A stretch of 64,000 nucleotides of DNA from Rhodovulum sp. ES.010. GTDB taxonomy: Bacteria > Pseudomonadota > Alphaproteobacteria > Rhodobacterales > Rhodobacteraceae. The stretch is from contig NZ_FSRS01000001.1 of assembly GCF_900142935.1 (NCBI RefSeq), forward strand, positions 1,684,001 through 1,748,000, in the 5' to 3' direction. Below are positions 1 to 64,000 of the stretch, one piece after another. The notes under the pieces were generated by a model. That model saw only the letters and a program-made list of their open reading frames with translations. It was not told the origin of the DNA and ran no database searches. The position numbers were made by a program, and so were the translations under genes. Position 1 is the first letter of the stretch, and each line of letters starts with the position of its first letter.

Positions 1-259
1 TGGTCACATGCGCCGCGACCTCGCCCGCGCGCCAGCGCTCGCCATCGGCGATGTCGCGCTTGCCCGCCCAGACCGGCGCGCCGTAGGCCACGAACTCGCC
101 GGCCGCGGTGGTGAACCCGTCATCGGCGGGCGCGTAACTCCCCCAGCTCGCCGCCCCGCCCAGGCTGTCGCCGGCCTCCAGCCCGACCAGCGCGGGGTCC
201 TCGCCCTCGATATGCGACAGGCGCAGCACCTGCACGCGCCGGTCCAGCTGGCCGCCCAT
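1..259 (-). CDS. Phage head closure (head-tail adaptor) protein, C-terminus off-window
   Basis: The first 86 codons of a small protein begin with MGGQLDRRVQVLRL and run off the left window edge. Position directly after the gp6-like connector, small size and the opening segment (strand followed by residues like GGAASWGSY and VWAGKRDI) fit the SPP1 gp16-like head closure family, which bridges the connector and the tail. The start ATG overlaps the stop of the connector gene (TGATG), indicating translational coupling. The family call rests mainly on gene order and general resemblance. Confidence 0.6.
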   Translation of the reverse strand, partial: MGGQLDRRVQVLRLSHIEGEDPALVGLEAGDSLGGAASWGSYAPADDGFTTAAGEFVAYGAPVWAGKRDIADGERWRAGEVAAHVT

Positions 260-828
260 CAGGCCGCCGCCCACTCGCAGGGTCGGCGGTATCGCTGCTG
301 CTGGATGATCCGGCGCGCACCGAACGCGACGCGCTTCTGGACCATGTCCTCGGTCGCGATGCCGGCATCGTACCAGTCCTTCGCGATCAGGATCACCGCC
401 TCGGCCAGGTGGCGCGGTACCGCGGATGCGCCGACCGTCGCCGTCACCTTCAGGGCCGCCCCGTCGGCCACCCCGTCAAGGAACCCGGCGGGCAGCACGA
501 GCTGCGGCTCGTCATGCCCGGCTTCCAGCCAGGCCAGCGCCGCGTCCAGGTCGGCCCACGCCCCGCCGACCTCCTGCCAGGCGATCGCCGAAACCGCGCT
601 GACGGGCGCGACCGGGAACCACCAGCGCAGCCCGCCGACCGCGCGCGGATGGAACTCGACCTCGCGCGGGGTCATCGGGCGTCGCGTCGCCGCCTCCACC
701 AGGTCCTGCGCCGCGGACAGGCAGGCCCCGATGCGAAGATCGTCTTCCACATCGTCCGGCCCCATATGCACCGCCCGCTTGAACTCGGCGGCGCTGACGG
801 CCTGCGGGGCCTGCCCGATCACCTTCAT
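259..828 (-). CDS. Phage head-tail connector protein (gp6-like)
   Basis: A 189-residue protein of the phage_connect/gp6-like family, forming the ring below the portal through which DNA passes to the tail. It opens with a helix where the substrate-like ISAAEFK-type motif of this family occurs (here VSAAEFKRAVHMGPDD). Helical segments DDLRIGACLSAAQDLVEAAT and LAEAVILIAKDWYDAG follow, typical of these proteins. It lies 12 bases after the preceding small gene and overlaps the head closure start. No strong Shine-Dalgarno is visible, so coupling with upstream translation is likely. Confidence 0.8.
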   Translation of the reverse strand: MKVIGQAPQAVSAAEFKRAVHMGPDDVEDDLRIGACLSAAQDLVEAATRRPMTPREVEFHPRAVGGLRWWFPVAPVSAVSAIAWQEVGGAWADLDAALAWLEAGHDEPQLVLPAGFLDGVADGAALKVTATVGASAVPRHLAEAVILIAKDWYDAGIATEDMVQKRVAFGARRIIQQQRYRRPCEWAAA

Positions 829-840
829 CGCCCGGGCGCC

Positions 841-1146
841 TTACTTCGCGCCCTGCTTCGGCGGCGCGCCGGCGGCCTTGCCCTCCGCACCGTCGGCGGC
901 CAGCGCGGCCTCGCGCTCGGCCAGGGCGGCCGCGCGGGCCTCGAGCGCGGCTTCCCGCGCCGAGAGTGCCGCGATGTCGTCGGGCGCCGCCGCGATCTTC
1001 TTCTCCGCCTCCGGATCGTAGGGCCGGGCAGGCGCGGCATCGCCCGCGGTCAGCTTCTTCGCCGTCACGGCGTCGAAACCCGCGATGTCGCCCTTGATGT
1101 AGCGTCCGTGGCTGCGCACGAACTTCACGATGACCTTCTCGCTCAT
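841..1146 (-). CDS. Small phage protein between capsid and connector
   Basis: A 101-residue protein. Residues 1-37 form a compact N-terminal segment (VIVKFVRSHGRYIKGDIAGF) similar to short phage proteins with a K-x-Y-x-x-G-x-x-A-G-F pattern. Residues 60-85 are Ala/Glu/Arg-rich and probably form a coiled coil. Its place between the major capsid and connector genes suggests a minor head or accessory protein, but I cannot name a function. AAGGA lies upstream of the ATG. Confidence 0.7.
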   Translation of the reverse strand: MSEKVIVKFVRSHGRYIKGDIAGFDAVTAKKLTAGDAAPARPYDPEAEKKIAAAPDDIAALSAREAALEARAAALAEREAALAADGAEGKAAGAPPKQGAK

Positions 1147-1210
1147 CGGGTGGTCCTTTCTCGGTCAGGGAATGGGGGCCGCCCGGCACGCGCAGGGCGG
1201 CCGCGACGCG

Positions 1211-2530
1211 TCAGAGCGACCAGGCGACGGCGCGGAAGCCCGCGATCGCCTCGTCATGGGCCGGCGCCAGGTCGTGCTCCGAGGTGGCGCGCATCAGCGT
1301 CAGGTCGTTCTGGAACGCGCTGATCGTGTCGCCGTTCGTGTCGACATAGGCCGCCTCGGTCGAGACCGCGAGCGTGATGCGCATCGCGTCGCCGATCATG
1401 ATCTCGTTGAAATCGGCGAAGTAGATCTCGGTCTCGTTCGACCCGGTCCCCAGGTTGTCGGGGATCTGCGAGGTGGTGCGGATCGGATAGCCCTTGAGCG
1501 TGCCGGAGGCCTCGATCGAGGGGAAGATGTAGTTGCCGTTCGCATCCCGCAGCGAGGCCAGGTAGTTCTTGGCGCTCGCCCGCATGATCCAGCCGGGCCG
1601 CACCATGCCGACATCGGAATCCTCCACCGCGTCGACACAGCGGCGGATCGCCGCCTCGGCCGCGGCCGCGTTGGCCGCGACATCCGCCGTCCAGTGCGCC
1701 GACGGCGCCCAGTTCAGCAGGCCGACCGGGTCGTTCGACAGCCCGTCGCCGCGCAGGAACGCCAGGTCCTCGCGCAGCCCCATCACCTTCAGCAGGTCGT
1801 CGCGCGCGACCCGCGCCATCTCGACGCTGGAATGGCGCAGCAGCGAGTTGGACATCGGCACCAGGGCGCGCAACAGCTTGAAGCTCTTGTCCACCTTGTC
1901 GAAGGTCAGCTCGCTCTCGGCCACGGCCGTGGTCTCGGCCCCGTAGGTGGCGGTCGCCGATCCGCTCTGGCGGGCATGGCGCAGCTCGCCCGCGGGCATC
2001 GGCATCGTCCGGGCGCCCGAGGCGCGCACCGCCACCCGCGGCCGCAGGAGCTCGATCAGCTCGGACGACTGCGCCTGCGGGATGGTCACCCCGCCCGCGC
2101 TGTCGCTGGCCCCCGACATGATCGCGGCGACGCCGGAATGGCCCGCCTCCTCCAGACGCTGGGCCGCGCGGTCGCGGTCGCCCTTGGCGCCCGCCAGCGC
2201 GTGCAGCATGAAGCCCACCTCGACGCCCTTGTCCTCGGGCTTCGCCGCGCGGGCGGGATGCGGGGCCTGCCCGGGTGCGGCCGGCGTCTCGTCGCCTCCG
2301 GACGCGGCCGCGGCCTGGGCCGCCTCCACCGCCTCGGCACGCTGGACGGCCGCGTTGGCGGACTCGAACGCCGCCTGCGCCGCGGCAAAGGCGGTTTCGG
2401 CCGCCGTCATCGCCTCGGCATCGGGCGCACCCTCGCCATCCTCGAGCGCGGCGATCGCGTCGGCGCACTCCTGCATCTTGTCGGCCGCGGCCTTGCGGTC
2501 GCGGCGCAGGTCGTCCAGGTCTTTCGGCAT
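1211..2530 (-). CDS. Major capsid protein, HK97 gp5 family
   Basis: A 439-residue shell protein. Residues 1-85 are charged and helical, rich in Ala, Glu and Arg (DLDDLRRDRKAAADKM), as expected of the scaffolding delta domain removed by the prohead protease. An Ala/Pro/Gly linker follows, then the HK97 fold from about residue 130 (ELLRPRVAVRASGARTM, LVPMSNSLLRHSS, ASAKNYLASLRDANGNY). The protease gene lies next to it, as in HK97-type phages. The start has a good ribosome site, AAAGGAGA. The adjacent S49 protease is the likely processing enzyme. Confidence 0.93.
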   Translation of the reverse strand: MPKDLDDLRRDRKAAADKMQECADAIAALEDGEGAPDAEAMTAAETAFAAAQAAFESANAAVQRAEAVEAAQAAAASGGDETPAAPGQAPHPARAAKPEDKGVEVGFMLHALAGAKGDRDRAAQRLEEAGHSGVAAIMSGASDSAGGVTIPQAQSSELIELLRPRVAVRASGARTMPMPAGELRHARQSGSATATYGAETTAVAESELTFDKVDKSFKLLRALVPMSNSLLRHSSVEMARVARDDLLKVMGLREDLAFLRGDGLSNDPVGLLNWAPSAHWTADVAANAAAAEAAIRRCVDAVEDSDVGMVRPGWIMRASAKNYLASLRDANGNYIFPSIEASGTLKGYPIRTTSQIPDNLGTGSNETEIYFADFNEIMIGDAMRITLAVSTEAAYVDTNGDTISAFQNDLTLMRATSEHDLAPAHDEAIAGFRAVAWSL

Positions 2531-2628
2531 CTCTGCTCTCCTTTGATCCGTGACCGCCTCGCGCGGGCCACAACGAAAAGGCCCCGCCGATGGCAGGGCC
2601 GCTCAACGCGCCGCGAGGGCGTCGTGTC

Positions 2629-3546
2629 TCAGGTCCGGGCCGCCGCGCCCGCCGCCGCCGCCAGCGCCCTCCGCCCGCGCGACGCCTCTCGCCGGGGCTG
2701 CGGCGCATGGGCCGCGAAGACGCGGTCATAGAACGCCGCCCGGGTCTCGATCCGGTCGGCCAGGCCGCGGGCCACCGCCTCGTCCGGATCGAAACACGCG
2801 CCGCCGTCGGCTGGATCGTCGGTCACCGACAGCCGCGCGGCCAGCGCCCCGGGCTCGATCCCGCGGCCCGCCGCGATATCGGCGTGGAACCTGGCTTCCC
2901 AGGAATCCAGGTCGCGCTGGATCTCGGCGCGGCCCGCCTCGGTCTCGGGGTTCGGCACCTTGGCGCGGGCGTGGGACGATACGAAGATCGACCACTTGTC
3001 GCCCATGACGTCGGGCGCCACCGGCCAGACACCCATGCGCACCGTCCCGATCGAGCCGACCATGGAGCCCGGGGTCATCACGATCTCGCTCGCCTGGCTG
3101 GCCAGGTGATAGCCCATGCTCGCCGCGAGCGGGCTGACCAGGGCGTAGACCGGCTTCGCCGCGGCCAGCGCGCGGATCGCCCCGACCGCGGCCGCGCCGC
3201 CGAGGATCAGGCCGCCGGGCGTGTCGAACTCCAGCACCGCGGCCGCGACCTCGTCATTCGCCGCCAGCTCGGCACAGGCGGCTTCCACGCCCTGGTGCGT
3301 CGCCCAGCCCATCCAGCGCTCCAGCAGCTCCGAGTTCGGGGTCAGGATGCCACGCACCGGCATCACCGCCACGCCGCGGGCGACGGCGTAGCGCTCGCCC
3401 CGCGCGATCTCGACCGGCCCGGCCGAAACGGCGCCCGGCATCTCGGCTTCCGGAACCGGCATCGCCAGCAGGCCCCGGGCGTGCCGCTCGTCCAGCGCCG
3501 CGACCGTCCCGGCCAGCAGGGCACCGATGGTGCAGGGCGTCGTCAT
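2629..3546 (-). CDS. Head maturation protease, S49 (SppA/ClpP-crotonase) family
   Basis: A 305-residue serine protease that would cut capsid subunits during prohead maturation. The nucleophile is Ser143 in LAASMGYHLAS, and Lys196 in SSHARAKVPNP is the likely general base. The 53-residue spacing matches the Ser-Lys dyad of single-domain SppA enzymes. Supporting segments are VLEFDTPGG and TPGSMVGSIG, which form the oxyanion and structural loops of S49 peptidases. It lies between portal and capsid; its start overlaps the portal stop (ATGA). The C-terminal 25 residues are Arg/Ala-rich. S49 proteases replace S14/U35 types in many alphaproteobacterial phages. Confidence 0.9.
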   Translation of the reverse strand: MTTPCTIGALLAGTVAALDERHARGLLAMPVPEAEMPGAVSAGPVEIARGERYAVARGVAVMPVRGILTPNSELLERWMGWATHQGVEAACAELAANDEVAAAVLEFDTPGGLILGGAAAVGAIRALAAAKPVYALVSPLAASMGYHLASQASEIVMTPGSMVGSIGTVRMGVWPVAPDVMGDKWSIFVSSHARAKVPNPETEAGRAEIQRDLDSWEARFHADIAAGRGIEPGALAARLSVTDDPADGGACFDPDEAVARGLADRIETRAAFYDRVFAAHAPQPRREASRGRRALAAAAGAAART

Positions 3547-4820
3547 TCGTCGGTCTCCTCGTTCTGGGCCGCGCCGTCGTCGCGGGTCATGTTGGGCGCG
3601 GGGTTCAGCCGGTCGCCGCCGGGGATCGGGCCGCGGCCGTCCACCTCACGCGCCTCGTCGGGCGTCAGGAAAGGCCCGCCGACGGCTTTCTGCAGGGCCT
3701 CGTAGCGCTCCTTCGTCGTGGCCTGCATCAGCGCATCGTAATCGTGATGCAGGAACAGGCCCCGCCGGCGCTCGCCCGCCGTGAGGACCCCCAGCGTCAG
3801 CTGCGCGCCGACGAACTGCCCCCAGTGCAGCAGGCAGTCCGAGCGGTAGTCGATCGCCTGCTGCTCGCCGTTGGCCTTCACGCCGTGCTCCAGCATCTGC
3901 AGCTTGGACGGCGGCACCCGGTAGATCGCCGCGATCTGCTCGCGGTCGAACTTCCGGCTGTCCAGCAGCTCCCTGTCTGCCGGCGATATGTCCAGCGACT
4001 TGATGTCGTCGCCCGCACCGATAATCGGGACACCGTTGGCCTCGGGGTCCTCCAGCGCGTTGCGCACGCGCCGCGCGTTGCGCGTCCAGGCCTCGTCGTC
4101 CTCGTAGACATCCTCCATCTTCATGACGGCGCGCAACTGCACGCCCGATACCGCCCGCGCCGCCGCTTCCTGGCCGGCCAGCGCCAGCCCGACCGACTCG
4201 GCGGCCACCTGCAGCGGGCTGCGGCCGGTCCAGCCGTCCTCGGCCATGTAGCGCAGGTGCACCATGATGCGGCCGGGCGCCCGGCGCGCCACGCCGGCCC
4301 CGTCCTCGAAATCGTAGAACCGCTCGCGGCCATATGCCGTCTCGGCACAGCGGTCGGGGCGGATCACGTCCAGCAGCACGATCTCGCCGGCCCCGTCCCG
4401 CGGGGCGTAGGCATAGGCCCGCCCGCGCAGGCAGAACGCGTAGGCCAGCGCGAATCGGGCCACGTTGGCGGGCACGCCGGGCGAGGCCTCGACGTTCAGC
4501 AGGTAGTTCGCCGGATGCTCCCGCACCGGCTCGATCCGGCCGCCCGGCAGCCGCTGCGACACGGACAGAGGCAGTTTCGACAGGTCGCCCGCGATCACGT
4601 TGCAGCAGGCAAAGACGGTGGCGTGCCGCTGGGCGATCACCGGCGTGACCACCGGCAGCGACCGCACGCGCGACTGCGGACCGCCCCAGAAATCGCGGAA
4701 CCAGGGCGCCGGGTCCACGGTCCCCGAGGCCTCTGCCGCCGTCATCGGCGGCTCGACCCGCACCGGCGCCGCGGCCGGGCGGCCGCCGCGGCCCATCAGT
4801 CTGCCGATCATGCCCGTCAT
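3543..4820 (-). CDS. Phage portal protein, HK97 family
   Basis: A 425-residue protein forming the dodecameric DNA channel at the capsid vertex. Typical portal features are ATVFACCNVIAGDLSKLPLSV near residue 70, VMVHLRYMAEDGWTGRSPLQVAAE in the wing, and the crown/stem segment FDREQIAAIYRVPPSKL near residues 290-310. The C-terminus ends in a PGGDRLNPAPNM pattern common in these proteins. It overlaps terminase upstream and protease downstream by 4 bases each (ATGA), so the head genes form one coupled operon. Confidence 0.93.
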   Translation of the reverse strand: MTGMIGRLMGRGGRPAAAPVRVEPPMTAAEASGTVDPAPWFRDFWGGPQSRVRSLPVVTPVIAQRHATVFACCNVIAGDLSKLPLSVSQRLPGGRIEPVREHPANYLLNVEASPGVPANVARFALAYAFCLRGRAYAYAPRDGAGEIVLLDVIRPDRCAETAYGRERFYDFEDGAGVARRAPGRIMVHLRYMAEDGWTGRSPLQVAAESVGLALAGQEAAARAVSGVQLRAVMKMEDVYEDDEAWTRNARRVRNALEDPEANGVPIIGAGDDIKSLDISPADRELLDSRKFDREQIAAIYRVPPSKLQMLEHGVKANGEQQAIDYRSDCLLHWGQFVGAQLTLGVLTAGERRRGLFLHHDYDALMQATTKERYEALQKAVGGPFLTPDEAREVDGRGPIPGGDRLNPAPNMTRDDGAAQNEETDE

Positions 4821-6475
4821 ACCGTCGCCACGTCCCTTGCCTTGCGCCTGCCCTCGGCCGCCACCGCCCGGCCCACCGCCATGATCGCCGCGACCGCGGG
4901 GTCGATCCGCCCGGTCGACCGCCGCTTGTTCGGCTTGATGTTCTCGGCCGGGTCCTCGTCCCGGAACACGTTGCCCACCGCCCAGGCCAGCACAGGGTTG
5001 CCGCCATGGCGCAGCCGGCCGTTCATGACCCGCCGCTCGAACTCCTTCATCGGCGCCGACATCGAGGCATAGCCCTGGCCGTGCTCGACCAGCGGAATCT
5101 TCCGCGCGACCAGCGCCTTGACGATCGAGCGCATGCCCCAGCGGTCATAGGCCAGCTCGCGCAGGTCGAAATACTCGGCGATCCAGGCGATCCGCTCGAC
5201 GATGGCGTCCTCGTCGATCGACCCGCCCCGGTGCACCTCCAGCCAGCCGCCGTCGCGCCAGGCGACGAACTCGCGGTTCTCGGTCTGGGCGCGCGCGATG
5301 AACCCTTTCGGCCCCTCCGGCAGGAAGGTGTAGCAGACCAGGTGGATCAGACCGTCCACCGGCACCGCCACCACGATCGCCGTGGTGTCTGTCGTGTTCG
5401 ACAGATCCAGCGCCGCCCAGGCGGGGCGTCCCCTGAGCATGGCCAGATCGAAGGGCTGACCGCCCCTGTCCCAGACGTCCCGCGCGATCCAGCCCTGGGC
5501 GCCCTCGGTCCACAGGTTCAGGTGCAGCCGCCGGAAGTTCGGCATCTTGCCCTGGATCGCCTCGGCTTGGGCGTAGAGCTGCGCGAAATCCTCCTCCCGG
5601 AACGCCACCCCGAAATTCGGATTCGCCATGCGCCACGCCACCGGGTCGGCCGGGTCGCAATCGGCCGGCGGCTCGGCGATGAAGGCGAAGAAGCTGTCAT
5701 CGGCGACCTCGCCCTTGAGCACCTTCTCGCCGTAGCGCCTCAGTTCGCCGCAGACGCTCGCGATGTCGGCGCCGGCGGTGGTGATCGCCCAGTCGATCGG
5801 CTGCGACCGCGCGAGCATCGAGTTGACGATGACCTCGGCGAGCTCCCGGTCGGTCCAGCGGTGCACCTCGTCGCGCGCGGCGAAATGCGGGTTGATCCCG
5901 TCGGCCGACTGGCCGTCGCGGCTCAGCGCCTTGATGATCCCGTTGGTCGGCGGCGTCTCGATCGAGCCGCGCCAGACGTTCATCAGCTGCATCAGCGCCG
6001 GGCTCGCCCGGACCATCCGCTTCAGGTCCTCGAACAGCAGGCCCGCCTGGTCGCGGGTCACAGCCGCGCAGTAGCATTCCGGGGTCTGCTCCCCGTCGAA
6101 GAGCTGCGTGTAGAGCGCGGGCACCGCGGTGTCCGTGGTCTTGCCGTTCTTCTTGGCCACCTGGTGATAGGTGGACCGGAACCGGCGCCGCCCGTCCGCC
6201 TGCTTCCAGCCGAAGACCGATCCGTGGCGGAACGCCTGCCAGGGCTCCAGCGCCAGCGGCGCGCCCGCCATCGGCCCCTTTGTGTGGCGGATCATCTTCG
6301 CGAAGTTCAGCACCCGGTTCGCCGCCTCGACGTCGAACCACAGGCCCCGGTCGCCGCCCTCCTCGAGGTCGCGCAGGTGCCGCTCGCAGGCCAGCCGCAC
6401 CAGCTCGGCCGCGACGATGCGGCCCTCCACCACGTCGATCGCATAGCGCGAAACCGGGTGGTCAAGCGGATCCAT
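4817..6475 (-). CDS. terL: Terminase large subunit
   Basis: A 552-residue packaging motor with N-terminal ATPase and C-terminal nuclease. VAKKNGKTTD near residue 107 is the phage-type Walker A, and HFAARDEVHRW is the Walker B with its catalytic acid. The nuclease half begins around WAALDLSNTTDTTAIV, with Asp residues where RNase H-fold terminases bind metal. Length and motifs fit the Terminase_1 (HK97/P27-partner) group. It overlaps the small subunit gene by 14 bases and the portal gene by 4. Confidence 0.94.
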   Translation of the reverse strand: MDPLDHPVSRYAIDVVEGRIVAAELVRLACERHLRDLEEGGDRGLWFDVEAANRVLNFAKMIRHTKGPMAGAPLALEPWQAFRHGSVFGWKQADGRRRFRSTYHQVAKKNGKTTDTAVPALYTQLFDGEQTPECYCAAVTRDQAGLLFEDLKRMVRASPALMQLMNVWRGSIETPPTNGIIKALSRDGQSADGINPHFAARDEVHRWTDRELAEVIVNSMLARSQPIDWAITTAGADIASVCGELRRYGEKVLKGEVADDSFFAFIAEPPADCDPADPVAWRMANPNFGVAFREEDFAQLYAQAEAIQGKMPNFRRLHLNLWTEGAQGWIARDVWDRGGQPFDLAMLRGRPAWAALDLSNTTDTTAIVVAVPVDGLIHLVCYTFLPEGPKGFIARAQTENREFVAWRDGGWLEVHRGGSIDEDAIVERIAWIAEYFDLRELAYDRWGMRSIVKALVARKIPLVEHGQGYASMSAPMKEFERRVMNGRLRHGGNPVLAWAVGNVFRDEDPAENIKPNKRRSTGRIDPAVAAIMAVGRAVAAEGRRKARDVATV

Positions 6476-6899
6476 TGAGCGACTTCTCCAGCTCGGCCAG
6501 CAGGTCGAACTGGCCGTTGCTGGCCATCCGTTTCTCGTCCACGGGCGAGAACCCGAAAAGCGCCGACAGCCGCGCCATGGTCGCGATCGCTTCCTGCCGC
6601 TGGCCCCAGGCGGCGCGCTTCTTCTCCTGCTTGCCGTTGCGGGTCTTCGTCTCGAAATACTTGCCGAACGCGGCCAGGTCCCCGGTGGCCTCGACGAAGG
6701 CGGCGACGGCTTCGCAATAGGCCGCGAAGAGGTCTTCGAACTGGGGCTCCAGCCGGTCCTTCGCGATCAGGATCGGCGCCAGCCGATCCCAGGCCTTGCG
6801 ACCCTCGTCCGACAGGAAGTCCGGCGCGTCCGGCACCGGCCGGCGCACGTCGCCCTTCATGGGCACCACGTTGTCCAGCCTCGGTTTCGCGCCTCGCAT
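6462..6899 (-). CDS. terS: Terminase small subunit, P27 family
   Basis: A 145-residue DNA-recognition subunit. P27-type features are the early PDAPDFLSDEGRKAWDRLAP segment, the EDLFAAYCEAVA helix, and a C-terminal RLSALFGFSPVDEKRM stretch. I chose ATG at 6899, preceded by AGAGAGGACAGG; the frame stays open further upstream but without phage-like sequence. The 122 bases to the HNH gene hold no gene and are the natural place for a packaging site. The gene overlaps terL. Confidence 0.88.
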   Translation of the reverse strand: MRGAKPRLDNVVPMKGDVRRPVPDAPDFLSDEGRKAWDRLAPILIAKDRLEPQFEDLFAAYCEAVAAFVEATGDLAAFGKYFETKTRNGKQEKKRAAWGQRQEAIATMARLSALFGFSPVDEKRMASNGQFDLLAELEKSLNGSA

Positions 6900-7021
6900 G
6901 TCCTGTCCTCTCTGCCACCGCCGCCCTGCCCGCGACCTCCTATCCACTTCAACCCAGTGGCTTTTTTCCCCAATTCCCCCCGCACAAAAACATAGGTTTG
7001 CGCGCCGGTCTCCCGTGGGGG

Positions 7022-7426
7022 TCAGGGATTTTGGGACACCCCCCGGTCCCCGTGGAACACCTCGCGGGCCGTCTTGCGGCTGTGGCATCTCTTGCACAGC
7101 GCCTGCCAGTTCGACCGATCCCAGAACTTGCGCACGTCGCCGCGATGCGGTTCGACATGGTCGACCTCCTCGGCCTCGACCACCAGGCCGAGGTCGCCGC
7201 AATCGACGCAGAGCGGGTGGCGCCGCAGATACGTCTCGCGCGCCCGCCGCCAGGCCGCCGTCTTGTAGAGCGCCGCACCCTTCCGGGCTACGGCCGAGTC
7301 CTTCGCCCGTGCCTTCCGCGCCCGCGCCCGCGCCGCGCGCTCCGCCGCGTGCTCGTCGCACAGCGCGCCGCCGGGCAGCGCGAGCTCGTCGCAGCCGGGC
7401 GCCCGGCAGAGCTTGCGAATGGTCAT
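7022..7426 (-). CDS. HNH endonuclease of the packaging module
   Basis: A 134-residue protein with an N-terminal zinc site (CRAPGCDELALPGGALCDEH), a basic Ala/Arg helix and a C-terminal HNH fold: LCVDCGD, then EVDHVEPHRGD, then NWQALCKRCHSRKT. Cys pairs and the His-Asn-His residues are present. In HK97-like phages an HNH nuclease beside the terminase stimulates cos cleavage by TerL, and the location here matches. I chose ATG at 7426 before TIRKLCR; an open frame extends 18 codons upstream but is weaker. Confidence 0.88.
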   Translation of the reverse strand: MTIRKLCRAPGCDELALPGGALCDEHAAERAARARARKARAKDSAVARKGAALYKTAAWRRARETYLRRHPLCVDCGDLGLVVEAEEVDHVEPHRGDVRKFWDRSNWQALCKRCHSRKTAREVFHGDRGVSQNP

Positions 7427-7550
7427 GACCTGTTCGGGAGCGGAAACGAAAATGCGCCGCGACGTTCCCGCCCGGCGCACTTTCCGATGATGTCACTATT
7501 CGCACCACAGACGAGGCAACCCGTCAAGGGGGGTCCCCCCGAAATTCCCC

Positions 7551-8267
7551 TCAGAGATGGATCACCGCGATGTCAGGCCGCCGCCTGGGCCCGGCCATCC
7601 GGTCCAGCGCCTCCGCAAGCGCCGAGCGCAGCAGGCCCCGCACGCGCGCGTCCGCAGCCCAGCCATGCCGCCGCAGAACATCGCTGAGCGTCGCATCCTC
7701 CAGGCAGACCATGTCGACCAGCGCCCGATCCGGGATCGCCACCCGCGCGCCCCGCTTCGACGGCCGGACCTTGCGCAGCGACAGCGCCTCGCCCTCGCCG
7801 ATCCGCGCGCGCAGCCGGGCGATCGCATCCCGGTCGCGCAGCACCGCGTCGATGAACGACCCGCCACCGCCGGACGAGGCCCGCAACGCCTCGACCGAGG
7901 AACAGCGCAGGCCGGCAGCCGCGTGCCGTTCGACCAGCGTGCGGTACCACCGGCCCATCGCAACCTGGCCCGGCGTGAACGGCGCCGCCGCCTTGCGCCG
8001 CGCCGCCTGGGCGGCCATGACGTCGAAGGCATCGGCGACCTGCAGCGCGGCGCGGCCCATGTGGCCCGCGGGCTTCTGCTCCCAGTCGTTCTCGCCGTTG
8101 GGATACAGCGCCATCGGCCGGAACGCCCGCACCGGGCCGCGGGCGGGCGCCTCGGGGATCTCCGGGCCGCAGTCGGGCGGGACATGCCCGCGCGCACGCA
8201 CCTCCGCGATGCGCGCCTCCTCGGCGGCCCTGCGCGCCAGCGCCTCGAACTCCTGCAGCCTTCTCAT
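7551..8267 (-). CDS. Phage protein of unknown function, 238 residues
   Basis: I do not recognise the family. The N-terminus is a charged helix (MRRLQEFEALARRAAEEARIAEV). The middle carries a Trp/Tyr-rich stretch (MGRWYRTLVERHAAAG). The C-terminal half looks like a helix-turn-helix (ALVDMVCLEDATLSDVLRRHGW), so DNA binding is possible. The start overlaps the stop of the upstream gene (ATGA). Position between the putative origin and the HNH/terminase genes suggests a late regulator or packaging-linked role; this is inference from location only. Confidence 0.65.
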   Translation of the reverse strand: MRRLQEFEALARRAAEEARIAEVRARGHVPPDCGPEIPEAPARGPVRAFRPMALYPNGENDWEQKPAGHMGRAALQVADAFDVMAAQAARRKAAAPFTPGQVAMGRWYRTLVERHAAAGLRCSSVEALRASSGGGGSFIDAVLRDRDAIARLRARIGEGEALSLRKVRPSKRGARVAIPDRALVDMVCLEDATLSDVLRRHGWAADARVRGLLRSALAEALDRMAGPRRRPDIAVIHL

Positions 8268-8842
8268 GCCGTGCGCTCCCCTGCCTGGACGATGTCGAGC
8301 ACGCGCGCGCGGGTGGCGAGGTAGCCGTCCAGCCAGTCGCGATCGGACGGCGCCACCGCGCCGTCCTCGGCCAGCTCGGCGATCCGCCGCCGCCGCCGGG
8401 CGTTCTCTTCCGCCTCGCGGCGGATGGTGTGCCAGCCATAGTCGCCGATCGGCGGCTGGCCGAACTTCTTGAGGTAGAGGAACAGCTCGACGGCATAGCC
8501 GCCCTCGGCCGCCGCGCGCCCGGCGGCCGATTGCAGCATGCTGCGCACCAGGCGGCTTTCCGAGGCGGGCGGCGGCTCGATCCGGCGCGCCCAGTTGCAG
8601 ATCGAGACCTCGGCGGGCCAGACGTTCCGCGCCTTGCCCTCGGCGTGGCGCTCGACCACCTCGGCCAACGCCGCCAGGCCGTCCTCGGTCATGTAGGCCA
8701 GCCGCGCCGCCAGCCGGTCGAGCGCACCCTCGTGCTCGGCCAGCGTGACCCGCGCCCGCCGGACCATGCCCCGCGCCTCCAGCGGCTCGACCAGCCACGC
8801 CCGTACCCGGGCCTTGCCCTCTCTCAGCGCCTCGCCTTCCAT
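8264..8842 (-). CDS. Phage protein of unknown function, 192 residues
   Basis: A mostly helical, charged protein with no membrane segment or signal peptide. Residues 20-60 resemble a coiled region (RARVTLAEHEGALDRLAARL). A conserved-looking core, LFLYLKKFGQPPIGDYGWH, follows around residues 120-140. It lies immediately downstream of the repeat-rich region 8,879-9,013 and is coupled to the next gene by an ATGA overlap. A role in replication is possible from position but nothing in the sequence proves it. Confidence 0.65.
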   Translation of the reverse strand: MEGEALREGKARVRAWLVEPLEARGMVRRARVTLAEHEGALDRLAARLAYMTEDGLAALAEVVERHAEGKARNVWPAEVSICNWARRIEPPPASESRLVRSMLQSAAGRAAAEGGYAVELFLYLKKFGQPPIGDYGWHTIRREAEENARRRRRIAELAEDGAVAPSDRDWLDGYLATRARVLDIVQAGERTA

Positions 8843-8878
8843 CTGCGCCTCCTTCTCTGCCAGACCCCGTCTCGGGGG

Positions 8879-9013
8879 TTATCCACAGGCCCCACCGGGC
8901 CGAACGGCGATGTTCCTGTCTATTTCCCTGTCCCTGTCCCTGTCGTGGCGGACAGTCTCAGACTGTCCGAAGACTGTCCCGGACTGTCCGGCGGACAGTT
9001 CCGGACAGTCCGC
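8879..9013. other. Putative phage replication origin: DnaA box plus iteron-like repeats
   Basis: TTATCCACA at 8879-8887 is a perfect consensus DnaA box. CCTGTC-type direct repeats follow at about 8915-8946. From 8949 to 9010 there are six copies of GGACAGTC or close variants in both orientations. The first two form a perfect 9-base hairpin stem around TCA. It is the only gene-free stretch of this size in the leftward replication block and lies directly downstream of the DUF1376-like replication gene. It may instead bind a phage regulator or act as a terminator. Confidence 0.5.
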
Positions 9014-9646
9014 CTAGGTCTCGGCGGGGCCTCTCCTCCGGTGCAGGGAAAATGCGTGGTTCGACCAGGCCGCGATCGCGCGCTCGTGCCACTCGGCGCT
9101 GCGATAGGCGCAGCCCTGGTCGGTCAGCCAGTCATCCATCCACAGGATCGCCGCGTCGTTCTTGGCCAGCTCGGGATGGAAGCCCGCGACCCGCTCGCGC
9201 AGCCGGCGCAGGCGCTTGGCGGCGTTCGCGGCCTCGTTCTTGGCGCGGTTGTCCTCGCGCCGCGACACGGCATCGAGCACCATCTTCAGCACCCGCGGGT
9301 GGAACAGGCGCACCTCGTCGCCGCAGCGACAGCGCTGCCAGCGATGCAGCGGGCCGAATGCCCCGTCGCACATCCGCCTGAGCCGCGCGAGGTCCACCAT
9401 CAACAGCTTGGCCAGCTGCTCGATATCGTCGGGCAGCGTGCCCACGGGCTTCTGGTCCTGGCTGATGCAGATCAGGTCGAAATAGAGCGCCCGCGCCTCC
9501 TCGGTGCCCTTGAGCCGCATCTCCGAGTTCAGCCATTCGCGATGGAACCAGGCGATGAAGTAATGCCCGTGCAGATCGTCGCCGACCGCCAGCGGATAGT
9601 CCGGCAGGTCGTCGACCTCGACGGGCTGGAGCAGCGCGGCGGTCAT
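9014..9646 (-). CDS. DUF1376-like phage replication protein
   Basis: A 210-residue protein whose first 110 residues match the DUF1376 pattern of phage replication initiator-like proteins: YFIAWFHREWLNSEMRLKG, then EEARALYFDLICISQDQ, PVGTLPDD and FGPLHRW. A basic helical region (NAAKRLRRLRERVAG) follows. The likely role is replication initiation or helicase loading. The gene ends at the edge of the iteron-like array, as initiator genes often do, and overlaps the upstream gene by 4 bases. Confidence 0.75.
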   Translation of the reverse strand: MTAALLQPVEVDDLPDYPLAVGDDLHGHYFIAWFHREWLNSEMRLKGTEEARALYFDLICISQDQKPVGTLPDDIEQLAKLLMVDLARLRRMCDGAFGPLHRWQRCRCGDEVRLFHPRVLKMVLDAVSRREDNRAKNEAANAAKRLRRLRERVAGFHPELAKNDAAILWMDDWLTDQGCAYRSAEWHERAIAAWSNHAFSLHRRRGPAET

Positions 9647-9999
9647 GCCGAACCCTCCCCGTCATCCAGGACGGCGTCGATCAGCCCGTCGGACGCCACC
9701 GCGTCCAGCAGGCGCGCGGACAGCTCCGACACGGACAGGCCCCGCGCCTCGGCCGCGCGCTCAAGCTTGCGCCGGGTCGCCACCGCAACCCGCACACGCA
9801 GCCAGCATTCACCCGGCCGGGGCCGCGGGGCGGTGTTGAACCGCGGGATCGCATGGCCACCGCGACGCGCATCCTTGAGGATCTGGTAGATCGCCGAGAC
9901 CGGCGCGTCGAACTCGGCGGCGATCTCGCCGGGCCGCTTGCCGGCCTTGGCGGCGGCGATGGCGGCGTCTCGGAACGGGGCTGCCGGCGGCATCCTCAC
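9643..9999 (-). CDS. Small phage DNA-binding protein (helix-turn-helix plus ribbon-helix-helix-like)
   Basis: A 118-residue protein in two parts. Residues 10-45 form a resolvase-like helix-turn-helix (AAIAAAKAGKRPGEIAAEF, VSAIYQILKDAR). Residues 65-105 (LRVRVAVATRRKLERAAEARG, SVSELSARLLDAV) resemble an Arc/CopG ribbon-helix-helix unit. A regulatory or replication-accessory DNA-binding role is likely. Overlaps neighbours on both sides by 4 bases. Confidence 0.65.
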   Translation of the reverse strand: MRMPPAAPFRDAAIAAAKAGKRPGEIAAEFDAPVSAIYQILKDARRGGHAIPRFNTAPRPRPGECWLRVRVAVATRRKLERAAEARGLSVSELSARLLDAVASDGLIDAVLDDGEGSA

Positions 10000-10622
10000 A
10001 CCCCCAGCGCTTCGCGGTAGAGCTGCAGGACAGCCTCTTCCTCGGCGATGTCGTCGCGGTCGCGTTTTCTCAGCGCGATCACCTTGCGCAGCACCTTGGT
10101 GTCATAGCCCCGCGCCTTGGCCTCGGCCATCACCTCCTTCATCTGGTCGGCGATGTCCTTCTTCTCGGCCTCCAGCCGCTCGAAGCGCTCGCAGAAGCTG
10201 CGCAGCTCGTCGGCGGCGACCCGGTAGACGCCCTCGCGCACCTCGGCATCCTCGGCCGTCTCCTTCATCGGCGCCCGCCCGTTCGACGCGGCGGCCCCGA
10301 CCATCGCGCCGATCCCCTCCGCCACGCGGAACGCGCCCGGCAGCTCGTCCACCGCGACCTCGCGCTTTCCGACATGGTTGGCGGCCGTCACCACGCCCTC
10401 GGCCTCCAGCGCCTCCATCAGCGCCGAGGCGCGAGCATACCCGATGCCGAACTGGCGCTGCAGCCCGGTGACCGAGGCCTTGCCGGTCTCGACGACATGG
10501 CGCGCGGCCGAGACCGTAAGCGCGTCCAGGAACCCCGCTGCCGCGCGCTCCAGGTCGCCGCCGGTGAACGCCACGCTCCGCCCGTCGGGACCGGTGATCT
10601 CCATCTGCACGTCCTTGGGCAT
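9996..10622 (-). CDS. FtsK gamma domain fused to a GapR (DUF2312) domain
   Basis: A 208-residue protein. Residues about 33-92 match the winged-helix gamma domain of FtsK DNA translocases (SVTGLQRQFGIGYARASAL, LEAEGVV, KREV), which reads oriented KOPS-type sites. Residues about 135-208 match GapR/DUF2312 (LRSFCERFERLEAEKKDIAD, VMAEAKARGYDTKVLRKVI, EEEAVLQLYREALG), a nucleoid protein that binds overtwisted A/T-rich DNA in Caulobacter. A linker of about 40 residues joins them. No ATPase is present. The start ATG at 10622 has GGGGAGG upstream. The combination suggests site-directed delivery of a topology-sensing domain during phage replication or partitioning; that role is inference. Confidence 0.82.
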   Translation of the reverse strand: MPKDVQMEITGPDGRSVAFTGGDLERAAAGFLDALTVSAARHVVETGKASVTGLQRQFGIGYARASALMEALEAEGVVTAANHVGKREVAVDELPGAFRVAEGIGAMVGAAASNGRAPMKETAEDAEVREGVYRVAADELRSFCERFERLEAEKKDIADQMKEVMAEAKARGYDTKVLRKVIALRKRDRDDIAEEEAVLQLYREALGV

Positions 10623-10638
10623 GTCCTGCCTCCCCATG

Positions 10639-11223
10639 TCACGCCGCCTCCCCGAACTTGCCGGCCTCGTCGCCCCAGACCGCCCAGCCGGGCCGGTCGG
10701 TGCGGCTGAAGAGCTCGATCCGCCGCGCCCCGGGCATAAGCGCCTCGGCCGCCGCGTACGCCTCGTCGGGCTTGCGGGAATGCGCGCGCGCCGCGCCCTC
10801 GATCACCGAGCGGACGCTGCGCGTGGTCCTGGGCGCGCCGCGCACGCCGACCAGGTAGGGCTCGCCCGCATTGCGAAAGATGTAGCCGGTGCCGAAGGCA
10901 AGCTTGCCGGTCGCGGGGTTGCGCTTGGACCAGTGCCCGGCGGCCTTGTACTCGAACGCCCAGGCGTCGAGCACCGCGAAGGCCTCGCGCAGCATCGGGT
11001 TGGTGGCCCAGAGCCACAGCAGGCAGTTCTCGGCCGCCAGCACGCTGACCGGCAGCGCCTCGATCCAGCCGAGCGGCGTGCAGGCGTAGTGCGCCTTCGC
11101 GTTCTTCGCCTCGCCCGCGGCCGACCAGTTGTCGAAGGACCAGGGCGGATCGGCCATGATCAGGTTGAAGCCCCCGGTGGGCCTGAGCGCGATGAACTCC
11201 TGCACCAGCCCGCGCCCCGCCAT
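10639..11223 (-). CDS. MT-A70 family adenine methyltransferase
   Basis: A 194-residue enzyme with the catalytic DPPW motif at about residue 21 (LIMADPPWSF), preceded by a short strand. LLWLWATNPML and a C-terminal IELFSRTDRPGWAVWGDE segment are typical of phage MT-A70 proteins. It would place N6-methyladenine in phage DNA, perhaps against host restriction. Start ATG overlaps the upstream stop (TGATG). No cognate restriction gene is nearby. Confidence 0.88.
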   Translation of the reverse strand: MAGRGLVQEFIALRPTGGFNLIMADPPWSFDNWSAAGEAKNAKAHYACTPLGWIEALPVSVLAAENCLLWLWATNPMLREAFAVLDAWAFEYKAAGHWSKRNPATGKLAFGTGYIFRNAGEPYLVGVRGAPRTTRSVRSVIEGAARAHSRKPDEAYAAAEALMPGARRIELFSRTDRPGWAVWGDEAGKFGEAA

Positions 11224-11519
11224 CACGCCGCCCCCGCCGCGAATTCCGGCCGCTCCGCGACGCGCGCCGCGCCGATCCCGGCCTGCCACAGCGCCTGCAA
11301 CGCCTCGCCGTCGATCCCGGCCAGCGCGCAGACCATGTGGAAATCGCGGCTCCCGATCCAGGCCGCCGCCTGCGCCCGGGCGACGGGGCCGAGGCCGGCG
11401 CCGCGGCCATGGGCGTTGCACCACCCCTCCCACAGCACCGCGCACCATAGCGCCCGGCAGGGCTCGACCCTGGCCGGCGGCGCCAGCTCGGCCGACAGCT
11501 CCGGCAGGCTCATCTGCAT
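11223..11519 (-). CDS. Small phage protein of unknown function
   Basis: A 98-residue Ala/Trp-rich protein (CRALWCAVLWEGWCNAHGRG, AAAWIGSRDFHMVCALAGID). Similar small proteins occur beside MT-A70 genes in alphaproteobacterial prophages as I remember them, but no function can be named. The helix near residues 60-85 might bind DNA. ATG at 11519 has GGAGGACAGGGC upstream and is preferred over the ATG two codons later. Confidence 0.6.
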   Translation of the reverse strand: MQMSLPELSAELAPPARVEPCRALWCAVLWEGWCNAHGRGAGLGPVARAQAAAWIGSRDFHMVCALAGIDGEALQALWQAGIGAARVAERPEFAAGAA

Positions 11520-11809
11520 GCCCTGTCCTCCATCGGCACCAGCCGGTCGCCGCAGGGCGACCGCGCCACGCGAAAGGCCCGCGCCGGGCGCAGGTCGCGG
11601 GTCCGGCCGGGCACGCGCGGTTCGATCAGGCCCAGCCGCTCCAGCCGGGCGACCCGCCAGCCGATGGTGCCCCGCGAGGCGATGCCGCAGGCGCGGGCCA
11701 GCTCGGCATAGGTCGGGCCGGTGCCGGTCGCGCGCAGGTGCCGCGCGATCGCGGCGACCAGGCGCCAGTCGGCGGCGGTGGGGATGGCGTGGGGCGATCG
11801 TGCGGTCAT
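11510..11809 (-). CDS. Winged-helix DNA-binding protein, LexA N-terminal type
   Basis: A 99-residue protein. Residues 14-60 form a MarR/LexA-like winged helix (LVAAIARHLRATGTGPTYAEL, ASRGTIGWRVARLERLGLIE, then a wing ending in RTRDLRPARAF). No peptidase domain follows, so it is probably a small regulator in the leftward operon. Overlaps its downstream gene by 10 bases and its upstream gene by 4. Confidence 0.7.
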   Translation of the reverse strand: MTARSPHAIPTAADWRLVAAIARHLRATGTGPTYAELARACGIASRGTIGWRVARLERLGLIEPRVPGRTRDLRPARAFRVARSPCGDRLVPMEDRACR

Positions 11810-12765
11810 GCGGCCTCCGTCGCGCGGCGGCGCAAGGCCGCGATCAGCGCCTGCTGTTCGTCCAGTCCCTTGATCGGGCACAGCGCGTTCCAGCGGTCGC
11901 GCGCCTCTTCCCGCGCGACGCCCAGCCGCTCGGCGGCCAGCGACAGCCCGTCGCCGCGCACCAGAGCGTAGGCGAGCGCCAGGTCGGCCTCCGGCGTCCA
12001 GGGCGCGGCATGCCCCAGCGCGTCCAGGTGCGCCTCGACCTGCCGCGCGGACAGCGGCGCCCGCGGCGCGCCGCCCTCCCCGCCCAGGGAGGAGGGGCGG
12101 GCGGCAGGCCGAGGCGGCGCCGCCCGAGGGACCGTCGCCGGTATCGGGGCGGGTTCGGATGCCGGCGGCGCCTCGGCCGCGCCTTCCATGCCGTTCTCGG
12201 CGATCCACTTGCGCAGCTTTGCGCACTTTACGCTGACCGACTTGCGCGAGCGGTGCGGCACCGCCTCGGCGACCTCGGCCTGCGTGCCCCCGCGGGACAG
12301 GATGCCCACGGCGGTCTGCAGCTCCTCGTCGGTCCAGTCGCCCGGACGGCCGCGCGACCGGGGCGCGCGGGGCCGAGGTGCCGCCGGGGCCTTGTCGGCC
12401 TTCTCGGCGGCACCCTCCTGCCCCTCGGACGCCCCCGCCGCCGGATCGACCGCGCCACCCGGGGGAAAGTCGGGCTGCACGTGCCGGGCGGCGGGGGCTT
12501 GTCCCGGCGCGGTGCTGCTACCTCCGGCCGGGATCTCGGGTTTCGCGGTCTCGACCGCCGCGGCCCCGGCCACGGGCCGGAACTGCGACAGACCTGCAAG
12601 CGGCAGGCGCAGCACCAGCGCGTCGCCGCAGCCCTCCAGCTCCACGGCATGGCCATCGGCACGCAGGGCCTCGGCGGTGCTGCCGACCAGACCCACCGCA
12701 CGAACCCAGCGGTCGGCCTCGGCCCGGAGCCGATCGACAGCGGCCTGCAGCTCGTCATGGGTCAT
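11806..12765 (-). CDS. Phage protein with two SANT/Myb-like helical units
   Basis: A 319-residue protein with a helical N-terminus (residues 1-70), a long Pro/Ala-rich low-complexity linker, and two similar Trp-led helical units: DWTDEELQTAVGILSRGGTQ near residue 155 and PWTPEADLALAYALVRGDGL near residue 265. Both resemble SANT/Myb or GcrA-type DNA-binding units with a recognition helix (RSRKSVSVKCAKLRKWI; AREEARDRWNAL). The likely role is DNA binding in replication or regulation. No named family is certain. Confidence 0.6.
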   Translation of the reverse strand: MTHDELQAAVDRLRAEADRWVRAVGLVGSTAEALRADGHAVELEGCGDALVLRLPLAGLSQFRPVAGAAAVETAKPEIPAGGSSTAPGQAPAARHVQPDFPPGGAVDPAAGASEGQEGAAEKADKAPAAPRPRAPRSRGRPGDWTDEELQTAVGILSRGGTQAEVAEAVPHRSRKSVSVKCAKLRKWIAENGMEGAAEAPPASEPAPIPATVPRAAPPRPAARPSSLGGEGGAPRAPLSARQVEAHLDALGHAAPWTPEADLALAYALVRGDGLSLAAERLGVAREEARDRWNALCPIKGLDEQQALIAALRRRATEAA

Positions 12766-12907
12766 GCGGCGTATCCAGCTTTCTGGTCAAAAACTTTTGC
12801 AGCGCCGCCAGGCGCGCGGCGGCGCAATACGCCGCCGCCGAGACGCCAAGGCAGCCGACAATCGACACGGTCACCATGGCGCGCAGCGCCCGATATGCCT
12901 GCCTCAC
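12755..12907 (-). CDS. Short single-pass membrane peptide
   Basis: A 50-residue peptide that starts with GTG at 12907, preceded by GAGGGATGACCC. Residues 11-33 form one hydrophobic stretch (MVTVSIVGCLGVSAAAYCAA), followed by a basic tail. It ends 11 bases inside the next gene. Small membrane peptides of this kind are common in phage early operons, but nothing identifies a function. A competing 50-codon frame begins at ATG 12914 and looks less protein-like. Confidence 0.45.
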   Translation of the reverse strand: MRQAYRALRAMVTVSIVGCLGVSAAAYCAAARLAALQKFLTRKLDTPHDP

Positions 12908-12910
12908 GGG

Positions 12911-13150
12911 TCATCCCTCCAGGTGCTCGCTCATTTCCGGGCCGTGCCGCAGGAAGGCGAGCGCCACCACGTCACCGCTGGGGCGGTTCAGCCCGTCCCA
13001 CCAGTTCAGGGCGGTCTGGTAGCGAACGCCGAAATTGACGGCGACCTCTTCGGGGTTGCGGTAGTTCGCCCGCAGGAACTCTGAAAACCGGGCGGCGAAG
13101 ACCGCGCGAAAGCCGCGCGGATCAAGAACTTTGGGCAATGACTTTTGCAT
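12911..13150 (-). CDS. Small phage helix-turn-helix regulator
   Basis: A 79-residue protein (MQKSLPKVLDPRGF). The core FSEFLRANYRNPEEVAVNFG with VRYQTALNWWDGLNRPSG reads as a helix-turn-helix in which the second helix is the recognition helix. The ATG at 13150 is preceded by GAGGGAGAAGGG. An in-frame ATG at 13228 overlaps the previous stop (ATGA) and would add 26 Pro/Ser-rich residues, so the start is not settled. It is probably an early regulator beside the Cro-type gene. Confidence 0.6.
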   Translation of the reverse strand: MQKSLPKVLDPRGFRAVFAARFSEFLRANYRNPEEVAVNFGVRYQTALNWWDGLNRPSGDVVALAFLRHGPEMSEHLEG

Positions 13151-13224
13151 CCCTTCTCCCTCATGCTGGGTGCGTGGAGAAGGCACCGGCTGAAACTGGG
13201 AGAAGGAGCAGGGGGGCGTCGCGG

Positions 13225-13434
13225 TCATGCGGCGTCCTCACGGCGTTCGGGGGGCGGGTTCGCGGCCATGAACTCGCGCAGCCGGTCGACGACCTTCATC
13301 GTCGGGCTCGACCGGCCATCCTTCCACGAATCCCACTGGCCCCAGCCCGCGCCGATGGCATCGCGCAGCACCTTCTGCGGGACCTTGTCCCAGGCGGCGG
13401 CGTAGGCTTCGACTTCGGCGATCAGCTTGTCCAT
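13225..13434 (-). CDS. Cro-like small DNA-binding protein
   Basis: A 69-residue protein (MDKLIAEVEAYAAAW). A helix-turn-helix is visible in VPQKVLRDAIGAGWGQWDSW with a following basic KDGRSSPTMK turn. It is divergent from the repressor gene and is the first gene of the leftward operon, the usual position of cro. ATG 13434 is preferred to GTG 13443: a -35 TTGCCA (13465-13470) and -10 CATAGT (13442-13447) with 17-base spacing would start transcription at about 13435, giving an essentially leaderless message. Confidence 0.6.
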   Translation of the reverse strand: MDKLIAEVEAYAAAWDKVPQKVLRDAIGAGWGQWDSWKDGRSSPTMKVVDRLREFMAANPPPERREDAA

Positions 13435-13441
13435 GCGGCGC

Positions 13442-13483
13442 ACTATGGGAATTTATTCCGCATTTGGCAAGGGAATTCATTCC
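13442..13483 (-). promoter_or_regulatory. Leftward early promoter with two repressor operators
   Basis: Two 12-base palindromes, GGAATTTATTCC (13448-13459) and GGAATTCATTCC (13472-13483), lie 24 bases apart centre to centre. On the minus strand, -35 TTGCCA and -10 CATAGT are spaced by 17 bases, and the first palindrome lies directly against the -10 box. Bound repressor would block this promoter. The same palindrome recurs at 14,976-15,038. Confidence 0.7.
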
Positions 13484-13520
13484 GCTCGCACCAAGGACTC
13501 GCGTGGCGGACCTTGGGGCA

Positions 13521-14174
13521 ATGGCGAAAGACCCTTTCATAGAGGGCCTGCGGCGCGTTTTCGACGCGGACCCGGACCTGAAGCCCGCGACCGTCTCGGC
13601 CCGCGCGGGCCTGGACAAGTCGACCATTCGCAAGATGCTCGACCGCCCCGAGCATTCGCCGCGCCACGCGACGGCCGAGCGGATCGCCAACGCCCTCGGC
13701 ATGGCGGTGGCCGATATCACTGCCCTCGGCGGCGGGTTCGCGTCCGCGCCGACCGAAACGCACTCGCAGGGCTTTGGCGAGCCCGAAGTCGCAACGCTGA
13801 CCGCTATTGGCCAGCATTCAGCGCGACTGAACGAGGTGGCCCGCGCCTTGGCGCCCGACCTGCGCACCCACGCCTTCTACGTCGTTGGCCGCCACCTGCC
13901 CGAGCTGCTGCTGAAAACCGGCGACGTGCTGGTCTGTGACCTGAACCCGCCGCCCGACCCCGCGCCGGGCACCATCGTCCTGGTCAACGTGGCCGACCCC
14001 GACACCGGCAGCGCCCAGACCCTCGTCCGCCGCCTCTACCCGCCCTTCCTGGCGGGCGACCCCTCGAACGGCGACACCCCCGCCCGCTTCGACCCCGAAA
14101 CCATGGCGATCATGGGCGTCGTCGTGGCGTCCTTCCGGCTGAACACCCGACAGCAGGCACCGGCCGAGGCCTGA
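13521..14174 (+). CDS. CI-type phage repressor with S24-like C-terminus lacking the catalytic serine
   Basis: A 217-residue protein. Residues 1-65 contain a Cro/CI-type helix-turn-helix (ATVSARAGLDKSTIRKMLDR, TAERIANALGMAVADI). The C-terminal part has the LexA/CI fold (THAFYVVGRHLPELLL, KTGDVLVCDL, GTIVLVNVAD). Where S24 peptidases carry Ser-Met there is His-Leu, so self-cleavage in an SOS response seems unlikely. I chose ATG 13521 (GGGG upstream) because the longer frame from 13464 begins with TTG inside an operator. The likely targets are the palindromes at 13,448-13,483 and 14,976-15,038. Confidence 0.8.
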   Translation: MAKDPFIEGLRRVFDADPDLKPATVSARAGLDKSTIRKMLDRPEHSPRHATAERIANALGMAVADITALGGGFASAPTETHSQGFGEPEVATLTAIGQHSARLNEVARALAPDLRTHAFYVVGRHLPELLLKTGDVLVCDLNPPPDPAPGTIVLVNVADPDTGSAQTLVRRLYPPFLAGDPSNGDTPARFDPETMAIMGVVVASFRLNTRQQAPAEA

Positions 14175-14215
14175 CCCCTACTCGGCCGACAGGATGTTGA
14201 ATCAGCCGCGGGCGC

Positions 14216-14548
14216 CTAGCGCAGCCCGAACTGTGCCTTTGAAACCAGCGCGTCGTTCTGGAACATCGCGTTCATGTTCGCGCCGAAGCCGCGCCCTTCC
14301 CACATGAACATCGTCGTCACGATACCCGCCATATCCATGTGCGACATCACCACCCCGTCGCAGCCCAGAACCGCGACGGCCTCGGCATAGCTCATGCCGG
14401 TTCTCAGGGCACCGAACTGCGCCAGGCTGACCTTGCAATCGCTCGCATGCAAAACGCCGGCGCTCGACGCCACCGCCACACCGACCGCCGCGGCCGTCAG
14501 AACACGCTTCACGCGGCCGGCCGCCTCGAACACACCTCTTTCACCCAT
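14216..14548 (-). CDS. Secreted DUF3862-like small protein (prophage accessory gene)
   Basis: A 110-residue protein with a basic N-terminus and hydrophobic Sec-type signal (VLTAAAVGVAVASSAGVLHA). The mature domain carries the BamE/OmlA-like repeat logic of DUF3862: LRTGMSYAEAVAVLG, then an aromatic strand (TTMFMWEGRGFGANMNAMF) and SKAQFGL at the end. It would act in the periplasm; the ligand is unknown. It lies between repressor and integration operon, where lysogens express accessory genes. GGGAGAG precedes the ATG. Confidence 0.72.
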   Translation of the reverse strand: MGERGVFEAAGRVKRVLTAAAVGVAVASSAGVLHASDCKVSLAQFGALRTGMSYAEAVAVLGCDGVVMSHMDMAGIVTTMFMWEGRGFGANMNAMFQNDALVSKAQFGLR

Positions 14549-14558
14549 CGCACTCTCC

Positions 14559-14894
14559 CTACTTGCTCGGCCGCGTCAGCAGAACCAGCAGGCCCAGAAC
14601 CACGTCGCCCATCGCCCACAGGGCCAGCAGCATGCCCATGCCGATCGTCCCGCCCACGAAGGCGCCCGCGCGCTCGGCCTCGTCCGTCAGCCCGGCATTC
14701 ATGTCGCTCAACACGCCGATATAGCCGATCAACCACAGCAACATCACGATGTTGAAGACGATCAGCAGCCCCTTGAAGATCGTTCCAAAGAGCCCGCGGC
14801 GCGGCTTGCGCAGCGGATGCCCGCAATGCGGGCAGTCATAGGCCTTTCGGGACACCTCTTTTCCGCAGGACGGGCAGGCAACGGTCTTGGGCAC
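14559..14894 (-). CDS. Zinc-ribbon membrane protein (prophage accessory gene)
   Basis: A 111-residue protein. Residues 5-28 are a zinc ribbon with two Cys pairs (CPSCGKEV and CPHCGHPL). Two hydrophobic segments follow at about residues 36-62 and 80-107 (FKGLLIVFNIVMLLWLIGYI and GMGMLLALWAMGDVVLGLLV). It starts with GTG after GGAG and probably shares a transcript with the DUF3862 gene 10 bases downstream. Possible roles include superinfection exclusion or envelope stress; neither is shown. Confidence 0.7.
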   Translation of the reverse strand: MPKTVACPSCGKEVSRKAYDCPHCGHPLRKPRRGLFGTIFKGLLIVFNIVMLLWLIGYIGVLSDMNAGLTDEAERAGAFVGGTIGMGMLLALWAMGDVVLGLLVLLTRPSK

Positions 14895-14975
14895 TGGTTA
14901 CGCTCCTATGTCTTCGACGTGGTGAAATTCAACGCCCCGACGCCCCGCCTGGCAAGGTGATTCTGCGTCGCGCCC

Positions 14976-15044
14976 GGAATTCATTCCGCTCGAATGTGGG
15001 AATACTTTCCGTTTTTTCTTGACGTGGGAATTTCTTCCTATACT
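14976..15044 (+). promoter_or_regulatory. Rightward promoter of the integration operon with three repressor operators
   Basis: GGAATTCATTCC (14976-14987), GGAATACTTTCC (14999-15010) and GGAATTTCTTCC (15027-15038) repeat the palindrome seen beside the repressor. The last copy abuts a -10 TATACT (15039-15044), exactly as in the leftward promoter. A -35 may be TTCTTG (15016-15021, spacing 17) or TTGACG (15019-15024, spacing 14). The first gene starts at 15079. Confidence 0.7.
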
Positions 15045-15078
15045 GTGCCTACCCATCGCAACCCGATGGGAGACCACC

Positions 15079-15309
15079 ATGGATATCGGCCCCCGGCCCC
15101 AGCAGATCGCCCAGGCGCTGCGCATCGCGACCCGCGCGATCGACGCCGCCGACCAGCCCTCGATGCGCCTGCACGCCTGGGCGGTCCTGAAATCCGCCCG
15201 CGGCCAGTCCGTCCGCTACGATCGCCTGCGCCGCATGCAGGGCAACCCGCCCCGCAACCGCGCCCCGGCCGCGATCTCCGGCACCCCCGAACCGCAGGGG
15301 GCCGCGTGA
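15079..15309 (+). CDS. Small phage protein, first gene of the rightward operon
   Basis: A 76-residue basic protein (MDIGPRPQQIAQALRIATRA). The first 50 residues are helical and the tail is Pro-rich. It follows the operator-controlled promoter by about 28 transcribed bases and GATGGGAGACCACC lies upstream of the ATG. I do not recognise the family. Its stop overlaps the next start (TGATG). Confidence 0.65.
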   Translation: MDIGPRPQQIAQALRIATRAIDAADQPSMRLHAWAVLKSARGQSVRYDRLRRMQGNPPRNRAPAAISGTPEPQGAA

Positions 15310-15503
15310 TGACCGGCATCAGCACCCGCCCCGTGCCGCAGGCCGACCTGGACGACGCCCAGCACGCTCTGGCGCTGGCCTCCTCCTCGGCCCAGGACGA
15401 CCGCCTGCGCGCCGCCGCGAAACACGCCCGCCGGGCGGCCGACGCCTTCGAACGCCTCGCCAACGCACGCGACCGGGCCGAGATGGACCGAGGCGCGGCA
15501 TGA
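15309..15503 (+). CDS. Small helical phage protein
   Basis: A 64-residue Ala/Asp/Arg-rich protein predicted to be almost all helix (ADLDDAQHALALASSSAQDD). There are no recognisable motifs. Translation is coupled to both neighbours by TGATG and ATGA overlaps. Confidence 0.6.
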   Translation: MTGISTRPVPQADLDDAQHALALASSSAQDDRLRAAAKHARRAADAFERLANARDRAEMDRGAA

Positions 15504-15769
15504 ACCCCGAACCGATCCAGGACGAACACCCCCGGTTGATGAACATGCTGGCCCACGCGATCGACGAGGCGTTGAACGGCCCGCGGCAGCCGGGCATCCC
15601 GCCCCGCATCGGCTTCGTGTTGCTGGTGTCCGAATTCGGCCAGATCGAGGGCGGCAGGGTCAACTACATCTCGAACGGCGAGCGCGACAGCATGCTGGCC
15701 ATGTGCCGCGAATACCTCGCGCGGGCCGAGGGCCGTTATCACGAACCGAAAGAGGGGCTCGCCCAATGA
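15500..15769 (+). CDS. Small phage protein of unknown function
   Basis: An 89-residue protein. The central part (IGFVLLVSEFGQIEGGRVNYI) forms a probable beta hairpin followed by SNGERDSMLAMCREYLARAEG. Similar small proteins with an NYISN-like core are frequent in phages of alphaproteobacteria as far as I recall, without assigned function. Overlaps both neighbours by 4 bases. Confidence 0.65.
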   Translation: MNPEPIQDEHPRLMNMLAHAIDEALNGPRQPGIPPRIGFVLLVSEFGQIEGGRVNYISNGERDSMLAMCREYLARAEGRYHEPKEGLAQ

Positions 15770-16011
15770 CCCGCCCGCTCGACGAGGTGGTCGCCCTGAC
15801 CCCGCACGCAAGCGTGCCCCGGCTGACCACGCGCGGCACCCTCTACGCCGCGCTGCTGGCCGAGGGCTACGCCCCGGCCGTCGCCATGGGCTTCGCCATG
15901 CGCGCCCCCGCCGGCGAGGGCCGCGCCGAGCACGGCCCCGACGACGTGCGCGCCTGGTGGACGGGCGCGACACCCGGGAGTTCCGAAACGCCCCGGGCGC
16001 GCTGCGCCTGA
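15766..16011 (+). CDS. Small phage protein of unknown function
   Basis: An 81-residue protein. Residues 22-50 contain a helical segment (LYAALLAEGYAPAVAMGFAM) and a Trp pair follows (VRAWW). No family is recognised. Coupled to the upstream gene by ATGA. The 99 bases after it carry no gene apart from the GAGG ribosome site of the next one. Confidence 0.55.
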   Translation: MTRPLDEVVALTPHASVPRLTTRGTLYAALLAEGYAPAVAMGFAMRAPAGEGRAEHGPDDVRAWWTGATPGSSETPRARCA

Positions 16012-16110
16012 GGCTGGCCGGGGGCCGCCCGCGCATCCCCACCGCGCGCCCCTTGCACCACTCACCCTCGCCGGCGGCGGCCCGGCCGGGACATCACACG
16101 AGGCACGAGC

Positions 16111-16305
16111 ATGCTGACACTTTCCGACATCTTCGTCGCGCTGGGGATCCTCGGCGCCTGCAGCCTGGCGCTGTTCCTCGGCCTCGGCATCCGCCGCGAG
16201 GCGCGCGCCCTGCTGAAAGACGTCCGCCGGAACCGCGAGGCCACCCAGGACGACCCGCGCCTCGCTCAGTTCCGCCTGTGGGAGGGCGTCGACCGCGATG
16301 GGTGA
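16111..16305 (+). CDS. Short single-pass membrane protein
   Basis: A 64-residue protein with one N-terminal membrane segment (LSDIFVALGILGACSLALFL) and a basic cytoplasmic tail (REARALLKDVRRNREA). CACGAGGCACGAGC precedes the ATG. Function unknown; early phage membrane peptides can modulate host division or lysis, but nothing here shows that. Confidence 0.55.
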   Translation: MLTLSDIFVALGILGACSLALFLGLGIRREARALLKDVRRNREATQDDPRLAQFRLWEGVDRDG

Positions 16306-16462
16306 CCGCCGTGCCCCCGCATGGCTCCGCCGCCTCCGGCGCTGGCTGAGCGCCCCGCCCCGCTGCATGCGCTGCGGCCGCGCCGACATGCCGCTCTTCA
16401 CCCCGCCCGACGGCGGCCCCGGCGGCCTTTGCCGCGATTGTCTCGACAGGATGGAGGGCTGA
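16298..16462 (+). CDS. Short zinc-finger-like phage protein
   Basis: A 54-residue Arg-rich peptide with two Cys pairs, CMRCGRAD and LCRDCLDR, a likely zinc site of the kind seen in phage Com-like or zinc-ribbon regulators. It overlaps the upstream gene by 8 bases and ends 4 bases before the C5 methylase gene. In phage Mu the zinc protein Com activates translation of the mom modification gene; the placement before a methylase is suggestive only. Confidence 0.5.
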   Translation: MGDRRAPAWLRRLRRWLSAPPRCMRCGRADMPLFTPPDGGPGGLCRDCLDRMEG

Positions 16463-16466
16463 CAGG

Positions 16467-18089
16467 ATGGACGGCAGCGGGCTCGACCTCGGCCACATGC
16501 AGACCCCGCCCGACAGCAGCGCGCCGCTGATCGTCGACAGCTTCGCCGGCGGCGGCGCGGCCAGCACCGGGATCGAGGCGGCGCTGGGGCGCGGGCCCGA
16601 CATCGCGATCAACCACGACGCCGCGGCGCTGGCGATGCACCGGGCGAACCACCCCGCCACCCTGCACCTGAATTCCAACGTCTGGAATGTCGACCCGGCC
16701 GAGCTTTGCCGCGGCCGCCGCGTCGCGCTGGCCTGGTTCAGCCCCGACTGCAAGCACCACTCCAAGGCCAAGGGCGGCAAGCCGGTCAAGCGGAACATCC
16801 GCGACCTCGCCTGGGTGGTGGTGCTCTGGGCGCGCCGCGCCCGGCCCGAGGTGATCCTGCTCGAGAATGTCGAGGAATTCCGCGATTGGGGCCCGCTGAC
16901 CCCCGACAGCCGCCCCTGCCCCGAGCGGCGCGGCCAGACCTTCCGCCACTGGGTCGGACAGCTGAAGCGGCTGGGCTACCGGGTCGAGTGGCGCGAGCTG
17001 CGCGCCTGCGACTACGGCGCGCCGACGATCCGCAAGCGGCTGTTCCTGGTGGCCCGCTGCGACGGCCGCCCCATCGTCTGGCCCGAGCCGACCCACGGCG
17101 CCCCCGGCAGCCCGCAGGTGATCGCGGGCACCCGCAAGCCGTGGCGCACGGCGGCCGAGATCATCGACTGGTCGCTGCCCTGCCCCAGCATCTTCGACAC
17201 GTCCGACGAGATCATGGCGAAGCACGGGTTGCGCGCCGTCCGCCCGCTGAAGGAGGCGACCCTGCGCCGGATCGCCCGCGGCGTGATGCGCTACGTGATC
17301 GAGGCGCAGGAACCGTTCCTGGTGACTTACGCCCAGCAAGGGGGCGCGGTGCGGTCAGGCTTCGACCCGCTGCACACGATCTGCGCCAGCATGAAGGACT
17401 ACAACGGCATCGTCGTGCCGACGCTGGTGCAGACCGGCTATGGCGAACGCCCCGGCCAGGCCCCGCGCGTGCCCGGCCTCGACAAGCCGCTCGGCACCGT
17501 CGTCGCGGCCGGGGGCAAGCATGCGCTGGTGGCGGCCTTCCTCGCCCAGCACAACGCCGGCGCCCGGATGGAGCGGAACGCGGGCCGCCCGGCCGTCGCG
17601 CCGCTCTCGACGCTGACCACCCGCGGCACCCAGCAGCAGGTGGTGGCCGCGCACCTGATGAACCTGCACGGCACCACCCGCCGCGACCAGGACCTGCTCA
17701 CGCCCCACCCGACGATCTGCGCCGGCGGCGGCCACGGCGCGCTGGTCGCCGCGTTCCTGCAGAAATACTACGGCCAGGGGCTGGGGCAGGATCCGCGCGG
17801 CCCACTGCACACGCTCGGCACCCGCGACACCTTCGGCCTGGTCACGGTCGAGATCGACGGCGCGACCTACGCGATCGCCGATATCGGCATGCGCATGCTG
17901 ACCCCGCGCGAGATGTTCCGCGCCCAGGGCTTCCCCGAAAGCTACGAGATCGACACCGGCCCCGACGGCCGCCGCTTCACCAAGACCGAACAGACCCGCA
18001 TGTGCGGCAACTCGGTCTGCCCGCCGCTGGCCGAGGCGCTGGCGCGGGCGAACTGCGCCCACATCGCGAAAGAGGAGATCGCCGCGTGA
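16467..18089 (+). CDS. C5-cytosine DNA methyltransferase
   Basis: A 540-residue phage methylase. Motif I is DSFAGGGAASTGIE at about residue 24. Motif IV is FSPDCKHHSKAKGG near residue 89, with the catalytic Cys in PDC instead of the usual PC. The ENV motif is LLENVEEF near residue 133, and RKRLFLVARC is the motif VIII region. A long variable region with several ALVAAF-type repeats follows before the C-terminal motifs (EMFRAQGFPESYEI, MCGNSVCPPLAEAL). It would methylate phage DNA at an unknown target. No restriction partner is seen. Confidence 0.92.
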   Translation: MDGSGLDLGHMQTPPDSSAPLIVDSFAGGGAASTGIEAALGRGPDIAINHDAAALAMHRANHPATLHLNSNVWNVDPAELCRGRRVALAWFSPDCKHHSKAKGGKPVKRNIRDLAWVVVLWARRARPEVILLENVEEFRDWGPLTPDSRPCPERRGQTFRHWVGQLKRLGYRVEWRELRACDYGAPTIRKRLFLVARCDGRPIVWPEPTHGAPGSPQVIAGTRKPWRTAAEIIDWSLPCPSIFDTSDEIMAKHGLRAVRPLKEATLRRIARGVMRYVIEAQEPFLVTYAQQGGAVRSGFDPLHTICASMKDYNGIVVPTLVQTGYGERPGQAPRVPGLDKPLGTVVAAGGKHALVAAFLAQHNAGARMERNAGRPAVAPLSTLTTRGTQQQVVAAHLMNLHGTTRRDQDLLTPHPTICAGGGHGALVAAFLQKYYGQGLGQDPRGPLHTLGTRDTFGLVTVEIDGATYAIADIGMRMLTPREMFRAQGFPESYEIDTGPDGRRFTKTEQTRMCGNSVCPPLAEALARANCAHIAKEEIAA

Positions 18090-18502
18090 CCACCCACGCC
18101 CTCGATATCCTCACCTCCGAGCTGCTGACCACCGACGAGGCGCTGGCCTGGCTGGCCGCGCGCGGCGTGCGCACCTCGCGCGGCGGGCTTGACAGGGCCT
18201 ATGCGGCGGGCAGGCTGACGCGGGTGCGGGTCTCGGGCCGGGTGCGCATCCTCTACCGGCCGGCGGACCTGGCCGCCGCCTTCTTCCTGGGCGAGGAAAG
18301 GACCGAGCCATGCTCCGAAAGTTCCAGCGCAACGGCATCTGGTACCTGCGCGGCACCGTCGCGGGACAGCGCGTTTACGAAAGCACTCGCATTGGCGACG
18401 AGAAAGCCGCCGAAACCCTCCGCATCCGGCGCGAGGCCGAAATCCTCGAACGTGTCACGCTTGGCCGACGCGCGACGGTCACCTTCGCCGAGGCCGCGCT
18501 GA
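18086..18502 (+). CDS. Excisionase-like DNA-binding protein overlapping the integrase
   Basis: A 138-codon frame starting with GTG that overlaps the methylase stop (GTGA). Residues 15-65 look like an excisionase/MerR-type winged helix (LLTTDEALAWLAARGVRTSR, GGLDRAYAAGRLTRVRVSGR, ILYRPADL). No stop occurs before the integrase start, so the last 64 codons lie in a second frame of the integrase gene and are Ser/Pro/Arg-rich. Only the first 75 residues are convincing as a folded domain. Position just before the integrase fits a directionality factor. Confidence 0.6.
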   Translation: MTTHALDILTSELLTTDEALAWLAARGVRTSRGGLDRAYAAGRLTRVRVSGRVRILYRPADLAAAFFLGEERTEPCSESSSATASGTCAAPSRDSAFTKALALATRKPPKPSASGARPKSSNVSRLADARRSPSPRPR

Positions 18503-19356
18503 CCTACCTGGAATCGGGCGGCGAGGGCCGGTTCCTCGCCCCGATCCTCGCCCATTTCGGCCCGCGCTTCCGCCTGGTTGACCTCGACAACGAGGCGCTG
18601 AACGCCGCCGCCCGAGCGCTCTACCCGACGGCCGCGCCCTCGACGATAAACCGCCAGCTCGTCACCCCCGTCTCGGCCGTCTACCAGATGGCCGCGGACG
18701 ACGGGCTGGTGCCGCCGCGCCGGTTCCGCCGGCGCAAGGTCGACGACGCGCGCCTGCGCTGGCTGACGCCGGACGAGGCCGAGCGGCTGATCGCGGCGGC
18801 CGACGCGCGCACGGCGGTGCAGATCGAGTTCCTGCTGGGCACCGGCTGCCGGGTGGGCGAGATGATCGCGCTGCAGCGCGCCGATCTGCACCTCGACACG
18901 GGCGAGGCGTGGATCGGCCGGGCCAAGAACGGCCGGCCGCGCATGGTGCGCCTGCCGACCCGCACCCGCCGCCTGCTCGCCGCCACCGGCCTGCCCGAGG
19001 CCGGCGCCGTGTTCCGCACGCCGAAGGGCATGCCCTACGTCCAGCGCGCCAACATGGGCGGACAGATCCAGGCCGCCTTCAACGCGGCCCGCGACAAGGC
19101 CAAGCTCGAGGCCAAGGGCCCGCGCCGCGTCACCCCCCACACCCTGCGCCACACCTGGGCGACCTGGTACTACGCCCAGACCCGCGATTTCGGCGGGCTG
19201 ATGGACCTGGGCGGCTGGGAAAAGGCCGACATGGCCAACCGCTACCGCAAGATTGCGCCGGCCTGGCTGGCGGACGAGCTGCGGGCGAAGGGGTGGGTGT
19301 TCGATAGCGACCATAACCAGCCGGAGGACACGACGAATGCCAAGCGGACGGGATGA
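18310..19356 (+). CDS. int: Tyrosine-type phage integrase
   Basis: A 348-residue site-specific recombinase. The N-terminal 150 residues form the arm- and core-binding domain (LRKFQRNGIWYLRGTV, then the Gln-Met helix of SAVYQMAADDGLV). Catalytic residues are visible: Arg in GTGCRVGEMIAL, His and Arg in TPHTLRHTWATW, Trp in LGGW, and the nucleophile Tyr in ANRYRKIAP. It reads toward the prophage end and the junction in tRNA-Ser(GCU) at 21,990, so the attachment site is separated from int by about 2.6 kb of cargo. Confidence 0.94.
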   Translation: MLRKFQRNGIWYLRGTVAGQRVYESTRIGDEKAAETLRIRREAEILERVTLGRRATVTFAEAALTYLESGGEGRFLAPILAHFGPRFRLVDLDNEALNAAARALYPTAAPSTINRQLVTPVSAVYQMAADDGLVPPRRFRRRKVDDARLRWLTPDEAERLIAAADARTAVQIEFLLGTGCRVGEMIALQRADLHLDTGEAWIGRAKNGRPRMVRLPTRTRRLLAATGLPEAGAVFRTPKGMPYVQRANMGGQIQAAFNAARDKAKLEAKGPRRVTPHTLRHTWATWYYAQTRDFGGLMDLGGWEKADMANRYRKIAPAWLADELRAKGWVFDSDHNQPEDTTNAKRTG

Positions 19357-19777
19357 TCAGGAAACGGAACATGAGCGGGCCTGCAAGGCCGCCGACGAGG
19401 CCCTCAGGCGCCTCACAGCCAATTTGCTGCGCGTGACCCGAGGTGCGGGGAAACCCTGGGAGATCGTCGGGCATGCCGCCGAATTCGTGCTCGCGGTGGA
19501 AGCTGCGCAACGCACCTCGGAATTCGGCTACAGTCCCGAGCGCGCCTCCGCGGCGCTTCGCCTTGAGCACTTTGCCTTTGACCGAACCCGAGAAGACATC
19601 GAGATGCGCATGAAACTCGACGCGGAACATCGCATCGTCTGCGGCGCCCTGCAGATCGCGGCATCCGATCTCCTCGGGCAGAACACACATCTCCAGCGGG
19701 GAGCGACGGAGATGAGTGACGGGATTAGAGACCTGGAGGATGCCAGGGCCGCGATCCGGCAAAAGTACCTGCGCTAG
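19337..19777 (+). CDS. Unknown protein between integrase and the DUF5131/TcmP pair
   Basis: A 146-residue, charged, mostly helical soluble protein (ACKAADEALRRLTANLLRVT; AAEFVLAVEAAQRTSEFGYS; SDGIRDLEDARAAIRQKYL). Its start lies 20 bases inside the integrase gene. No motif or family is recognised. It may belong with int or with the two cargo genes 130 bases downstream. Confidence 0.6.
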   Translation: MPSGRDDQETEHERACKAADEALRRLTANLLRVTRGAGKPWEIVGHAAEFVLAVEAAQRTSEFGYSPERASAALRLEHFAFDRTREDIEMRMKLDAEHRIVCGALQIAASDLLGQNTHLQRGATEMSDGIRDLEDARAAIRQKYLR

Positions 19778-19909
19778 ATTTCGCAGATGCATCGGTCGGG
19801 CTGAGGAACACATTGCAAAGGGTTGGGCGTTCGGCGATTCTGGCGGCAGAGGCACCCCCGCCGGACAACAGGCGCGAACGTCGGCCGGCTGATCGAGCAG
19901 GAGGACGCC

Positions 19910-20734
19910 ATGGGCGAGAATTCGAAGATCGAATGGACGACGCACACCTTCAACCCCTGGTGGGGCTGCGTGAAGGTGTCCGAGGCCTGCAAGCATTGCT
20001 ACGCCGAGGCCTGGGCCAAACGGGTGGGCCAGAAGGTCTGGGGCCCGACGACGGATCGCCGCTTCTTCGGCGATGCGCACTGGAAACAGCCGGAGACATG
20101 GAACCGCCGACTCGAAGGTACCGGCCAGCGTGCGCGCGTATTCTGCGCGTCGATGGCCGATGTGTTCGAGGACCGGCGCGACCTTGACCCGCACCGCGTG
20201 CGGCTGTGGTCGCTGATCGAGGCGACCCCGAACCTCGACTGGCTGCTGCTGACGAAGCGTCCGGATGTGGCGGCGCGCCTGAACCCATGGGGAATGACCT
20301 GGCCCGCCAACGTCTGGCTGGGCACCACGGTCGAGAACCAGCAGCGCGCCGACGAGAACCTGCCCCACCTGGTCGGGATCGCTGCGCGCGTCCGGTTCAT
20401 CTCGGCCGAGCCGCTGCTGGGCCCACTCGACCTGTCGACCTATCTCGACCGACTGGACTGGGTCATCACCGGCGGCGAAAGCGGGCCCAAGGCCCGACCG
20501 GCCAGCCCGTCCTGGTTCCGCCAGCTGCACCTCCAATGCATGGCGCATGAGGTGCCGTTCCATTTCAAGCAATGGGGGGACTGGGCGCCGGGCGACGGGA
20601 TCAACCTGCCGCGCCGACGCACACAGCAGGCCCACGACGGCACCCTGATGGTACGGCTCGGCAAGAAAGCCGCCGGCCGCGAGCTGGACGGTGCGACGCA
20701 CGACGGTTTGCCCGAATCGTCTCGCGCGATCTAG
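19910..20734 (+). CDS. DUF5131 / phage Gp37-Gp68 family protein with three-Cys motif
   Basis: A 274-residue protein. The family signature is near the N-terminus: IEWTTHTFNPWWGC followed by EACKHCYAE, giving Cys residues in a C-x7-C-x2-C spacing. The core has LLLTKRP, ANVWLGTTVEN, RFISAEPLLGP and WVITGGESGP, and HFKQWGDW lies near the end; all are typical of PF07505. The Cys cluster resembles radical SAM proteins, but biochemical function is not established to my knowledge. GGAGG precedes ATG 19910. It is paired with tcmP 41 bases downstream, a pairing I know from other genomes. Confidence 0.9.
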   Translation: MGENSKIEWTTHTFNPWWGCVKVSEACKHCYAEAWAKRVGQKVWGPTTDRRFFGDAHWKQPETWNRRLEGTGQRARVFCASMADVFEDRRDLDPHRVRLWSLIEATPNLDWLLLTKRPDVAARLNPWGMTWPANVWLGTTVENQQRADENLPHLVGIAARVRFISAEPLLGPLDLSTYLDRLDWVITGGESGPKARPASPSWFRQLHLQCMAHEVPFHFKQWGDWAPGDGINLPRRRTQQAHDGTLMVRLGKKAAGRELDGATHDGLPESSRAI

Positions 20735-20774
20735 GCTCCATCCCCAACGGTGGCATCACCATGTGGGGTAGAGA

Positions 20775-21956
20775 GTGACCGATCCATACCATGGCCGGCC
20801 TCAAAGCTGGGCCAAGCACGAAATTCTTAAACGCTACCTAGGCCCATTCTCGCAGAAGGTGGTACGCGGGCTGAAGAACTTGGAAACGCCGATCGACGAA
20901 CTGGTATTTGTCGACGGATTTTCCGGCCCATGGGACACGGCGACTGACGACTGCTCCGACAGTTCTTTCATGATCGCCATCGCAGAGCTGCGCCAGGCCC
21001 ACGATGCACTCAGAGCCAGCGGCCTGAAAATTCGCACCCGAGCCCACCTGAACGAAGCCAACCGAAAAGCCTACAGGCGCCTGGTCGATCTAGTCGCAGA
21101 GTCATCGGATCCAGCCTCCGATTTCATAGTGGAAACGACAAACCTTCCATTCGATAAGCTGGCGGCGGAAATCGGTGCGGCCAGCGCCAGAGAGTTCCGC
21201 CTGGTATTCATCGACCCCAAGGGCTGGAGCGGCTACCCACTCGCGTGCCTCCGCAAGCTTGGCCAGGCGAATACCGAACTCCTGATCAATTTCATGCGCT
21301 ACCACGTGCATCGTTTCGTCAAGAGCAGCGCAGAGGGCGACACGGAGAGCGAAGATCGCCAGTTCTCGGCATTGCTGGGCGAGGACTGGAGAGAGCGAAT
21401 TGGACCAAATCCATCAGGCACGGCCGCGCGCGATCTATTGCGGGAACGCCTACGGGACGATATAGGCTTTCGCTTCGCGCCTGTGATGGAGATCGGTATG
21501 GCGCGACGCGAGCAAGTCCATTTCGACCTGATCCTTGCAACACGCTCACCAGTCGCGGTGGACCTTGCGCGGAGCGTCGAAAAGAAGGTGATGGAAGACT
21601 ACGAAAAGCGCCGAATTCCATCCGACCAGATGGACTTGTTCGAGGGCGACCCCGACTATGCGAGAGACTGGTTCATTCGCCGGCGACGAGAAGCGCAGAC
21701 AAGCTTTTTCGACAAGCTTCAGCAGACCTTGAAGGGCCGACGCCGCAGCATCGAGTTCAAGCCGGTGTGCGCAGACATTCAGGAAGACCTACCGCTGACA
21801 AAAAGCGCCATCGCGCGGCAACTCGTGCAACTGGCGAAGGAAGGGCGTGTCGAGGCGACCTGGACGGAACGCGGCGCCAAACGACCGGGAGACTCCGACC
21901 CGATCAGGATAGTGCAAAACTCGTGCAGACCGGACGGTCAGTCTACACTTTTCTAA
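20775..21956 (+). CDS. tcmP: Three-Cys-motif partner protein TcmP
   Basis: A 393-residue protein of the family recognised by co-occurrence with three-Cys-motif proteins. Diagnostic segments are SWAKHEILKRYLGPF near the start, ELVFVDGFSGPWD (a Rossmann-like glycine/aspartate motif) and LVFIDPKGWSGYPL. The C-terminal third contains a winged-helix-like region (PLTKSAIARQLVQLAKEGRV). The fold looks methyltransferase-like, but activity is unproven. It starts with GTG after GGGTAGAGA. Composition is visibly richer in A and T than the phage genes around it, suggesting separate acquisition. It is the last gene before the prophage junction. Confidence 0.88.
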   Translation: MTDPYHGRPQSWAKHEILKRYLGPFSQKVVRGLKNLETPIDELVFVDGFSGPWDTATDDCSDSSFMIAIAELRQAHDALRASGLKIRTRAHLNEANRKAYRRLVDLVAESSDPASDFIVETTNLPFDKLAAEIGAASAREFRLVFIDPKGWSGYPLACLRKLGQANTELLINFMRYHVHRFVKSSAEGDTESEDRQFSALLGEDWRERIGPNPSGTAARDLLRERLRDDIGFRFAPVMEIGMARREQVHFDLILATRSPVAVDLARSVEKKVMEDYEKRRIPSDQMDLFEGDPDYARDWFIRRRREAQTSFFDKLQQTLKGRRRSIEFKPVCADIQEDLPLTKSAIARQLVQLAKEGRVEATWTERGAKRPGDSDPIRIVQNSCRPDGQSTLF

Positions 21957-21989
21957 TACATTTCCGCTTGTTATCGGAGCTGCCAGAAA

Positions 21990-22031
21990 CCCTTAGCAGG
22001 GGAGCGCCTTCGACCACTCGGCCACGTCTCC
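21990..22031 (-). other. Prophage attachment junction in a truncated tRNA-Ser(GCU) gene
   Basis: On the minus strand from 22031, GGAGACG acceptor strand, GTGGCCGAGTGGTCGAAGGC D-arm and CTCCCCTGCTAAGGG anticodon arm match bacterial tRNA-Ser(GCU), anticodon at 21995-21997. After GGG the sequence continues TTTCTGGCAG; it lacks the long variable arm, a T-loop and a matching CGTCTCC acceptor strand. The gene therefore breaks at the 3' side of the anticodon stem. The rest of the tRNA, or a phage-carried replacement, must lie at the other prophage end outside the window. Confidence 0.75.
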
Positions 22032-22038
22032 GCTGGCC

Positions 22039-22067
22039 TGTCTATGGGTCCCAGCCTGCGAAAACAA
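22039..22067 (-). promoter_or_regulatory. Possible promoter of the tRNA-Ser fragment
   Basis: On the minus strand TTGTTT (22062-22067) and TAGACA (22039-22044) are 17 bases apart and end 7 bases before the tRNA 5' end. The -10 match is partial. Its presence indicates that the tRNA 5' half is host-derived. Confidence 0.4.
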
Positions 22068-22126
22068 GTGGAAAATCCCCGCATGATCCGCCGGGCCCGG
22101 CCCGTCCGCTGCACGCGATGGGCGGC

Positions 22127-23266
22127 TCAGCCTGCCGCGACGATCTCCGCCAGGGTCGTGCGCGAAAGGGCGATGGGGTTGGCCTTCATCGACGAGGCCT
22201 GCTCGGCGTCGCGGGCAAGGAAGTCCGCCTCGAGCGGCCGATCCGCCATCTCGGCGAGCCGGGGCAGGCCCGCGGCGTCGATCCACGCGGCGAAGCGGTC
22301 GAGCCCGTCCTTGTGGGCGCCGCCGAAGGCGGCCGCGAGCCAGGCGATCACCTCGTCGATCCGCCCGGTCTGTCCGCCGGACCCGGCGAGCGCCGCGCGG
22401 TTCGCCCGGAGGACCGGCACCAGCAATCGGCCGCAGATCGCGCCGTGGGCAAGGCCGTGGCGCCCGCCGATCACCCCGGCCAGCCCGTGGACGGCGCCCA
22501 GCCCGGCATTGGCCAGCGCGATGCCGCCGACCAAGCTGACATGGGCCATCTCGTCGCGCGCGGACGCGTCCTCGGCCTGCATCAGCCGGAGCAGCGCGGC
22601 GATCCCGCGCGGAATCGCATCCCGGCAGAGCGCATCGGTGAAGGCATTGGCGCGGACGGAGATGTAGGGCTCGATCACCTGGGTCAGGGCATCGAGGCCC
22701 GAGGCCAACGTCACGTCCCGCGGGCAGCCATCGGTCAGCGCGGGGTCGACAAGGGCGAGCGCCGGCACCATGCGATCGTCGCGCAGGCTGACCTTGCGGC
22801 CATGCGCGGGCACCCCGATGACCGCGTTCTTCGTGGCCTCGGCGCCCGTGCCCGCGGTGGTGGGCAGCGCCGCGAAGGGCAAGGGCGGGGCGGCGAGCGG
22901 AAGGCCCTGCCCCACCACCTCCAGATGGTCGAGCGGCGGGCGGCCGGAGGGGATGAGCGCCGCCAGCGCCTTGCCCAGATCGATCACCGCGCCGCCGCCG
23001 ATGGCAACCACCGCCTCGGGGACGAAGGCCCGCGCCTCGCCCAGCGCGGCCTCCAGTCCCGGCAGGTCCGGCTCCCCCCGCCCGCGGACCGGCAGCACCG
23101 CCGCGCCCTCGGCTTGCAGGTCCGATATCAGGCGGTCGGCGAAGGGCACCGATCCGCCCCGCACCAAAAGCACGCGCCGGCCCATCGCGGCGATCCGGGG
23201 GCCCGCGCCCGTGGCGGTGCCGCGGCCGAAGACGATCCGGCTCGGCATGAGGATCTCGAAGCGCAT
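22127..23266 (-). CDS. Iron-containing alcohol dehydrogenase family protein
   Basis: A 379-residue group III-type dehydrogenase. The NAD(P)-binding N-terminus has VVAIGGGAVIDLGKAL, the family GGGxxD motif. Metal-binding positions fit DALTQVIEPYIS, AVHGLAGVIGGRHGLAHG and its His residues. The gene begins 5 bases after the glpK stop, so it belongs to the glycerol operon and may oxidise glycerol, dihydroxyacetone-type or glyceraldehyde-type compounds; the substrate cannot be read from sequence. Start ATG 23266 (MRFEILMPSRIVFG) is typical for the family. Confidence 0.85.
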   Translation of the reverse strand: MRFEILMPSRIVFGRGTATGAGPRIAAMGRRVLLVRGGSVPFADRLISDLQAEGAAVLPVRGRGEPDLPGLEAALGEARAFVPEAVVAIGGGAVIDLGKALAALIPSGRPPLDHLEVVGQGLPLAAPPLPFAALPTTAGTGAEATKNAVIGVPAHGRKVSLRDDRMVPALALVDPALTDGCPRDVTLASGLDALTQVIEPYISVRANAFTDALCRDAIPRGIAALLRLMQAEDASARDEMAHVSLVGGIALANAGLGAVHGLAGVIGGRHGLAHGAICGRLLVPVLRANRAALAGSGGQTGRIDEVIAWLAAAFGGAHKDGLDRFAAWIDAAGLPRLAEMADRPLEADFLARDAEQASSMKANPIALSRTTLAEIVAAG

Positions 23267-23270
23267 GGAA

Positions 23271-24755
23271 TCAGAACGCCTGCGCCGCGGCGACGGCGCG
23301 CTGCCAGCGGGCATAGCGGTCTTCCCGCTCCTCCCCGTCCATCGCCGGCGCAAAACTCTTCTCCAGCGCCCAGGTGCGCGCGAAGCCCGCCATGTCGGGA
23401 TAGACCCCGGCGCGCTGCCCCGCGAGCCAGGCCGCGCCCATCGCCGTGGTCTCCAGCACGTCGGGCCGGTCGACCTGCGCGCCAAGGATGTCGGCCAGGA
23501 ACTGCATCGCCCAGTCCGACGCGCTCATGCCCCCGTCGACGCGCAGCGCGGTATCGCCGCCCGCGCCCCAGTCGGCCGTCATCGCCTCCAAGAGGTCGCG
23601 GGTCTGGTAGCCCACGCTTTCAAGCGCCGCGCGGGCGAATTCCTCGGGGCCGGAATTGCGCGTCAGCCCGAAGATCGCGCCGCGGCACTCGGCGTTCCAA
23701 TAGGGCGCGCCGAGCCCTGTGAAGGCGGGCACGAGGACCACGCGCTGCGCCGGATCCGCGTTTTCGGCCAGCGGCTGGGTCTCGGCCGCGCTGCGGATCA
23801 GCCTGAGCCCGTCGCGCAGCCATTGCACCACGGCGCCGGCGATGAAGATCGACCCTTCCAGCGCATAGGTCGGCTTGCCATCGAGCTGATAGGCGATCGT
23901 CGTCAGCAGCCGGTTCTGCGAGGCGACCGGCTCCGCCCCGGTGTTCAGCAGCGCGAAGCAGCCGGTGCCATAGGTCGATTTCATCATGCCGGGGCGGAAA
24001 CAGGCCTGCCCGATGGTCGCGGCCTGCTGGTCGCCGGCGATGCCGAGGATCGGGATCTCGCGCCCGAACAGGTCGGCCCGCGTCACCCCGAACTCGGCGG
24101 CGCAGTCGCGCACCTCGGGCAGCACCGCTCTCGGCACGTCGAGCATGGCGCACATTTCCTCCGACCAGTGCCCGGCGCGGATGTCGTAGAGCATGGTGCG
24201 CGAGGCGTTGGTCGCGTCGGTCACATGCACCGCGCCGCCGGTCAGGTTCCAGACCAGCCAGCTGTCCACCGTGCCGAAGGCCAGTTCGCCCCGCATCGCC
24301 CGTTCCCGCGCACCGGGAACGTGATCGAGCAGCCATTTCAGCTTGGTGCCCGAGAAATAGGGGTCGAGCAGCAGGCCCGTTCTCCGAGTCACCTCCGCCT
24401 CGTGGCCTTCTTCCTTCAGCGCGCGGCAGGTCTCGGCGGTGCGGCGGTCCTGCCAGACGATGGCGTTGTGCACGGGCTTGCCGGTGGCGCGGTCCCAGAC
24501 CAGCGTGGTCTCGCGCTGGTTGGTGATGCCGATCGCGGCGATGTCGGTGGCGTGCAGCCCGGCCTTTTCGATCGCCGCCCGGCAGGTCGCCGCGGTGGTG
24601 GACCACAGGTCCGAGGCGTCGTGCTCGACCCAGCCGCTGGCCGGGTAATGCTGCGGGAATTCCTCTTGTGCGACGGAGACGACGTTCAGGTCGGGACCGA
24701 ACAGGATCGCCCGGCTGGAGGTCGTGCCCTGGTCGATGGCGAGGATATGGGTCAT
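23271..24755 (-). CDS. glpK: Glycerol kinase
   Basis: A 494-residue FGGY kinase making sn-glycerol 3-phosphate from glycerol and ATP. The N-terminal phosphate loop is [16 protein letters not shown] features include [17 protein letters not shown], the substrate loop with [24 protein letters not shown], and the C-terminal signature [19 protein letters not shown]. Length is standard. It stands in the leftward glycerol cluster, after the ABC transporter genes and two small unknown genes, and is followed by an iron-type dehydrogenase. Confidence 0.96.
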
Positions 24756-24759
24756 GGGG

Positions 24760-25137
24760 TCAGTTCACCTGGTTCGATTGCGAGGACTCGGTGCCAAAAT
24801 AGAACCCCAGCATCAGCGTCACGACGGGCACCACCGCGGTCACCACGAGATCGAACAGGAGCTTGGCCTGAGACTGCCAGGCCTGCAACGGGTCGCAGAC
24901 CTGGCCCGCACTCCCGCAGAGGGGCATCGACAGGGCGACATAGGCGCCCATGCCGATCACCGCGACGCCGTAGGTGCCGATGATGGTCTTGGCGATCCAG
25001 CTGCGGTCGCGCCCGACGCGGCGGCCGTTCTCGACCGCGCTGCGGCGTTCGTAGCGGGACAGCGCGTCGGTGAACGCCCCGACCGCGGCGCCCGCGCTCT
25101 GGAAGTCGATCGACAGGTCGTCTGCACGGTCCGGCAT
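24760..25137 (-). CDS. Small membrane protein in the glycerol cluster
   Basis: A 125-residue protein with a soluble N-terminus and two hydrophobic segments ([20 protein letters not shown] around residue 55; [20 protein letters not shown] around residue 95), plus two Cys in between (CGSAGQVC) that could form a periplasmic disulfide. I place the start at ATG 25137; ATG 25158 is possible but overlaps the previous stop. Neither has a clear ribosome site. Function unknown. It lies 4 bases before glpK. Confidence 0.6.
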
Positions 25138-25144
25138 GGCGGGG

Positions 25145-25396
25145 CTAGCGCGGCGCATCGGCCGGAATCGCGGCCCGCGCCGACCGGATGATGCCCTCGG
25201 TCACGCCCAGAAGCCGCCGGAGCGCGGCCCGAATGTCGCGCCGCGTCGACTCGCTTTCGATGCCCTCGGCGATGCGGTCGAGATCGCGCGCGATCCCGAT
25301 CAGCTCCTCGGCCCGCCGGCCGACGTCGCGCATGGCCGAAAGCCGTGCGTCCGCCCCGGTTCCCTCACCGCCCTGGAATGGAGTGTTGACCGGCAT
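25145..25396 (-). CDS. Small helical protein in the glycerol cluster
   Basis: An 83-residue soluble, mostly helical protein (MPVNTPFQGGEG; VGRRAEELIGIARDLDRIAE; RRLLGVTEGIIRSARAAIP), possibly a coiled coil. ATG 25396 has GGGGAG at a good distance. No family recognised. It probably works with the adjacent membrane protein, with which it is transcribed. Confidence 0.55.
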   Translation of the reverse strand: MPVNTPFQGGEGTGADARLSAMRDVGRRAEELIGIARDLDRIAEGIESESTRRDIRAALRRLLGVTEGIIRSARAAIPADAPR

Positions 25397-25522
25397 GCCC
25401 GTGTCTCCCCTGTCGGAAATGCCCGGGACCATAGCCCGGAAAAGCTGAACCGGTTCGTTACGCTGCGTACGGGGTGCAACGCGGGCCCGGCACCGGGCCC
25501 GCGCAAGTTTCTTGGCGGCTGG

Positions 25523-27250
25523 TCAGTTCTGCCAGGACTGGATCAACTCGTCATAGGCGACGGTCTGGGGCTCCTCGTCCTCGTTCTCGACCGCGGCCTT
25601 GGGCGCGCCGGGCTGGTTCAGCCATTCCGAGGGGTCCATTTCCTCGTTCATCACGGGGCCCAGGTCGCCCTGAACGCCCGCGCGTTCCAGCCGCTCCAGC
25701 ACCCGCTCCTGGTCCGCGCACAGCGCATCCAGCGCCTCTTGCGGGGTCTTGGCGCCCGACATCGCGTCGCCGATGTTCTGCCACCAGAGCTGGGCGAGCT
25801 TGGGGTAGTCCGGGACGTTGGTGCCGGTGGGCGACCACTGCACGCGGGCGGGCGAGCGGTAGAACTCGACCAGGCCGCCGAGCTTAGGCGCGCGGTCCGT
25901 GAAGTGGTCGGAATTGATCGTGGATTCGCGGATGAAGGTCAGGCCCACATCCGATTTCTTCAGGTCCACGGTCTTGGACGTCACGAACTGGGCATAGAGC
26001 CAGGCCGCCTTGGCGCGGTCCACGGGCGTGGACTTCATCAGCGTCCAGGACCCGGCGTCCTGATAGCCGATCTTCATGCCCTCTTCCCAGTAGACGCCGT
26101 GCGGGCTGGGCGCCATGCGCCACTTGGGCGTGCCGTCCTCGTTCAGCACGGCATCCGCGCCCTCGCCCACCATGTCGGCGGTGAAGGCGGTGTACCAGAA
26201 CATCTGCTGCGCGACCTGGCCCTGCGCCGGCACCGGCCCGGCCTCCGAGAAGGTCATGCCCGCCGCGGTCGGCGGCGAATACTTCTCCAGCCACTCGATG
26301 GCCTTGGTCACGGCGTAGACCGCGGCGGGCGAGTTGGTGGCCCCGCCCCGCGCCACGCAGGACCCCACCGGCTGCGAGTTCTCGTTCACGCGGATGCCCC
26401 ATTCGTCCACCGGCAACCCGTTGGGCTCGCCCGTGTCGCCCATGCCGGCCATCGACATCCACGCGTCGGTGTAGCGCCAGCCGAGGCTCGGGTCCTTCTT
26501 GCCGTAGTCCATGTTGCCGAAGACCTCGCCCTCGACGCCCATGTAGGACATGTCGCGGCCGGTGAAGAACTCGGCGATGTCCTCATAGGCCGACCAGGTG
26601 ACCGGCACGCCGAGGTCGTAGCCGTATTCGGCCTTGAAATCCTCCATCGTCTTGGGATCGGTGAACCAGTCGTAGCGGAACCAGTAGAGGTTCGCGAATT
26701 GCTGGTCGGGCAGCTGATACAGCTTGCCGTCCGGCCCGGTGGTGAAGCTGAGCCCGATGAAGTCGTCGAGGTCGAGCGTCGGGCTGGTGACGTCCGCGCC
26801 CTCGTTCGCCATCCAGTCGGTCAGGTTGCGCACCTGCTGATAGCGCCAGTGGGTGCCGATCAGGTCGCTGTCGTTGACATAGGCGTCATAGACGTTCTGG
26901 CCCGACTGCATCTGGGTCTGCAGCTTCTCGACCACGTCGCCCTCGCCGATCAGGTCGTGGGTGACCTGGATGCCGGTGATCGCCGAGAACGCGGGCGCCA
27001 GCACCTGGGATTCGTATTCATGCGTGGTGATCGTTTCCGAGACCACGTTGATCTCCATGCCGGCAAAGGGCTCGGCGGCATCGACGAACCACTGCATCTC
27101 GGCCTCCTGCTCCTCGCGCGAGAGCACGGAAAGCCCGTCGATCTCGCTGTCGAGGAACTCCATGGCCTCCTCCATGCCCGCCCAGGACGGGCCGGACAGG
27201 AGCGCAAGGCTCACGCCGATCGCCGTGGTGGATTTCAATCTGAGGTTCAT
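25523..27250 (-). CDS. glpV: Glycerol ABC transporter, periplasmic binding protein
   Basis: A 575-residue binding protein with a Sec signal (MNLRLKSTTAIGVSLALLSG, cut after SWA). The mature protein has the extracellular solute-binding type 1 fold; NVVSETITTHEYESQVLAPA, ITGIQVTHDLIGEGDVV and WSAYEDIAEFFTG are characteristic of the glycerol transporter GlpV described in Rhizobium leguminosarum. Its large size is normal for GlpV. GGGAGG precedes ATG 27250. It delivers glycerol to the GlpP/GlpQ permeases. It is the last ABC gene in the cluster. Confidence 0.92.
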   Translation of the reverse strand: MNLRLKSTTAIGVSLALLSGPSWAGMEEAMEFLDSEIDGLSVLSREEQEAEMQWFVDAAEPFAGMEINVVSETITTHEYESQVLAPAFSAITGIQVTHDLIGEGDVVEKLQTQMQSGQNVYDAYVNDSDLIGTHWRYQQVRNLTDWMANEGADVTSPTLDLDDFIGLSFTTGPDGKLYQLPDQQFANLYWFRYDWFTDPKTMEDFKAEYGYDLGVPVTWSAYEDIAEFFTGRDMSYMGVEGEVFGNMDYGKKDPSLGWRYTDAWMSMAGMGDTGEPNGLPVDEWGIRVNENSQPVGSCVARGGATNSPAAVYAVTKAIEWLEKYSPPTAAGMTFSEAGPVPAQGQVAQQMFWYTAFTADMVGEGADAVLNEDGTPKWRMAPSPHGVYWEEGMKIGYQDAGSWTLMKSTPVDRAKAAWLYAQFVTSKTVDLKKSDVGLTFIRESTINSDHFTDRAPKLGGLVEFYRSPARVQWSPTGTNVPDYPKLAQLWWQNIGDAMSGAKTPQEALDALCADQERVLERLERAGVQGDLGPVMNEEMDPSEWLNQPGAPKAAVENEDEEPQTVAYDELIQSWQN

Positions 27251-27341
27251 TTTCGGTTTCCTCCCTTTGGTGAACCGTTTGTCGAGGATTGGGGTTACGC
27301 GCGACCCGGGGCTCCTCGTGCCCCGGGTGCGGGTGACGGGC

Positions 27342-27614
27342 CTAGACCCAGCGGAACACCGCCGCGGCCCAGACCAGGCAGACGCCAAGCGCCCAGGGCT
27401 GGTTCTCGCCCACAAGCCCCAGCCAGGCGAGGTTGATGAAGGCCGAGCCCAGAAGCGTGATGAAGAGGCGATCCCCTCGGGTCGTCTCGATCCGCAGGAT
27501 CCCGGTGCGCGGGGTTTCGGGGTAACGGATCGCGAGCACCGAAAAGACGATCAGAAGCCCGGCGATCACCATGAAGAAGACCGCGGTGGGCCAGGTCCAT
27601 GCCATCCAGTCCAT
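27342..27614 (-). CDS. glpU: DUF2160 membrane protein of the glycerol transporter cluster
   Basis: A 90-residue protein with an opening MDWMAWTWPTAVFF and three hydrophobic segments, matching the DUF2160 proteins always found with glpSTPQV. Its role in transport is not established. It starts 2 bases after the stop of the inserted gene 27617-28099 and precedes glpV. Confidence 0.85.
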   Translation of the reverse strand: MDWMAWTWPTAVFFMVIAGLLIVFSVLAIRYPETPRTGILRIETTRGDRLFITLLGSAFINLAWLGLVGENQPWALGVCLVWAAAVFRWV

Positions 27615-27616
27615 TC

Positions 27617-28099
27617 TCAGCCACCCTTCCTTTCGCGCGGTGCGGCCCAAGCGGAAAAGCGAGCGCTTCGACCGCGAGCAAATGCAGAGACACGTAGCCA
27701 GTGCTTGTCAGGTAGATACTGCCTGTCTACTCCAGCCTCGCCAAAGTACTCTTCACCTGGGTTCAGAACGTTAGGAACGCGTTTAAAAGTGTTCTCCTTT
27801 CCGGGCACCGGCTCTTGCCGAACGCTTGGGTCCATGATGTGAGAATGGTCGGCCTCGACATGCCAAACCCGTTTGGACTTCCAGAGCCTCCGCTTCTCGA
27901 AAGCTTCAAATACAACCCGTGTGACTGACGTCGGCCGGCTTCCAGAGTTAACGACCACAGCTCCACATGATCCGCTCCACGTCTCAAAGGGATGGAGCGC
28001 ATACACTGTCAACCGAATGCGCACCAACCATTTTACAAAGGCGATAACGGCAAGAATTGTCGAAAGGATCGCGCCGTAAAGCGCTATCCACTCACTCAT
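27617..28099 (-). CDS. Unknown membrane-anchored protein inserted in the glp operon
   Basis: A 160-residue protein. Residues 4-24 form one membrane segment (WIALYGAILSTILAVIAFVK); the rest is soluble and probably cytoplasmic, with beta-rich parts (GAVVVNSGSRPTSVTRVVFE; HWLRVSAFARG). Base composition is visibly lower in G+C than glpQ and glpU. It fits exactly between them: its ATG overlaps the glpQ stop (TGATG) and its TGA lies 2 bases before the glpU ATG. I do not recognise the family. Confidence 0.7.
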   Translation of the reverse strand: MSEWIALYGAILSTILAVIAFVKWLVRIRLTVYALHPFETWSGSCGAVVVNSGSRPTSVTRVVFEAFEKRRLWKSKRVWHVEADHSHIMDPSVRQEPVPGKENTFKRVPNVLNPGEEYFGEAGVDRQYLPDKHWLRVSAFARGRSARFSAWAAPRERKGG

Positions 28100-28944
28100 C
28101 ACACCCTCCCCAGGGCGAAGCCCTTGGCGATGTAGTTGCGCACGAAATAGATGACCAAGGCGCCGGGCACGATGGTCAGCACACCGGCCGCCGCCAGCAC
28201 GCCCCAGTCCAACCCGCTGGCCGACACGGTCCGGGTCATCGTCGCCGCGATGGGCTTGGCCTCGGTCGCGGTCAGGGTGCGTGAGAGCAGCAGTTCCACC
28301 CAGGAGAACATGAAGCAGAAGAACGCCGCCACGCCGATTCCGCTCGCGATCAGCGGCATGAAGATCTTCACGAAGAAGCGCGGGAAGGAATAGCCGTCGA
28401 TATAGGCGGTCTCGTCGATCTCCTTGGGCACCCCGCGCATGAAGCCTTCGAGAATCCACACGGCGAGCGGCACGTTGAACAAACAATGCGCCAGCGCCAC
28501 CGCGATATGCGTGTCGAAAAGCCCCACGGACGAGTAAAGCTGGAAGAACGGCAGCGCGAAGACCGCCGGCGGCGCCATCCGGTTCGTGAGCAGCCAGAAG
28601 AACAGGTGCTTGTCGCCCATGAAGCGGTAGCGCGAGAACGCATACGCCGCGGGCAGCGCCACGCTGACCGAGATCACCGTGTTCATCACCACGTAGATCA
28701 GCGAATTCACGTACCCCATGTACCAGCTCGGATCGGTCAGGATCGTCGCGTAGTTCTGCAGCGTCAGGTCCCGCGGCCACAGGGAAAACCCGCCGAGGAT
28801 CTCGGCATTGGTCTTCAGGCTCATGTTCAACAGCCAGTAGATCGGCACCAGCAGGAACATCAGGTACAGCACCATCACCACCGCGCTGGTGTTCACCCGC
28901 GGCAGGCTGGCCGCGCGGGGCCGGGCAAAGGTCGCGTCGGCCAT
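28099..28944 (-). CDS. glpQ: Glycerol ABC transporter permease
   Basis: A 281-residue inner membrane permease with six predicted membrane segments. The EAA loop that docks the ATPase reads GVPKEIDETAYIDGYSFPRFF. Sequence like MVLYLMFLLVPIYWLLNMSL at the N-terminus is typical of CUT1-family partners. It pairs with GlpP, whose gene is 3 bases upstream. Confidence 0.92.
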   Translation of the reverse strand: MADATFARPRAASLPRVNTSAVVMVLYLMFLLVPIYWLLNMSLKTNAEILGGFSLWPRDLTLQNYATILTDPSWYMGYVNSLIYVVMNTVISVSVALPAAYAFSRYRFMGDKHLFFWLLTNRMAPPAVFALPFFQLYSSVGLFDTHIAVALAHCLFNVPLAVWILEGFMRGVPKEIDETAYIDGYSFPRFFVKIFMPLIASGIGVAAFFCFMFSWVELLLSRTLTATEAKPIAATMTRTVSASGLDWGVLAAAGVLTIVPGALVIYFVRNYIAKGFALGRV

Positions 28945-28947
28945 GGC

Positions 28948-29817
28948 TCAGCCCCCCTTCCGGTCGATATTGACCATCACCGTGTAGAACACCCAGGAGA
29001 TCAGCAGGATCACCAGGAAATACATCAGCGAGAACGCCGCCGCGGGGCCGAGGTCGAACTGCCCCAGCGCCATCTTCACCAGGTCGATCGACAGGAAGGT
29101 GGTGGCGTTGCCGGGCCCGCCCCCGGTGACCACGAAGGGCTCGGTATAGATCATGAAGCTGTCCATGAACCGCAGGAGGATCGCGATCATCAACACGCCC
29201 GCCATCTTGGGCAGTTCGATATAGCGGAACACCTTCCAGCGGCTGGCCTGGTCGATCTTGGCGGCCTGGTAATAGGCGTCGGGGATGGATTGCAGACCCG
29301 CATAGGCCAGAAGGGCCACCAGCGACGTCCAGTGCCAGACATCCATCACGATGACGGTGATCCAGGCATCGACCGCGTCCTGCGTGTAGTTGTAGTCGAT
29401 CCCGATCTTGTCGAGCGTATAGCCCAGCAGGCCGATATCGACGCGGCCGAAGATCTGCCAGATCGTGCCGACCACGTTCCACGGGATCAGCAAGGGCAAC
29501 GACATCAGCACCAGGCAGACGCTGGCCCAGATGCCCTTCTTGGGCATGTTCAGCGCCACGAAGATGCCCAGCGGCACCTCGATCGCCAGGATCGTGGCCG
29601 AGAAGATCACCTGCCGGCCCAGCGCGTTCCACATGCGCTCGGACTCCAGCATCTCGCGGAACCATTCCAGCCCCGCCCAGAAGAACTGGTTCTGCCCGAA
29701 CGTGTCCTGCACCGAGTAGTTGACCACGGTCATCAGCGGGATCACCGCCGAGAACGCGACCAGCACCAGCACCGGCAGCACCAGGAACCACGCCTTGTGA
29801 TTGGTCGTCTTCTCCAT
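28948..29817 (-). CDS. glpP: Glycerol ABC transporter permease
   Basis: A 289-residue permease with an N-terminal membrane segment (AWFLVLPVLVLVAFSAVIPL) and the EAA loop SIPDAYYQAAKIDQASRWKV. CUT1-type six-segment topology. Start overlaps the glpT stop (ATGA). Forms the glycerol channel together with GlpQ. Confidence 0.92.
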   Translation of the reverse strand: MEKTTNHKAWFLVLPVLVLVAFSAVIPLMTVVNYSVQDTFGQNQFFWAGLEWFREMLESERMWNALGRQVIFSATILAIEVPLGIFVALNMPKKGIWASVCLVLMSLPLLIPWNVVGTIWQIFGRVDIGLLGYTLDKIGIDYNYTQDAVDAWITVIVMDVWHWTSLVALLAYAGLQSIPDAYYQAAKIDQASRWKVFRYIELPKMAGVLMIAILLRFMDSFMIYTEPFVVTGGGPGNATTFLSIDLVKMALGQFDLGPAAAFSLMYFLVILLISWVFYTVMVNIDRKGG

Positions 29818-30905
29818 CAGGCGGCCCTCCCCAGCGCGTCGGGCGCCACGCGCCAGTCGTCGGCATAGACGTTGACCCGGGCAGGATCGAAGGTCACGCG
29901 GGTCATGTCCGCGCCGATCTCGTCTTCTTCGCGCGCGATGATATTGATCTCGTGGGAAAAGAACTCGGCGCGCACGATCTTGTGCCGGCCCACGTCCTCC
30001 ACCCGGCGCACCTTGACCGGCAGCCCGTCCCGCGCCGAGAGCCGGGCGAATTCGGGCCGCACCCCGATCTCGACCTTGCCCGAAAGCGCGCCGTAGCCAT
30101 GCGCCAGCGGCACCTCGGCCCCGTCGATATAGGCGCGGTCGCCCTCGACCCGCGCGGGCAGCACGTTCATCCCCGGCGAGCCGATGAAATAGCCCACGAA
30201 GGTGTGCTCGGGCGTCTCGAACAGCTCTTCGGGCGTGCCGATCTGCACCACGCGGCCGTCATACATGACCACCACCTTGTCGGCGAAGGTCAGCGCCTCG
30301 GTCTGGTCGTGGGTGACGTAGATCATCGTGTGGCCGAAATCGCGGTGCAGCGATTTCAGCTGCGTGCGAAGCTCCCACTTCATGTGCGGGTCGATCACCG
30401 TCAGCGGCTCGTCGAAGAGGATGGCGTTGACGTCGCGCCGCACCATGCCGCGGCCGAGGCTGATCTTCTGCTTGGCATCCGCCGTCAGCCCCCGCGCCTT
30501 GCGGTCCAGCTCGTTCTCCATCCCGATCATCTTCGCGATGGCCTGAACCCGCTCGGCGATATAGGCCGGGTCGCGGCCCCGGTTGCGCAGCGGGAAGGCC
30601 AGGTTGTCGCGCACGGTCATGGTGTCGTAGACGACCGGAAACTGGAACACCTGCGCGATGTTGCGTTCGGTCGTGGGGGCGTGGGTCATGTCGGCGTCGT
30701 CGAACAGGATGCGGCCCCGGCTGGGCTCCAGAAGCCCCGAGATGATGTTCAAGAGCGTGGACTTGCCGCAGCCCGAGGGGCCCAAGAGCGCATAGGCCGC
30801 CCCGTCCTCCCAGACATGGGTCATTTTCTTCAGCGCCCAATCGTCATCGGATTTGGGCGCGGGCAGGTAGGAATGGGCAAGCGTGTCGAGCGTGATCCGG
30901 GCCAT
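29817..30905 (-). CDS. glpT: Glycerol ABC transporter ATPase with degenerate signature motif
   Basis: A 362-residue ATPase. Walker A is GPSGCGKSTLL, Walker B is NAILFDEPLTVIDP, the H-loop is VTHDQTEA, and a TOBE-like C-terminal domain follows. The ABC signature LSGGQ is replaced by KQKISLGRG, so one of the two composite ATP sites of the GlpS-GlpT pair is probably weak or inactive. This asymmetry is seen in related GlpT proteins as I remember them. Not the E. coli glycerol-3-phosphate antiporter of the same name. Confidence 0.9.
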   Translation of the reverse strand: MARITLDTLAHSYLPAPKSDDDWALKKMTHVWEDGAAYALLGPSGCGKSTLLNIISGLLEPSRGRILFDDADMTHAPTTERNIAQVFQFPVVYDTMTVRDNLAFPLRNRGRDPAYIAERVQAIAKMIGMENELDRKARGLTADAKQKISLGRGMVRRDVNAILFDEPLTVIDPHMKWELRTQLKSLHRDFGHTMIYVTHDQTEALTFADKVVVMYDGRVVQIGTPEELFETPEHTFVGYFIGSPGMNVLPARVEGDRAYIDGAEVPLAHGYGALSGKVEIGVRPEFARLSARDGLPVKVRRVEDVGRHKIVRAEFFSHEINIIAREEDEIGADMTRVTFDPARVNVYADDWRVAPDALGRAA

Positions 30906-30916
30906 CCGTTCCTCCC

Positions 30917-32005
30917 TCAGGCCGCAAGCGCATAGGCGGCGGGGGCGACCAGCCGGCCGTCCTCGCCGAAGACGTAGACATGGGCGGGGTCGAGATGGAC
31001 CTGGAGGTCCTCCCCGGCGCTGAGATCGTGGACCCCGTGGATCAGCCCCACCCAGCGTTCCCCGTGATGGTCAAGATGCACGAAGGTCTCGGACCCGGTC
31101 AGCTCGGTCACCACCAGCCGCGCGGTGAATTCCATCGCGTCCGCGGTGTGCTGCATGATCTCCAGGTGGTTGGGCCGGAACCCGGCGGTGTAGCGCCCGT
31201 CGGCCAGTTCGCCCAGCTTGCCGGTCGCCGGCGCGGACTGGCCGTCGCCGAACATCAGCTTGCCGCCGGTCTTCGAGACCGGGAGGAAATTCATCGGCGG
31301 GTCGCTGAACACCCGCGCGGTCGTCGCGTCCACCGGCTGGCGATAGACCTCGGGCGTGGGGCCGAACTGCGTCACCCGTCCCTCCCACAGCGTCGCGGTG
31401 TTCCCGCCCAGAAGCAGCGCCTCCTCGGGTTCGGTCGTGGCATAGACGAAGATCGCGCCCGACGCCTCGAAGATGCGCGGGATCTCCACGCGCAATTCCT
31501 CGCGCAGCTTGTAGTCGAGGTTCGCCAGCGGCTCGTCCAGCAGCACCAGCCCCGCATCCTTCACCAGCGCACGCGCCAGCGCACAGCGCTGCTGCTGCCC
31601 GCCCGACAGCTCCAGCGGTTTCCGCTCCAGCATCGGCGTCAGCTTCATCAACTCGGCGGTCTCGCGCACGCGGGCGTCGATCTCGCCCTTCGCCACCCCA
31701 ATCAGCTTCATCGGCGAGGCGATGTTCTCGTACACGCTGAGGGTAGGGTAGTTGATGAACTGCTGGTAGACCATCGCCACCTTGCGGTCCTGCACCCGCA
31801 TTCCGGTGACGTCCGCGCCGTTCCAGAAGATGCGCCCCTCGTTCGGCACGTCGAGCCCGGCCATGAGCCGCATCAGCGAGGTCTTGCCCGAAAGCGTCGG
31901 GCCCAAGAGCACGTTCATCGTGCCCTTCTCGAGCCTCAGGTCCGTCGGGTGGATATGCGTCTCGGCGCCGACCCGCTTGGTCACGCCCTTGAGTTCCAGC
32001 GTCAT
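30917..32005 (-). CDS. glpS: Glycerol ABC transporter ATPase
   Basis: A 362-residue ATPase with Walker A GPTLSGKTSLM, an intact signature ELSGGQQQRCALARAL, Walker B LVLLDEPLANLD and a regulatory C-terminal domain (GFRPNHLEIM). The H-loop region reads YATTEPEEAL, where the usual His is Thr or Glu. It pairs with GlpT. It lies 11 bases upstream of glpT and 16 bases downstream of glpD. Confidence 0.9.
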   Translation of the reverse strand: MTLELKGVTKRVGAETHIHPTDLRLEKGTMNVLLGPTLSGKTSLMRLMAGLDVPNEGRIFWNGADVTGMRVQDRKVAMVYQQFINYPTLSVYENIASPMKLIGVAKGEIDARVRETAELMKLTPMLERKPLELSGGQQQRCALARALVKDAGLVLLDEPLANLDYKLREELRVEIPRIFEASGAIFVYATTEPEEALLLGGNTATLWEGRVTQFGPTPEVYRQPVDATTARVFSDPPMNFLPVSKTGGKLMFGDGQSAPATGKLGELADGRYTAGFRPNHLEIMQHTADAMEFTARLVVTELTGSETFVHLDHHGERWVGLIHGVHDLSAGEDLQVHLDPAHVYVFGEDGRLVAPAAYALAA

Positions 32006-32021
32006 GCTCCTCCCCTACCCC

Positions 32022-33620
32022 TCACTCCGCGGCCGCCGGCGCCCGGTCGCGCCGCCGCCTGTCCATCCACTCCTGCAGCGTGGCGGCCTCCTCGCCGGAC
32101 AGCCTGAGCCCCAGCTTGCCGCGCCGCCACAACACGTCCTCCGCGGTCCGCGCATATTCCCGCGCCATCAGCCAGTCGACCTCGCGGGCGGTCAGCGTCG
32201 CCCCGAAATCCTGGCCGAGCTCGGCTGCGCTGCGCGCCTCGCCCAGCATGTCGCGCGCCTCGGTGCCGTAGGCGCGCACCAGGCGATCCGCCCAGCCGCG
32301 GCTCAGGAACGGATAGTCGGCCATCAGGCCATCCACCAGCGCCGCGCCCCCCTCCACCGGGAAATCGCCGCCGGGCAGAGGCACGCCGGCGGTCCAGTGG
32401 CCGGGCAAGCCCTCGAAATAGGGCGCAAGCCGGTCGAGCGCCGCCTCCGCGAGACGGCGATACGTCGTGATCTTGCCGCCGAAGACGTTCAGCACCGGCG
32501 CGCCGCCCGCCTCCTCGACCTTCAGCGTGTAGTCGCGGGTGGCGGCGGTGGCGCTGGAGGCCCCGTCATCGTAAAGCGGGCGGACGCCGGAAAACGTCCA
32601 GACGATATCCTCGGGCCCGATCGGGTCGCGGAAATAGCGGTTGGCGAAGTCGAGCAGGTAGTCGCGCTCCTCCGGCGTGCATTCGGGGCGTGCGTCGGGG
32701 TCCTCGTGGTCGGCGTCCGTGGTGCCGATCAGGGTGAAATCGCGCTCGTAGGGGATCGCGAAGATGATCCGCCCGTCGGCGCCCTGGAAGAAATAGCACT
32801 TGTCGTGGTCGTAAAGGCGGCGGGTCACGATATGGCTGCCACGCACCAGGCGCACATTGTCCTGCGCGTTCAGCCCGATGACGCCATGGATCACCTTGCC
32901 CGCCCAGGGACCGCCGGCATTGACCAGGGCCCGGGCGCGGTGAACGCGGCGCGCGCCGCTTTCGGTATTTTGCGTTTCGACGACCCAAAGGCCGTTCTCG
33001 CGCCGGGCCGAGCATACCCGCGTGCGCGGCAGGATCTCGGCCCCGCGCGCTTCCGCGTCGCGGGCGTTCAGCACGACAAGGCGGGAATCCTCCACCCAGC
33101 AGTCGGAATACTCGAAGGCCTTGCGGAACCGGTCCTGCAGCGGCGCCCCCTCGGGGCTGTCCGCCAGATCGAGGGTGGTCGTGCCCGGCAGGATCTTGCG
33201 CGGCCCGAGGGTGTCGTAGAGCAACAGCGCCAGCCGGATCAGCCAGGCCGGGCGGCGCCCCTTCATCCAGGGCATGACCCGCGCCAGCAGCCGCGAGGTT
33301 GGCGTCGCGGATTCGAAACGCATATCCCTATGATAAGGCAAAACGAATCGCATCGGCCAACTGATATGCGGCATCGCGCGCAAAAGCGTTTCACGCTCGA
33401 TCAGCGCCTCGCGCACCAGCCGAAACTCGAAATATTCAAGGTAGCGCAGCCCACCGTGGAAGAGCTTGGTCGAGGCCGACGAGGTCGCCCAGGCGAGGTC
33501 GTTCATCTCGGCGAGCCGCACGGTCAGCCCGCGCCCGGCGGCGTCGCGGGCGATCCCGCAGCCGTTGATCCCGCCGCCGATGACGAAGAGATCGACCGTT
33601 TGATCGGTGGCAGCCGTCAC
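32022..33620 (-). CDS. glpD: FAD-dependent glycerol-3-phosphate dehydrogenase
   Basis: A 532-residue membrane-associated enzyme oxidising glycerol 3-phosphate to dihydroxyacetone phosphate with electrons to quinone. The FAD loop is VIGGGINGCGIARDAAGRG at residue 13. Other family features are SSASTKLFHGGLRYLEYFEF, ALVNAGGPWAGKVI and FGGKITTYRRLAEAAL. It is the first gene of the leftward operon, facing glpR across a 279-base region that holds a GlpR-type operator. Confidence 0.95.
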   Translation of the reverse strand: MTAATDQTVDLFVIGGGINGCGIARDAAGRGLTVRLAEMNDLAWATSSASTKLFHGGLRYLEYFEFRLVREALIERETLLRAMPHISWPMRFVLPYHRDMRFESATPTSRLLARVMPWMKGRRPAWLIRLALLLYDTLGPRKILPGTTTLDLADSPEGAPLQDRFRKAFEYSDCWVEDSRLVVLNARDAEARGAEILPRTRVCSARRENGLWVVETQNTESGARRVHRARALVNAGGPWAGKVIHGVIGLNAQDNVRLVRGSHIVTRRLYDHDKCYFFQGADGRIIFAIPYERDFTLIGTTDADHEDPDARPECTPEERDYLLDFANRYFRDPIGPEDIVWTFSGVRPLYDDGASSATAATRDYTLKVEEAGGAPVLNVFGGKITTYRRLAEAALDRLAPYFEGLPGHWTAGVPLPGGDFPVEGGAALVDGLMADYPFLSRGWADRLVRAYGTEARDMLGEARSAAELGQDFGATLTAREVDWLMAREYARTAEDVLWRRGKLGLRLSGEEAATLQEWMDRRRRDRAPAAAE

Positions 33621-33685
33621 GCATCCCTCCCCTTGCGCAGCACCCCGACGTTATGCCGCACCCGCCCCCAAAAGGAAAGACTCTT

Positions 33686-33709
33686 GTTTTCGTTCGTTTT
33701 CGCTTTCGG
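33686..33709. promoter_or_regulatory. Probable GlpR operator between glpD and glpR
   Basis: The stretch TTTTCGTTCGTTTTCGCTTT and the following CG contains four TTCG units at regular spacing, in a region otherwise high in G+C. DeoR-type GlpR repressors bind TTCG-based repeats in glp promoters. It lies 66 bases upstream of glpD and 190 bases upstream of glpR, so it could control both. The rest of the 279-base gap shows no gene. Confidence 0.55.
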
Positions 33710-33899
33710 GAAAGCACGCGATCTCAACTGCTTGCAGTCGCGCCCGGCACCGCCCCCGACGCCCGCCACTCGAATCGACGGCCCACTCACCTCCGAAATC
33801 CCCGGCAGGACGGCCCGGCCCGCATCGCCACGGCCGGGACAGCAGACCTGTTGAGCCGGCGGCCCACCCATGCGAACCTGCGCGAAAAGGAACGAACGC

Positions 33900-34661
33900 A
33901 TGTCGCAAACCATCCGCCATCCCGGGATCCTCGAGATCGCGCGGCGCGAGGGCAAGGTCACGGTCGAGGGGCTGGCGGAGCATTTCGGCGTGACGCTTCA
34001 GACGATCCGGCGCGACCTCACCGAACTCGCCGAGGCCGGGCGGCTCGAACGCGTCCACGGCGGCGCGATCCTGCCGTCGGGGACCACGAATATCGGCTAC
34101 GAGGAGCGCCGCTCGCTGAACCAGGAGGCGAAGCGCGCCATCGCGCGGGGCTGCGCGGCCCGCGTGCCCTCCGACATCTCGCTGTTTCTCAACATCGGCA
34201 CCACGACCGAGGCGGTGGCGCAGGAACTGATGCACCACCTCAATCTCATGGTGGTGACCAACAACATGAACGTCGCCAACATCCTGGTCGCCAACCGCGA
34301 CTGCCAGATCATCGTCACCGGCGGCACGTTGCGCCGCTCCGACGGCGGGCTGATCGGCAATCTCGCCTCGGAAACGATCCGGCAGTTCAAGTTCGACCTC
34401 GCGGTGATCGGCTGCTCGGCGCTGGACGCCGATGGCGACCTCTTGGATTTCGACATCCAGGAGGTGGGCGTCAGCCAGGCGATCCTGCGCCAGTCGCGGC
34501 GCACCTTCCTCGTCGCCGACCACTCCAAGTTCCAGCGCTCGGCGCCCGCGCGCATCGCCTCGCTCGCCGCGATCGACGCCTTCTTCACCGACCGCCCGCT
34601 CGCACCCGACCTCGCCCGGCGCTGCACCGACTGGGGGACCGAGATCGTGGTCTGCGCCTGA
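33900..34661 (+). CDS. glpR: Glycerol-3-phosphate regulon repressor, DeoR family
   Basis: A 253-residue regulator. The DeoR helix-turn-helix is in residues 20-60 (GKVTVEGLAEHFGVTLQTIR, RDLTELAEAGRLERVHGG). The ligand domain shows the DeoR phosphate pocket features IGTTTEAVAQEL-type (here NIGTTTEAVAQELM), VTNNMNVANIL and DFDIQEVGVSQAI. Effector is expected to be glycerol 3-phosphate. ATG 33900 has AAGGA upstream. Divergent from glpD and likely autoregulated. Confidence 0.92.
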   Translation: MSQTIRHPGILEIARREGKVTVEGLAEHFGVTLQTIRRDLTELAEAGRLERVHGGAILPSGTTNIGYEERRSLNQEAKRAIARGCAARVPSDISLFLNIGTTTEAVAQELMHHLNLMVVTNNMNVANILVANRDCQIIVTGGTLRRSDGGLIGNLASETIRQFKFDLAVIGCSALDADGDLLDFDIQEVGVSQAILRQSRRTFLVADHSKFQRSAPARIASLAAIDAFFTDRPLAPDLARRCTDWGTEIVVCA

Positions 34662-34731
34662 GCCCGCGCCTTGTCAGCGCGGAAGCGCTTGCGTAAGCCT
34701 TGGCCGTCGCTCTCCCGCCCGGACCGCCCCC

Positions 34732-36027
34732 ATGCCGCCCTACCGCCTCCTGCTCACGCTTGCCGCGCCCGTGGTCGCGCTGCGCCTCTTGCGGGAGCCG
34801 GACGCGCGGGCCGAACGGCTGGGCGGCAACGGGCCGGCGGACCGGCCGCCCGGCCCCCTCTTCTGGCTTCACGGCGCCTCGAACGGGGAACTCGCCTCGG
34901 CCAGGGGGCTGATCGAGCGCATCCTCGCGCGGCTTCCCGACGCGCGCCTGGTCGTGACGTGCAACACCGAAACCGGCCGCGCGCTGGTCGCGGGCTGGGG
35001 GCTCGACCGCGTCGCCGTCCGCCTCGCGCCGCTCGATTACCGCCCCACGTTGCGCCGCTTCCTCGCCGCCTGGCGGCCCGACGCGTTGATCCTGGTGGAA
35101 AGCGAGCTCTGGCCCAACCGCATCGCCGAGATGGCCCGGCTGGGCCGGCCGGTGCTGGTCGTCGGGGCGCGCCTTTCCCGAAAAAGCGCCGCCCGCTGGG
35201 CCCGCCTGCCCGGCCTGATCCGCCCGATGCTGGCAAGGGTCGCGTTTCTCTCCGCCCAGGATGCCGCCTCGCGGGACCGTTTCATCGCCCTGGGGCTCGA
35301 CGCCCCCCGCGCCGGGCCGGTCGTCGACCTCAAATCCGCCGACCTCCCCGCGACCGACGCGGACCCCGCCGCGCTTGCCCGCCTCGCGCCCCTGTTTCCG
35401 CGTGCCAAGACCGTGCTCGCGGCCTCCACCCACGAGGGCGAAGAGCGCGTCGTGCTGGCCGGTTTTGCCAGGGCGCACGCGACGGACCCCGACCTGCGGC
35501 TGATCCTGGCCCCCCGCCACCCGCGCCGCGCCCCCGAGATCGCGGACGAGATCGCCCGGTCGGGGCTGGCCCACGCCCCCCGCTCAACCGGCGAACTGCC
35601 GGGGCCGGACACGCCGGTCTACCTCGCCGACACGATGGGCGAGATGGCGCTGTGGTATCGGCGCGCGGGCCTCACCTTCGTCGGCGGCTCGCTGGTCGAC
35701 AAGGGCGGACATACGCCGTTCGAACCGGCCGCCCACGGCTCGGCGCTGCTGCACGGGCCCCATGTCGCGAATTTCGCCCGCGTGTTCGCCGCGCTCGATG
35801 CCGCCGGCGCCGCCCGAGAGGTGGACGGCGCGGACGCGATCGCCGCGGCGCTTTCGTCGCTCGATGCCGAGGCCCAGGCCGCGATGGCAGGGCGGGCGCG
35901 CGAGGTGATCGCCGAGTTGCGCGCCGCCGGCACCGGGCTCGACCCGATCCTTCAGGAACTGGCTAGGCTGACCGGCGAACCGGCCCTCGCCACGCCCGCC
36001 TCCGACGAAAGCAGCGCCCATGGCTGA
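34732..36027 (+). CDS. waaA: 3-deoxy-D-manno-octulosonic acid (Kdo) transferase
   Basis: A 431-residue GT30 glycosyltransferase adding Kdo to lipid A precursor at the inner membrane. HGASNGELASA near residue 45 corresponds to the family HxxSxGE motif containing the catalytic Glu. LVESELWPN, STHEGEE and the C-terminal FVGGSLVDKGGHTPFEPAAHG donor-binding region are all present. It overlaps the downstream dehydratase gene by 8 bases. Confidence 0.92.
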   Translation: MPPYRLLLTLAAPVVALRLLREPDARAERLGGNGPADRPPGPLFWLHGASNGELASARGLIERILARLPDARLVVTCNTETGRALVAGWGLDRVAVRLAPLDYRPTLRRFLAAWRPDALILVESELWPNRIAEMARLGRPVLVVGARLSRKSAARWARLPGLIRPMLARVAFLSAQDAASRDRFIALGLDAPRAGPVVDLKSADLPATDADPAALARLAPLFPRAKTVLAASTHEGEERVVLAGFARAHATDPDLRLILAPRHPRRAPEIADEIARSGLAHAPRSTGELPGPDTPVYLADTMGEMALWYRRAGLTFVGGSLVDKGGHTPFEPAAHGSALLHGPHVANFARVFAALDAAGAAREVDGADAIAAALSSLDAEAQAAMAGRAREVIAELRAAGTGLDPILQELARLTGEPALATPASDESSAHG

Positions 36028-37000
36028 CCCCTGTTTCACCCTCGACGAGTTGCAGGCGGCGGCAGCGTTCGTCCAAGCCCGCATGCCCGCCACCCCGCAA
36101 TATGCCTGGCCGCTGCTTGCGGAAGAAATCGGCGCCGAGGTCTGGGTCAAGCACGAGAACCACACCCCCACCGGCGCGTTCAAGGTGCGCGGCGCCTTCA
36201 CCTTCATCGACTGGCTGAAACGCACGCAGCCCGACTGCCCCGGCATCGTCACCGCGACCCGCGGCAATCACGGGCAGGGCCAGGCGCTGGCGGCGCGCGC
36301 TGCGGGCATGGTCGCCAGGGTCTACGTGCCCGAGGGCAATTCCGTCGAGAAGAACGCGGCGATGCGCGCCTTCGGGGCCGATCTCGTTGTGCACGGCGCC
36401 GATTTCGACACCGCCCGCGAAGAGGCGCACCGCGTGGCCGAAACCGAGGGGCTGCATTTCGTGCCGCCCTTCCACCGCGAACTGGTCCGCGGCGTGGCGA
36501 CCTACGCGCTCGAATTCTTCACCGCGCAGCCCGACCTGCACACCGTCTACGTGCCCATCGGCTGCGGCTCGGGCATCTGCGGCGTGATCGCGGCGCGCGA
36601 CGCGCTGGGGCTGGATACGCGCGTCGTCGGCGTGGTCTCGGAAAACGCCGATTGCGTGCTGCGCTCGATGGCGGCGAACGATCTCGTGGACACCGAAACC
36701 GCCCGAACCTTCGCCGACGGGATCGCGGTGCGGGTGCCAGTGGCCGAGGCGTTCGAGATCTACGCCCGCGGCGCCGAGCGCATCGTCGCGGTGTCCGACG
36801 ACGAAGTGGCCGAGGCGATCCGGCTCTACTTCCGCGCCACCCACAACGTGGCCGAGGGCGCGGGCGCCGCGCCCCTCGCCGCGCTGATGGCCGAACGCGG
36901 GATGATGGCGGGCAAGCGCGCGGGCGTCATCCTCTGCGGCGGCAACATCGACACCGACTGGTTCCTGCGCGTGATGTCCGGCGGCCTGCCCGACCTGTAA
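36020..37000 (+). CDS. Threonine/serine dehydratase, PLP-dependent
   Basis: A 326-residue fold-type II enzyme. The PLP lysine is in TPTGAFKVRGAF, the substrate loop is TRGNHGQGQA, and the phosphate-binding glycine loop is PIGCGSGICG. It lacks the C-terminal ACT-like regulatory domain of biosynthetic IlvA, so it is a catabolic-type dehydratase turning threonine or serine into a 2-oxoacid and ammonia. Ectoine-utilisation EutB enzymes look similar; no ectoine genes are near. Confidence 0.88.
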   Translation: MADPCFTLDELQAAAAFVQARMPATPQYAWPLLAEEIGAEVWVKHENHTPTGAFKVRGAFTFIDWLKRTQPDCPGIVTATRGNHGQGQALAARAAGMVARVYVPEGNSVEKNAAMRAFGADLVVHGADFDTAREEAHRVAETEGLHFVPPFHRELVRGVATYALEFFTAQPDLHTVYVPIGCGSGICGVIAARDALGLDTRVVGVVSENADCVLRSMAANDLVDTETARTFADGIAVRVPVAEAFEIYARGAERIVAVSDDEVAEAIRLYFRATHNVAEGAGAAPLAALMAERGMMAGKRAGVILCGGNIDTDWFLRVMSGGLPDL

Positions 37001-37009
37001 CCGACCGGC

Positions 37010-37492
37010 TCAGAGAAAGCTGAGCGGCTCGCCCTCCCGGCAATCGCCCGGACAGGCGCCGGGGGCATACAGCGTCACGCAGCGTTCGTCGTGATACTCG
37101 ATCTCGGGGGCGAAGAAGTCGTGGTCGTTCGCGTCGTAGAAGCCGCCCAGCGAAATCCCGCCCTTCAGAAAGCACAGCTGCTCGTTGCACAGCGCCGCCG
37201 GCCCCAGCGCCGATTCCAGCCGCCTGGTGACCTGTTCGGGGTCGCCGTCGAACAGGTCGATGCCCTCGAAGCGGACGCCCGCGACATGGCGCCCCGTCAC
37301 GATCCGGGTGAGAACCCCGGTCTCGTATTCACAGATCGGCAGGCGCAGCCCGCGATATTCCATCTGCTGGCCGCCCGACCCGCGATAGACGTGCTGGGGC
37401 TTGCCCATCATCGGCAGCGCGGCCACCGCGTCCTGCGTCATGCCCAACCGCAGCGGGCCAAGCCCCTCGCCGGGTGAAATGCTCCACATCAT
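37010..37492 (-). CDS. Conserved hypothetical soluble protein
   Basis: A 160-residue protein without signal peptide. It opens with a BamE/OmlA-like motif (GPLRLGMTQDAVAALPMMG) followed by beta-rich segments and five Cys in the C-terminal half (CNEQLCFLKGG, ERCVTLYAPGACPGDC). Function unknown. GGGGGGAG lies very close to the first ATG, so the second ATG at 37489 is the more likely start. It converges with the dehydratase gene. Confidence 0.65.
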   Translation of the reverse strand: MMWSISPGEGLGPLRLGMTQDAVAALPMMGKPQHVYRGSGGQQMEYRGLRLPICEYETGVLTRIVTGRHVAGVRFEGIDLFDGDPEQVTRRLESALGPAALCNEQLCFLKGGISLGGFYDANDHDFFAPEIEYHDERCVTLYAPGACPGDCREGEPLSFL

Positions 37493-37534
37493 GTCTCCCC
37501 CCTCCTTCGCAGGATATGGGAGACACGGGCGCTT

Positions 37535-38079
37535 TTACGAGGGGTAAAGCGCGTATCGCTCCAGTTCCCGGTAATGCGCCCCGCCGCGCCCCAGGTCGGA
37601 GCGGAACAATCCGAACCCGGTGACGGCAAACGGACCGGCGCGGAACGCCGATCCGGCGGCGACCGCGCGCTCCAGCCGGGGCCGGTCGACCGCGCCGGGC
37701 CTGAGCCGCGCCAGCGTCACATGCGGGGTGAACCGGCGCCGCTCGACCGCGACGCCGGCATTCCGCGCGGCCTGTTCCAGCTTGGCCTGCAGGTGGCGCA
37801 GCGCCGGGTTTTCGGCCACGCCCGCATGCACGTTCCTGGGCGTGCCGTGGCCGAACATCGCCAGCCCCTCCAGGGTCACGTCGAACGCGGGCGCGTGGAC
37901 GGCCTGGAAGGCAAGATGCACGTCCTCCAGAACGGGTTCGGACAGGTCGCCAGGAACACCAGCGTGAGGTGCAGAGTCTCCTCGGGCGTCACCCGCCCGA
38001 CCGGCAGCGTCGCCTGCACGCGGACCAGCGCCGCGCGCACCGCGCCGGGCAGGTCGATGGCGGCAAAGGCGCGGATCAT
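37535..38079 (-). pseudogene. thpR: Frameshifted RNA 2',3'-cyclic phosphodiesterase (ThpR)
   Basis: Two frames together make one 2H-phosphodiesterase. The first (start ATG 38079) reads MIRAFAAIDLPGAVRAAL and holds the first His motif HLTLVFL. The second holds EPVLEDVHLAFQAVHAP and the second His motif FTPHVTLARL. Near 37,950 one G is missing: CTGGCGACC stands where CTGGGCGACC would restore VFLGDLSEPV. As written the protein stops making sense after the first motif. Either a recent mutation or a sequencing error. Start overlaps the AcuC-like gene (ATGA). Confidence 0.85.
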
Positions 38080-39191
38080 CTCGGGGCCCTCCGGGTCGAC
38101 AGGTGATCGAGGCGCGCCGCGATCTCGGGGCGGACCGGCCCCGGCCGCGGCGGGTCGCGCAGCGTGCTCGCCCAGCGGTCGGGCGGCGACCACCCCGCCC
38201 GTTGCCGTGGCCAGACCAAGGCGCGCAGCACCGCCTGCGCCTCCGGGGGCAGGATGTCGGGAATGTCGAAATCGTTCAAGACCGCCCAGCCCCCCGCCCA
38301 GGCCCGGGCGACCGACCACGGGTTGTATCCGCCCCCGCCGAGAACGAGATAGCGGGGGCTGACCGGCCTCAGCGCCGCCACCACGGACCAGAGCGAATTG
38401 TTCGAAAGGGACAAGCGCGCCAGCGGGTCCTCCTCCAGAGCATCTGCCCCGCATTGCAGCACGATCGCCTCGGGCGCCTGCGCCTCGATGCGCGGCAGGA
38501 TCAACCGCGCGAGGATCGCCGCCATTTCCGTGTCGTTCAGCCCCCGCGGCACCGGCAGGTTGAAGACATTGCCGACGCCCGCATCGCCCAGCGCCCCGGT
38601 GAACGGCCAGCGCCGTTCCTCGTGGACCGAGATCATCAGCACGTCGGGGTCGTCGCGGAACGCGGCCTCGACCCCGTCGGGGTGATGGGCGTCGATATCG
38701 ACATAGGCGATGCGCGTGACGCCTGCCCGCCGCAGCGACAGGATCGCCAGCACCGGGTCGTTGAGATAGCAGAACCCGCTCGCCCGGCCCTTCTGCCCGT
38801 GATGGGTGCCGCCGGCCGGGTGATGGATCACCCCGCCATCGCGCAGCAATTCGCCCGCCAGCAGCGCCCCGCCCGCCCCCGTCGCGGGGCGGCGGAACAT
38901 CTCGGGGAAAACCGGGTTGGACGGCGTGCCGAGGCCGAACCGCGCGCGCTCCTCCGCCGCCACCCGCTGGCGGGCCTCGGCGCGCTCCAGCGCGGCGAGA
39001 TAGGCAGGGTCGTGCCAGAGCGCGAGCGCGGCCGGCTTGGCCCGCGGCGAGGCGCGATAGTTCGCCGGACCCAGCCAGCCCAGCGCCCGGCCCAGGTCCA
39101 TCACCGTCGATACCCGCGGGATCGCCAGCGGATGCCATGCCCCGTAGGACGAGCCCCGGTAGATCTCCGCCCCGAGGAAAAGCGGCGTCAC
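38076..39191 (-). CDS. Histone deacetylase superfamily protein, AcuC-like
   Basis: A 371-residue zinc amidohydrolase. Active-site motifs are HHPAGGTHHGQKGRASGFCY with its His pair, YVDIDAHHPDGVE for zinc binding, SVHEERRWPFTG and LVLGGGGYN. Likely substrates are acetylated proteins or small acetylamines such as acetylpolyamines; AcuC of Bacillus deacetylates acetyl-CoA synthetase. The GTG start (39191) overlaps the stop of the glutathione peroxidase gene (GTGA) and its own stop overlaps thpR. Confidence 0.88.
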   Translation of the reverse strand: MTPLFLGAEIYRGSSYGAWHPLAIPRVSTVMDLGRALGWLGPANYRASPRAKPAALALWHDPAYLAALERAEARQRVAAEERARFGLGTPSNPVFPEMFRRPATGAGGALLAGELLRDGGVIHHPAGGTHHGQKGRASGFCYLNDPVLAILSLRRAGVTRIAYVDIDAHHPDGVEAAFRDDPDVLMISVHEERRWPFTGALGDAGVGNVFNLPVPRGLNDTEMAAILARLILPRIEAQAPEAIVLQCGADALEEDPLARLSLSNNSLWSVVAALRPVSPRYLVLGGGGYNPWSVARAWAGGWAVLNDFDIPDILPPEAQAVLRALVWPRQRAGWSPPDRWASTLRDPPRPGPVRPEIAARLDHLSTRRAPR

Positions 39192-39715
39192 CGCGCCAGC
39201 AGCGCCTCGATCTTGCGGGTCACCTTGCGCGAGGTGGGTTTGGTCAGCGAACCGTAGGTGTCCACCACCTCGCCCTCGGGCCCGATCAGCACCTTGTTGA
39301 AATTCCAGCGCGGCGCGAAGCCGTGTTCGGCCTTGAGCCACTTGTAGAACGGGTGCGCGTCGGCCCCCTTCACATGGGTGATCTCGGTCATCGGCAGGGT
39401 CAGCCCGAAATTGACGTCGCAGAATTCCTTGACCGCCGCCTCGCTGGACAGTTCCTGCTTGAAATCGTCCGACGGCACCGCCAGCACCACCAGCCCCTCG
39501 GCCCCGTAGCGGTCGTGCAGCGTCTGCAGCCCGTCATATTGCGGGGTGAACCCGCATTGCGAGGCGGTGTTGACCACCAGCACCGGCTGGCCCCGAAAAC
39601 CGTCCAGCGCGATCTCGCCCCCGTCGATCGAGTCGAACCGGAACCCCTGGGCGGCTTCGGCGGACGGCGCGGCGAGGCCGAGGGTCAGGGCGAGGGCGGC
39701 GGTCATGCGGCGCAT
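39188..39715 (-). CDS. Exported glutathione peroxidase family protein
   Basis: A 175-residue thiol peroxidase with an N-terminal signal peptide (MTAALALTLGLAAPSAEA). The peroxidatic Cys is in VNTASQCGFTPQY, and the WNFNKVLIGPEG motif gives the Trp and Asn of the catalytic tetrad. The Gln position of the tetrad is occupied differently from classical enzymes (VLAVPSDDFKQE). It probably reduces peroxides in the periplasm with thioredoxin-like donors. Confidence 0.9.
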   Translation of the reverse strand: MRRMTAALALTLGLAAPSAEAAQGFRFDSIDGGEIALDGFRGQPVLVVNTASQCGFTPQYDGLQTLHDRYGAEGLVVLAVPSDDFKQELSSEAAVKEFCDVNFGLTLPMTEITHVKGADAHPFYKWLKAEHGFAPRWNFNKVLIGPEGEVVDTYGSLTKPTSRKVTRKIEALLAR

Positions 39716-39849
39716 GGTCGGGCATCCTTGGCGTCAGGTTGTGCAGGGGAGGTATCGCGGCGCCCCGCCCGGTCAAGCACCGGCGGCGGCGTTGCATTCG
39801 GCGCGCCAGCGGTTATCTATCGCGCACTAGACCGTGCTATGGTTCCGGT

Positions 39850-40284
39850 ATGATCCGCTACACGCTCACCTGCGCCGATGGCCACCGTTTCGACAGCTGG
39901 TTCCAGTCGGCAGACGCCTTCGACAGCTTGCGCGCCAGCGGCATGATCGTCTGCGCGACCTGCGGCAGCGACCGCGTCGAGAAAAGCCTGATGGCCCCAA
40001 GCGTCAGCACCGAGCGCACGCCCCCGGCGCCCGCCCCCGACCGCCCGCTGGCCCGCACCAAGGGCCCCGCCGAACAGGCGCTCGCCGAACTCAAGCGCAA
40101 GATCGAGACGCAGTCCGACTATGTGGGGCCGAAATTCGCGCAGGAGGCGCGCGACATGCATGACGGGCTGATCCCGCACCGTCCGATCCATGGCGAGGCG
40201 CGTCTCGACGAGGCGAAGAAACTCGTCGAGGACGGCGTGCCGGTCGCGCCCCTGCCCTTCCCCCCCGGTCGCAAGACGAACTGA
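39850..40284 (+). CDS. DUF1178 family protein
   Basis: A 144-residue conserved protein of alphaproteobacteria. The N-terminal zinc-ribbon-like part has CADGHRFDSWF and CATCGSDRVEKSLMAP. The C-terminal part contains the family hallmark YVGPKFAQEARDMHDG followed by IHGEARLDEAKKLVEDGVP. Function unknown. It is 13 bases upstream of the SDR gene. Confidence 0.92.
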   Translation: MIRYTLTCADGHRFDSWFQSADAFDSLRASGMIVCATCGSDRVEKSLMAPSVSTERTPPAPAPDRPLARTKGPAEQALAELKRKIETQSDYVGPKFAQEARDMHDGLIPHRPIHGEARLDEAKKLVEDGVPVAPLPFPPGRKTN

Positions 40285-40297
40285 AGGAGCCGCCCCC

Positions 40298-40963
40298 ATG
40301 ACCCCGCTGATCACCGGCGCAAACCGTGGCATCGGGCTGCGCCTGTTGCAGGACTACGCCGCCGAGGGCCTCTCGCCCATCGGCACCACCCGCGCCGACG
40401 ATGCGCCGCGGGTGGACGGCGCGCGCTGGGAAGCGCTGGACGTGACCGACGCGAAGCAGCAGAAGGCGCTGGCCGGAAAGCTGTCGGCCCAGCCGGTCGA
40501 CCTGCTGATCTGCAACGCCGGCCAGTTCCTGGACAAGCACGAGGCGCTGGAGACCGGTTATCCGCCGGCGATGTGGGCGCAGACCTTCGCCACCAACGTG
40601 ACCGGCGTCTTCCTGACGATCCAGGCGCTTTTGCCGAACCTCCGGCTGGCCGCGCGGCCGCGGATCGCGGTGATCTCCTCGACGATGGCCTCCTCGGAAC
40701 GCGCGCCGGGCGGCTCCTACATCTACCGCGCGTCCAAGGCGGCGGCCGTCAATCTCGGCCGCAACCTGGCCGCCGATCTGAAACCGATGGGCATCGCGGT
40801 CGGCATCTATCACCCCGGCTGGGTGCGGACCGACATGGGCGGCGCCGGGGCCGATATCGACGTGGCCGACGCCTCGGCCGGCCTGCGCGCGCGCTTCGAG
40901 GTGCTGAGCCTCGACACCACGGGCTGTTTCGAAACCTGGGACGGCCGCCCGCATTCCTATTGA
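40298..40963 (+). CDS. Short-chain dehydrogenase/reductase
   Basis: A 221-residue SDR. The nucleotide loop is TGANRGIGLRLL, the structural NAG motif is ICNAGQF, and the active site has Ser in VISSTMAS with YRASKAAAVNL supplying Tyr-x3-Lys. Length is short for the family; it resembles CsgA-type SDRs. Substrate unknown. AAGGAG lies upstream. Confidence 0.9.
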   Translation: MTPLITGANRGIGLRLLQDYAAEGLSPIGTTRADDAPRVDGARWEALDVTDAKQQKALAGKLSAQPVDLLICNAGQFLDKHEALETGYPPAMWAQTFATNVTGVFLTIQALLPNLRLAARPRIAVISSTMASSERAPGGSYIYRASKAAAVNLGRNLAADLKPMGIAVGIYHPGWVRTDMGGAGADIDVADASAGLRARFEVLSLDTTGCFETWDGRPHSY

Positions 40964-41026
40964 GCTTGGCCGGGCCTTGGCCTAGAGGGGGCCGGAAGTG
41001 CAGGCGGGGGGCGCAGAAGGCGGGCA

Positions 41027-42265
<1,239 letters not shown>

Positions 42266-42276
42266 AACGGGGGCCG

Positions 42277-44526
42277 ATGCCCGAGGACCAGACCGACAGC
42301 GCCAGCCGCAGGTTGCTCGGCCGCCTGCGCGAGGCCCTCGCCGAGCCGGGCGCGGGCCAGGAACGGCTTGACCGCATCACCAGCATCATCGCCGAGCAGA
42401 TGGGCACCGACGTGTGCTCGATCTACCTGCTGCGCGATGCCGACACGCTGGAACTCTGCGCGACCGAGGGGCTGAAACCCGAGGCGGTCCACCAGACCCG
42501 GCTCAGGATCGGCGAGGGCCTCGTGGGCCGGGTGGCCAAGACCGCCCGCCACGTCAATACCGGCAACGCCCCGCAGGAACGCGGCTTCCGCTACATGCCC
42601 GAGACCGGCGAGGAGATATTCTCGTCCTTCCTCGGCGTCCCGGTCCAGCGGCTGGGCGAGCGCATGGGCGTGCTGGTCGTCCAGTCCAAGCAGGGCCGGC
42701 AGTATTCCGAGGACGAGGTGTACGCCCTCGAAGTCGTCGCCATGGTGCTGGCCGAGATGACCGAGCTCGGCGCCTTCGTCGGCGAGGGCGAGGCGCTGGC
42801 CGCGCTGCACCAGCGCCCGGTCATGATCCAGGGCACCGTGGGCCAGGAGGGCGTCGCCGTGGGCCATGTCTGGCTGCACGAGCCCCGCGTGGTCATCGCC
42901 AACCCCATCGCCGACGACCCCGACACCGAACTGGCCCGCCTGCACGCGGCGGTGGACCGGCTGCGCGTCACCGTCGACGAGATGCTGAACGCCGCCCCCG
43001 GCACCGACAAGGACCAGCTCCAGGTGCTGGAAGCCTACCGGATGTTCGCCAATTCCCGCGGCTGGAAACGCCGGATGGAGGAGGACATCGCCCGCGGCCT
43101 GTCCGCCGAGGCGGCCGTGGAAAAGGAACAATCCGCCGCCCGCGCCCGGATGCAGACCGTGCCCGACCCCTACCTGCGCGAGCGGCTGCACGATCTCGAC
43201 GACCTCTCGAACCGGCTCTTGCGCATCCTCACCGGCCAGGGCGAACGCACCGGCGCCGAGCGCCCGGCCGACCCGATCCTGATCGCGCGCAATATCGGGC
43301 CCGGCGAATTGCTGGATTACGGGCGCAGCTTGCGCGGCATCGTGCTGGAAGAGGGCTCGGTCGGCAGCCACGCCGCCATCGTCGCCCGTGCGCTGGCGAT
43401 CCCGCTGGTCATCCATGCCGGCCGGATCACCGCCGAGGCGCTGAACGGCGACCCGATCCTGCTGGACGCCGAACAGGGCGTGGTCCATCTGCGCCCCGAG
43501 GAAAGCGTGGCCAACGCCTTCGCCGACAAGATGGCGATGCAGGCCAAGGCGCAGAAACGCTATACCACGATCCGCAACGAACCCGCGCTGACGCTGTGCG
43601 ACACGCGGATCGGCCTGCACATGAATGCCGGGCTGATGGCCGACCTGCCCTCGCTCGACAGTTCCGGCGCCGAGGGGGTGGGCCTCTTTCGCACCGAGCT
43701 GCAGTTCCTGACCCGCCCGCAGGTGCCGCGCCGGGCCGAGCTTGCCGCGCTCTACTCGCGGGTGATGGATGCCGCCCAGGGCAAGCGCGTCGTCTTCCGC
43801 ACCCTCGACATCGGCTCGGACAAGGTGCTGTCCTACATGAAGCCGCAGGACGAGCCGAACCCCGCGCTCGGCTGGCGCGCGATCCGGGTGGGCCTGGACC
43901 GGCCGGGCATGATGCGGATGCAGCTTCAGGCCCTGATCCGCGCGGCGAACGGCCGGCCGCTGACGGTAATGTTCCCGTTCATCGCCCAGCTCGACGAATT
44001 CCGCGCCGCCCGCGACCACCTGCTGCGCGAGATCGACCGCGAGGAACGGCTGGGCCGCGCCCTGCCCGAGAAGGTCGAGATCGGCGCGATGGTGGAAACC
44101 CCCAGCATGGCCTTCGCGCCGCGCCAGTTCTACGAGATGGCCGATTTCATCTCGATCGGCGGCAACGACCTGAAACAGTTCTTCTTCGCCGCCGACCGCG
44201 AGAACGAGCGCGTCCGCCGCCGCTACGACACGCTCAACGTCAGCTTCCTGACCTTCCTCGAACAGATCGTGAAGCGCTGCGAGGATACCGACACGCCGCT
44301 GAGCTTCTGCGGCGAGGACGCCGGCCGCCCGGTCGAGGCGCTGTGCTTCGCCGCGATGGGGTTCCGCACGCTGTCGATGCGCCCCGCCTCCATCGGCCCG
44401 GTCAAGCACATGCTGCGCAAGAGCGATCTCGGCGAGGCCCGCGCGGTCATCGACGCTGCCCGCGCCAGCGGCGCGCAATCGGTGCGGCCCGCGGTGATGG
44501 ACTGGCTGCGCCGCCGGGGCGAGTAG
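42277..44526 (+). CDS. ptsP: Phosphoenolpyruvate-protein phosphotransferase of the nitrogen PTS (EI-Ntr)
   Basis: A 749-residue regulator. Residues 15-165 form a GAF domain (SIIAEQMGTDVCSIYLLRD), which in this family senses glutamine. An EI N-terminal helical domain follows, with the phospho-acceptor His in GSVGSHAAIVARALAIP. The PEP-binding barrel has GLFRTELQFL, RTLDIGSDKVL, GAMVETPSMA and SFCGEDAG. It phosphorylates NPr and starts the regulatory PTS. Confidence 0.95.
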   Translation: MPEDQTDSASRRLLGRLREALAEPGAGQERLDRITSIIAEQMGTDVCSIYLLRDADTLELCATEGLKPEAVHQTRLRIGEGLVGRVAKTARHVNTGNAPQERGFRYMPETGEEIFSSFLGVPVQRLGERMGVLVVQSKQGRQYSEDEVYALEVVAMVLAEMTELGAFVGEGEALAALHQRPVMIQGTVGQEGVAVGHVWLHEPRVVIANPIADDPDTELARLHAAVDRLRVTVDEMLNAAPGTDKDQLQVLEAYRMFANSRGWKRRMEEDIARGLSAEAAVEKEQSAARARMQTVPDPYLRERLHDLDDLSNRLLRILTGQGERTGAERPADPILIARNIGPGELLDYGRSLRGIVLEEGSVGSHAAIVARALAIPLVIHAGRITAEALNGDPILLDAEQGVVHLRPEESVANAFADKMAMQAKAQKRYTTIRNEPALTLCDTRIGLHMNAGLMADLPSLDSSGAEGVGLFRTELQFLTRPQVPRRAELAALYSRVMDAAQGKRVVFRTLDIGSDKVLSYMKPQDEPNPALGWRAIRVGLDRPGMMRMQLQALIRAANGRPLTVMFPFIAQLDEFRAARDHLLREIDREERLGRALPEKVEIGAMVETPSMAFAPRQFYEMADFISIGGNDLKQFFFAADRENERVRRRYDTLNVSFLTFLEQIVKRCEDTDTPLSFCGEDAGRPVEALCFAAMGFRTLSMRPASIGPVKHMLRKSDLGEARAVIDAARASGAQSVRPAVMDWLRRRGE

Positions 44527-44556
44527 CGACCCGCGACCGCCGGCCGCCCAGCCGCC

Positions 44557-45714
44557 TCAGGCGCGTTCGGCGATCGCCGCGGCGAAACGTTCGAACAGGT
44601 AATAGCTGTCCTGCGGCCCGGGGCTCGCCTCGGGGTGATACTGGACCGAGAACACCGGGCGGTCGGTCATCCGAATCCCGCAGTTCGAGCCGTCGAACAG
44701 CGAGACATGGGTTTCCTTCACGCCCTCGGGCAGGGTCTGGCTGTCCACGGTGAACCCGTGGTTCATCGAGGTGATCTCGACCTTGCCGGTTTCCAGGTCC
44801 TTCACCGGGTGATTCGCCCCGTGATGGCCGTGGTTCATCTTGATCGTCTTCGCGCCCAGCGCCAGCGCCAGCATCTGGTGACCGAGGCAGATGCCAAAGA
44901 GCGGCACGTCCTTTTCCAGCACCTTGCGGATCATCGGCACCGCGTAGTCCCCGGTCGCCGCCGGGTCGCCCGGCCCGTTCGACAGGAACACCCCCTGGGG
45001 GTCCAGCGCCAGCACGTCCTCGGCGGTGGCGGTCGCGGGCAGCACCGTCACCTCGCAGCCCGCCGAGGCGAGGCAGCGCAGGATGTTGCGTTTCGCGCCG
45101 TAGTCGATGGCGACCACCCGGTGCCCCGGCCCCTCGCGGCGGGTGTAGCCCTCGGGCCAGGCCCAGCGCATCTCGTCCCACCGGTAGCTCTGGGCGCAGG
45201 TGACCTCGCGGGCGAGGTCCAGCCCTTCGAGCCCGCAAAAGCCGCGCGCCTTGGCCACCAGCGCCTCGATGTCGAACCGGCCCTCGGGATCGTGGGCCAG
45301 CGCCACATGCGGCGCCCCCTGCTGGCGGATCGCACGGGTCAGCCGCCGCGTGTCCACCCCGCCGATCCCGATTCGGCCCCGCTTCGCCAGCCATGCCGTC
45401 AGCGGCTCGGCCGCGCGCCAGTTGCTGGGCTCGGTCGGGTCCCATTTCACCACCATGCCGGCGGCGACCGGCTCGGCGGTCTCGTCGTCCTCTGCGTTCA
45501 CGCCGACATTGCCCACATGGGGAAAGGTGAAGGTCACGAGCTGCCCCGCATACGAGGGGTCGGTCATGATCTCCTGGTAGCCCGTCATCGCGGTGTTGAA
45601 GCACAGTTCGGCCACCGTCTCGCCGGTGGCGCCGAAGCCCTGGCCGTAGAACACGGTCCCGTCGGCGAGCGTCAGGCAGGCGGTCGGGCGGGGGCTGGCG
45701 GCGGCGGGCGACAT
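44557..45714 (-). CDS. carA: Carbamoyl phosphate synthase small subunit
   Basis: A 385-residue glutamine amidotransferase supplying ammonia for carbamoyl phosphate in arginine and pyrimidine synthesis. The N-terminal CarA domain has LADGTVFYGQGFGATGE and SNGPGDPAAT. The class I amidotransferase triad has the Cys in LFGICLGHQML and the His in VQYHPEASPGPQD. ATG 45714 is chosen as the first codon before conserved sequence; the frame extends 17 codons further without support. Divergent from the GatB/YqeY gene. Confidence 0.96.
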   Translation of the reverse strand: MSPAAASPRPTACLTLADGTVFYGQGFGATGETVAELCFNTAMTGYQEIMTDPSYAGQLVTFTFPHVGNVGVNAEDDETAEPVAAGMVVKWDPTEPSNWRAAEPLTAWLAKRGRIGIGGVDTRRLTRAIRQQGAPHVALAHDPEGRFDIEALVAKARGFCGLEGLDLAREVTCAQSYRWDEMRWAWPEGYTRREGPGHRVVAIDYGAKRNILRCLASAGCEVTVLPATATAEDVLALDPQGVFLSNGPGDPAATGDYAVPMIRKVLEKDVPLFGICLGHQMLALALGAKTIKMNHGHHGANHPVKDLETGKVEITSMNHGFTVDSQTLPEGVKETHVSLFDGSNCGIRMTDRPVFSVQYHPEASPGPQDSYYLFERFAAAIAERA

Positions 45715-45830
45715 CGGGACTCCTCGGGCGGGGGATCGCGCGCAAACTAGGGGGCGCCGCGGCAAGAATCAAGGGGCGCGGCAAAAAGCAAAATTCCGCA
45801 ATTTCAATTACTTGAAAGAAAACGCCGGGC

Positions 45831-45859
45831 TTGCCTGCCGCCGGGGGGCGCACTATTTT
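45831..45859 (+). promoter_or_regulatory. Probable promoter of the GatB/YqeY gene
   Basis: TTGCCT (45831-45836) and TATTTT (45854-45859) are separated by exactly 17 bases and end 37 bases before the ATG, in an A/T-richer stretch between carA and the YqeY gene. Confidence 0.5.
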
Positions 45860-45896
45860 CGCCAACTCGATGCCCCGGGCACGAAAGGCGACAGGC

Positions 45897-46355
45897 ATGG
45901 ATCTCAGAACCCGCATAGCGACGGCCCTGAAGACGGCGATGAAGAACAAGGAGGCCGAGCGCCTCGCGACGCTGCGCCTCATCAACGCCGCGATCAAGGA
46001 CCGGGACATCGCGCTGAGGGGCGAAGGCCGCGAAGACGGCGTCACCGACGCCGAGGTGCTGGCGATCCTGGGCCGCATGATCAAGCAGCGCCACGAAAGC
46101 GCGCGCGCCTACGAGGAGGCGGGCCGGCTCGACCTCGCCGAGAGCGAGCGGGCCGAAATGGCGGTGATCGAGGACTTCCTGCCCCGCCAGCTCACCGAGC
46201 AGGAGATCCACGACGCGATCGAAGCCAAGATCGAAGGCCTCGGCGCGGAGTCGATCCGCGACATGGGCCGGGTGATGGCGGCGCTGAAGGCCGATTATGC
46301 CGGGCGGATGGATTTCGGCACCGTCGGGCCGATGGTGAAGGACCGGCTGGCCTGA
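45897..46355 (+). CDS. GatB/YqeY domain-containing protein
   Basis: A 152-residue protein of the YqeY family, related to the tail domain of the amidotransferase subunit GatB (MDLRTRIATALKTAMKNKEA; LRLINAAIKDRDI; IEDFLPRQLTEQEI; IRDMGRVMAALKADYAGRMD). It is thought to bind tRNA-like structures; the exact function is open. The carA-yqeY divergent arrangement is common in this family of bacteria. Confidence 0.93.
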   Translation: MDLRTRIATALKTAMKNKEAERLATLRLINAAIKDRDIALRGEGREDGVTDAEVLAILGRMIKQRHESARAYEEAGRLDLAESERAEMAVIEDFLPRQLTEQEIHDAIEAKIEGLGAESIRDMGRVMAALKADYAGRMDFGTVGPMVKDRLA

Positions 46356-46550
46356 GCGCCCCGCACCGGCCTGCGGCATCCTGCCCCCCCCGTCGCGTGG
46401 CCGACCGGGCTTGCGGGGGCGGCAGGAGATGCCATCTAGGGATACACGGTCGTGCGCGAACACAGGGTCGGCGCCGCGACGCATCTTGCGCTTTCGCCCC
46501 CCGGGCGGCGGCGCTAAGCTGGACCCGGGGATCGAGACAGGAACCTGAGG

Positions 46551-46916
46551 ATGCTGAACAGCCTCAAGCGAAGCGTCAACAACTACACGAGGACCGTGAA
46601 ACCGCACGAGTGGCCCGCCGTGGCGCTGCGCGGGGCGGCGCTGGTCCTGATCGTGAGCCACCTGATCGCGTTCTTCTTCATCTACTCGCACATCATCTTC
46701 ATCTCGACCGGCGTGGTGATGGGCCTGTTGCTAGCGCGCGAGATGTACGAGGATCTCGCGCAGCGGTTCTTCCGTCTGAAGGCGGAGGAATACGAAAAGG
46801 ACCTGATGGAGTTGCACGAGCGGGAGCATCCGCAGCATCCCGACGAGGACCCCTCGCTTCTGATCGAGGGGCGCGCCTCGATGAAGGACATCAGCGAGCG
46901 CAACTCCAGGCGCTGA
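46551..46916 (+). CDS. Small membrane protein of unknown function
   Basis: A 121-residue protein with an amphipathic N-terminus, a hydrophobic block at about residues 26-65 that can form two membrane segments (GAALVLIVSHLIAFFFIYSH; IIFISTGVVMGLLLA), and an acidic, charged C-terminal helix (RFFRLKAEEYEKDLMELHER). No family recognised. The 195-base gap upstream contains no gene. Confidence 0.65.
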   Translation: MLNSLKRSVNNYTRTVKPHEWPAVALRGAALVLIVSHLIAFFFIYSHIIFISTGVVMGLLLAREMYEDLAQRFFRLKAEEYEKDLMELHEREHPQHPDEDPSLLIEGRASMKDISERNSRR

Positions 46917-46994
46917 GCCGTCCGGCCGCGGCGGCGGCGCGCGCCCGGGGCCCGCGGGCCCGGGGCGACGCCTGCCCTGCCCCGCAAGGCGCCG

Positions 46995-47672
46995 TCAGGC
47001 CGGCGGCAGGTCGTGGCCGACCATCCCGAACACCGCGTCGAAGCTGCGGTCCAGCGCCACGTCGAGATCGGCCATGCCGACCGGCAGCCCGAGATCCACG
47101 AGGCTGGTGACCCCGTGCTCGCGGATGCCGCAGGGCACGATCCCCTCGAAATGCGACAGGTCGGGGTCGACGTTGATCGCCAGGCCGTGGAAACTCACCC
47201 AGCGCCGGAGACGCACGCCGATCGCGGCGATCTTGTCCTCGCGCGGCGCGCCGGTGGGCCCCGCGCGCAGGTCCGGGCGCACGACCCAGACGCCGACCCG
47301 GTCGGGCCGCGTCTCGCCGACCACGTTGAACTCGGCCAGCGCCGCGATGGTCCAGGCCTCCAGCGCCCGGACGAAGCGGCGCACGTCGCGCCCGCGCCGG
47401 CCGAGGTCGAGCATCACGTAGACCACCCGCTGACCGGGTCCGTGATAGGTGTATTGCCCGCCGCGCGGGCTGCGGAACACCGGAAACCTGTGCGGGTCGG
47501 TCAGATCCTCCGGCCGGGCGGACGTGCCCGCGGTGTAGAGCGGCGGGTGCTCGACCAGCCAGATCGCCTCCTCCGCGCGGCCCGCGGCGATCGCCTCGGC
47601 GCGCGCCTCCATCTCCCGGCAGGTCTCCTCGTAGGGCGCCAATCCGTCGAATACTCGCCATTCGGGGCGCAT
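46995..47672 (-). CDS. lipB: Lipoyl(octanoyl) transferase
   Basis: A 225-residue enzyme moving octanoyl from acyl carrier protein to lipoate-dependent enzymes. The catalytic Lys is in [10 protein letters not shown] and the acyl-accepting Cys in [25 protein letters not shown] and [14 protein letters not shown] are family signatures. Full length. It stands alone and converges with the preceding membrane protein gene. Confidence 0.95.
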
Positions 47673-47783
47673 GGTCGTCCTTTCCAGCCTTGACAGCTTT
47701 GCGGGCTGACCGCGACACTACTTCCACTCTGGCGCCCGCGCCGCCCCCGCGGACGGGGACCGCTTTTTGGGAGACATGGCATC

Positions 47784-49163
47784 ATGAAAAAGCAATTTGC
47801 AATGGCCTGCGTGGCGACGAGCCTGGTCGTCACCCCGGCCTCCCGCGCGGCGGCCGACGCGGGCGACATCGCGGGCGGGATCATCGGCGGGATCATCGGC
47901 GGCGCGATCATCAATGAGGCGACCAAGAAGAAGAAGGTCTACCGCAAGACCTATCGCCCCTCCTCCGGCATCTCGTCGGCCACCCGCGAGCAGAACCGCG
48001 AAGTGCAGACCTCGCTCAACTATTTCGGCTTCCCGGCCGGCACCGTGGACGGCGTGCTGGGCCGGAACTCGCGCAACGCGATCTCGCAGTACCAGGCCCA
48101 TATGGGGTACCCGGCCACCGGAAAGCTCACGCCCTATGAACGCGACTTCCTCGTCACCTCCTACCACCGTGCGATCGCGGGCGGGCCCAGCACCTCGCAG
48201 ATGATCGCGGCCAATCCGCAAGGCCCGCGCGGGCTGCTGAAGACCTACCAGCAGCAGCTTGCCACCGGCGGCATGATGGCGACGCAGCCGATGGCGCCCG
48301 CGCAGCCCGGCACCACCGTCGTGATCAACCCGCAACCGCAGGCCGCGCCGCAGGGGCCGGTCGCGGCCGCGGCCCCGGCCCTGTCGACCCTGCCCGCCGT
48401 GACGGCGACGGCCGCGGCCGGCGCGGACGGGGCGGCCAAGCCCGCGCTGCCGACCTTCCTGGGTCAGGGCGGCGGGCAGTCGCTCAACTCGCATTGCAAC
48501 AAGGTCAACCTGGTCACCAGTTCCAATGGCGGCTTCACCACGTCGGCCTCGATGACCGACGCCAGCTTCGCGCTGGAAGAGCAGTTCTGCCTCGCGCGCA
48601 CCTATGCCATCGCCGGGGGGGAGGAGATCGCCGCCAAGATCACCGGCGTCGGCGCGGACCAGATCGCCGAGCAATGCGCCGCCTTCGGCCCCGCCCTGAA
48701 GGAGCATGTCGCCGCGCTCTCCTTCGACCCGATGGACACGGTCGTGAAGGGCGTGCGCGGCTTCGTGCTGGAGTCCGGCATGTCGCCGGCCCAGCTGGCG
48801 GGCACCGCCAAGGTCTGCCTCTCGGTGGCCTACCGCACCGACAACATGGATGTCGCGATCGGCTCGGGGCTGCTGCTGGTGGCGCTGGGCGAGACGGTCT
48901 ATGCCGAACTCATGGGCCACCACCTCGCCCAGGGCTTCGGCACCGCCAGGCGGACGGACCTCGCGCTCGACTGGTACGATGCGGCGCTCGGCGCCGTCGA
49001 GAGCGGCACCGCGCCGGTCTTCGCCCCCGGCCAGCCGGAGCGGAGCGACCTGCTGCGCAATGCCGCCTACCGGGTGGGCGGCAGGTCCGACGGCGCCGCC
49101 GCCCCCGACGTGGCGAGCACGCCCCAGCCCGCCGCGCTGCCCACCTTCACGGTCGACAACTGA
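47784..49163 (+). CDS. Exported peptidoglycan-binding domain protein
   Basis: A 459-residue secreted protein. A signal peptide (MKKQFAMACVATSLVVTPAS) is followed by a glycine-rich segment (AGGIIGGIIGGAII) that could be membrane-inserting. A peptidoglycan-binding type 1 domain follows at about residues 70-115 (VQTSLNYFGFPAGTVDGVLG; YQAHMGYPATGKL). The rest is an Ala/Pro-rich linker and a helical C-terminal domain with conserved-looking Cys (LNSHCNKVN, EEQFCLAR, AEQCAAFG, AKVCLSV). No catalytic motif is visible, so a structural envelope role is likely. Confidence 0.8.
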   Translation: MKKQFAMACVATSLVVTPASRAAADAGDIAGGIIGGIIGGAIINEATKKKKVYRKTYRPSSGISSATREQNREVQTSLNYFGFPAGTVDGVLGRNSRNAISQYQAHMGYPATGKLTPYERDFLVTSYHRAIAGGPSTSQMIAANPQGPRGLLKTYQQQLATGGMMATQPMAPAQPGTTVVINPQPQAAPQGPVAAAAPALSTLPAVTATAAAGADGAAKPALPTFLGQGGGQSLNSHCNKVNLVTSSNGGFTTSASMTDASFALEEQFCLARTYAIAGGEEIAAKITGVGADQIAEQCAAFGPALKEHVAALSFDPMDTVVKGVRGFVLESGMSPAQLAGTAKVCLSVAYRTDNMDVAIGSGLLLVALGETVYAELMGHHLAQGFGTARRTDLALDWYDAALGAVESGTAPVFAPGQPERSDLLRNAAYRVGGRSDGAAAPDVASTPQPAALPTFTVDN

Positions 49164-49247
49164 CGCATGACACGACCGGGGGCGGGCCCGTCGCCCGCCC
49201 CGTCCGGCACCGCCCGCAGGCCCCGCGAGAAAGCGCGAAAATCCCCC

Positions 49248-49276
49248 TTCACATCGCCGGGCGAAGCGGCTATGTA
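49248..49276 (+). promoter_or_regulatory. Probable promoter of tRNA-Leu
   Basis: TTCACA (49248-49253) and TATGTA (49271-49276) have 17-base spacing and end 22 bases before the tRNA. Confidence 0.5.
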
Positions 49277-49298
49277 GCCGCCCACTACCAGATCACGT

Positions 49299-49385
49299 GC
49301 GGTCGTGGCGGAATTGGTAGACGCGCAGCGTTGAGGTCGCTGTGGGGTAACACCCGTGGAAGTTCGAGTCTTCTCGACCGCACCA
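49299..49385 (+). tRNA. tRNA-Leu(GAG)
   Basis: An 87-base tRNA. The acceptor stem GCGGTCG pairs with CGACCGC and is followed by encoded ACCA. The D-arm is TGGCGGAATTGGTAGACGC, the anticodon arm CAGCG-TTGAGGT-CGCTG gives anticodon GAG, a long class II variable arm (TGGGGTAACACCCG) follows, and the T-loop is GTTCGAGTC. Intact leucine tRNA reading CUC/CUU codons. Confidence 0.95.
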
Positions 49386-49777
49386 TCCCTTCCCGTCCAG
49401 CGACAGATCGGCCCGCCCCGCGGCGCAGCCTGACAGCGCGCTGTGCACCCGGCCGAACCACCGACCGAATTCTGTGCATCTGCCGCGCCGCACGACGGCC
49501 CCGCGCCGCCGCGGGCTGGCCTTCAGCGCCCCGCATTCTATTTTCCATGCATCCCGATCGCCGCCTCCGGCACGGCCGACCCGGCCCGCACGGCACGGCG
49601 AAAGGGCAAGAACCGACGCCGCAACATGCTGATATCATGGCACCATTCTGCGCCACCCATCGTTTCCAAGTTCTTCGTTGCACTCCGGGAAACTCGTGAT
49701 ACCGTCTTTTGCAAAGGACGAAGGGTCCGCAGAAAAGCGCGGCGCAAGAGACCGCGCGACACAACAGGGGGTTACGG
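49386..49777. other. 392-base intergenic region before the polyamine-type ABC operon
   Basis: No gene is evident. The stretch 49,630-49,720 is richer in A and T than its surroundings and may hold the operon promoter; TTGCAC at 49678-49683 is a possible -35 but no good -10 is correctly spaced. No riboswitch or terminator was recognised. Confidence 0.4.
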
Positions 49778-50875
49778 TTGACCGCTGCAACGGACAACGG
49801 GTTCGTGGTCTTCGACCGCGTCCAGAAAAGCTATGACGGCGAAACGCTCGTCGTAAAGGATCTCAACCTCGAGATCGGCCAGGGCGAGTTCCTGACGATG
49901 CTGGGGCCCTCGGGCTCGGGCAAGACGACCTGCCTGATGATGCTCGCCGGGTTCGAGACGGCGACCCACGGCGACATCCTGCTGGACGGCCAGCCGATCA
50001 ACAACATCCCGCCGCACAAGCGCGGGATCGGCATGGTGTTCCAGAACTACGCGCTGTTCCCGCACATGACCGTGGCCGAGAACCTGGCCTTCCCGCTGGA
50101 GGTGCGCAAGATCGGCAAGTCCGAGCGCGAGGAAAAGATCCAGCGCGCGCTCGACATGGTGCAGATGGGCGGCTTCGGCGGGCGGCGCCCGGCGCAGCTT
50201 TCGGGCGGCCAGCAGCAGCGCGTCGCGCTGGCCCGCGCGCTGGTCTTCGAGCCCGAGCTGGTGCTGATGGACGAACCGCTCGGCGCGCTCGACAAGCAGC
50301 TGCGCGAGCACATGCAGTTCGAGATCACGCGGCTGGCGCACAATCTCGGCATCACCACCGTCTACGTCACCCATGACCAGGTCGAGGCGCTGACCATGTC
50401 CGACCGCGTGGCGGTGTTCGACGACGGCCGCATCCAGCAGCTGGCCGAACCGGACGTGCTGTACGAAGAGCCGGAAAACAGCTTCGTCGCGCAGTTCATC
50501 GGCGAGAACAACACGCTGATGGGCAAGGTGAAGGAGATCAACGGCGATGTCTGCCTTGTCGAGCTCGACGACGGCGAACTGATCGACGCCAAGCCGGTCA
50601 ACGTGAAACGGCCCGGCGACCGCACCGTGGTCTCGATCCGGCCCGAGCGGGTCGAGATCAACCGCGAGCGGCTGGGCCCCGACGCGCACCTCGTCCATGC
50701 CGAGGTGCTGGAATTCATCTACATGGGCGACATCTACCGCACCCGGCTGCGGGTGGCGGGCAACGAGGATTTCGTCATCAAGACGCGCAACGCCCCCGAT
50801 CAGCGCCGGCTGAAACCCGGCGAGCATATCGAGATCGGGTGGCAGCCGCAGGACTGTCGCGCGCTGGATGTCTAA
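49778..50875 (+). CDS. Spermidine/putrescine-type ABC transporter ATPase
   Basis: A 365-residue PotA-like ATPase. Walker A is GPSGSGKTTCL, Q-loop VFQNYALFPH, signature QLSGGQQQRVALARAL, Walker B LVLMDEPLGALD, H-loop VTHDQVEA; a TOBE domain occupies the C-terminal quarter (VSIRPERVEINRE). I choose TTG 49778 as start because GGGGG lies 7 bases upstream and conserved sequence begins at once; no ATG fits. First gene of a five-gene operon. Confidence 0.9.
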   Translation: MTAATDNGFVVFDRVQKSYDGETLVVKDLNLEIGQGEFLTMLGPSGSGKTTCLMMLAGFETATHGDILLDGQPINNIPPHKRGIGMVFQNYALFPHMTVAENLAFPLEVRKIGKSEREEKIQRALDMVQMGGFGGRRPAQLSGGQQQRVALARALVFEPELVLMDEPLGALDKQLREHMQFEITRLAHNLGITTVYVTHDQVEALTMSDRVAVFDDGRIQQLAEPDVLYEEPENSFVAQFIGENNTLMGKVKEINGDVCLVELDDGELIDAKPVNVKRPGDRTVVSIRPERVEINRERLGPDAHLVHAEVLEFIYMGDIYRTRLRVAGNEDFVIKTRNAPDQRRLKPGEHIEIGWQPQDCRALDV

Positions 50876-50957
50876 GCGCGCGTCCAAGCCCCGCCGCCGG
50901 CCCGGCCAGGCGGGGCACAGACAAACCAACCGGGCCATCAACAAGGAGAGACTACCG

Positions 50958-52070
50958 ATGAAACTCAAACACGTGCTTCTGACGACCGGCGCCGCGATGC
51001 TTGCCGCCCCGGTGGCCGGGGCGCAGGAGATGGCCGACTCGATGACGCTGGTGTCCTGGGGCGGCGCCTACCAGAACAGCCAGGTCAACGCCTACACCGA
51101 GCCCTACAAGGAGATGCACCCGGGCCTGGAAGTGGTCTGGGACGAAAGCTCGAACGAGGCGGTCGCCAAACTGCGCGCGATGAACGAGGCCGGCAACCTC
51201 ACCTGGGACCTGGTCGACGTGACCGCGGCCGACGCGATGCGGCTTTGCGACGAGGGCCTGGCGATGGAGGTCGACCATGACGAGCTGCTGGCCGAGGCGC
51301 CGGACGGCACGTCCGCGTCCGACGATTTCGGCGACACCATCGTCAGCGACTGCTTCATCCCGCAGATCGTCTACTCGATCACCTTCGGCTACCGCACCGA
51401 CATGATCCCCGAGGGCACCGAGCCGCCGAGCGACATCTGCGCGATCTTCGACACCGAAGCCTATCCGGGCAAGCGCAGCCTCGAAAAGCGCCCGATCAAC
51501 AACGTCGAATGGGCGCTGCTCTGCGACGGCGTGCCGAAGGCCGAAATCTACGACGTGCTCGAGACCGAGGAAGGCCAGGAGCGCGCGCTGGCCAAGCTGG
51601 AGACGATCAAGGACGACGTGATCTGGTGGTCGGCCGGCGCCGACACGCCGCAGCTGCTCGCCGATGGCGAGGTGGTGATGGGCTCCACCTATAACGGCCG
51701 GCTGTTCAGCCTGATCGAGGAGCAGGACCAGCCCGTCGCGATGCTGTGGGACGGCCAGGTGTTCGACCTCGACGGCTGGATCATCCCCGACGGCCTGCCC
51801 GAAGAGCGGCTGGCGCGGGTCAAGGACTTCGTCCGCTTCGCCACCGACACCCAGCGGCTGGCCGACCAGGCCAAGTACATCTCCTACGGCCCGGCGCGCG
51901 ACTCGTCGCAGCCGCTGGTCTCGACCCATGCCGAGCTCGGCATCGAGATGGCGCCGCACATGCCGACCAACCCGGAGAACGCGCAGAACACCTTCCTGCA
52001 GAACTTCGAGTGGTGGGCCGACTACCGCGACGACCTGGACGCCAAGTTCCAGGCCTGGCTCGCGCAGTAA
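50958..52070 (+). CDS. Periplasmic binding protein of the polyamine-type ABC transporter
   Basis: A 370-residue PotD/F-like protein with Sec signal (KHVLLTTGAAMLAAPVAGAQ). The mature part starts with the family pattern TLVSWGGAYQNSQ and contains VVWDESSNEAVAKL, WDLVDVTAADAM and WIIPDGLPEE. The ligand may be putrescine, spermidine or a related amine; it cannot be told from sequence. AAGGAGAG precedes the ATG. Confidence 0.9.
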   Translation: MKLKHVLLTTGAAMLAAPVAGAQEMADSMTLVSWGGAYQNSQVNAYTEPYKEMHPGLEVVWDESSNEAVAKLRAMNEAGNLTWDLVDVTAADAMRLCDEGLAMEVDHDELLAEAPDGTSASDDFGDTIVSDCFIPQIVYSITFGYRTDMIPEGTEPPSDICAIFDTEAYPGKRSLEKRPINNVEWALLCDGVPKAEIYDVLETEEGQERALAKLETIKDDVIWWSAGADTPQLLADGEVVMGSTYNGRLFSLIEEQDQPVAMLWDGQVFDLDGWIIPDGLPEERLARVKDFVRFATDTQRLADQAKYISYGPARDSSQPLVSTHAELGIEMAPHMPTNPENAQNTFLQNFEWWADYRDDLDAKFQAWLAQ

Positions 52071-52149
52071 GCGCAGGCTGACCGGCCGGGCGCGCCGCGC
52101 GCGCCCGGCCCGCCGCCGACGACGGCGGAGTTTTGCGGGGACAGACGCG

Positions 52150-52440
52150 ATGCCCAAGGGATACATCATCGGCCATATCACCGTGACCGACCCGGAGGCC
52201 TACCAGGACTACATCCGGCGCGACACGCCGATCCTGGAAAGCTACGGCGGCCGGTTCATCGTGCGCGGCGGCGCCTCCGAGGCGCCCGAGGGTCCGGTCA
52301 AGGACCGCCACGTGGTCATCGAGTTCCCCGATTTCGAGACGGCGAAACGCGCCTTCCATTCGCCGGAATACCAGGAGGTGGCGCGGATCCGCCATGCCAC
52401 CGCCGAAAGCGACATCGTGCTGGTCGAGGGGGTGGAATGA
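52150..52440 (+). CDS. DUF1330 family protein in the ABC operon
   Basis: A 96-residue dimeric alpha/beta-barrel (ferredoxin-like) protein: GYIIGHITVTDPEAYQDYI, GGRFIVRGG, VVIEFPDFETAKRAFHSPEY and a C-terminal strand are typical. Function unknown; the fold is shared with small monooxygenases and isomerases. Located between the binding protein and permease genes and overlapping the latter by 4 bases (ATGA), so it probably acts on or senses the transported compound. Confidence 0.88.
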   Translation: MPKGYIIGHITVTDPEAYQDYIRRDTPILESYGGRFIVRGGASEAPEGPVKDRHVVIEFPDFETAKRAFHSPEYQEVARIRHATAESDIVLVEGVE

Positions 52441-54161
52441 CCGATATCGCCACGGGACCGGGCGCCTCGGGGCGCCGTCAGGACATCGCCCACAGCGCCG
52501 CGCCCGCGACCGGCCCGGTTCTGGCCGCCGACGGCCGCCCGCTCAAGCAGAGCCTGCGCCGCGCGCTGCGCGCCGAGAAGCTGCGCGCGCTGGCGCTGAT
52601 CGCGCCGCTGCTGATCTTTGTCCTCGTGACCTTCATCGCGCCGATCGCGGACATGCTGTTCCGCTCGGTCGAGAACCAGATCGTGTCCGAGACCCTGCCG
52701 CGGACCGCCCAGGCGCTGCAGGACTGGGACCACAATTCCGGCGACCTGCCGCCCGACGACACGCTGGCGGCCTTCACCTACGACATGGTGGCCGCCGCCG
52801 AGCGCAAGGAACATACCCGCCTCGGCACCCGCCTGAACTACGAAATGACCGGCATCTCCTCGCTGTTCCGCAAGACCGGGCGGCGGGTCGACGATTTCGG
52901 CGAAATCTACATGGACCAGCTGATCGAGGTCGCGCCCGCGCTGGAAGAGCCCGCGACCTGGATGACGCTGATGGCCGCGCCCGACTGGCTGGCCGATTAC
53001 GAGGTCTGGAACGCCGCGCGCACCGCCGCGGACGAGGCCGGGCGCGACTTCGACCAGGTCCCGCCTCTCTTCGAGGTCAAGGCGGGCGTCGCCGAGGTGC
53101 TGCCCGAAACCGCCGACGCCTATGGCGAGTTCGCCCGCATCGTCCAGGTCGAGGACGAAGACAACCCCGCCGAGGAAGAGGCCTGGGCGCCGGTGTTCCT
53201 CGCGCTCTACCGCGACCTCGTGCATGTCGGCCCCGGCGCGCTCGACGATCTGGACCCCGAAAGCGCGGCGATCCTGGCCCCGGCCCACGACGCGGTCGAA
53301 GGCTTCGAGACCGTGCCGCTGGCCGATCTCTATATCGACGCCGACGAGGACTGGGCCGATCCGCAGGTCTGGGCGACGATCCAGGCGTTCGCCCCCGACT
53401 ATACCGCGGGCTACTTCCTCTCGTCGGTCGACCTGCAGAAAACGCCCGACGGCATCGCCGCCCAGCCCGAGAACCAGCAGATCTACATCATGCTGTTCGA
53501 GCGGACGCTGTTCATGAGCCTGATGATCATGGGCAGTTGCGTCCTGTTGGGCTATCCCATCGCCTACCTGCTGTCGAACCTGCCGCTGCGCACCTCGAAC
53601 ATCCTGCTGATCCTGGTGCTGCTGCCGTTCTGGACCTCGCTCCTGGTGCGGACCTCGGCCTGGAAGGTGCTGTTGCAGCAGCAGGGCGTGATCAACGACG
53701 TGCTCGTCTGGATCGGGATCGTGGCCGACGACGCGCGGCTGGTGATGATCAACAACCAGTTCGGCACCATCGTCGCGATGACCCACATCCTGCTGCCGTT
53801 CATGATCCTGCCGCTCTACTCGGTCATGAAGACCATTCCGCCGTCCTATGTGCGGGCGGCCAAGAGCCTCGGCGCGACCAACTGGACCGCGTTCTGGCGG
53901 GTCTACTTCCCGCAATCGGTGCCCGGCATCGGCGCGGGCTGCATCCTCGTCTTCATCCTGGCCATCGGCTACTACATCACGCCGGAACTGGTCGGCGGCA
54001 CGACCGGGACGTTCATCTCGAACCGGATCGCCTATCACATTTCCACGTCGCTCAACTGGGGCCTCGCCGCGGCGCTGGGCTCGATCCTGCTGATCGTGGT
54101 CCTGATGCTCTACTGGCTCTACGACAAGCTCGTGGGCATCGACAACGTGAGCCTGGGGTAA
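52437..54161 (+). CDS. Polyamine-type ABC permease with a large periplasmic insertion
   Basis: A 574-residue PotB-like permease, about twice the usual length. The first membrane segment is at residues 50-72 (ALALIAPLLIFVLVTFIAPI). Then come about 275 acidic, soluble residues (73-347) before the second segment (LFMSLMIMGSCVLLGYPIAY). The docking EAA loop is SYVRAAKSLGATNWTAFWRV. The insertion should lie in the periplasm, where it could contact the binding protein. Related long permeases are known in Rhodobacteraceae. Confidence 0.9.
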   Translation: MTDIATGPGASGRRQDIAHSAAPATGPVLAADGRPLKQSLRRALRAEKLRALALIAPLLIFVLVTFIAPIADMLFRSVENQIVSETLPRTAQALQDWDHNSGDLPPDDTLAAFTYDMVAAAERKEHTRLGTRLNYEMTGISSLFRKTGRRVDDFGEIYMDQLIEVAPALEEPATWMTLMAAPDWLADYEVWNAARTAADEAGRDFDQVPPLFEVKAGVAEVLPETADAYGEFARIVQVEDEDNPAEEEAWAPVFLALYRDLVHVGPGALDDLDPESAAILAPAHDAVEGFETVPLADLYIDADEDWADPQVWATIQAFAPDYTAGYFLSSVDLQKTPDGIAAQPENQQIYIMLFERTLFMSLMIMGSCVLLGYPIAYLLSNLPLRTSNILLILVLLPFWTSLLVRTSAWKVLLQQQGVINDVLVWIGIVADDARLVMINNQFGTIVAMTHILLPFMILPLYSVMKTIPPSYVRAAKSLGATNWTAFWRVYFPQSVPGIGAGCILVFILAIGYYITPELVGGTTGTFISNRIAYHISTSLNWGLAAALGSILLIVVLMLYWLYDKLVGIDNVSLG

Positions 54162-54167
54162 CCACAC

Positions 54168-55028
54168 ATGTCACAGATGGACCTGCCGCCCTATGCCACC
54201 ACCGGCCAGAAGATCTGGCATTACGGGTTCAAGGTGCTTTGCGGGCTGATCTTCTTCTTCCTGATCGCGCCGATCCTGGTGATCATCCCGCTCAGCTTCA
54301 ACGCCGAGAACTTCTTCACCTTCACGCCGGGCATGCTGGCCTTCGAGGCCGACGCCTATTCGCTGAAACACTACCGCGACTTCTTCACCAATCCCGACTG
54401 GCAACAGGCGCTGTGGAATTCGGTCAAGATCGCGCCGGCGGCGACCTTTCTGGCGGTGACGCTGGGCACGCTGGCGGCGGTGGGCCTGTCCCAGGAGCAC
54501 GTGCCCTACCGCCGCGCGATCATGGCGATCCTGATCTCGCCGATGATCGTGCCGCTGATCATCTCGGCGGCGGGGATGTATTTCTTCTACTCGCGGATCG
54601 GGCTGCAGGGCACCTATCTGGGCGTCGTTCTGGCCCATGCGGCGCTGGGCATCCCCTTCGTCATCATTACCGTGACGGCGACGCTGGTGGGGTTCGACAA
54701 GTCGCTGACGCGGGCCGCGGCGAACCTGGGCGCCGACCCGGTGACGACCTTCTTCAAGGTGCAGATGCCGCTGATCCTGCCCGGGGTGATCTCCGGCGGG
54801 CTCTTCGCCTTCATCACCTCCTTCGACGAGGTGGTGGTGGTGCTGTTCGTGGGCTCGGCCAACCAGCAGACCCTGCCCTGGCAGATGTTCACCGGCCTGC
54901 GCGAACAGATCAGCCCGACGATCCTCGCGGTGGCCACGATCCTCGTGGCGATCTCGATCGCGCTTCTGACCACGGTGGAAGTCCTGCGCCGCCGGTCCGA
55001 GAAACTGCGGGGCATGAGTCCCGGTTGA
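54168..55028 (+). CDS. Polyamine-type ABC permease
   Basis: A 286-residue PotC-like permease with six membrane segments (first: LCGLIFFFLIAPILVIIPLS). EAA loop: SLTRAAANLGADPVTTFFKV. Partner of the long permease 6 bases upstream. Confidence 0.92.
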   Translation: MSQMDLPPYATTGQKIWHYGFKVLCGLIFFFLIAPILVIIPLSFNAENFFTFTPGMLAFEADAYSLKHYRDFFTNPDWQQALWNSVKIAPAATFLAVTLGTLAAVGLSQEHVPYRRAIMAILISPMIVPLIISAAGMYFFYSRIGLQGTYLGVVLAHAALGIPFVIITVTATLVGFDKSLTRAAANLGADPVTTFFKVQMPLILPGVISGGLFAFITSFDEVVVVLFVGSANQQTLPWQMFTGLREQISPTILAVATILVAISIALLTTVEVLRRRSEKLRGMSPG

Positions 55029-55099
55029 TCCCGCCCCTTTGCGAAACGGCGCGGCGCTTCTTACGTTGAAGACGGTGACGCGAACAAAGGAGGGAGCCC

Positions 55100-55534
55100 A
55101 TGAAACCGCTGCAAACGCTGGTCCTGCTGGCCAATGAGCGCGAAGCGCAACTGCTGGTCAATCTCGGCCCCAACAAGGGCCTCACCGAACTCCTGCGCTT
55201 CGATGCGGCGCAGAACATCGAGTATTCCGACCAGCGCGGGCGCGAGCAGGGCGGCCCCGACATGGGCGGCCATTCCTACCAGCCGCCGACCAGCCCGCGC
55301 GAGCAGAACCGCGAGGCGTTCGCCGACGACGTGCTGAAGGTGAGCCTGCAGGAATGGGAGCGCGGCGATTTCACGCGCTTCGTGATGAGCGCGCCGCCCA
55401 AGATGCTGGGCGAGTTGAGGAACCGGCTGGCCGGCCCCCTCAAGGGCGCGCTTGCCGCGGACATGGACAAGGACATCGTGGGGGTTGCGACGGACGACCT
55501 GCCACGCCATTTCAAGGATGTGATCGTTTTCTGA
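55100..55534 (+). CDS. Host attachment family protein
   Basis: A 144-residue protein of the Host_attach family (PF10116): TLVLLANEREAQLLVNLGPN at the N-terminus, SYQPPTSPREQNREAFADDV in the middle, and FVMSAPPKMLGELRNRL near the end, with a C-terminal LPRHFKDVI. Named after plant/host attachment proteins of Agrobacterium-type bacteria; it may bind RNA or nucleotides. AAGGAGGGAGCCC precedes the ATG. Confidence 0.85.
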   Translation: MKPLQTLVLLANEREAQLLVNLGPNKGLTELLRFDAAQNIEYSDQRGREQGGPDMGGHSYQPPTSPREQNREAFADDVLKVSLQEWERGDFTRFVMSAPPKMLGELRNRLAGPLKGALAADMDKDIVGVATDDLPRHFKDVIVF

Positions 55535-55635
55535 ACCGGGGCGCCGGTGCTCCGGCCACAACGCGGAGACGCTGACCTGCCACGGGATTTTTCCTCCACC
55601 TGCGATTAGAGTCCGACCCAAGGAGGGGACGGACA

Positions 55636-55902
55636 ATGAAGCGAACGAGATACAGCGAAGAGCAGATTATCGGCATCCTGGCCGAGCATGAGGCCGGGGC
55701 GAAGTGTGCCGATCTGTGCCGCAAGCACGGCATGTCGGAGGGGACGTTCTACAACTGGAAAGCCAAATACGGCGGCATGACGGTGTCAGAGGCCAAACGG
55801 CTGAAGGCGCTCGAGGACGAGAACGCCAAGTTGAAGAAGCTGCTGGCGGAGCAGATGCTGGATCTGGCCGCGATGCGCGAGCTGGTTTCAAAAAAGTGGT
55901 GA
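55636..55902 (+). CDS. IS3-family transposase OrfA
   Basis: An 88-residue DNA-binding subunit. Helix-turn-helix [17 protein letters not shown] with [20 protein letters not shown], then a leucine zipper ([20 protein letters not shown]). A slippery AAAAAAG at 55890-55896 lies just before the stop, allowing -1 frameshifting into OrfB to make OrfAB. Confidence 0.93.
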
Positions 55903-56825
55903 CGCCCGTCGTGAAGCGCGAGGCGGTCGCGCATCTGAAGGCCCGGTTCGGGCTGTCGGAACGACGGGCGTGCCAGATTGCCGGCGCGGATCGGAAGACG
56001 ATCCGCTACCGGTCGCAACGCGCACCCGACACGGAACTGCGCGGCCGATTGCGGGAGCTTGCCAACGAGCGTCGGCGGTTCGGCTACCGGCGGCTCTTCG
56101 TCCTGCTCCGGCGGGAGGGCGAGCCCTCGGGGATCAACCGTATCTACCGGCTTTACCGCGAGGAAGGGCTGACCGTCCGCAAGCGGCGCGCGCGGCGCAA
56201 GGCCATCGGCACCCGCGCCCCGATCCTGGTCGAGGCGCGCGCAAATGCCCGTTGGTCACTGGATTTCGTCCATGACCAGTTCGCGTGCGGGCGGCGGTTC
56301 CGGGTGCTGAACATCGTCGATGACGTCACGCGCGAATGCCTCGCCGCGATCCCGGACACGTCGATCTCCGGCCGGCGCGTCGCGCGGGAGCTGACGGCGC
56401 TGATCGAACGTCGCGGCAAGCCGGGAATGATCGTGTCGGACAACGGGACGGAACTGACCTCGAACGCGATCCTGAAGTGGTGCGCCGAGAACCGGATCGA
56501 ATGGCACTACATCGCGCCGGGCAAGCCGATGCAGAATGGCTTTGTCGAGAGCTTCAACGGCCGGATGCGGGACGAGTTCTTGAACGAGACGCTGTTTCGT
56601 AACCTCGCCCATGCCCGCGACCTGATCGCCGCCTGGGTCGCCGACTACAACACCGAGCGCCCCCATTCGGCCTTGGGCTATCAGACCCCGGCTGACTACG
56701 CGCAGACCCTGACCACCGCAATCGCCCGACCCGCTGCGCGAGATGAGAGCTCCGCGCGTCGGGCGATTGCTCAACCCGCGCCATTTGGCGTAAACACCAA
56801 CCGGGCTCCGGTCGCGGCTGGATGA
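55899..56825 (+). CDS. IS3-family transposase OrfB (DDE catalytic part)
   Basis: A 308-residue rve-type integrase domain. Catalytic acids are in [21 protein letters not shown] and [30 protein letters not shown] is the typical end of IS3 OrfB. Probably expressed as OrfAB by -1 frameshift; GTG at 55899 could give OrfB alone. Its stop (56823-56825) overlaps an ATG at 56822 that is in frame with the downstream DUF4389 gene. Confidence 0.93.
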
Positions 56826-56851
56826 AAGATCAGTGGCAGGTCAACGCCCCC

Positions 56852-57166
56852 ATGACCGACACGACCGATTCCCCGAGCGACGACCAACCCGAAGCCGGCG
56901 GCCGGCAGAAGACCGTGAACGGCAACACCCGCGAGGTCTGGACCCGCGGCCTCTGGATGCTGGTTCTGCTGCTGCTGTTCTCGATCGCCCAGGCGCTGCT
57001 GTGGGCGACCGCGATCCTTCAGTTCGGCTGGCTGCTGTTCACGGGCAGGAAGAACCCGCACATCACCGATTTCGGCACCAAGCTCGGCAACTGGATGGCG
57101 ATCACGGCCCGCTACCAGGCCGTGGCCGGCGAGGAAAAGCCGTTCCCCTGGTCGGAATGGAAATGA
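56852..57166 (+). CDS. DUF4389 membrane protein, 5' region disrupted by the IS
   Basis: A 104-residue protein with an N-terminal acidic tail and one long hydrophobic region (GLWMLVLLLLFSIAQALLWA; TAILQFGWLLFTG), followed by KNPHITDFGTKLGNW, the DUF4389 signature. The IS sits 8 bases upstream of this ATG. Its old ribosome site GGAG (55565-55568) is now on the far side of the IS. An in-frame ATG at 56822, inside the IS end and overlapping the OrfB stop, could give a version with 10 extra residues by coupling. Confidence 0.82.
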   Translation: MTDTTDSPSDDQPEAGGRQKTVNGNTREVWTRGLWMLVLLLLFSIAQALLWATAILQFGWLLFTGRKNPHITDFGTKLGNWMAITARYQAVAGEEKPFPWSEWK

Positions 57167-57190
57167 CCATGGCGGCAGGGACCCTGGCGG

Positions 57191-57209
57191 CAGGGGGCTC
57201 CGCCCCCTG
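57191..57209. terminator. Hairpin between convergent genes
   Basis: CAGGGGGC-TCC-GCCCCCTG is a perfect 8-base stem between the convergent DUF4389 and pepF genes. It lacks a T-run and is followed by the family repeat at 57,211-57,240. It could serve as a bidirectional terminator. Confidence 0.45.
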
Positions 57210-57210
57210 A

Positions 57211-57240
57211 CCCCCGGGATATTTCGGGCCAGAAGAAGGC
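57211..57240 (+). repeat. Rhodobacteraceae intergenic repeat, copy 1
   Basis: CCCCCGGGATATTTCGGGCC followed by AGAAGAAGGC. The same element recurs inverted at 59,176-59,205 and in a diverged copy at 60,243-60,276. Confidence 0.7.
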
Positions 57241-57270
57241 CGGGACGCGGGCAGCGCGCCCCGGCCGCCG

Positions 57271-59094
57271 TCAGTCTTCCATCGCTTCGAGCTCGTCGAT
57301 CATCCCCGAGATCATCGACAGCCCCTTGTCCCAGAACGCCGGGTCGGAGGCATCCAGTCCGAAGGGCGCAAGCAGTTCCTTGTGATGCTTGGAGCCCCCG
57401 GCCTTGAGCATGTCGAAATACTTGTCCTGGAAGTCTGCGCCGCTTTCCTCGTAGACCGCGTAGAGCGCGTTCACCAGCCCGTCGCCGAACGCGTAGGCGT
57501 AGACATAGAAGGGCGAGTGGACGAAATGCGGGATATAGGCCCAGAAGGTCTCGTAGCCCGGCATGAACTCGAAGACCGGGCCGAGGGATTCGCCCTGCAC
57601 GCTCATCCAGATCCCGTTGATGTCCTCGGGTGTCAGTTCGCCGCCGCGCCGCGCCGCGTGCAGCTTGCACTCGAAATCGTAGAACGCGATCTGGCGGACC
57701 ACAGTGTTGATCATGTCCTCGACCTTGCCGGCCAGCAGCGTCTTCTTCTGCGCCGGGGTGTCGGCCGCGGCCAAGAGCTTGCGGAAGGTCAGCATCTCGC
57801 CGAAGACGGAGGCGGTTTCGGCCAGCGTCAGCGGGGTCGAGGACAAGAGCTCGCCCTGGTCGGCGGCCAGAACCTGGTGCACGCCGTGGCCCAGTTCATG
57901 GGCGAGCGTCATCACGTCCCGCGGTTTTCCGAGGTAGTTCAGCATGACATAGGGGTGCACATCCGTCACCGTGGGATGCGCGAAGGCGCCCGGCGCCTTG
58001 CCCGGTTTCACGCCCGCATCGATCCAGCCCTTCTGGAAAAACGGCTCGGCCAACTCGGCCATCTTCGGCGAGAAGTCGGAATAGGCCTCCATCACGGTCG
58101 CTTTCGCCGTCTCCCAGTCCACCGTCTTGGGCTCCTCGGTGGGCAGCGGCGCGTTCCGGTCCCAGACCTGCAGCTTGTCGAGCCCCATCCAGCGCGCCTT
58201 CAGCGCGTAATAGCGGTGCGAGAGCTTGGGATAGGCCGCCACCACCGCATCGCGCAGCGCCGCGACCACCTCGGGCTCGACGTCGTTGGCCAGGTGCCGG
58301 CCGGTCTGCGGCGTCGGCATCTTGCGCCAGCGGTCCTCGACCTCCTTTTCCTTCGCCAGCGTGTTGTGGACGCGCGCGAAGAGCTTGAGGTTCGCCCCGA
58401 AGGTCTCGGCCAGCGCGCGCGCCGCCGCCTCGCGTTTCGCCCGGTCGGGATCGGTCAGCAGGTTCAGCGTGCCCTCGATCCCGAGCATCTCGCCGTCGAC
58501 GTGGAATTCCAGCGCCGCGATGGTCTCGTCGAACAGCTTGTTCCAGGCCGAGGCGCCGACCACCGACTGGTCGTGCAGGAACTTCTCCAGCTCATCCGAC
58601 AGTTGGTAGGGCCGCATCGCGCGCAACCGGTCGAAGACAGGCTTGTAGCGGGCGAGATCGGCATTCGCCTCGAACAGCGCCTCCAGCCGGCCGTTCTCGA
58701 TCCGGTTCAGCTCCAGCGTGAAGAAGACCAGCGGCGTGGTATGCGTGGTGATCCGGTCCTGGCAGTCCGACAGGAACTTGGCGCGGCCCGCATCCACCGT
58801 GTTCTGGTAATAGCGCAGCCCGGCAAAGGACATGATCCGCCCCGAGACGCGGTTGATCGCCTCGTAGCGATGCACGCAGCCCAGCATCCCCCCGGCATCC
58901 AGATCGCCCAGCTTGCCCTCGTAATCGGCGGCAAACGCGGCGCATTCGCGCTCCAGCCAGTCCATGTCGCGCGCGATCTCGGGCGCGTCGGGGGCGGCGT
59001 AAAGGTCGGTCAGGTCCCATTCCGGCAGGTTGCCGAGGCCCTCTCCGGCGGTGGCATTGGCATCGAAGACGGGGGCGGGGGGAGCGATCGTCAT
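57271..59094 (-). CDS. pepF: M3-family oligoendopeptidase F
   Basis: A 607-residue zinc peptidase degrading short peptides in the cytoplasm. The zinc motif is TLAHELGHGVHQ (HExxH) and the third ligand lies in TLAETASVFGEML. FHPTVTDVHPYVML-type sequence (here FAHPTVTDVHPYVMLNY) precedes it, and PHFVHSPFYVYAYAFGDGL forms the substrate-side helix. ATG 59094 begins the conserved protein; the frame extends upstream through the intergenic repeat without coding character. Confidence 0.94.
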   Translation of the reverse strand: MTIAPPAPVFDANATAGEGLGNLPEWDLTDLYAAPDAPEIARDMDWLERECAAFAADYEGKLGDLDAGGMLGCVHRYEAINRVSGRIMSFAGLRYYQNTVDAGRAKFLSDCQDRITTHTTPLVFFTLELNRIENGRLEALFEANADLARYKPVFDRLRAMRPYQLSDELEKFLHDQSVVGASAWNKLFDETIAALEFHVDGEMLGIEGTLNLLTDPDRAKREAAARALAETFGANLKLFARVHNTLAKEKEVEDRWRKMPTPQTGRHLANDVEPEVVAALRDAVVAAYPKLSHRYYALKARWMGLDKLQVWDRNAPLPTEEPKTVDWETAKATVMEAYSDFSPKMAELAEPFFQKGWIDAGVKPGKAPGAFAHPTVTDVHPYVMLNYLGKPRDVMTLAHELGHGVHQVLAADQGELLSSTPLTLAETASVFGEMLTFRKLLAAADTPAQKKTLLAGKVEDMINTVVRQIAFYDFECKLHAARRGGELTPEDINGIWMSVQGESLGPVFEFMPGYETFWAYIPHFVHSPFYVYAYAFGDGLVNALYAVYEESGADFQDKYFDMLKAGGSKHHKELLAPFGLDASDPAFWDKGLSMISGMIDELEAMED

Positions 59095-59175
59095 GGGAAC
59101 CTCTCTGATGTCGCGACGCTTCAACACATAGGGCCGGGGGGCGGGGGCGGGCAAGGGCAGCGATCCGCGCCCCGC

Positions 59176-59205
59176 GCCTTCTTCTGGCCGGAAGCATCCC
59201 GGGGG
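59176..59205 (-). repeat. Rhodobacteraceae intergenic repeat, copy 2
   Basis: Reverse complement of copy 1 with few changes (minus strand CCCCCGGGATGCTTCCGGCC, then AGAAGAAGGC). It lies between the divergent pepF and FAH-family genes. Confidence 0.68.
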
Positions 59206-59326
59206 AGTCGCCCGGAACGGGCGACGGGGGCAGAGCCCCCGCACGGCCCCACCAGTCTTCACGCTCGACAGCGTGGGCGGGCCGGTATAGGCCGGAAGGC
59301 AACCGAGCTCAGACGCGGAGCCAGCG

Positions 59327-60169
59327 ATGAAACTCTTGATGGTGGGCCCGGCGGGGCAGGAGAAACCGGCCCTGATGGATGCCGAGGGGCGGTTGCGCGA
59401 TCTTTCGTTCAAGGCCGGCGCCTTCGCCGGCGAGGGCGTCTCGCTCGAGGCGCTCGACGCGATCCGCGCACTCGACCCGGAGGCGCTGCCCGTGCTGACC
59501 GAGACGCCCCGGATCGGCTCCTGCCTCGCCTCGGTGCCGAATTTCCACTGCATCGGGCTGAACTACGCGCGTCACGCCGCCGAGACGGGGGCCAAGCCAC
59601 CGGCCGAGCCGATCCTGTTCTCCAAGGCGACCTCGGCGCTCTCGGGCCCCTACGACCCGGTCCCGATCCCCCCCGGCTCGGAAAAGGCCGACTGGGAGGT
59701 GGAGCTCGGCGTGGTCATCGGCCGCGCCGCCTGGCAGGTGACCGAAGCCGAGGCGCTGGCCCATGTCGCGGGCTATTGCGTGGTCAACGACGTCTCCGAG
59801 CGCAGCTTCCAGATCGAACGCGGCGGGCAGTGGATCAAGGGCAAGTCGGCGCCCGGCTTCGGCCCGGTGGGCCCCTGGCTGGTCACCGCCGACGAGGTGC
59901 CCGACCCGCAGGCGCTGGCGCTCTCGCTCGACCTGAACGGCGCGCGCGTGCAGGACAGTTCGACCGACGACATGATCTTTTCCGTGGCCGAGCTGATCAG
60001 CTACATGAGCCGGTTCTTCCGCCTCGTGCCGGGCGACCTGATCGCCACGGGCACGCCCGCGGGCGTCGGCATGGGCATGCGGCCGCAACGGTTCCTGCGG
60101 CCCGGCGACGTGATGGACCTGCGCGTCGAGGGGCTCGGGGCGCAGCGCCAGGAGGTGGTCGCGGGCTGA
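59327..60169 (+). CDS. Fumarylacetoacetate hydrolase family protein
   Basis: A 280-residue metal-dependent hydrolase or decarboxylase. The FAH core has CIGLNYARHAAETGA, LFSKATSALSGPYDPV, DWEVELGVVIG with the metal-binding Glu residues, NDVSERSFQ and the C-terminal ATGTPAGVGMG loop. Substrate is a small 2,4-dioxo acid or similar; probable 2-hydroxyhepta-2,4-diene-1,7-dioate-type or acylpyruvase activity. No pathway neighbours help. Confidence 0.9.
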   Translation: MKLLMVGPAGQEKPALMDAEGRLRDLSFKAGAFAGEGVSLEALDAIRALDPEALPVLTETPRIGSCLASVPNFHCIGLNYARHAAETGAKPPAEPILFSKATSALSGPYDPVPIPPGSEKADWEVELGVVIGRAAWQVTEAEALAHVAGYCVVNDVSERSFQIERGGQWIKGKSAPGFGPVGPWLVTADEVPDPQALALSLDLNGARVQDSSTDDMIFSVAELISYMSRFFRLVPGDLIATGTPAGVGMGMRPQRFLRPGDVMDLRVEGLGAQRQEVVAG

Positions 60170-60242
60170 GCCCGCGGCCCGCGCGGGGCTGCGCGCCCCC
60201 CGCCTCCGGCCGCGGGCGGGGCGCCCGGCTGCGCCGGGCGCG

Positions 60243-60276
60243 CCTCCGGCGGGAGTATTTGGGCCAAGAAGAAAGC
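60243..60276 (+). repeat. Rhodobacteraceae intergenic repeat, copy 3 (diverged)
   Basis: CCTCCGGCGGGAGTATTTGG followed by GCCAAGAAGAAAGC, matching copy 1 in the ATTT-GGGCC-AGAAGAA core. It lies between the convergent FAH-family and GNAT genes, after a run of G+C-rich hairpins. Confidence 0.65.
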
Positions 60277-60287
60277 GGGCGGCGCGG

Positions 60288-60803
60288 CTAGGGGCTGCGG
60301 GCCGGCGCGAGGTCTTCGGCGGCGGTGCGGCGCACCGGGCCGGCGATCCCGTCCCAGGCACCGGGGACGAGCGCCACGCCCAGGACGCGCTCCGGGTTGG
60401 TCGGCGGGGGCATCTCGACGCCCTCCAGCCTTTCGAAGCCGAAGCGCCGGTAATAGGGCGCGTCGCCGACGAGGATCACGCGCGCCGCCCCCCGGCCCCG
60501 CGCCCGGTCCAGCGCGTCCTGGATCAGGATCGCGCCCAGCCCCTCGCCCTGGCGCGTCGGATGCACCGCGATGGGCCCGAGCAGCAGCGCCGCGGCCGCG
60601 CCCACCCGCACCGGCCAGAACCGGATCGCCGCGGCCAGCGTGCCGTCCGCGTCGCGCGCGGTGAGGCACAGTTCGGGCACGGGGGCCACGCCCTCGCGCA
60701 GGCGGTAGGACGACAGCGCCGTGCGCCCCGGCGCGAAGCACAGGTCGTAGAGCGCCTCCACCTCCCACCAGTCCTCTGCGGTTTCCTCAGCGAGGGTGAT
60801 CAC
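60288..60803 (-). CDS. GNAT family N-acetyltransferase
   Basis: A 171-residue acetyltransferase. The acetyl-CoA loop is HPTRQGEGLGAILIQ; LGPIAV precedes it and VILVGDAPYYRRFGFERL is the usual GNAT C-terminal part. The pattern YYxxFGF groups it with YhbS-like N-acetyltransferases. Substrate unknown. Confidence 0.9.
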   Translation of the reverse strand: MITLAEETAEDWWEVEALYDLCFAPGRTALSSYRLREGVAPVPELCLTARDADGTLAAAIRFWPVRVGAAAALLLGPIAVHPTRQGEGLGAILIQDALDRARGRGAARVILVGDAPYYRRFGFERLEGVEMPPPTNPERVLGVALVPGAWDGIAGPVRRTAAEDLAPARSP

Positions 60804-60880
60804 GCACCCGGCCCCCCGGTTGTCCTTGGATCGCCCCTAGCACGCGGCTATGACGGGGGCAAACGCGCGCGAGGTTTCCC

Positions 60881-61486
60881 ATGTTCTACCGCCCCGAGGA
60901 CGGCCACGGCCTGCCCCACAACCCGTTCAACGCCATCGTCACGCCCCGGCCGATCGGCTGGATCGCCACGCGCGGCGCGGACGGGGCGGACAACCTCGCG
61001 CCCTATTCCTTCTTCAACGCGGTGGCCTATGTGCCGCCGCAGGTGATGTTCGCCTCGACCTCGGCCAAGCCCGACCGCGAGGGCACCAAGGACAGCGTCG
61101 CCAACATCCGCGAGACCGGCGTCTTCTGCGTCAACATCGTGCCCTTCGCGCTGAAGGACGCGATGAACGCCACCTCGGGCGCCTTCCCGCGCGAGGTGGA
61201 CGAGTTCGCCCGGGCCGGCCTGGAAAAGGCGCCATGCCGGACCATCGACTGCCCCCGTGTCGCCGCCGCCCCCGCGAACCTCGAATGCCGGCTCACGCAG
61301 ATCGTGCGCCTGTCCGGCGACGCCAATTTCGCCGTGTTCGGCGAGGTCACCGGCATTCACCTGCGCGACGACTGTCTGGCCGGCGGGCGGTTCGACGTCA
61401 CGCTCTACCAGCCGCTCGCGCGCCTGGGCTACCGCGACTACGCGGTGGTGCGCGAGGTGTTCGAGCTCAAGCGCCCCGGCGAGTAG
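60881..61486 (+). CDS. Flavin reductase family protein
   Basis: A 201-residue FMN-binding protein of the DIM6/NTAB type. NAIVTPRPIGWIATRGADG, NLAPYSFFNAVAYVPPQVMF and DSVANIRETGVFCVNIV are the FMN site segments. It probably supplies reduced flavin or reduces a small substrate; partner unknown. Confidence 0.9.
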   Translation: MFYRPEDGHGLPHNPFNAIVTPRPIGWIATRGADGADNLAPYSFFNAVAYVPPQVMFASTSAKPDREGTKDSVANIRETGVFCVNIVPFALKDAMNATSGAFPREVDEFARAGLEKAPCRTIDCPRVAAAPANLECRLTQIVRLSGDANFAVFGEVTGIHLRDDCLAGGRFDVTLYQPLARLGYRDYAVVREVFELKRPGE

Positions 61487-61573
61487 GCCCTGCGGCTTCG
61501 CTGCGGGTTCAATTCTGCGCGGGCGCCCTTAAAAGGGGCGGGATTCGCGAAACCAACGAGAGGGGCGGACCAG

Positions 61574-62446
61574 ATGGAACGGATGATCGCGGTGATCGGC
61601 GGCTCGGGCGTCTACGAGATCGACGGGCTGGAGGACGCGGCGTGGCAGGCGGTGGAGAGCCCCTGGGGCACGCCGTCCGACGAGATCCTGACCGGCACGC
61701 TGGAGGGCGTGAAGATGGCCTTCCTGCCGCGCCACGGCCGCGGCCATGTCCACGGCCCCACCACCGTGCCCTACCGCGCCAATATCGACGCGCTCAAGCG
61801 GCTGGGGGCGACCGACGTCGTCTCGGTCTCGGCCTGCGGGTCGTTCCGCGAGGATTTCGCGCCCGGCGATTTCGTGGTGGTGGACCAGTTCATCGACCGC
61901 ACCTTCGCCCGCGAGAAGAGCTTTTTCGGCCAGGGCTGCGTCGCCCATGTCAGCATGGCGCATCCCACCTGCGGCCGGCTTGGCGCCGCCTGCCTGCAGG
62001 CCACCCGCGACGAGGGCATCACCGTGCATGACGGCGGCACCTATCTCGCGATGGAGGGGCCGCAATTCTCGACGCTCGCCGAGTCCCGGCTCTACCGCGA
62101 GAACTGGGGCTGCGACGTGATCGGGATGACCAACATGCCCGAGGCCAAGCTCGCCCGCGAGGCCGAGCTTTGCTACGCCTCCATCGCCATGGTCACCGAC
62201 TACGATTGCTGGCATCCCGACCACGACGCGGTCGAGGTTTCCGACATCGTCAAGACGCTGACGGGCAATGCGGAAAAAGCCCGCGCCATGGTCACCCGCC
62301 TGCCCGGCCTTCTGGGCGCGCACAAGCCCTGCGAGAAGGGCTGCGACCGGGCGCTGGACTACGCGATGATCACCGCGCCGGAAAAGCGCGACCCGGATGT
62401 GATCGCCAAGCTCGACGCGGTGGCGGGACGCGTGCTGAACGGCTGA
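61574..62446 (+). CDS. mtnP: S-methyl-5'-thioadenosine phosphorylase
   Basis: A 290-residue enzyme of methionine salvage, splitting methylthioadenosine, a by-product of polyamine synthesis. MIAVIGGSGVYEIDGL, LPRHGRGHVHGPTTVPYRAN, VSACGSFRED and YLAMEGPQFSTLAES are family signatures, and NMPEAKLAREAELCYA supplies the purine-site Asn/Met. Length is standard. GAGAGGGGCGGACCAG precedes ATG 61574. Confidence 0.94.
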   Translation: MERMIAVIGGSGVYEIDGLEDAAWQAVESPWGTPSDEILTGTLEGVKMAFLPRHGRGHVHGPTTVPYRANIDALKRLGATDVVSVSACGSFREDFAPGDFVVVDQFIDRTFAREKSFFGQGCVAHVSMAHPTCGRLGAACLQATRDEGITVHDGGTYLAMEGPQFSTLAESRLYRENWGCDVIGMTNMPEAKLAREAELCYASIAMVTDYDCWHPDHDAVEVSDIVKTLTGNAEKARAMVTRLPGLLGAHKPCEKGCDRALDYAMITAPEKRDPDVIAKLDAVAGRVLNG

Positions 62447-62615
62447 CGCCGCCCGGGCCGAGGCGCCGGGACGCGGGCCGCATGTTCCGGCATACGGCCC
62501 GCCGCACGCCAGCGCCGCGTGGGCGGGACCTCAACGAAGGGGTATCGTCTGGGATGTCCGCAGGGCGGACGAAGCTGCCGTTGCCCGCATTTAACCCAGA
62601 GTCTGCTTTCAGTTT

Positions 62616-62640
62616 GAACCGTTCAACAAACGGTTCTTTT
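62616..62640 (+). terminator. Intrinsic terminator after mtnP
   Basis: GAACCGTT-CAACA-AACGGTTC is a perfect 8-base stem with a 5-base loop, followed by TTTT. It lies 170 bases after mtnP. The 337-base gap (62,447-62,783) otherwise holds no gene; an imperfect outer inverted repeat (AAGCTGCCG near 62,570, CGGCAGCTT near 62,655) surrounds the hairpin. Confidence 0.6.
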
Positions 62641-62783
62641 GGGAGATACGCAAGCGGCAGCTTTGAGCCCGAAGTCACCGACGCAATGTCGCGATGGGGT
62701 TCGCCTCCTTGAACTGAAAGTGACCTAAGGGATGGCTCATGTTTGGTTCTAAGACATCGCCTTAAATGTTGAGATGAATTGAA

Positions 62784-63899
62784 CTATTCTGTCAGATCTA
62801 CCAGCGGCCCATGGATAGGATCGCCGTTTGAGTCAAACCGACTAACGTTTCGATAATGGTTGTAGAAGGTTTCAGGGGACAACCCGAACGCAACTTCAAA
62901 CGCCTCAGTCCAACCGACACCGTGCCCTAGGCTGTCATAGAACTGCCCAATGGCTGGGTAGCCATACAAATCGACCAAATCAATAGCACCAACTGTTCCA
63001 GCACGATAGACATCTAGCGCTCGCGAGGCGAGAGCATCTCTTTTCTCAAGCGCTGTGAGGTCGGGAAAAGTATTTTCCAACCGGCGATAGTTAACGATAC
63101 GATAATCCCAATCAGGTGTCCGCAACGCAAACTGATTTCCGTAGGCTTGCGCGCTTCCCTCGCTCAACCACACAGGACCTTCATGCAATAGCTGCTCTTC
63201 TAGCCCTCGTTCCGTGAGTACAGCCCCCGCTAATTGGAATTGCATCAGGTGAACCATTTCATGAGCTATTAGAGAGTCCATCCACGCTTGATCAATCTCG
63301 GCCACGAGGCCAGCATCGTTTGCTACACACAGATACATAATGCCCGGCAGGGTCCTACCAGAGACACCTCTGTGCGATGTACAAGCATCCGCGATACCAG
63401 AGGACTCGTCCACAATTGGTAACTGCCCATGCTCAGAAAGCAAGCGTTTCAAGTCTGTCTCATTGTCGGCAACTACGATGACGTCGCGTCCAGCAAGATC
63501 AACCCTAAATGTCCGCTTTATGCCAATATGGGCTCGCATTGTAGAGGCGAGTACGCGCCCTCTAAAGCTCGAACCTATTGCGTCAGAAAAAACGATTTCC
63601 GGCTTGTCGTTTCCCAGTGATGGCCAGAACTGTTGTAGCTCAGTTTGGATCAGTCCGATGCGACGGCAGACGCTATTACCAAGACTCACATCAAATGTGC
63701 GTTCAAAGACCAACCCGCTCTCGAGTTGGAATTCTGCTAGAGCTCTGCGCGTATTTGGACCCACTTCCCCATCGCTAACACCGGGATCATAGCCAGCCTC
63801 AGTAAGCTGATTTTGCACGCAACGAACTCCCTCCTTTATTTGTGCGGCGGAAGCATTCGGGAAGATGAAAAGAAGAACAAAAAAACAGAATACCCGCAT
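62784..63899 (-). CDS. Secreted protein with peptidoglycan-binding and zincin-like domains
   Basis: A 371-residue exported protein. Signal peptide at residues 1-19 (MRVFCFFVLLFIFPNASAA). A peptidoglycan-binding type 1 repeat follows at residues 23-60 (VQNQLTEAGYDPGVSDGEVG, RRALAEFQLESGL). Around residue 213 the motif LIAHEMVHLMQFQ is a zincin HExxH, and the downstream GPVWLSEGSAQAYG has the Glu expected as third zinc ligand, as in peptidase MA-like families. It may cut cell-wall or secreted proteins. Visibly A+T-richer than the rest of the window, suggesting recent transfer. The last 100 bases of the window are also A+T-rich and hold no visible gene. Confidence 0.78.
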   Translation of the reverse strand: MRVFCFFVLLFIFPNASAAQIKEGVRCVQNQLTEAGYDPGVSDGEVGPNTRRALAEFQLESGLVFERTFDVSLGNSVCRRIGLIQTELQQFWPSLGNDKPEIVFSDAIGSSFRGRVLASTMRAHIGIKRTFRVDLAGRDVIVVADNETDLKRLLSEHGQLPIVDESSGIADACTSHRGVSGRTLPGIMYLCVANDAGLVAEIDQAWMDSLIAHEMVHLMQFQLAGAVLTERGLEEQLLHEGPVWLSEGSAQAYGNQFALRTPDWDYRIVNYRRLENTFPDLTALEKRDALASRALDVYRAGTVGAIDLVDLYGYPAIGQFYDSLGHGVGWTEAFEVAFGLSPETFYNHYRNVSRFDSNGDPIHGPLVDLTE

Positions 63900-64000
63900 A
63901 GATCAATTTCCTTGGTGGTTCATCCGATTATTGTAGTTGGAGAGATTGCAATTTTCAGTATTGTTTTCAAGTCTGACCTCCCTTTCTGGCACAAACTTTG

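What the first reader, a model, noticed from the sequence alone, without database searches (positions are those of the whole stretch)
9996..10622. Fusion of an FtsK gamma domain with GapR
Seen: one 208-residue protein carries an FtsK-gamma winged helix (SVTGLQRQFGIGYARA) and a full GapR/DUF2312 domain (LEAEKKDIADQMKEVMAEAK) with no ATPase. Known: FtsK gamma binds oriented KOPS sites; GapR binds overtwisted DNA and stimulates type II topoisomerases in Caulobacter. Inference: the phage may use KOPS-like reading to place a supercoil-sensing protein on DNA during replication or segregation, or may compete with host FtsK or GapR.
Basis: partly seen in the sequence, partly recalled or inferred. Interest (0 to 1): 0.72.

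Follow-up and report, generated by a model that had tools for sequence, protein, structure and literature searches.

The report
Phage KOPS-reader fused to GapR clamp
A prophage gene joins the DNA-reading tip of the bacterial chromosome pump FtsK to GapR, a protein ring that grips over-wound DNA; many related phages carry such fusions, and other phages have put the same FtsK tip on other DNA-binding proteins, which looks like a recurrent and undescribed phage invention.

Summary
The fusion is real: one intact 208-codon gene on the MINUS strand (9996-10622) carries a full FtsK-gamma winged helix and a full GapR domain, both far above Pfam cut-offs, without an ATPase. It lies in a 38.5-kb tailed prophage beside replication-like genes and a putative iteron origin. 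Of 120 listed homologues (window's own included; 632 found) 119 carry both domains. Four KOPS-reading positions (E. coli N1296, R1300, E1303, E1306) are all kept in 80 of 120 rows, but this copy has A at the first two; R1300A is KOPS-defective in E. coli. GapR contact residues are intact. gamma is optional: one synteny slot holds GapR alone, with gamma, or with gamma plus a third domain. Host-like gamma is also fused to RdgC and NA37/YejK in Pseudomonas/Vibrio phages and has changed partner at one locus. KOPS strand bias is as strong in GapR-only phages, so it gives no proof of reading. Best reading: an early phage DNA-topology clamp with a DNA-targeting module, probably weakened or re-specified in this copy.

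The parts
9996..10622 (-). gamma-GapR fusion gene, 208 aa (213 aa if started at 10637)
10350..10526 (-). FtsK-gamma winged-helix domain (PF09397); A at positions equivalent to E. coli N1296 and R1300
10002..10217 (-). GapR DNA-binding domain (PF10073); the DNA-contact positions checked are all basic
10539..10607 (-). short N-terminal module 'z' (beta-hairpin plus helix) that recurs in related proteins
10639..11226 (-). MT-A70 family DNA methyltransferase gene just upstream (ORF open to 11448); cluster cl23
9643..9993 (-). small gene just downstream (cluster cl78); only sub-threshold HTH matches
9014..9646 (-). replication-protein-like gene (phrog_22470 E 0.001); matches cluster cl6 of related phages (57% identity to L093)
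8947..9012 (.). iteron array (three 23-bp copies, GGACAGTC/GACTGTCC), putative prophage replication origin
8264..8842 (-). gene of cluster cl4, next in the conserved order
6462..6869 (-). terminase small subunit
4817..6475 (-). terminase large subunit
13521..14174 (+). repressor-like gene, divergent from the early operon (weak matches, phrog_4 E 0.001)
18310..19356 (+). tyrosine integrase of the prophage
21990..22046 (.). 57-bp direct repeat = right prophage end (tRNA-Ser reading is mine); other copy at contig position 1667517, outside the window

Best explanation
It is an early, replication-module DNA-topology protein of a temperate phage. The C-terminal GapR part forms a tetrameric ring that clamps over-twisted DNA and favours type II topoisomerase action in front of phage replication forks (inferred from Caulobacter GapR and from the intact contact residues). 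The N-terminal FtsK-gamma part, a host-like module that phages add to or drop from such proteins, gives the ring a sequence-reading hand; four gamma domains per GapR tetramer could supply the three that one KOPS site takes. In most of the family it probably reads the host's oriented KOPS; in this copy, where two reading residues have become alanine, reading is probably weak or re-specified, and gamma may act mainly as extra DNA-binding. Shown: domains, conservation, modularity, neighbours, gamma fusions on other DNA-binding proteins. Inferred: tetramer, KOPS binding by the family, topoisomerase stimulation, benefit to the phage.
For: Both domains above cut-off. GapR contact residues in 132 gamma-fused proteins (window included): K34 129, K42 127, K49 130, K56 124, K or R at 59 in 132, R65 131, K66 128; window K,K,K,K,R,R,K (roles of these residues in PMC7373187, passages). 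KOPS positions in 120 rows (window plus 119 relatives, one partial): N1296 111, R1300 89, E1303 109, E1306 120; all four in 80. Slots: between an O-like replication initiator and a Holliday-junction-resolvase-like gene (representatives of each cluster), or, as in the window, two genes from a replication-like gene whose 3' side bears an iteron array in 16 of 17 loci. In the first slot GapR occurs as R, g-R and X-g-R. gamma is under purifying selection (pN/pS 0.14-0.35 in six pairs of GapR fusions). gamma also sits on RdgC and NA37/YejK; GapR stimulates and YejK inhibits gyrase and topo IV (PMC10053502, passages). GapR is a tetramer (PMC7498317, passages); three gamma bind one KOPS (PMC5052618, passages).
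Against: This copy lacks N1296 and R1300. KOPS polarity is not fusion-specific: 0.78 in 24 fusion loci (first of 42 patterns), 0.75 in 62 GapR-only viral loci (fourth of 42); KOPS enrichment within 1.5 kb of the gene is 2.1-fold but a control pattern does as well (rank 2 of 42). I have no binding, oligomer or topology data for any fused protein. The NCBIfam GapR equivalog model is not met (84.6 of 140 bits). Fused GapR might serve another GapR-like role such as that of T4 DsbA. The benefit to the phage is inferred from neighbours only.
Confidence: 0.5

Rival explanations
1. Host takeover by mimicry: gamma occupies KOPS or XerD and so blocks or redirects host FtsK/Xer work late in the cell cycle; GapR only anchors it on DNA.
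For: gamma resembles the FtsK of the matching host group in the 13 fusions compared other than the window; the XerD-contact residue R1289 is kept in 106 of 120 rows, window included; E. coli R1300A and E1303A lose KOPS recognition but still support Xer recombination (PMC2680272).
Against: XerD residues E183/E184 that pair with R1289 (PMC5052618, section read) are Pro-Pro in the best XerD match of this host (by my count; the match is below the family cut-off); R1289 lies on the surface also used for DNA, so its conservation has another cause; the genes I looked at sit beside replication or recombination genes.
Confidence: 0.15
2. Transcription or nucleoid factor: like T4 DsbA, a GapR-family protein, it binds phage DNA and helps RNA polymerase at some promoters, with gamma as one of several DNA-binding add-ons.
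For: T4 DsbA is reported to be GapR-related (PMC7824862, passage); several Rhodobacter phage GapR genes are annotated DsbA-like; N-terminal modules vary while GapR stays.
Against: The gene lies among replication and recombination genes rather than late genes; no promoter link was tested.
Confidence: 0.13
3. Packaging or DNA-orientation factor: gamma marks or orients phage DNA for the terminase, as proposed for the published terminase-gamma fusion.
For: Samaravirus small terminases carry an N-terminal gamma (PMC8190038, passages); the window gene lies in the same transcription direction as the terminase genes.
Against: The window phage has a small terminase of 135 aa of its own, and five genes lie between it and the fusion gene in the gene list; GapR is not known as a packaging protein (recalled).
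Confidence: 0.07
4. In this copy gamma is a decaying passenger: the gene works as phage GapR and gamma has lost its use.
For: N1296 and R1300 both replaced; only 3 of 120 rows, window included, have A at both. GapR-only genes fill the first slot in relatives.
Against: The rest of gamma is intact and scores 70 bits, with E1303, E1306, R1289, G1318 and R1320 kept.
Confidence: 0.15

Closest known systems
Caulobacter GapR and stand-alone phage GapR/DUF2312 proteins
   Same: Same C-terminal domain and DNA-contact residues; one synteny slot of related phages holds GapR alone or fused.
   Different: An N-terminal FtsK-gamma domain and a short z module are added; the NCBIfam GapR equivalog cut-off is not reached.
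FtsK gamma domain (PF09397) of the host FtsK
   Same: Same winged helix; R1289, E1303, E1306 kept.
   Different: No membrane part and no ATPase; N1296 and R1300 replaced by A in this copy.
Samaravirus small terminase with N-terminal FtsK_gamma (PMC8190038, passages)
   Same: Motorless phage DNA-binding protein with a host-like gamma.
   Different: Partner is a small terminase; different phages and hosts; packaging role proposed.
RdgC-gamma and NA37/YejK-gamma phage proteins (found here)
   Same: gamma joined by a linker to a DNA-binding protein in phage genomes, in the annotated cases near ssb, NinB or nuclease genes.
   Different: gamma is C-terminal there and of gammaproteobacterial type.
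PHROG 4212 (unknown function)
   Same: A 353-position family with the layout X-gamma-GapR; the window protein matches it at E 4.3e-48.
   Different: The window protein lacks the X domain.

Membership tests
GapR DNA-binding family (PF10073) | Profile match above the curated cut-off | tested here: met
   108.4 bits against 22.6
GapR DNA-binding family (PF10073) | Basic DNA-contact residues K34, K42, K49, K56, K59, K66 and structural R65, E28 | tested here: met
   K,K,K,K,R,K and R, E in the window
GapR DNA-binding family (PF10073) | Tetramer that encircles over-twisted DNA and stimulates type II topoisomerases | not testable with these tools
   needs protein; known for Caulobacter GapR (PMC7498317; PMC10053502)
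NCBIfam equivalog NF052541 (nucleoid-associated protein GapR) | Score at or above 140 bits | tested here: not met
   84.6 bits; so not filed as the cellular GapR equivalog
FtsK gamma domain (PF09397) | Profile match above the curated cut-off | tested here: met
   70.0 bits against 30.6
FtsK gamma domain (PF09397) | KOPS-recognition residues N1296, R1300, E1303, E1306 (R1300, E1303, E1306 from PMC2680272; N1296 recalled) | tested here: not met
   window A, A, E, E; family 111, 89, 109, 120 of 120 rows
FtsK translocase family | FtsK/SpoIIIE motor domain | tested here: not met
   no motor domain among Pfam matches of the 213-aa protein
XerD activator (FtsK-gamma or XafT-like; XafT recalled) | XerD-contact surface matched by the host XerD | tested here: inconclusive
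   R1289 kept, but host XerD has Pro-Pro at E183/E184

The most novel reading that the evidence does not exclude
Phages have repeatedly built a class of motorless, KOPS-guided DNA clamps: they capture the gamma domain of their own host's FtsK and hang it on ring-shaped or topoisomerase-controlling DNA proteins (GapR, RdgC, NA37/YejK, small terminase), so that an otherwise sequence-blind clamp is loaded at, and oriented by, the host's polarised KOPS code along phage or host DNA. Having gamma in the operon may matter more than which protein carries it, since gamma has changed partner between NA37 and RdgC at one locus.
Probability: 0.35. Interest if true: 0.82.

Novelty: new variant of a known kind. 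Interest (0 to 1): 0.62.

Why it matters
If right, KOPS, known as signposts for the FtsK pump, are also read by phage proteins without a motor, and supercoil-sensing clamps can be given an address. That would make testable how phages manage DNA topology and orientation during replication, and why temperate phages carry strand-biased KOPS. It also gives a natural set of swaps (gamma on, gamma off, gamma on another partner) for separating the reading, clamping and pumping roles of FtsK.

Tried and rejected
KOPS test. GGGNAGGG is one-stranded in 17 fusion records (126 of 139 sites on the major strand; reversed control pattern 65 of 85; my sums; two of the held fusion loci of that collection, L086 and L097, and the genome loci were not given to the call). 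Rejected as evidence for the fusion: GapR-only viral loci are nearly as polar (0.75 against 0.78, no duplicates removed), and the orientation relative to the gene is mixed (48 and 53 sites). Prophage bias towards the host's KOPS orientation is known (PMC5993296, passage).

KOPS clustering at the gene: 2.1-fold within 1.5 kb in 22 fusion loci but rank 2 of 42 control patterns, rank 7 at 2.5 kb and 25 at 4 kb; in 34 loci without gamma 1.3-fold, rank 11 at 1.5 kb (loci that I judged near-duplicates were left out by name in the script). Rejected.

RdgC phages: 95 of 99 KOPS on the major strand in 9 records with gamma (8 RdgC-gamma, 1 NA37-gamma), 59 of 74 in 9 without a complete gamma (my sums; 18 of the records that I held). 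Suggestive only: the gamma records are close kin.

GapR tree: 102 rows, 76 columns, mostly unresolved; gamma needs 24 changes by parsimony but only 3 are forced by well-supported branches. One row labelled as chromosomal without gamma (L012) lies in a short Rhodovulum contig and may be prophage. I make no claim from this tree.

Xer activation: weakened by the host XerD sequence. PADLOC gave nothing for the window protein. The gene caller misplaced genes around the window gene (opposite-strand ORFs); window neighbours were taken and matched to the clusters. The GapR rows for the L193 pairs are spurious and were ignored.

Full report
OBSERVATION. The 208-codon gene is at 9996-10622 on the minus strand. 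It carries PF09397 (FtsK_gamma, 70.0 bits, cut-off 30.6) and PF10073 (GapR, 108.4 bits, cut-off 22.6) in one open frame and no motor domain. PDB sequences match the halves separately. A model from 72 homologues has mean pLDDT 90.0, pTM 0.54: hairpin and helix (residues 6-28), winged-helix segment (about 34-90), a linking helix (96-112), and the long GapR helix with two shorter ones.

SETTING. The window lies in a 3.73-Mb contig. A 57-bp direct repeat, which reads like part of a tRNA-Ser gene (my reading), bounds a 38,530-bp prophage that ends at window 22046. It has integrase, terminases, major head protein and a DNA methyltransferase at 16467-18089, and an MT-A70 methyltransferase directly upstream of the fusion gene. 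The host's own FtsK (901-aa frame) and own GapR (101-aa frame) are elsewhere.

FAMILY. 632 database proteins match at E 1e-5 or better; of the 120 listed (one is the window's own), 119 carry both domains. In 120 genomes of the family, a gamma match besides the FtsK one occurs in five, one of them below cut-off; I searched GapR in these five only, and it lies beside gamma in three (own, G102, G104). G121 and a second place in G102 have gamma without GapR. In the genus the fusion is in 2 of 16 genomes, with two copies in one. This scatter is what prophage carriage predicts. In the phage collection 363 of 50,697 records match the window protein at 1e-3, but only 2 over at least 80% of it; 195 match a gamma query (12 of them Ruegeria or Rhodobacter phages) and 155 a GapR query. 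So among named phages GapR is common and the fusion uncommon; most fusions seen here are in prophages and uncultivated contigs.

KEY RESIDUES. I set E. coli numbering by R1300, E1303 and E1306, named in PMC2680272 (one section read), on the alignment; N1296 as a KOPS residue is recalled. Of 120 rows (window, 119 relatives, one partial): N1296 111, R1300 89, E1303 109, E1306 120, R1289 106; all four KOPS positions in 80, the three named in the paper in 82. The host FtsK is canonical. The window has A, A, E, E; two other rows share A, A. R1300A and E1303A are KOPS-defective but keep residual recognition and Xer support in E. coli. Of two Rhodovulum relatives, P0029 has S, G and P0019 keeps N, R. 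GapR contact residues are intact in the window and in nearly all of 132 fused proteins.

MODULES. Profiles made here sort 165 database proteins into g-R 80, z-g-R 29, X-R 27, X-g-R 12, g-X-R 8, R 4, g-z-R 3, R-R 1, z-R 1; the last domain is GapR in all (X is a domain related to phage N15 gp42; z a module of about 25 residues). These counts come from two searches aimed at such proteins, so they are not natural frequencies. Of 56 viral or phage loci with a called gene, 29 have GapR alone and 19 have gamma (L098 and L165 are the same sequence). A Rhodobacter phage protein has two gamma matches before GapR and a tail after it. One slot, O-like replication initiator - one to three small genes - [GapR] - Holliday-junction-resolvase-like gene, holds R (L143, L150, L105, L107), g-R (L005, L092, L095) and X-g-R (L094, L096, L007) (functions from one representative per cluster). 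The window belongs to a second slot: its order MT-A70 (cl23), fusion, cl78, cl6, cl4 is that of L089.

ORIGIN. Directly 3' of cl6, 16 of 17 loci (window included; L085-L087 are near-copies) have a 6-mer repeated 4-8 times in 150 bp, reached by at most 2 of 300 shuffles; L088 is the exception. The repeat differs between phages, as iterons matched to their own initiator would.

OTHER CARRIERS OF GAMMA. Of eight phage regions fetched from a gamma query, one is a long gene annotated ftsK and was not scanned; of the seven scanned, 5 have RdgC plus gamma, both above cut-off (Vibrio K478a, K279, D96a; Pseudomonas PA8, Skulduggery), and phi297 and Vibrio 121E34-1 have gamma and no other Pfam match. 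Of 7 further proteins, 3 have NA37/YejK plus gamma (P0172, L205, L210), 3 RdgC plus gamma and 1 gamma only. A search with the PA8 gamma listed 120 of 1039 proteins: mostly FtsK pieces with the motor domain, 9 RdgC-gamma, 1 NA37-gamma, 1 gamma alone. In 33 viral loci found with PA8 RdgC-gamma, gamma is in the RdgC frame in 11; L205 and L210 have it in the next gene, NA37; one locus holds a gamma fragment only. L193 (RdgC-gamma) and L200 (RdgC, then NA37 ending in the last residues of gamma) are 97.7% identical over 2151 nt that reach into the end of RdgC and 95.5% over 337 nt from the tail of gamma onward, so gamma has changed partner, or been lost from one, at one locus. gamma of five GapR fusions that I picked is nearest to the alphaproteobacterial host FtsK (54-66%), gamma of eight RdgC/NA37 fusions to P. 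aeruginosa or E. coli FtsK (52-89%); the window's is equally far from all (46-48%). These look like separate, host-matched captures. RdgC forms DNA-encircling rings (PMC11077077, passages); YejK inhibits gyrase and topo IV (PMC10053502, passages) and has been suggested as a GapR-like marker of catenanes (PMC8934667, passages); the terminase case is published (PMC8190038, passages). That small terminases form rings is recalled.

KOPS IN GENOMES. See Tried and rejected: bias is strong but not fusion-specific. In the window prophage all six GGGNAGGG sites are on the minus strand, as are most in its flanks (3 plus, 12 minus on the right; 1 and 4 on the left).

MECHANISM. GapR is a tetramer (PMC7498317, passages), so a fused tetramer would carry four gamma domains; three gamma read one KOPS (PMC5052618, passages). 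A single ring could dock on one KOPS and then clamp neighbouring DNA. For the window copy the docking step is doubtful.

IN PRINT. Full-text searches listed no paper describing a gamma-GapR, gamma-RdgC or gamma-NA37 fusion: GapR, phage, FtsK gamma (20 of 76 listed, none with all three); DUF2312 or FtsK (10 of 1,259 listed, none of these with DUF2312); FtsK gamma domain with prophage (3 papers); DUF2312/UPF0335/GapR family names (all 8 listed); GapR, FtsK, phage (2 papers, passages seen); RdgC with FtsK gamma names (10 of 20 listed, none of these with RdgC). Only open-licence papers are held. A 2025 paper that reports GapR in a phage genome for the first time (PMC12185513, passages) is at odds with the 155 records and with PMC7824862 (passage).

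Noticed in passing
window 8947-9012; also L006, L085-L087, L089, L090, L093, L102, L109, L114, L121, L122, L131, L137, L157: Iteron arrays directly 3' of a replication-like gene (cl6), sequence differing between phages: putative phage replication origins.
   Followed up: partly
L193, L200, L205, L206, L210: One Pseudomonas-phage-type locus in several states: RdgC-gamma; RdgC then NA37-gamma; RdgC then NA37 with a remnant of gamma; RdgC then NA37 without gamma.
   Followed up: partly
L166:5611-6936 (Rhodobacter phage RcMamaDuck): A 441-aa protein with two gamma matches, GapR and a C-terminal extension.
   Followed up: no
P0066, P0084, P0098, P0103, L103, L108, L112: An unnamed ~95-residue phage domain (X), related to phage N15 gp42, found before or after gamma or without it, upstream of GapR.
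   Followed up: partly
window prophage, contig 1667517-1706046: All six KOPS of the prophage are on one strand and in its right-hand part; none in the first 23 kb, which includes the head and terminase genes.
   Followed up: no
window 55636-56825: Two adjacent frames that look like an IS3-type transposase pair in the host part (recalled resemblance; frames).
   Followed up: no
window 19910-20734: phrog_2045 gene (unknown function, E 6e-96) between integrase and the right prophage end.
   Followed up: no
P0123: A database protein with two GapR domains in tandem.
   Followed up: no
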